From: Thiomonas sp. | GTDB taxonomy: Bacteria; Pseudomonadota; Gammaproteobacteria; Burkholderiales; Burkholderiaceae | Assembly (NCBI GenBank): GCA_027443745.1 | Contig: DAIAZB010000193.1 | Location: 1 to 11,533, forward strand | Direction of reading: 5' to 3' | Length of the DNA stretch: 11,533 bases | Program-made: the position numbers and the translations under genes | Notes under the pieces: model-generated | The model's input: the letters and a program-made list of their open reading frames with translations, nothing else | What the model was told of the DNA's origin: nothing | The model's database searches: none | Shown: positions 1 through 11,533 of the stretch, in pieces | Position numbering within the stretch: position 1 is the stretch's first letter | How the letters are laid out: the number at the start of each line of letters is the position of its first letter

Positions 1-1
1 T

Positions 2-175
2 CCCTGGCTGACGTTCTTCACCATCGGCAAGCCGATCTCGGGCATCGTGTGCCTGATCCTCCAGCTCACGCTGATCGGCTGGATTCCGGCCACGATCTGG
101 GCCGTCTACGCACTGAGCCAATACAAGACCGACCAGAAGATTGCCAAGGCGTTGGCCGACCGGCGGAGCATCTGA
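2..175 (+). CDS. YqaE/Pmp3-like small membrane protein (5' end missing)
   Basis: The reading frame is open from the window edge and gives 57 residues plus a stop; the start codon lies upstream. It reads as one amphipathic segment followed by a strong hydrophobic stretch (GIVCLILQLTLIGWIPATIW), then a basic tail ending in ADRRSI. The LIGWIPATIWAVYAL part matches the second membrane helix of Pmp3/YqaE proteolipids, which in this form are common in integrative elements, where the tail reads YKTDQKI as here. These proteins sit in the inner membrane and their role in bacteria is poorly known. The stop overlaps the next start (TGATG), so the two are probably translationally coupled. Family assignment rests on recognition of the hydrophobic pattern. 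Confidence 0.65.
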   Translation, partial: PWLTFFTIGKPISGIVCLILQLTLIGWIPATIWAVYALSQYKTDQKIAKALADRRSI

Positions 176-468
176 TGCACACCAACGACCTGATCATGGC
201 CCAGCAGGTCATCGCGATGGCACGCATTGGCCTGCTGCCGACGCAGGAGGCTTCCGGGCGTGCGCTGGCGGCGATCAACGCCGCTCAGGAAGACCTCAGA
301 CGCTGCGGGCGCAGTGCGCTGGATCTCGATTCTGCGCGAACCGCCGCATCCGTTCTGGCGCTTGGCCACCGCCCGCACAAAAGCATGTGCATCGCCGCGG
401 TGCAATCCATTGCCGCTGTGCTGATGCGCGCGCCACAAAATGTCGATATAGAGGAGCTCCATCCGTGA
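175..468 (+). CDS. Hypothetical protein of 97 aa in the element operon
   Basis: I do not recognise a family. The start ATG at 175 overlaps the stop of the preceding gene (TGATG), and its own stop overlaps the GTG start of the next gene, so it is a middle member of a tightly packed operon. The protein is soluble and mostly helical in character: Ala-rich, with AAINAAQEDLRR and two segments rich in Ala, Val, Ile and Leu (IAMARIGLLP, AAVQSIAAVLM) too short or too polar for clear membrane helices. There is no signal peptide. An in-frame extension back to 49 exists but would lie inside the Pmp3-like gene, so I chose 175. Coupled overlaps on both sides make it very likely real despite the lack of a known function. 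Confidence 0.7.
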   Translation: MHTNDLIMAQQVIAMARIGLLPTQEASGRALAAINAAQEDLRRCGRSALDLDSARTAASVLALGHRPHKSMCIAAVQSIAAVLMRAPQNVDIEELHP

Positions 469-1190
469 GGTGGCCCCCAGTTTTGTTGATGCTGGCACTT
501 GCTGCCCCGCTCGTGGCTGGCTGCGAGCGACATGACTCCGCCACGCTCGGCCGCATCGCTGAGCACGCTGCGGGTTATGCGCTCGGTGGCGTCGCTGCCC
601 ACGAGAGCGAACGCTACCTTGACCATAGGGCCAGCGGCCAGTCCTACGAACGACAGCTTGGCGACGGCCAGGACATCCAGCATTCCGGCCGCATGGGCCT
701 GGTGTTTCCGGAGGCTGATGCGCTGCCAAACCCGCGGCTGACCCCGGGCGCGTTGAATTCCGCGGTCACGCAGACCAATCTGCGCGAAACAATCTGCCGC
801 CCGGGCGGATACACCCGATCGATCCGGCCTGACGAGCACTACACGGAGAACCTCAAACGCAAGGGTGTTCGCCAATACGGCTACCCGCGGCAGATGGGCA
901 AGGACGCATTCATGCTGCGCAACTACGAAGAGGATCACCTCATCAGCCTGGAGCTCGGCGGCTCGCCGGACAGTCCCCAGAACCTCTGGCCCGAACCGCA
1001 CCACGTCATTGGCGGCTGGGGAAGCTACGCCAAGGACAAACTGGAGAACCGGTTGCACAGCATGGTCTGCCGCAGGCGGATCAGTCTGAAGCAGGCCCAG
1101 CATGCCATCGCCACCAACTGGATTGCGGCCTACAAGCAGTACGTCGGTGCGACGCCGGATCAAGGTCGCTCACATCGATATGGTGGGTGA
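465..1190 (+). CDS. Lipoprotein with an HNH-like nuclease motif
   Basis: This 241-aa protein starts at GTG 465, overlapping the previous stop, with GAGGAG 8 bases upstream as ribosome binding site. Residues 1-20 form a signal peptide ending in a lipobox (LVAGC, Cys20), so the mature protein is predicted to be lipid-anchored in the envelope. Residues 21-85 look like a poorly conserved linker. From about residue 92 (LTPGALN) to 202 there is a compact domain seen in many secreted bacterial proteins: paired Cys111 and Cys202, then EEDHLISLELGG (155-166) and NLWPEP (173-178). The DH at 157-158 followed by N173 resembles an HNH/His-Me finger arrangement, and nuclease activity is inferred from that. 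It could act on DNA during conjugative transfer or on the envelope; the sequence does not decide. An upstream in-frame ATG at 141 would read through two other genes and is rejected. Confidence 0.7.
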   Translation: MRWPPVLLMLALAAPLVAGCERHDSATLGRIAEHAAGYALGGVAAHESERYLDHRASGQSYERQLGDGQDIQHSGRMGLVFPEADALPNPRLTPGALNSAVTQTNLRETICRPGGYTRSIRPDEHYTENLKRKGVRQYGYPRQMGKDAFMLRNYEEDHLISLELGGSPDSPQNLWPEPHHVIGGWGSYAKDKLENRLHSMVCRRRISLKQAQHAIATNWIAAYKQYVGATPDQGRSHRYGG

Positions 1191-1191
1191 A

Positions 1192-1431
1192 ATGTCCACG
1201 ATCATCACCGCCCTCGACGTCGCCTTCACTGCCCTCTCGATCGTGGGCAATGAATTCATCAAGCGCCGCAACCGGCGCGGCTACTGGTTCTGGCTGGCCG
1301 GCAATAGCCTCGGGCTGACCGCGTTCGTGTTGCAGCACCAGTGGATCACGGCGCTCTTGTATGTGTATTTCACCGTGTCCTGCGTCCAGGGGCTTCGGCA
1401 CTGGGCGCGCGCGGAGGTGGTCCATGGCTGA
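1192..1431 (+). CDS. Small PnuC-like membrane protein
   Basis: A 79-aa protein starting at ATG 1192, four bases after a GGTGGG that could serve as ribosome binding site; an alternative ATG at 1180 would overlap the previous gene and add four residues. It has about three hydrophobic segments: ALDVAFTALSIVGNEFI, WFWLAGNSLGLTAFVL and ITALLYVYFTVSCVQGL. The pattern GN-x4-RRNRRGYWFW and the final YxxFTxxxxQGLRHW resemble one half of the nicotinamide-ribonucleoside/NMN transporter PnuC, which is normally above 200 aa. At this length it could work only as a dimer or oligomer, like half-size transporters. It follows the HNH-like lipoprotein directly and precedes the AlpA-like gene. The membrane nature is seen; the PnuC link is recognition by pattern and less certain. 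Confidence 0.5.
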   Translation: MSTIITALDVAFTALSIVGNEFIKRRNRRGYWFWLAGNSLGLTAFVLQHQWITALLYVYFTVSCVQGLRHWARAEVVHG

Positions 1432-1660
1432 CAAGATTCTCGTGACTGCCATCGAAGGCGCTCGCATGCTCTCGATGGGCCGTTCCACATTCTGGCGCGC
1501 CATCGGCGCCGGGATGCTGCCGCAGCCAGTGCGGATTGGCGGGTTATCGGCCTTGGTCAACCAGAGTAGTCTGACCGAGGGACTGCTGTCGACCCGTTCC
1601 AGTCACTTTGGCCAGCGGCGCCCGACGACAGGTTTGCAGCGGAAGTCGTCGTTGAAGTGA
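1424..1660 (+). CDS. AlpA-like helix-turn-helix regulator, C-terminal half altered
   Basis: This 78-aa product starts at ATG 1424, eight bases before the stop of the PnuC-like gene, with GGAGGTGG (1412-1419) as a strong ribosome binding site. Residues 1-43 match the AlpA/MerR-type winged helix: a first helix around IEGARMLSM, a recognition helix GRSTFWRAIGAGMLP, then PQPVRIGG. AlpA proteins act as excisionase-like activators of prophage and island integrases, and such genes often sit near the integrase. The expected next motif (RW-x3) is missing in frame. A shift by one base at about 1550-1570 would read W-S-T-R, and the frame then returns in time for LTEGLLSTRSS, which resembles the usual end. 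This looks like two compensating indels, so the protein may be impaired. The upstream in-frame start at 1361 lies inside the preceding gene. Confidence 0.65.
   Translation: MADKILVTAIEGARMLSMGRSTFWRAIGAGMLPQPVRIGGLSALVNQSSLTEGLLSTRSSHFGQRRPTTGLQRKSSLK
1520..1542 (+). repeat. Direct repeat copy 1, inside the AlpA-like gene
   Basis: This 23-base stretch encodes the PQPVRIGG part of the AlpA-like protein. It recurs at 5183-5205 in the same orientation with two mismatches (the 9th and 18th bases), in both places in a frame that reads PQPVRIGG. The pair brackets the ubiquitin-like and XRE/ImmA cargo. Common ancestry as alpA sequence is the likely reason for the match; whether it also marks an insertion junction is inference. 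Confidence 0.6.
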
Positions 1661-1809
1661 CTGTCCGCGGCATGTCTAGTCGTAGGCGCCGCATTGGTTC
1701 GGCTCTCCATTCGTTGCAGACTGACTTGTTCAATCGAGCATAAGTCGGTCCAATGGGACAACAGTGCGCCGACGCCCCATCGCTGCCAGTGACACAGGTA
1801 CCTGTTGAT

Positions 1810-2211
1810 TCACCACAGCTTTGAAACCAGCCAGCGGCAAAGTTGCCGGATCCAACTGATCTTCGGTGGCGTTCTGTATTCAGCACGTACGTCGGCGCGA
1901 TCGCGTGCTCGCGCCATCGCAGTTAGCTCGGGCGTCATCACCCCAGCCCACTCGACGCAGTTATTGGTGATGACATAGTGGGATTTGCAGGGGGCGTTCG
2001 AATTGCCGATCGAAGGCCAGAGCGATGCGCGGTCGCCTTCCTTCGTCAGGCTCCATTTTGCTGGCTTCAGCGATGTGACGATCTTGGTGCCACACCCGCA
2101 GCAGCAAAGATGTGCCGCCATCGAGAACGGCTCGGAGATGTAGAGCACACCCTCCTCGAGTTGAGGCGGGAAGCGCTCTACGTATTCTGGAACGATGGCG
2201 TAGCGTTTCAA
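1810..2211 (-). CDS. DUF6527-type Cys/His-rich protein, third gene of the ubiquitin-like operon
   Basis: The product is 133 aa if it starts at the TTG whose last bases overlap the E1-like stop (TTGA at 2211-2208). The reading frame is open further upstream to an ATG at 2307, but that part is Arg/His-rich, overlaps the E1 gene and does not look like protein, whereas MKRYAIVPEYVERFPPQLEE fits the family start. Residues 34-40 read HLCCCGC, residues 65-80 read WPSIGNSNAPCKSHYV, and the tail is basic and Trp-rich (WIRQLCRWLVSKLW). The cysteines at 36-40 with Cys75 and His78 look like a metal site. DUF6527 proteins are recurrent partners of bacterial Multi_ubiq and ThiF genes; their biochemical role is not known to me. 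A metal-binding adaptor or ligase-like part is speculation. Overlap with the E1 gene implies translational coupling. Confidence 0.75.
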   Translation of the reverse strand: MKRYAIVPEYVERFPPQLEEGVLYISEPFSMAAHLCCCGCGTKIVTSLKPAKWSLTKEGDRASLWPSIGNSNAPCKSHYVITNNCVEWAGVMTPELTAMARARDRADVRAEYRTPPKISWIRQLCRWLVSKLW

Positions 2212-3404
2212 GCGAGGTTCATGCGCGTGATGGTGCCGGTGGCGACGCGGTAGATCGCATGGTATTCGCAGCCGTCGTCGACGTAGAAGCCGCAGAACTT
2301 CTTCCAACGGACTACCGCCATGAGTGCGCTCAGCGCATTGAGCTCGGCGATCTGAATATTCGTCGAATAGAGATCATCCTCCTCCGGCCTATCGGCTAGC
2401 GACGCTCGGTCTGGCAAATGATCATGGCGGTCCGGTGTGCCGAGCGTTACCCGAACCTGGCCGCCCAGTTGGTCACCTTTGCCCTTGTGGACTCCAATGC
2501 CGGTATCGACGTAGGGAACACGCAGCGTGTGCAGCGCGTCGGTGATGATCTTGCGCACGCTGCCGCGGTCGACGCAGATAAAGACGAAGTCGAAGTCGGT
2601 GAGCTCGTGTACCGAGACATCATCGAGATAGTAGGGGTGCTGGATGATGTGCCGATGCATCTTCGAGTAAACGTTGCCGAAGTACTCGACTTTCATCGGC
2701 GCGGTGAGATCTCCCAGGCCGGGCGCCCCAGGCGAGCGAAAAGCGTTGTGCTGGATGAAGCGGTCGCCATCGAATAGGTGGATTTCGCGGACTGGTGTCT
2801 TAGCGATAGCGTCCAGGACATAGGACCCAGTGCCGCCAAGGCCGACGATCGCTACGCGCTTCATGGCGAGTTTCTCCGACGCGCTGGCGATGCCAGCCCG
2901 CGACGTAGCCGTGTTTGAGTAATGAAACACTGAATCGTCGAACTCTTCGGGCACGGGCTTGTAGACCCTTGCGGTCACACCCGGCTCGATGGCGGTAGCC
3001 GGTGCGCTAACCAGGTTGATGTAGCGCACGAACTTTTCGTAGTAGTCCTTGTACGGAACATTGTTTCGCGGCTTGACCGAAAAGCTGTGATTCACAGTGA
3101 TGTTGTCTCCCTTCGACTCCGTCACCGACTGGTGCTGAACGTCCGTAAGGGTAGAGCCGTCGGAGTTGCACGGATGCTCACCGATGAACCAGGTCTGGTG
3201 GTTCACGACCGGGCTAATCGTCCGTTCGCCATTGAGCTCTAACGGAGCGTAGAGAGTGCCGCGGCAGACTTGGATTTGCGAATTGACGTAGGGGACGTCA
3301 TGCACCAGGAGGTGGGTGCCTGCGCCGCGGAGGACCTCGACCGTGTAGCCCTCCCGGCGCAGTCGCGCCAGGTCCTCATTAAGAGCGATCAGCGTTGTCG
3401 ACAT
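2208..3404 (-). CDS. ThiF/E1-like adenylyltransferase with N-terminal DUF6791-type domain
   Basis: This 398-aa protein is expected to adenylate the C-terminus of the adjacent ubiquitin-like protein. Residues 1-150 form an N-terminal domain of the DUF6791 type, with HLLVHDVPYVN (31-41), CRGTLYAPLEL (47-57) and WFIGEHPC (72-79). Residues 180-370 are a ThiF/MoeB Rossmann domain: nucleotide loop GLGGTG (188-193), FDGD (211-214), Arg223, Lys238 and the aspartate in CVD (277-279). The last part, NIQIAELNALSALMAVVRWKK (349-369, with one residue more than shown in common family motifs), is typical of this E1 subgroup. No cysteine lies between Cys277 and Cys371, so the usual catalytic-cysteine loop lacks one. 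I chose ATG 3404, overlapping the upstream gene by 26 bases, over 3455, since MSTTLIALNE begins the recognisable domain. The assignment to ThiF is firm; the target of conjugation is unknown. Confidence 0.85.
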   Translation of the reverse strand: MSTTLIALNEDLARLRREGYTVEVLRGAGTHLLVHDVPYVNSQIQVCRGTLYAPLELNGERTISPVVNHQTWFIGEHPCNSDGSTLTDVQHQSVTESKGDNITVNHSFSVKPRNNVPYKDYYEKFVRYINLVSAPATAIEPGVTARVYKPVPEEFDDSVFHYSNTATSRAGIASASEKLAMKRVAIVGLGGTGSYVLDAIAKTPVREIHLFDGDRFIQHNAFRSPGAPGLGDLTAPMKVEYFGNVYSKMHRHIIQHPYYLDDVSVHELTDFDFVFICVDRGSVRKIITDALHTLRVPYVDTGIGVHKGKGDQLGGQVRVTLGTPDRHDHLPDRASLADRPEEDDLYSTNIQIAELNALSALMAVVRWKKFCGFYVDDGCEYHAIYRVATGTITRMNLA

Positions 3405-3654
3405 CGAACACCATCCCGTTGCGAATTTCGACCTTGTCACCCTTGTCGAGCACATACTCCTGTGGCTCGTGCTCGTAGTGGTATAGCACGCTGTAGACGA
3501 TGCGATCGCCGAACGGGCCGTCAGGGAAGGCCAACTTGACGACCTCGTGAAAAGTCAGGAACTTGCCGTCGACGTTCTTTTCCACGGTGTTGACGTACAC
3601 CTTGTGCTGCTCTGGTCGGAGGGTTTCGGCCGTCTCTGTAACTGCTTGGTTCAT
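3379..3654 (-). CDS. Multi_ubiq-type ubiquitin-like protein (single domain)
   Basis: A 91-aa protein, first gene of the minus-strand operon. After a polar leader of about 17 residues it shows one ubiquitin-like (beta-grasp) unit of the Multi_ubiq kind: KVYVNTVEKNV as first hairpin, LTFHEVVKLAF as the helix, a middle strand YSVLYHYE, and the diagnostic end GDKVEIRNGMVFDV. Members often carry two or more tandem copies; this one has a single copy. It ends in DNADRS and has no terminal Gly-Gly. The start ATG 3654 has only a weak GAAGAAAG ribosome binding site about 8 bases upstream. The last 26 bases overlap the E1-like gene. It is inferred to be the modifier that the E1-like enzyme activates. 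Family assignment is by the C-terminal motif and operon context. Confidence 0.8.
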   Translation of the reverse strand: MNQAVTETAETLRPEQHKVYVNTVEKNVDGKFLTFHEVVKLAFPDGPFGDRIVYSVLYHYEHEPQEYVLDKGDKVEIRNGMVFDVDNADRS

Positions 3655-3748
3655 GGTTGGACTTTCTTCGCTCTGCGACGCTGCCGGCCAGAGACACGCA
3701 GAGATCGTCTTCCACCGTACGCCAAAAGTTCGCTATAGGCGCACTTTA

Positions 3749-3777
3749 AGTATGAAGAAATAGAATCTCCTTGTCAA
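3749..3777 (-). promoter_or_regulatory. Predicted sigma70 promoter of the ubiquitin-like operon
   Basis: On the minus strand a perfect TTGACA (3777-3772) is followed after exactly 17 bases by CATACT (3754-3749), four of six matches to the -10 consensus. Transcription would begin near 3742, leaving a leader of roughly 88 bases before the UBL start at 3654. It lies in an AT-rich patch unlike the neighbouring genes. Not tested. Confidence 0.55.
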
Positions 3778-3799
3778 GCACAAAAAGTACGTCTACTCT
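3771..3799 (+). promoter_or_regulatory. Predicted promoter and operator of the XRE gene
   Basis: TTGTCA (3771-3776) and TACTCT (3794-3799) are spaced by 17 bases on the + strand, so the two -35 boxes of the divergent promoters lie on the same bases. Across the -10 box sits AGTA-CGTC-TACT (3786-3797), a short inverted repeat that could be the XRE operator. A protein bound here would touch both promoters. The -10 match is weak, so this is a tentative call. Confidence 0.35.
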
Positions 3800-3834
3800 G
3801 AACACAATTCCCACAATCTAACGGAGTTCAACTG

Positions 3835-4155
3835 TTGGCCACCCCTCTCGGCGAAAAAATTCGCGCTGAACGCAAGCGCCTCAAACTGACGCTGGACCAG
3901 CTCGCGGAGCGCACCGACTCCAGCAAGTCCTACATCTGGGAACTTGAAAACCGCCCGGTCGTGCGACCCTCGGCCGAGAAGATGAAGCGCGTCGCCGACG
4001 CGCTAGGCATGACCGTCGAGTTCCTGATCGACGCGGACAAGACCGAGATGACAAAGTCCGACGCCGACGAAGTGTTCTTCCGCAAGATTGGCCAACTCGA
4101 CCCCGCGAAGCGCAAACAGTTGGAATACTTCCTTAAAGCCATCGAAGATGATTGA
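3835..4155 (+). CDS. XRE-family transcriptional regulator paired with the metallopeptidase
   Basis: This 106-aa protein starts at TTG 3835, nine bases after the ribosome binding site ACGGAG (3821-3826); no ATG start precedes the domain. Residues 7-62 form a Cro/CI-type helix-turn-helix: GEKIRAERKRLKLTLDQLAE, then the recognition helix DSSKSYIWELEN and a third helix at AEKMKRVADALGMTVEFLI. The C-terminal 40 residues (LDPAKRKQLEYFLKAIEDD) are a short helical dimer or substrate tail. Its stop overlaps the start of the ImmA/IrrE-type gene by eight bases, the classic repressor and anti-repressor protease pair. It is divergent from the ubiquitin-like operon and is likely its repressor as well as its own. 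DNA binding is family knowledge; the target is inferred from position. Confidence 0.88.
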   Translation: MATPLGEKIRAERKRLKLTLDQLAERTDSSKSYIWELENRPVVRPSAEKMKRVADALGMTVEFLIDADKTEMTKSDADEVFFRKIGQLDPAKRKQLEYFLKAIEDD

Positions 4156-5005
4156 TACGAAGACGCCGTCCGGCTGGGGCATCCAGCTTTCGAAACTATG
4201 GATGCAGAGCAGCATGCCGTTTCCAGTCGATGTCTGCGAACTTGCACAGGTGTTCAGCAAGCAGCGCTTCTCCGACCCGGTCGGCCTCATCCGCCCGCAC
4301 GGCATCGCCGGCATTGACGGCATGCTGTCGCGTCGCAAGAGCAAGGGCGACTGGTGCATCTCTTATGACGAGCAGGTCAGCTCGCCCGGACGCATCAACT
4401 TTACGTTGGCGCACGAATTGGGCCACTACCTGCTGCACCGGACGCTGCGCGAGCGGTTTTCCTGCGGCCAGGGAGACGTGCTCTCTTCCTCGGACGCCGA
4501 TGAAAAGCGGATCGAGAGGGAGGCCAATATCTTCGCCTCCTACCTGCTGATGCCGGCCAATGATTTCCGTTCATTCACCGACGGCAATCCGGTCAGTATT
4601 GAACTGCTGAGCGCCTGCGCCGAGCGCTACGGCACGTCGCTGACGGCCGCGGCCCTCAAATTCATTGAGCTTACTGATGAGGCGGCCATGCTTGTGATGG
4701 CGACCGACGGCTTCGTTTGCTGGAGTGCGCCCAGCCGGCTCGCCCGTCGTGCTCGCGCATACCTACCACCCGGCACACCGCTGCCCGTGAGCGCGGAGGA
4801 AGGTGCGCCGGACGGACGCATGGCGGGGCGCGGTATTTGGCACCCGAGTTGCGAGGCGCAGGAGTTCACACTCACATCGGACCAGTACGACATGTCGATC
4901 TTCCTGATCCGTCTGCTCGATGTGCGCCACGTCGTCCATGAAGACGAGGAAGTGCAGGATTCGTACGGTTTCATGACCGAGCGATTAGGCGGCAGCCCGA
5001 GCTAG
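4148..5005 (+). CDS. ImmA/IrrE-type zinc metallopeptidase
   Basis: A 285-aa protein starting at ATG 4148, overlapping the XRE stop. The zinc-peptidase motif HELGH is at residues 89-93 within FTLAHELGHYLLH, and the third ligand is likely Glu125 in EREANIFASYLLMP (123-136). Residues 28-80 are the usual lead-in with VDVCELAQVF and CISYDE. The C-terminal 110 residues, from about 175 (ELTDEAAMLVM) on, are less conserved and may sense a signal or bind the repressor. ImmA of ICEBs1 and its relatives cleave a cognate XRE repressor and so induce the genes it silences. Here the neighbour is exactly such a repressor, and the divergent genes are the ubiquitin-like operon. An upstream ATG at 4088 lies inside the XRE gene and adds no domain residues, so I rejected it. 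Confidence 0.85.
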   Translation: MIDTKTPSGWGIQLSKLWMQSSMPFPVDVCELAQVFSKQRFSDPVGLIRPHGIAGIDGMLSRRKSKGDWCISYDEQVSSPGRINFTLAHELGHYLLHRTLRERFSCGQGDVLSSSDADEKRIEREANIFASYLLMPANDFRSFTDGNPVSIELLSACAERYGTSLTAAALKFIELTDEAAMLVMATDGFVCWSAPSRLARRARAYLPPGTPLPVSAEEGAPDGRMAGRGIWHPSCEAQEFTLTSDQYDMSIFLIRLLDVRHVVHEDEEVQDSYGFMTERLGGSPS

Positions 5006-5167
5006 ACACGCAGGAAGCAGGCGCCCCGTGGGACTTTCAGTGCTTAGTGACGGCTATCGATCACCAGCCAGTGACAGCACCCGGCCTCGGCCAAAAGCGG
5101 TCCGTCACCTGTTCGCGTAAGCTGCCTTCCGAGCAACCGCGCAGCTCTAAAACCGGCCGGACGGTCT

Positions 5168-5245
5168 ATGAGTGCTCATCGGCCGCAGCCCGTGCGGATC
5201 GGCGGTCTCACGCGAGGTCGGGTGGCCGAGCTGATTCGCGCTGTC
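5168..5245 (+). pseudogene. Remnant of a second AlpA-like gene beside the integrase
   Basis: The + strand here reads RPQPVRIGGLTRGRVAELI in one open frame, close to the end of AlpA proteins (PVRIGG-LTR-W-R-x3-E); the usual Trp is Gly here. No helix-turn-helix part precedes it, so only the C-terminal third is present. The last part overlaps the 3' end of the integrase on the opposite strand, so part of the likeness may be chance. It is probably not a functional gene. The 202-base gap between the metallopeptidase and the integrase holds nothing else I recognise. Confidence 0.35.
5183..5205 (+). repeat. Direct repeat copy 2, in the AlpA-like remnant
   Basis: This 23-base stretch matches 1520-1542 at 21 positions in the same orientation and is also read as PQPVRIGG. 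It lies three bases before the integrase stop codon. Together with copy 1 it brackets about 3.6 kb that holds all five cargo genes. Confidence 0.6.
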
Positions 5246-6386
5246 GGTCCAACCAGGCCGCCCACCACTGCATCAGCTCCCGGCGCTGATCGAGATACTG
5301 CGCACGGTTGTATGCGGCCCGTACCGCGTCAGTCTCACGGTGCGCGAGCTGGCGTTCGATGACATCGTGCGCAAAGCCAGACTGCTCATTGAGCACCGTG
5401 GACGCCAGAGCCCGGAATCCATGCGCCGTCATCCGACCTCGATAGCCCAGTCGGTAAAGCGCGAACAGGAAGGTATTCTCCGACAGCGGATGCCCCGGGC
5501 GTAGCGGTGAATCCAGCGCCAGATCGCGATCGCCGGTAAACACCCGGAGTTGTTCGAGCACCGCTCGCGCCTGCTGTGACAGCGGCACGACGTGCGGCAA
5601 TCCCGCCTTCATGCGCTCCTCGGGAACCACCCAGACCGCGCCGTCCTCGCGCAGCTCAGCCCACCGCATGCCGCGCAACTCGCCGACGCGCACGAAGGTC
5701 AAGGCCAGCAACTGCAGCCCCAGGCGGGTGACCTGTTCTTCATAACTGTCGATCGCCGCGAGCAATCCACCTGCCTCGCCAGGCGGGATGCTGGCCATCG
5801 GCTTTTTCACCTTGCGCGGCTGCAGCACCCGCACCAACCCGGCGGCACCGTGGCTCTCGATGTAACCAACGTCCTGCGCGTAATCGAACACCGCGGCGAT
5901 ACGCCCGGCCACCCGGTGCGCGGTTTCCACACGACCGCCCTTCTGAACGGCCTGCACCACCTCGACGAGCTTCGTGCGGGGAATCTGGTCGATCGGCAGC
6001 GAACCAATCGCGGGGAACGCGAAGCGTTCCAGCGTCCCGGCAACCTGCCCCTGGTGCTTCCCGTTGGACAGGGATGGCAGCTTGATCTTGAGCCAATGTT
6101 CCGTGATCGCCTTGAACGTCGGTGCGACCTTCGAGGGTGGCGTGGCGGTCGCTGCGTCGGTCGGCGCGCTCTTGGCCTGAGCATGCGCAGCGCGGGCCTG
6201 CGCCAGAGTCATGCCCGGGTAGCGGCCATAGGTCCGTGTGCGCTGTTTGCCGTTCTGCGCATAGTTGGCGCGCCAGCTCTTCAGCCCGGTGGGTGCCACA
6301 AATAGGTACAGGCCACCGCCGTCGGTGAGTTTGTAGGGCCGCTCCTGCGGCTTGGCTGCCTCGACAGCCTTCACGGTGAGACTCAT
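5208..6386 (-). CDS. P4-type tyrosine recombinase (island integrase)
   Basis: This 392-aa protein integrates and excises the element at a tRNA gene. Residues 1-70 form the N-terminal DUF4102 arm-binding domain (LTDGGGLYLFVAPTG, 20-34; YGRYPGMTLAQAR, 53-65). Residues 90-180 are the core-binding SAM-like domain. The catalytic domain follows with Arg233 in FVRVGELRG, Lys260, His322 and Arg325 in HGFR, His349 in LAHR, and the nucleophile Tyr359 in AAYNR; all expected residues are present, so the enzyme looks active. The ending QYLDQRRELMQWWAAWLD is typical of the P4 group. ATG 6386 has AAGGG about 9 bases upstream. The gene starts 160 bases from the tRNA-Ser 3' end and points away from it, as expected for islands inserted there. 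Confidence 0.93.
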   Translation of the reverse strand: MSLTVKAVEAAKPQERPYKLTDGGGLYLFVAPTGLKSWRANYAQNGKQRTRTYGRYPGMTLAQARAAHAQAKSAPTDAATATPPSKVAPTFKAITEHWLKIKLPSLSNGKHQGQVAGTLERFAFPAIGSLPIDQIPRTKLVEVVQAVQKGGRVETAHRVAGRIAAVFDYAQDVGYIESHGAAGLVRVLQPRKVKKPMASIPPGEAGGLLAAIDSYEEQVTRLGLQLLALTFVRVGELRGMRWAELREDGAVWVVPEERMKAGLPHVVPLSQQARAVLEQLRVFTGDRDLALDSPLRPGHPLSENTFLFALYRLGYRGRMTAHGFRALASTVLNEQSGFAHDVIERQLAHRETDAVRAAYNRAQYLDQRRELMQWWAAWLDRQRESARPPDLA

Positions 6387-6448
6387 GGTATCGCCCTTCT
6401 GGATGCCATGGACGATACCACGATTTGCGGCTGGATGGCGTGGTACCG
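6386..6448. promoter_or_regulatory. Three evenly spaced TGGTAYCG sites at the integrase start
   Basis: TGGTATCG occurs at 6386-6393, in inverted orientation at 6413-6420, and as TGGTACCG at 6441-6448. Their centres are 27 and 28 bases apart. The first two form an 8-base-pair hairpin in the integrase mRNA whose loop holds the AAGGG ribosome binding site and whose stem ends at the A of the start codon. Such sites could bind the integrase, an AlpA-type factor, or control translation. The role is inferred; the repeats are seen directly. Confidence 0.4.
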
Positions 6449-6489
6449 CCCCGGATGCAACGGGACGATTATGGACGCGCGCGCCAATG

Positions 6490-6523
6490 AAAAAGCCCCG
6501 CTACAGATTCTGCGCGGGGCTTT
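6490..6523 (-). terminator. Rho-independent terminator after tRNA-Ser
   Basis: A ten-base-pair stem, AAAGCCCCGC against GCGGGGCTTT (6492-6501 and 6514-6523), closes a 12-base loop. Read on the minus strand it is followed by a run of T, so it terminates transcripts coming from the tRNA gene 24 bases upstream. It also shields the integrase from tRNA transcription. It lies on the island side of the presumed attachment site. Confidence 0.75.
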
Positions 6524-6546
6524 GAGGGACTACTTTGGATCAATTC

Positions 6547-6565
6547 TGGCGGAGAGAGGGGGATT
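6547..6565. other. Candidate attachment site (integrase-proximal island end)
   Basis: P4-type integrases commonly recombine within the T arm and 3' end of tRNA genes. Here the 3' end of tRNA-Ser lies 160 bases from the integrase start with no other gene between, so the island boundary should lie in or near these bases. The matching copy at the other end of the island is not in this window, so the exact site cannot be fixed. Confidence 0.4.
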
Positions 6566-6637
6566 CGAACCCCCGAAGGGCTGTTAACCCTTACACGCTT
6601 TCCAGGCGTGCGACTTAAACCGCTCATCCATCTCTCC
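6547..6637 (-). tRNA. tRNA-Ser (anticodon GGA)
   Basis: The minus strand folds as a class II tRNA. The acceptor stem pairs GGAGAGA with TCTCTCC, followed by G and an encoded CCA at 6549-6547. The anticodon stem CACGC/GCGTG holds the loop CTGGAAA, giving anticodon GGA that reads UCC and UCU. A long variable arm (AAGGG-TTAACAG-CCCTT) identifies serine, and the T arm has GGTTCGAATCC. It lies 61 bases downstream of proC on the same strand. Its 3' end faces the integrase, so the end is likely the attachment site of the island, with the gene restored by identical sequence. Confidence 0.95.
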
Positions 6638-6698
6638 AGAGCCCGGCATCGTAGCAGGGCGTATCAGGAGCCCGTGTGCACATTCCGGGCGGCTGCGC

Positions 6699-7511
6699 TC
6701 AGTCGAGGAGGTCGCCGAGTTCGGCAGCGCGACTGGCCGCTGCCTGGAGGGCGGCGTCGAAGGCCTGAGCGGTTTGGTGCTGCGCCAGTGTCTCGAGCGC
6801 GGCGGCTGTGGTGCCGCCTTTGCTGGTGACTTGCTCGCGCAACTGTGTGGGTGAGTGCGGCGACTGGATGGCGAGCGCCGCCGCGCCCGAGAAGGTGCCC
6901 AGCGCCAGGCGCATGGCGGTGTCGGCAGGCAAGCCGAGGCGAACGCCGGCGGCGGCCAAGGCCTCTGCCAGATAGAACACATAGGCCGGACCGGAGCCGG
7001 ACAGTGCTGTCACCGCATCGAGCTGGGCCTCTTGTTCCACCCAGATCAGGCTGCCGGTGGGAGCGAGCAGACGCTCGGCTTCTGTGCGGTCGGTCTGCGT
7101 GCAGGCGGCGTTGGCGTAGAGCCCGGCGATGCCCTGGCCGATGAGTGCGGGGGTGTTGGGCATGGCGCGCACGATGCGCCGCGCCCCGGCCCTCCGCGCG
7201 ATGGCGCCGCAGCGCACGCCGGCCATGATGCTCAGGTGCAGGGCATCGGCCAGATACGGGGCGCACGCCGCGGCGGCCTCGGCAAAACTTTGCGGCTTGA
7301 CAGCCCACACCACCCCTTGCGCCGCGCGTAAATCCGGCCCGGCTTCACCCAGGATGCGCACGCCGAAACGCTGCTGCAGGCTGGCGCGCTGTGCGGCGGA
7401 TGGCTCCAGCACGAGGATGGAGTCAGCCGGCACCCTGGCCTTGAGCAGCCCGCCGATGAGGGCGCCGGCCATGTTGCCGCCACCGATGAAAACGAGGGTT
7501 GATGAGTTCAT
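6699..7511 (-). CDS. proC: Pyrroline-5-carboxylate reductase
   Basis: This 270-aa cytoplasmic enzyme reduces 1-pyrroline-5-carboxylate to L-proline with NAD(P)H, the last step of proline synthesis. The Rossmann start is FIGGGNMAGALIGG (8-21). Next come WAVKPQ (69-74), SIMAGV (94-99) and VRAMPNTPALIGQG (114-127), and the substrate and dimer region SGSGPAYVFYLAEA (171-184). The signature end is QVTSKGGTTAAALE (227-240). Length fits the family (about 270 aa). Start ATG 7511 gives the expected short lead before the first strand; a strong ribosome binding site is not visible. It is transcribed away from the pilus operon and toward tRNA-Ser and marks the chromosomal side of the island junction. Confidence 0.96.
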   Translation of the reverse strand: MNSSTLVFIGGGNMAGALIGGLLKARVPADSILVLEPSAAQRASLQQRFGVRILGEAGPDLRAAQGVVWAVKPQSFAEAAAACAPYLADALHLSIMAGVRCGAIARRAGARRIVRAMPNTPALIGQGIAGLYANAACTQTDRTEAERLLAPTGSLIWVEQEAQLDAVTALSGSGPAYVFYLAEALAAAGVRLGLPADTAMRLALGTFSGAAALAIQSPHSPTQLREQVTSKGGTTAAALETLAQHQTAQAFDAALQAAASRAAELGDLLD

Positions 7512-7894
7512 GCCCGGATTATCGCGGGTGGGTGCTGGCTGTCACGTTCTGCGGCGCATGGCGCGGCTTGCGTGCGGCGCGCACCTGCACCCACCCGTGA
7601 GGAGGGTTGGAGCACCGCGCTCCCCCTCCCAACCTCGCCCACGCGATTGAGAAAAGACGACATGTTGCGCTGCGGGGGAAGCCCTGTGGCCCCCTGCGGA
7701 GACCTGCAAAACGGCTGAGCCGTGTTGCCGATCGGTGCCTGAGCCTGAGCTTGGAAGACAAATGTTTCACGTTGTTACTTCCGTGAATAAATGTATTTCA
7801 TTCGCCGTTCATCAGCCAGATACCACCGTTTATCCAGATTTTCTCGCGCACTCTCGATCACTCCACCAGAATGCGGCACAAGGAGTTTCTGCGC
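7512..7894. other. Divergent intergenic region between proC and pilE
   Basis: This 383-base gap should carry the promoters of both genes. Its proC side is GC-rich and holds a perfect 10-base inverted repeat, GGGTGGGTGC at 7526-7535 and its complement at 7587-7596, and a second partial hairpin around GGTTGG (7607-7612) and CCAACC (7629-7634). The pilE side (about 7760-7850) is clearly AT-richer, as expected for a promoter; TTGTTA (7772-7777) with TATTTC (7794-7799) is the best but weak sigma70 pair. No convincing gene is present. A short minus-strand frame at 7770-7519 is Arg-rich, matches no family I know, and I do not accept it. Confidence 0.5.
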
Positions 7895-8353
7895 ATGAAA
7901 ACCTCTCGTGGTTTCACCCTGATCGAGCTGATGATCGTCGTGGCGATCGTTGCCATCCTCTCGGCCATCGCCCTGCCGGCCTACAACAGTTACGTCACGC
8001 GCAGCAAACTGGCGGAGGCGTTTTCCGGGTTGTCGGGCGCCAGCGTGGCCTTGCAGCAGTATGCCCAGGACAACCGCACGTACGTTCCCACCGCGGCCAG
8101 CCCCAATGTCTGCTCGGCGAACAATGCGCCGACCTCGACAGACTTCACCTTCGCATGCAACCCGGCGCCCACGACGACGCAGTTCACCATCACGGCCACG
8201 GGCATCACCCCCACGCTCATCGGCATGACCTACTCCATCGATCAGAACGGCACCAAGCGCACGCTGAGCGTGCCGTCGTCCGGCGGCTGGTCCAGCAACA
8301 ACGTCGGCAGCAACTCCACCTGCTGGGTACGCGACCAGTCCGGGGACTGCTGA
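7895..8353 (+). CDS. pilE: Type IV pilus minor pilin, PilE-like
   Basis: This 152-aa prepilin starts at ATG 7895 with AAGGAG nine bases upstream; an earlier ATG at 7871 overlaps that site and is rejected. It has a short class I leader, MKTSRG, cleaved before Phe7, then the conserved [16 protein letters not shown] with Glu at mature position 5, an N-terminal helix used for pilus packing. The C-terminal domain has Cys pairs, the last two in [10 protein letters not shown], that probably close the D-loop. Such pilins are processed and methylated by PilD and enter the pilus with the other minor pilins below. It is the first gene of the pilE-fimT-pilV-pilW-pilX-pilY1 operon. It could also be named after a ComP-like pilin; the subfamily cannot be settled here. 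Confidence 0.85.
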
Positions 8354-8354
8354 A

Positions 8355-8861
8355 ATGCGCCGCGCGGCCCGCCCTCTGAACGGTTTCACCCTCATCGAAC
8401 TGCTGGTCACCATCGTGGTGGCGGCCCTGCTGGGCATGCTGGTGGTGCCGAACCTGGTGAGCATGGTGCAGTCCGGCAAGACCTCGGTGTTGGTCAACAA
8501 GTTTCCGCAAGACGTGGCCTGGGCGCGCAACCTGGCGGTGACGTCGCAGCATCCCGTGCAAATCGCGTTGTCCAACGGCAACTGCCAATGGATCGCGACG
8601 GTCAATGGCGGCCCCGCCGTGGCCGAGCACTCCATGACGAATGCGGCAACGCAGTATCCGGGTGTGACCTGCACCATCACGACGAACGCACCGACCACTG
8701 GGAATCTCGACTTCAATTCACAAGGCTTCATCACGGACGGCGTCGGCGGTCCGCCCATCTCGCCCACCATCACCGTGAGCACCGCCAACGGCCAGCAGAC
8801 CTGGACGATGCAGGTGCTCAGCTCGGGCAGCGTCATCCTCAACAGCAACACCGCGTCATGA
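8355..8861 (+). CDS. fimT: Type IV pilus minor pilin FimT/GspH-like
   Basis: A 168-aa pseudopilin starting at ATG 8355, one base after the pilE stop. The leader MRRAARPLNG is cleaved before FTLIELLVTIVVAALLGMLV, with Glu at mature position 5. The following WARNLAVTSQHPVQIAL and the C-terminal GFITDGVGG region match the GspH/FimT fold. FimT primes pilus assembly with the other minor pilins and in some species binds DNA during uptake. Its stop overlaps the pilV start (ATGA), so the two are translationally coupled. Call is firm at family level. Confidence 0.85.
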   Translation: MRRAARPLNGFTLIELLVTIVVAALLGMLVVPNLVSMVQSGKTSVLVNKFPQDVAWARNLAVTSQHPVQIALSNGNCQWIATVNGGPAVAEHSMTNAATQYPGVTCTITTNAPTTGNLDFNSQGFITDGVGGPPISPTITVSTANGQQTWTMQVLSSGSVILNSNTAS

Positions 8862-9400
8862 GCATGCCCTTGTCGTCTTCGTCCATCCGTGCGCGGGCCG
8901 GCCGTCAGGCCGGGCTGTCGCTGATCAGCGTCCTGGTGGCCATCGTCATTTTCAGCCTGGGCATGCTCAGCATCGCGTCCATCTACACCATGGCGGTGCC
9001 GGCCGTGACGGCCAACGAAGCCGCCACCGACACCGCCGCCTTCGGCAACCAGTTCTGGGCGCTGCTGCAGGCCAATCCGGGTCTGGTGGGGCAGCTCGGC
9101 ACCACCACGGCGACAACCTACACCAGCACTAGCGCCCCCAGCGCACCGGCTGTGCTGCAACCCTGGCTGGCCGGCATTTTCGGCCCCGCCGTGTTCACGA
9201 GCGCAACCTATGCCGGCACCCAACAAACCATGCTGCCCAGCGCGAGCGTCACCATCACCCCAGGACCCGGGGCCGACGGCAATGCCTGCACCGCGCCCAC
9301 GCCGACCACCACGCTTTGCGGCATCACGCTCAACATCCAGTGGCAACCCAATTCCACAACCAAGCGGTCGCAGACCTACAACTACCAGGTGGGATTTTGA
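8858..9400 (+). CDS. pilV: Type IV pilus minor pilin PilV-like, with Ser at position 5
   Basis: A 180-aa prepilin starting at ATG 8858, overlapping the fimT stop. A 19-residue basic leader ends in RQAG and is cleaved before LSLISVLVAIVIFSLGMLSI. The pattern from ISVLVAxVIxSLGML onward is PilV/GspI-like. PilV subunits normally have Glu at mature position 5; here the codon reads Ser (AGC), which is unusual. The rest, with Cys98-type pairs in DGNACTAP and TLCGITL, fits a small beta-domain. Gene position after fimT and before pilW matches the known operon order. Role: part of the minor-pilin tip complex that starts the fibre. Confidence 0.8.
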   Translation: MSMPLSSSSIRARAGRQAGLSLISVLVAIVIFSLGMLSIASIYTMAVPAVTANEAATDTAAFGNQFWALLQANPGLVGQLGTTTATTYTSTSAPSAPAVLQPWLAGIFGPAVFTSATYAGTQQTMLPSASVTITPGPGADGNACTAPTPTTTLCGITLNIQWQPNSTTKRSQTYNYQVGF

Positions 9401-9401
9401 G

Positions 9402-10841
9402 ATGAAACAGCCCCCTGACTTGCTGGCCCGTGGAGGCCCGTCCAATGTGCCGGGCCGTTCGGCTGGCGCGATGCGTTCCGCCGCGCATGCCCAGCCCCAC
9501 CCCCCCAATGGGGAGTCAGTTCCTTCGGAGCGGCCGTGCGGAACAGACATGCGCGCCACGCCCCGCCACACCCTGCCCCGCCAGCGCGGTCTGACACTCG
9601 TCGAGCTGATGGTGGCGCTGGTTGCCGCCATCATCTTCTCGCTCTCGGTGCTGTTGGTGCAAATCGCGCTGACCAAGGAAAACGTCAGCATGTCCGACGT
9701 CGGCCAGCGCGACAACCAGTCCCGCGCCGCGCTCGACCTCATCACCCAGGATCTGAGCAATGCCGGCTTCATGCTCGGCGGCGTGCAGTCGCGCTGCAGC
9801 GTGACCATGGCCTACAACGGCAGCATCGGCAGCCAGCCGTTCTTCCAATATCCGGTGTCGGCAGCGTCGCAGCCGCAGCCGCTGCCGACCAGCACCGCCG
9901 CGGGCAGCGGCGCCTACCCCAGCACGACGCCCGATCCCAACGGCTACGGCAGCAACGCACAGTTCACCGACATGCTGTTTTTCACCGGCACCACCAGTGC
10001 CTTGCAGTTGCCGAGCAGCACCAACCCGAATACCTATGTGGTTCAACAAACGTCCACCACCACCGCGCCCGGATCGAATGGCGCCGTCAGTTCCACCGTT
10101 TTGCCACTGCAGTCGGTCACCGGCATCAACTCCGGCGACGGCGCCCTGCTGCGCATGCCTTTGAACGGCAAACTCGTGTGTTTTCGCGTGCCGATTGCCC
10201 ATGTTGGCCCTGGCGGCTCCCCAGCGTCCACCACCATCGACAGCAAAAGCACGCAACTCTTTCCTGGCAGTGGCTACACCGGCTTTCAAGCCCAGATGCA
10301 GGCGGCCGGGGTCTGGCCAGCCTCAGGGCTGGTCAACAGCAACCTGATCGGCTCGCGGCTCACCGACCTTGGCCCGGCTGCCGGCAGCAACCAGCAAACC
10401 GTGGTGTATTACATCGGCAACTACGGTACTGCCGGCACGGCAACCGGCAACTACCCCATGCTGATGCGTGCCGTGATCAATGCGCAGAACGACACGCTGA
10501 CGTCCATCAATCCCGTGGCTGCCGGCGTCGTCAGCCTGCAAGCCCTGTTCGGTGTGGACGAAACCAACTCCGGCAGCGTGACCAACTACCTCACCTGGCC
10601 GGACGTGGTGAGCGGCAAGTACACCGCGAATGTGCGCAGCGTGCTGTTCGCCATCGTCACCAAAACTCTGCAGATCGACCCGAATACGAAGTACCAGGCC
10701 CCAGCCACCATCTCCATCGCCAGTCCCAGCCTTGGCCCTGACGGCTTCACCAGCTACCAAGTGCCGGCCGCCTACGCCCGCAACCACTTCTCCGCCCTCG
10801 AATCCGAAGTTGCCATTCGGAACCAGATATGGCCGCACTGA
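9402..10841 (+). CDS. pilW: Type IV pilus minor pilin PilW-like
   Basis: The pilin body begins RQRG/LTLVELMVALVAAIIFSL with Glu at mature position 5, followed by DNQSRAALDLITQDLSNAGF and, near the end, SLQALFGVD and ANVRSVLFAIV, all as in PilW of type IV pili. Two starts are possible. ATG 9402 is one base after the pilV stop and gives 479 aa with a 63-residue leader, far longer than usual and rich in Pro, Arg and Ala. ATG 9549 gives 430 aa with a 14-residue leader of normal length but has no clear ribosome binding site. I give the coupled start; the 9410-9545 stretch looks like inserted repeat DNA. PilW acts in the minor-pilin complex with PilV and PilX and helps place PilY1. Confidence 0.8.
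   Translation: MKQPPDLLARGGPSNVPGRSAGAMRSAAHAQPHPPNGESVPSERPCGTDMRATPRHTLPRQRGLTLVELMVALVAAIIFSLSVLLVQIALTKENVSMSDVGQRDNQSRAALDLITQDLSNAGFMLGGVQSRCSVTMAYNGSIGSQPFFQYPVSAASQPQPLPTSTAAGSGAYPSTTPDPNGYGSNAQFTDMLFFTGTTSALQLPSSTNPNTYVVQQTSTTTAPGSNGAVSSTVLPLQSVTGINSGDGALLRMPLNGKLVCFRVPIAHVGPGGSPASTTIDSKSTQLFPGSGYTGFQAQMQAAGVWPASGLVNSNLIGSRLTDLGPAAGSNQQTVVYYIGNYGTAGTATGNYPMLMRAVINAQNDTLTSINPVAAGVVSLQALFGVDETNSGSVTNYLTWPDVVSGKYTANVRSVLFAIVTKTLQIDPNTKYQAPATISIASPSLGPDGFTSYQVPAAYARNHFSALESEVAIRNQIWPH
9410..9548. repeat. Repeat-like GC-rich insertion in the pilW leader
   Basis: This stretch codes for no pilin-like sequence and holds small inverted repeats: CCCC-AAT-GGGG (about 9505-9516) and GTTCC with GGAAC (about 9520-9543). 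It lies exactly between the coupled start and the prepilin leader. It resembles the dispersed intergenic repeats of Burkholderiales in composition, but I found no second copy in this window. Confidence 0.35.
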
Positions 10842-11434
10842 ACCGCCGCGCGCGGCGCAAGCCCCAGCAGGGTTTTGTGCTGTTGCTCACCCTCATCACC
10901 CTGCTGGTGCTGCTGTTCGGCGTGCTGTTCACCATGCGCGGCACGCTGCTGCAAACCGCCATGACCGGCAACACCCTGCAGCGCCAGAAAGACGTGCAGG
11001 CCAGCGATCTGGCCTTGCGTCAGGTGCAGCAGGCCATCATCCAGACCGCCAACAGCGCCGGGGACGTGCCGCTGGAAATCGCCGCCACCGGCAAGGCCTG
11101 GTTCTACATCCCGCCGAACACCGGCAGCGTCTGGCCGGTACCGGGCACGGGCACCGCCGCCACCTACTGGCAGAGCTGCCAGGGCAGCGGCACCTGCGAC
11201 ACGGTGGCCAACGTCGCCAAGGTCATCAGCCCCACGCCGCCGCCACTGGCCAATGGCTACACCGCACTCGTCACCGTGGTCCCCACCAACCAGCCGACCG
11301 ACGCCTACAGCTGTGGCAATACAGGCTTCACCGCCACCTATTACGACATCTTCCTGCACCTGCAAGAGGCCAACGCCACCACAGCGGCCACTACTGAAAC
11401 CGTGTTCAAACTCTGCACGCCGACCGCATCATGA
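10829..11434 (+). CDS. pilX: Type IV pilus minor pilin PilX-like
   Basis: A 201-aa protein starting at ATG 10829, overlapping the pilW stop by 13 bases. A basic leader (NRRARRKPQQG) is cleaved before FVLLLTLITLLVLLFGVLFT. It lacks Glu at position 5, as is usual in PilX and its secretion counterpart GspK. The MRGTLLQTAMTGNTLQRQKDV segment following the membrane helix is the PilX N-terminal domain signature (R-x-TxL-Q-x-MTGN). A second part, with Cys pairs in SCQGSGTC and SCGNTG, varies between species. PilX joins PilV and PilW in the tip complex. Its stop overlaps the pilY1 start (ATGA). Confidence 0.85.
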   Translation: MAALNRRARRKPQQGFVLLLTLITLLVLLFGVLFTMRGTLLQTAMTGNTLQRQKDVQASDLALRQVQQAIIQTANSAGDVPLEIAATGKAWFYIPPNTGSVWPVPGTGTAATYWQSCQGSGTCDTVANVAKVISPTPPPLANGYTALVTVVPTNQPTDAYSCGNTGFTATYYDIFLHLQEANATTAATTETVFKLCTPTAS

Positions 11435-11533
11435 AGACCCTCACCCGCAACCTCATCACGCTGAGCGTGTCGTTGGCGCTGATGCTGACGCCCTGGGCCA
11501 CCCTACCCACCGACGCCGGCACCACCACGACAA
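11431..11533 (+). CDS. pilY1: PilY1-like pilus tip protein (3' end missing)
   Basis: Only the first 34 codons are in the window. They encode a signal peptide: MKTLTRN, then a hydrophobic core ITLSVSLALMLTPW and a probable cleavage region near LPTDAG. No PilY1 domain is visible yet; the name rests on position, since the gene directly following pilX in this operon is nearly always pilY1, a large secreted tip adhesin with a C-terminal beta-propeller that binds calcium. The overlap with pilX (ATGA) shows it belongs to the same transcript. Confidence 0.65.
   Translation, partial: MKTLTRNLITLSVSLALMLTPWATLPTDAGTTTT

What the first reader, a model, noticed from the sequence alone, without database searches (positions are those of the whole stretch)
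1810..3654. Compact three-gene ubiquitin-like conjugation cassette on a mobile island
A Multi_ubiq-type protein, a ThiF/E1-like enzyme and a DUF6527-type protein are overlapped head to tail on one transcript. No separate E2, E3 or JAB protease gene is present, so either the E1 protein does more than one step or host factors are used. The location in an integrase-bounded island with a regulator pair fits a defence or stress system. Seen: genes, motifs, overlaps. Known: Multi_ubiq, ThiF and DUF6527 genes recur together in bacteria. Inferred: conjugation and defence roles.
Basis: partly seen in the sequence, partly recalled or inferred. Interest (0 to 1): 0.8.

Follow-up and report, generated by a model that had tools for sequence, protein, structure and literature searches.

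The report
Minimal three-gene bacterial ubiquitin-like tagging operon
Three overlapping bacterial genes, near a DNA integrase gene and a divergent regulator pair, encode a ubiquitin-like protein, a ThiF-type enzyme predicted to activate it and a small protein that likely binds zinc; together they would attach the modifier to other proteins, probably after DNA damage, and unlike ubiquitin this modifier ends in serine rather than glycine.

Summary
On the minus strand lie a single-domain Multi_ubiq modifier (3654-3379), a DUF6791-ThiF enzyme (3404-2208) and a DUF6527 protein (2211-1810), opposite a divergent CapH-CapP pair and near an integrase and tRNA-Ser. The cassette belongs to the known multi-ubiquitin/"Bub" group. 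It is a stripped subtype without JAB protease or Prok-E2_E protein, probably the "domain X" variant noted by Iyer et al. 2006.

The trio recurs in bacteria and archaea: Ubl in 78 and DUF6527 in 79 of 80 fetched loci. The Ubl and E1 genes overlap by exactly 26 nt in 86 of 86 junctions, the modifier ends in serine in 85 of 86, and nucleotide patterns suggest selection on that tail. E1 Tyr346 (210 of 212) aligns with the tyrosine mutated in BubCD structure 9eav; no cysteine is fully invariant.

CapH+CapP-like genes lie upstream in 44 of 72 loci. The defence pair IetAS precedes the cassette in 9 of 62. Conjugation, zinc binding and defence are untested; an E2 fold for DUF6791 was sought and not shown.

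The parts
3379..3654 (-). Ubl gene: single-domain Multi_ubiq protein, 91 aa, C-terminus ...FDVDNADRS
   Evidence: PF14452 E 1.7e-8; tail VDNADRS identical in 9 of 9 aligned sequences, window included; profile match to PDB 9cd2 'multi-ubiquitin domain protein', E 2.4e-6
2208..3404 (-). E1-like enzyme, 398 aa (DUF6791 + ThiF)
   Evidence: PF20590 and PF00899; start set by relatives; best Foldseek matches are BubCD chains
2910..3377 (-). DUF6791 domain, residues about 10-165; Cys79 codon at 3168-3170; H69, G75, P78, G83, S109 in 201 of 201
2445..2885 (-). ThiF adenylation domain (Pfam-matched part), residues about 174-320, with G188/G190/G191/G193, D212, D214, R223, K238, D279 in 201 of 201; Tyr346 codon lies beyond at 2367-2369
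3379..3404 (-). 26-nt overlap that encodes both the Ubl tail and the E1 N-terminus
   Evidence: exactly 26 nt in 86 of 86 junctions; both frames carry more information than wobble sites outside the overlap
1810..2211 (-). DUF6527 protein, 133 aa (TTG start), with invariant C36, C38, C40, C75, H78
   Evidence: PF20137 E 8.2e-22; alignment of 30
3749..3777 (-). promoter-like site upstream of the Ubl gene (TTGACA, 17 nt, CATACT)
   Evidence: 10 of 12 consensus matches; 2 sites found in the region against 1.0 expected, so weak
3835..4155 (+). CapH-type XRE repressor, divergent from the cassette
   Evidence: PADLOC capH E 1.8e-23
4148..5005 (+). CapP-type M78 (ImmA/IrrE) protease with HELGH; start ATG at 4148 inferred (ORF runs from 4088)
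   Evidence: PADLOC capP E 2.1e-54; PF06114
5208..6386 (-). tyrosine integrase with arm-binding domain
   Evidence: PF13356, PF22022, PF00589
6547..6637 (-). tRNA-Ser (GGA), probable integration target (inferred from position)
   Evidence: ARAGORN

Best explanation
This is an integrase-linked operon of the multi-ubiquitin (Bub) group beside a CapH-CapP-type regulator pair, whose DUF6791-ThiF enzyme is predicted to adenylate the serine-ended C-terminus of the ubiquitin-like protein and to pass it, likely by itself, to amino groups of target proteins, with the DUF6527 protein likely acting as a zinc-binding partner. Steps: (1) inferred from CapH-CapP systems: in undamaged cells CapH would repress the divergent promoter; (2) inferred: single-stranded DNA from damage or phage replication would activate CapP, which would cut CapH and switch the operon on; (3) the 26-nt overlap is shown, and would couple translation of modifier and enzyme; (4) adenylation rests on an intact ThiF site (motif residues in 201 of 201 relatives) but is untested; (5) transfer inside the fused enzyme, through the Tyr346 region or DUF6791 rather than a separate E2, is inferred from the lack of Prok-E2_E and JAB genes and from the conserved tyrosine; (6) tagging of cell or phage proteins, possibly for breakdown, is inferred, with a hint from the IetAS AAA-protease pair upstream in 9 of 62 relatives.
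Against: No reaction has been shown. Ubls activated by E1-type enzymes normally end in glycine (general knowledge); this one does not. DUF6791 could not be shown to be an E2 fold: hhalign against BubB gave E 0.11, column shuffles reached the score in 4 of 150 and block shuffles in 9 of 100, and with larger alignments the match vanished (E 0.77). Cys79 is missing in 8 of 212 (the five named are L036, L022, L066, P0024, P0079), so a thioester on it cannot be universal. 22 of 72 loci show no CapH/CapP or CapW by my profiles, and the HTH profile is generic. Defence is not demonstrated for Bub operons. No window genome is held, so host factors could not be checked.
Confidence: 0.58

Rival explanations
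1. The E1 activates the Ubl tail but does not tag proteins: as in MccB or PaaA, the ThiF enzyme would modify the C-terminal residues of a carrier to make a small product or an altered Ubl.
Against: BubCD chains match better in Foldseek (E 1.4e-12); the Ubl is a Multi_ubiq family member found as short or two- to three-times longer proteins, and DUF6527 is shared with JAB-type Bub operons.
Confidence: 0.15
2. The Ubl and E1 are active but the conjugating E2 and the deconjugating protease come from the host or from another element.
For: One locus (L062, archaeal) carries a JAB-type E1 and a BubB-like ORF about 2 kb from the cassette.
Against: 0 of 24 cassette genomes gave a Prok-E2_E match (L062's genome was not among them), although the same search finds it on the Bub plasmid; apart from L062, JAB-profile hits in the loci are two weak ones (E 2e-4) near the far ends of L007 and L008. 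E2 families other than PF14462 were not searched for.
Confidence: 0.1
3. A sulphur-carrier or cofactor system of the ThiS/MoaD type.
Against: No Gly-Gly tail; patchy occurrence (7 of 385 alphaproteobacterial genomes, one of them the centre of the sample); on plasmids (108 records with at least 80% of the E1 covered); CapH/CapP-type genes upstream.
Confidence: 0.04
4. Same protein-tagging chemistry, but serving a general DNA-damage response or the mobile element's own upkeep rather than phage defence.
For: CapH+CapP control answers to DNA damage (PMC13373217, passages); relatives are on plasmids and some lie near integrases (7 of the first 108 neighbour ORFs).
Against: Neighbour ORFs include defence families: CapP 21 and IetS 8 of 219 scanned, and IetA 5 of the second 111.
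Confidence: 0.35

Closest known systems
Bub operon (BubA-BubB-BubCD-DUF6527), Citrobacter; PDB 9ea4, 9ea5, 9ea8, 9eae, 9eav; Ye et al. 2026 (cited in PMC13373217; paper itself not held)
   Same: Multi_ubiq modifier, ThiF E1 homologous over its whole length (hhalign E 2e-24), conserved Tyr in the same place, DUF6527 gene last, CapH+CapP/CapW-type control in many cases.
   Different: No JAB domain (PF14464) and no Prok-E2_E (PF14462), both present in the Citrobacter-type operon L081; DUF6791 in their place; modifier ends in Ser, whereas the six stand-alone Bub modifiers read have a Gly at or within four residues of the end; Ubl/E1 overlap 26 nt.
polyUbl operons, row 6e of Iyer et al. 2006 (PMC1779556, passages read)
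   Same: Ubl(s), E1 with 'domain X' in place of JAB in some species, a solo Ubl in one species, and a small metal-binding protein.
   Different: They report an inactive E2/RWD domain and JAB as usual parts; the Ser tail and the 26-nt overlap are not in the passages that I read.
PDB 9cd2, ZDHYS365 multi-ubiquitin domain protein (attributed from memory to Gong et al. 2025; paper not held)
   Same: Its last domain matches the window Ubl (profile E 2.4e-6) and ends ...YVTQTDKS, so the Ser-ended subtype already has one solved modifier.
   Different: Longer, 222 aa; the window has one domain.
CapH+CapP regulators (Lau et al. 2022, cited in PMC13373217)
   Same: Divergent HTH + M78 pair matching both PADLOC models.
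   Different: ssDNA activation and CapH cleavage not tested here.
Bil and CBASS type II E1-E2 systems
   Same: ThiF-like E1 in a putative defence setting.
   Different: PADLOC E1-E2 models match only part of the ThiF region (best E 6.8e-9, residues 193-295).

Membership tests
Bub (JAB-type) | Multi_ubiq-type modifier | tested here: met
   PF14452 E 1.7e-8
Bub (JAB-type) | E1 homologous to BubD, with the conserved Tyr370 | tested here: met
   hhalign E 2e-24 over 235 columns, Y346 facing Y370; Y346 210 of 212, BubD Tyr 11 of 11
Bub (JAB-type) | DUF6527 protein in the operon | tested here: met
   PF20137 in window and in L081
Bub (JAB-type) | JAB protease domain (BubC) | tested here: not met
   DUF6791 at that place; no JAB-profile hit in the window
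Bub (JAB-type) | E2-like BubB (Prok-E2_E) | tested here: not met
   no BubB-profile hit in the window; 0 of 24 cassette genomes
Bub (JAB-type) | modifier with Gly at or near its C-terminus | tested here: not met
   window tail NADRS; Ser last in 85 of 86; 6 of 6 stand-alone JAB-type modifiers have Gly at or within four residues of the end
Bub (JAB-type) | covalent Ubl-target conjugation | not testable with these tools
   needs biochemistry
polyUbl operon, 'domain X' variant (Iyer 2006, row 6e) | E1 with another domain in place of JAB, plus Ubl and metal-binding protein | tested here: inconclusive
   Architecture fits (table text); the figure that defines domain X is not held, and that paper's metal motif is C-x3-C-x35-38-H-x2-C while DUF6527 here reads C36-x3-C40-x34-C75-x2-H78
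CapH+CapP | HTH repressor plus M78 protease gene pair beside a defence-type operon | tested here: met
   PADLOC capH 1.8e-23, capP 2.1e-54
CapH+CapP | ssDNA-activated cleavage of CapH | not testable with these tools
   -
CBASS/Bil E1-E2 | E2 domain with catalytic Cys, or a separate E2, in the operon | tested here: inconclusive
   DUF6791 has Cys79 in 204 of 212, but an E2 fold was not shown
ThiS/MoaD sulphur carriers | Gly-Gly C-terminus | tested here: not met

The most novel reading that the evidence does not exclude
A ubiquitin-type tagging pathway that works without an essential cysteine, without a glycine tail and without E2, E3 or deubiquitinase genes: one enzyme activates a serine-ended modifier and hands it on, through Tyr346, to targets, and in some lineages the tagged proteins go to the co-encoded AAA-subtilisin protease IetAS, which would make it a new bacterial analogue of ubiquitin-proteasome targeting, independent of Pup.
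Probability: 0.12. Interest if true: 0.9.

Novelty: new variant of a known kind. Interest (0 to 1): 0.55.

Why it matters
If the three proteins alone tag targets, this would be about the smallest ubiquitin-like conjugation system that I know of, and a test of whether E1 chemistry can work on a non-glycine tail and without a conserved catalytic cysteine. The exact 26-nt dual-coding junction kept in bacteria and archaea, and the IetAS linkage, give direct handles: edit the tail, the tyrosine or the protease and look for adducts. It also ties another protein-modification cassette to the CapH-CapP damage switch.

Tried and rejected
DUF6791 as an E2/UBC domain: Pfam gave no E2 match at E up to 1; a DUF6791-only profile found nothing convincing among solved structures (best E 0.13, a serine recombinase); hhalign against BubB E 0.11, then E 0.77 with larger alignments, shuffle controls weak. 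DUF6791 as a diverged JAB: hhalign E 0.73 over 5 columns. Cys79 as the obligatory nucleophile: rejected as universal, since natural exceptions exist.

Island ends: no repeat of the region 6380-6660 was found in positions 1-6360 (18-mers, both strands, up to 3 mismatches; only scattered 3-mismatch pairs). No inverted repeat of 8 nt or more in the 3630-3860 promoter region. CapK/CapS: no homologues of the L081 pair in the loci. The PADLOC E1-E2 model PDLC00837 was unspecific (247 of 274 genomes); only three loci looked like true E1-E2 proteins and, after their starts were printed, they were not used further. Phage records: 0 of 50,697; IMG/VR: 4 hits, of which 3 nearly full length. A +1 frameshift or readthrough joining Ubl and E1 was considered from the overlap and not tested. 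Papers: Ye et al. 2026, Gong et al. 2025 and Chambers et al. 2024 are not held, so whether their Bub operons include DUF6791 cassettes, the Ser tail or the overlap is unknown to me. Literature searches. That Bub chemistry goes through an ester intermediate is recalled, was not confirmed, and is not used as evidence.

Rows dropped before counts: L014 (identical contig to L013) and the window; loci with too little upstream sequence (72 kept; 62 kept). In some searches I gave 219 of the 246 neighbour ORFs selected (the nearest six of 200-1300 aa per locus, 41 loci with about 10 kb on both sides): left out were nine long ORFs (860-1281 aa) and all 18 ORFs of three loci (L073, L076, L080), to stay under the residue limit, so 38 loci were scanned. 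These scans list only the 25 commonest families, so rarer families are undercounted (IetA is not among the 25 listed, integrases not among those). L105 is the same locus as L012 and L088 the same as L001; the 86 junctions hold 80 distinct sequences. Protein rows were not de-duplicated.
Full report
What is there. The minus strand of 1810-3654 encodes three overlapping genes: a 91-aa Multi_ubiq protein (3654-3379), a DUF6791-ThiF protein (best start 3404, end 2208) and a DUF6527 protein (best start a TTG at 2211, end 1810), by Pfam matches of E 1.7e-8, 1.1e-48 with 4e-13, and 8.2e-22. Starts were moved inwards because close relatives are about 398 and 133 aa long. Upstream and divergent are an XRE repressor and an M78 protease that match the PADLOC CapH and CapP models (E 1.8e-23 and 2.1e-54). 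Further right are a tyrosine integrase and a tRNA-Ser. G+C is 0.55-0.62 over about 1500-5000 and 0.59-0.70 to the right of that. The far end of the island is outside the window, and no genome is held for it.

How general it is. Of these 80, 78 have the Ubl and 79 the DUF6527 gene, on the same strand and in the same order; the three misses lie at contig ends. A class sample not chosen by similarity agrees: 7 of 385 alphaproteobacterial genomes, one of them the centre of the sample, hold DUF6791, and 7 of 7 have both partners. In the class of G001 only the centre genome itself did, 1 of 274. The Prok-E2_E family of JAB-type Bub operons was over its cut-off in 4 of 274 and 2 of 385. The E1 has a match on 117 of 72,556 plasmid records, 108 of them covering at least 80% of it, on 0 of 50,697 phage records and, nearly full length, in 3 IMG/VR contigs. 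ORFs like the window's integrase are within the fetched stretch in 19 of 81 loci, window included.

The modifier's tail. In JAB-type operons the modifier has a glycine at or near its end: residue 229, where the PDB construct BubA(155-229) stops, is the G of NNG in the plasmid relative, and the six stand-alone modifiers that I read end in TEG (three), or in PG plus one to three residues (three). In the window type the tail is mostly ...FNVTxTDKS: the last residue is Ser in 85 of 86 and Ala in one, and 7 of 86 have any Gly in the last eight. The solved multi-ubiquitin protein 9cd2 ends TQTDKS, so it is of this subtype. The Ubl stop lies 26 nt inside the E1 gene in 86 of 86 junctions (80 distinct sequences). 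Within the overlap the E1 wobble sites, which are Ubl first positions, carry 1.18 bits on average against 0.36 downstream, and the Ubl wobble sites, which are E1 second positions, 0.98 against 0.47 upstream. Both reading frames thus seem to be under selection; the site that makes the terminal residue Ser is T in 79 of 80, where the E1 frame would also allow C. Shared descent of the sequences was not corrected for.

Chemistry. In 201 aligned E1s the adenylation residues (G188, G190, G191, G193, D212, D214, R223, K238, D279; their role is recalled from known ThiF-type enzymes) never vary. Cysteines do: Cys79 of DUF6791 is kept in 196 of 201 (204 of 212 in the larger set) and Cys277 in 185 of 201. 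H69, G75, P78, G83 and S109 are in 201 of 201; in the larger set H69 is in 211, G75 in 212, P78 in 211, G83 in 212 and S109 in 211 of 212. Tyr346 is kept in 200 of 201 and 210 of 212. A profile alignment with BubD (E 2e-24, 235 columns) places it opposite the Tyr370 that was changed to Phe in PDB 9eav; that Tyr is in 11 of 11 BubD sequences. I therefore favour adenylation followed by transfer inside this one enzyme, with Tyr346 important, over a thioester relay; this is inference. Tests of DUF6791 as an E2 or JAB domain did not succeed. DUF6527 keeps a C-x3-C...C-x2-H set that suggests a zinc site; its role is open, and I guess a target- or E1-binding partner because it is the one protein besides Ubl and E1 that both subtypes share.

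Control and company. Among 72 loci with enough upstream sequence, 44 have a CapH+CapP-like pair, 1 CapP only, 5 a CapW-like gene and 22 none of these. Of 50 M78 ORFs counted, 47 are within 3.6 kb upstream (40 divergent, all 47 with HExxH) and 3 elsewhere in 1.32 Mb. PMC13373217 (passages) reports CapW or CapH+CapP at 219 of 544 Bub operons and says that Bub has not been shown to protect against phage; the review PMC12687455 (passages) says that such systems appear to serve mainly in phage defence. Among 219 neighbouring ORFs scanned, PADLOC matched 21 to CapP and, by any one model, 8 to IetS; 5 of the second 111 matched IetA, and 7 of the first 108 matched Pfam's phage integrase. IetA and IetS stand upstream on the same strand in 9 of 62 loci with at least 5.8 kb upstream, in 8 of them with IetS ending 41-590 bp before the Ubl ORF, in Bacteroidota and Acidobacteria, with L016 (Polaromonas) at 2.8 kb. 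Whole-genome background in the class of G004: 2 of 149 genomes have IetS at E 1e-30, and neither of those two IetAS loci has a Ubl cassette in the stretch fetched, which for L144 ends at the contig end 1.8 kb after IetS. So IetAS exists alone and is joined to the cassette in a subset. This invites the idea of tagging followed by breakdown, but the window itself has no IetAS.

Verdict. A real member of a rare, mobile subtype of a known kind. The subtype was noticed in 2006 and, in what I could read, is uncharacterised; the Ser tail, the fixed 26-nt dual-coding junction and the IetAS link were not found in the listings and passages that I could read (searches; the two key Bub papers are not held).

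Noticed in passing
L016, L020, L038, L055, L061, L067, L073, L079, L080 (upstream of the Ubl gene): The defence pair IetA-IetS (AAA ATPase and subtilase) stands upstream on the same strand of the cassette, directly so in all but L016; in L020, L055, L061 and L073 a DUF2188 gene lies between.
   Followed up: partly
L062:10001-15366: An archaeal locus with a window-type cassette and, on the other strand, a JAB-type E1 and a BubB-like ORF about 2 kb away: both subtypes side by side.
   Followed up: no
window 3379-3404 and relatives: The Ubl stop codon in the overlap is TAG in 55, TAA in 24 and TGA in 1 of 80 distinct junctions; the E1 frame (Ser/Asn at codon 9) probably sets this. A +1 frameshift joining Ubl and E1 was not tested.
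   Followed up: partly
L089:4784-5392: A JAB-type Bub operon on a Rhizobium plasmid is followed on the same strand by a ClpP-type protease gene.
   Followed up: no
L083: On a Klebsiella plasmid the cassette lies between a UvrD-type helicase gene and Tn7-like transposition genes.
   Followed up: no
L001 (Burkholderia catarinensis): The CapP-like ORF upstream is only 104 aa, and the locus fell into 'other' in the regulator tally.
   Followed up: no
   Followed up: no
window 1-1660: Left of the cassette: an ORF matching the end of the NMN-transporter family (1102-1431, PF04973 E 2.3e-10) and a weak AlpA-like HTH ORF (1361-1660, E 0.045, below cut-off), as in mobile elements.
   Followed up: no
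window 6699-11434: Right of the tRNA-Ser: a proC-like ORF and a run of type IV pilus minor-pilin-like ORFs, probably host chromosome (named by reading the translations, not searched).
   Followed up: no
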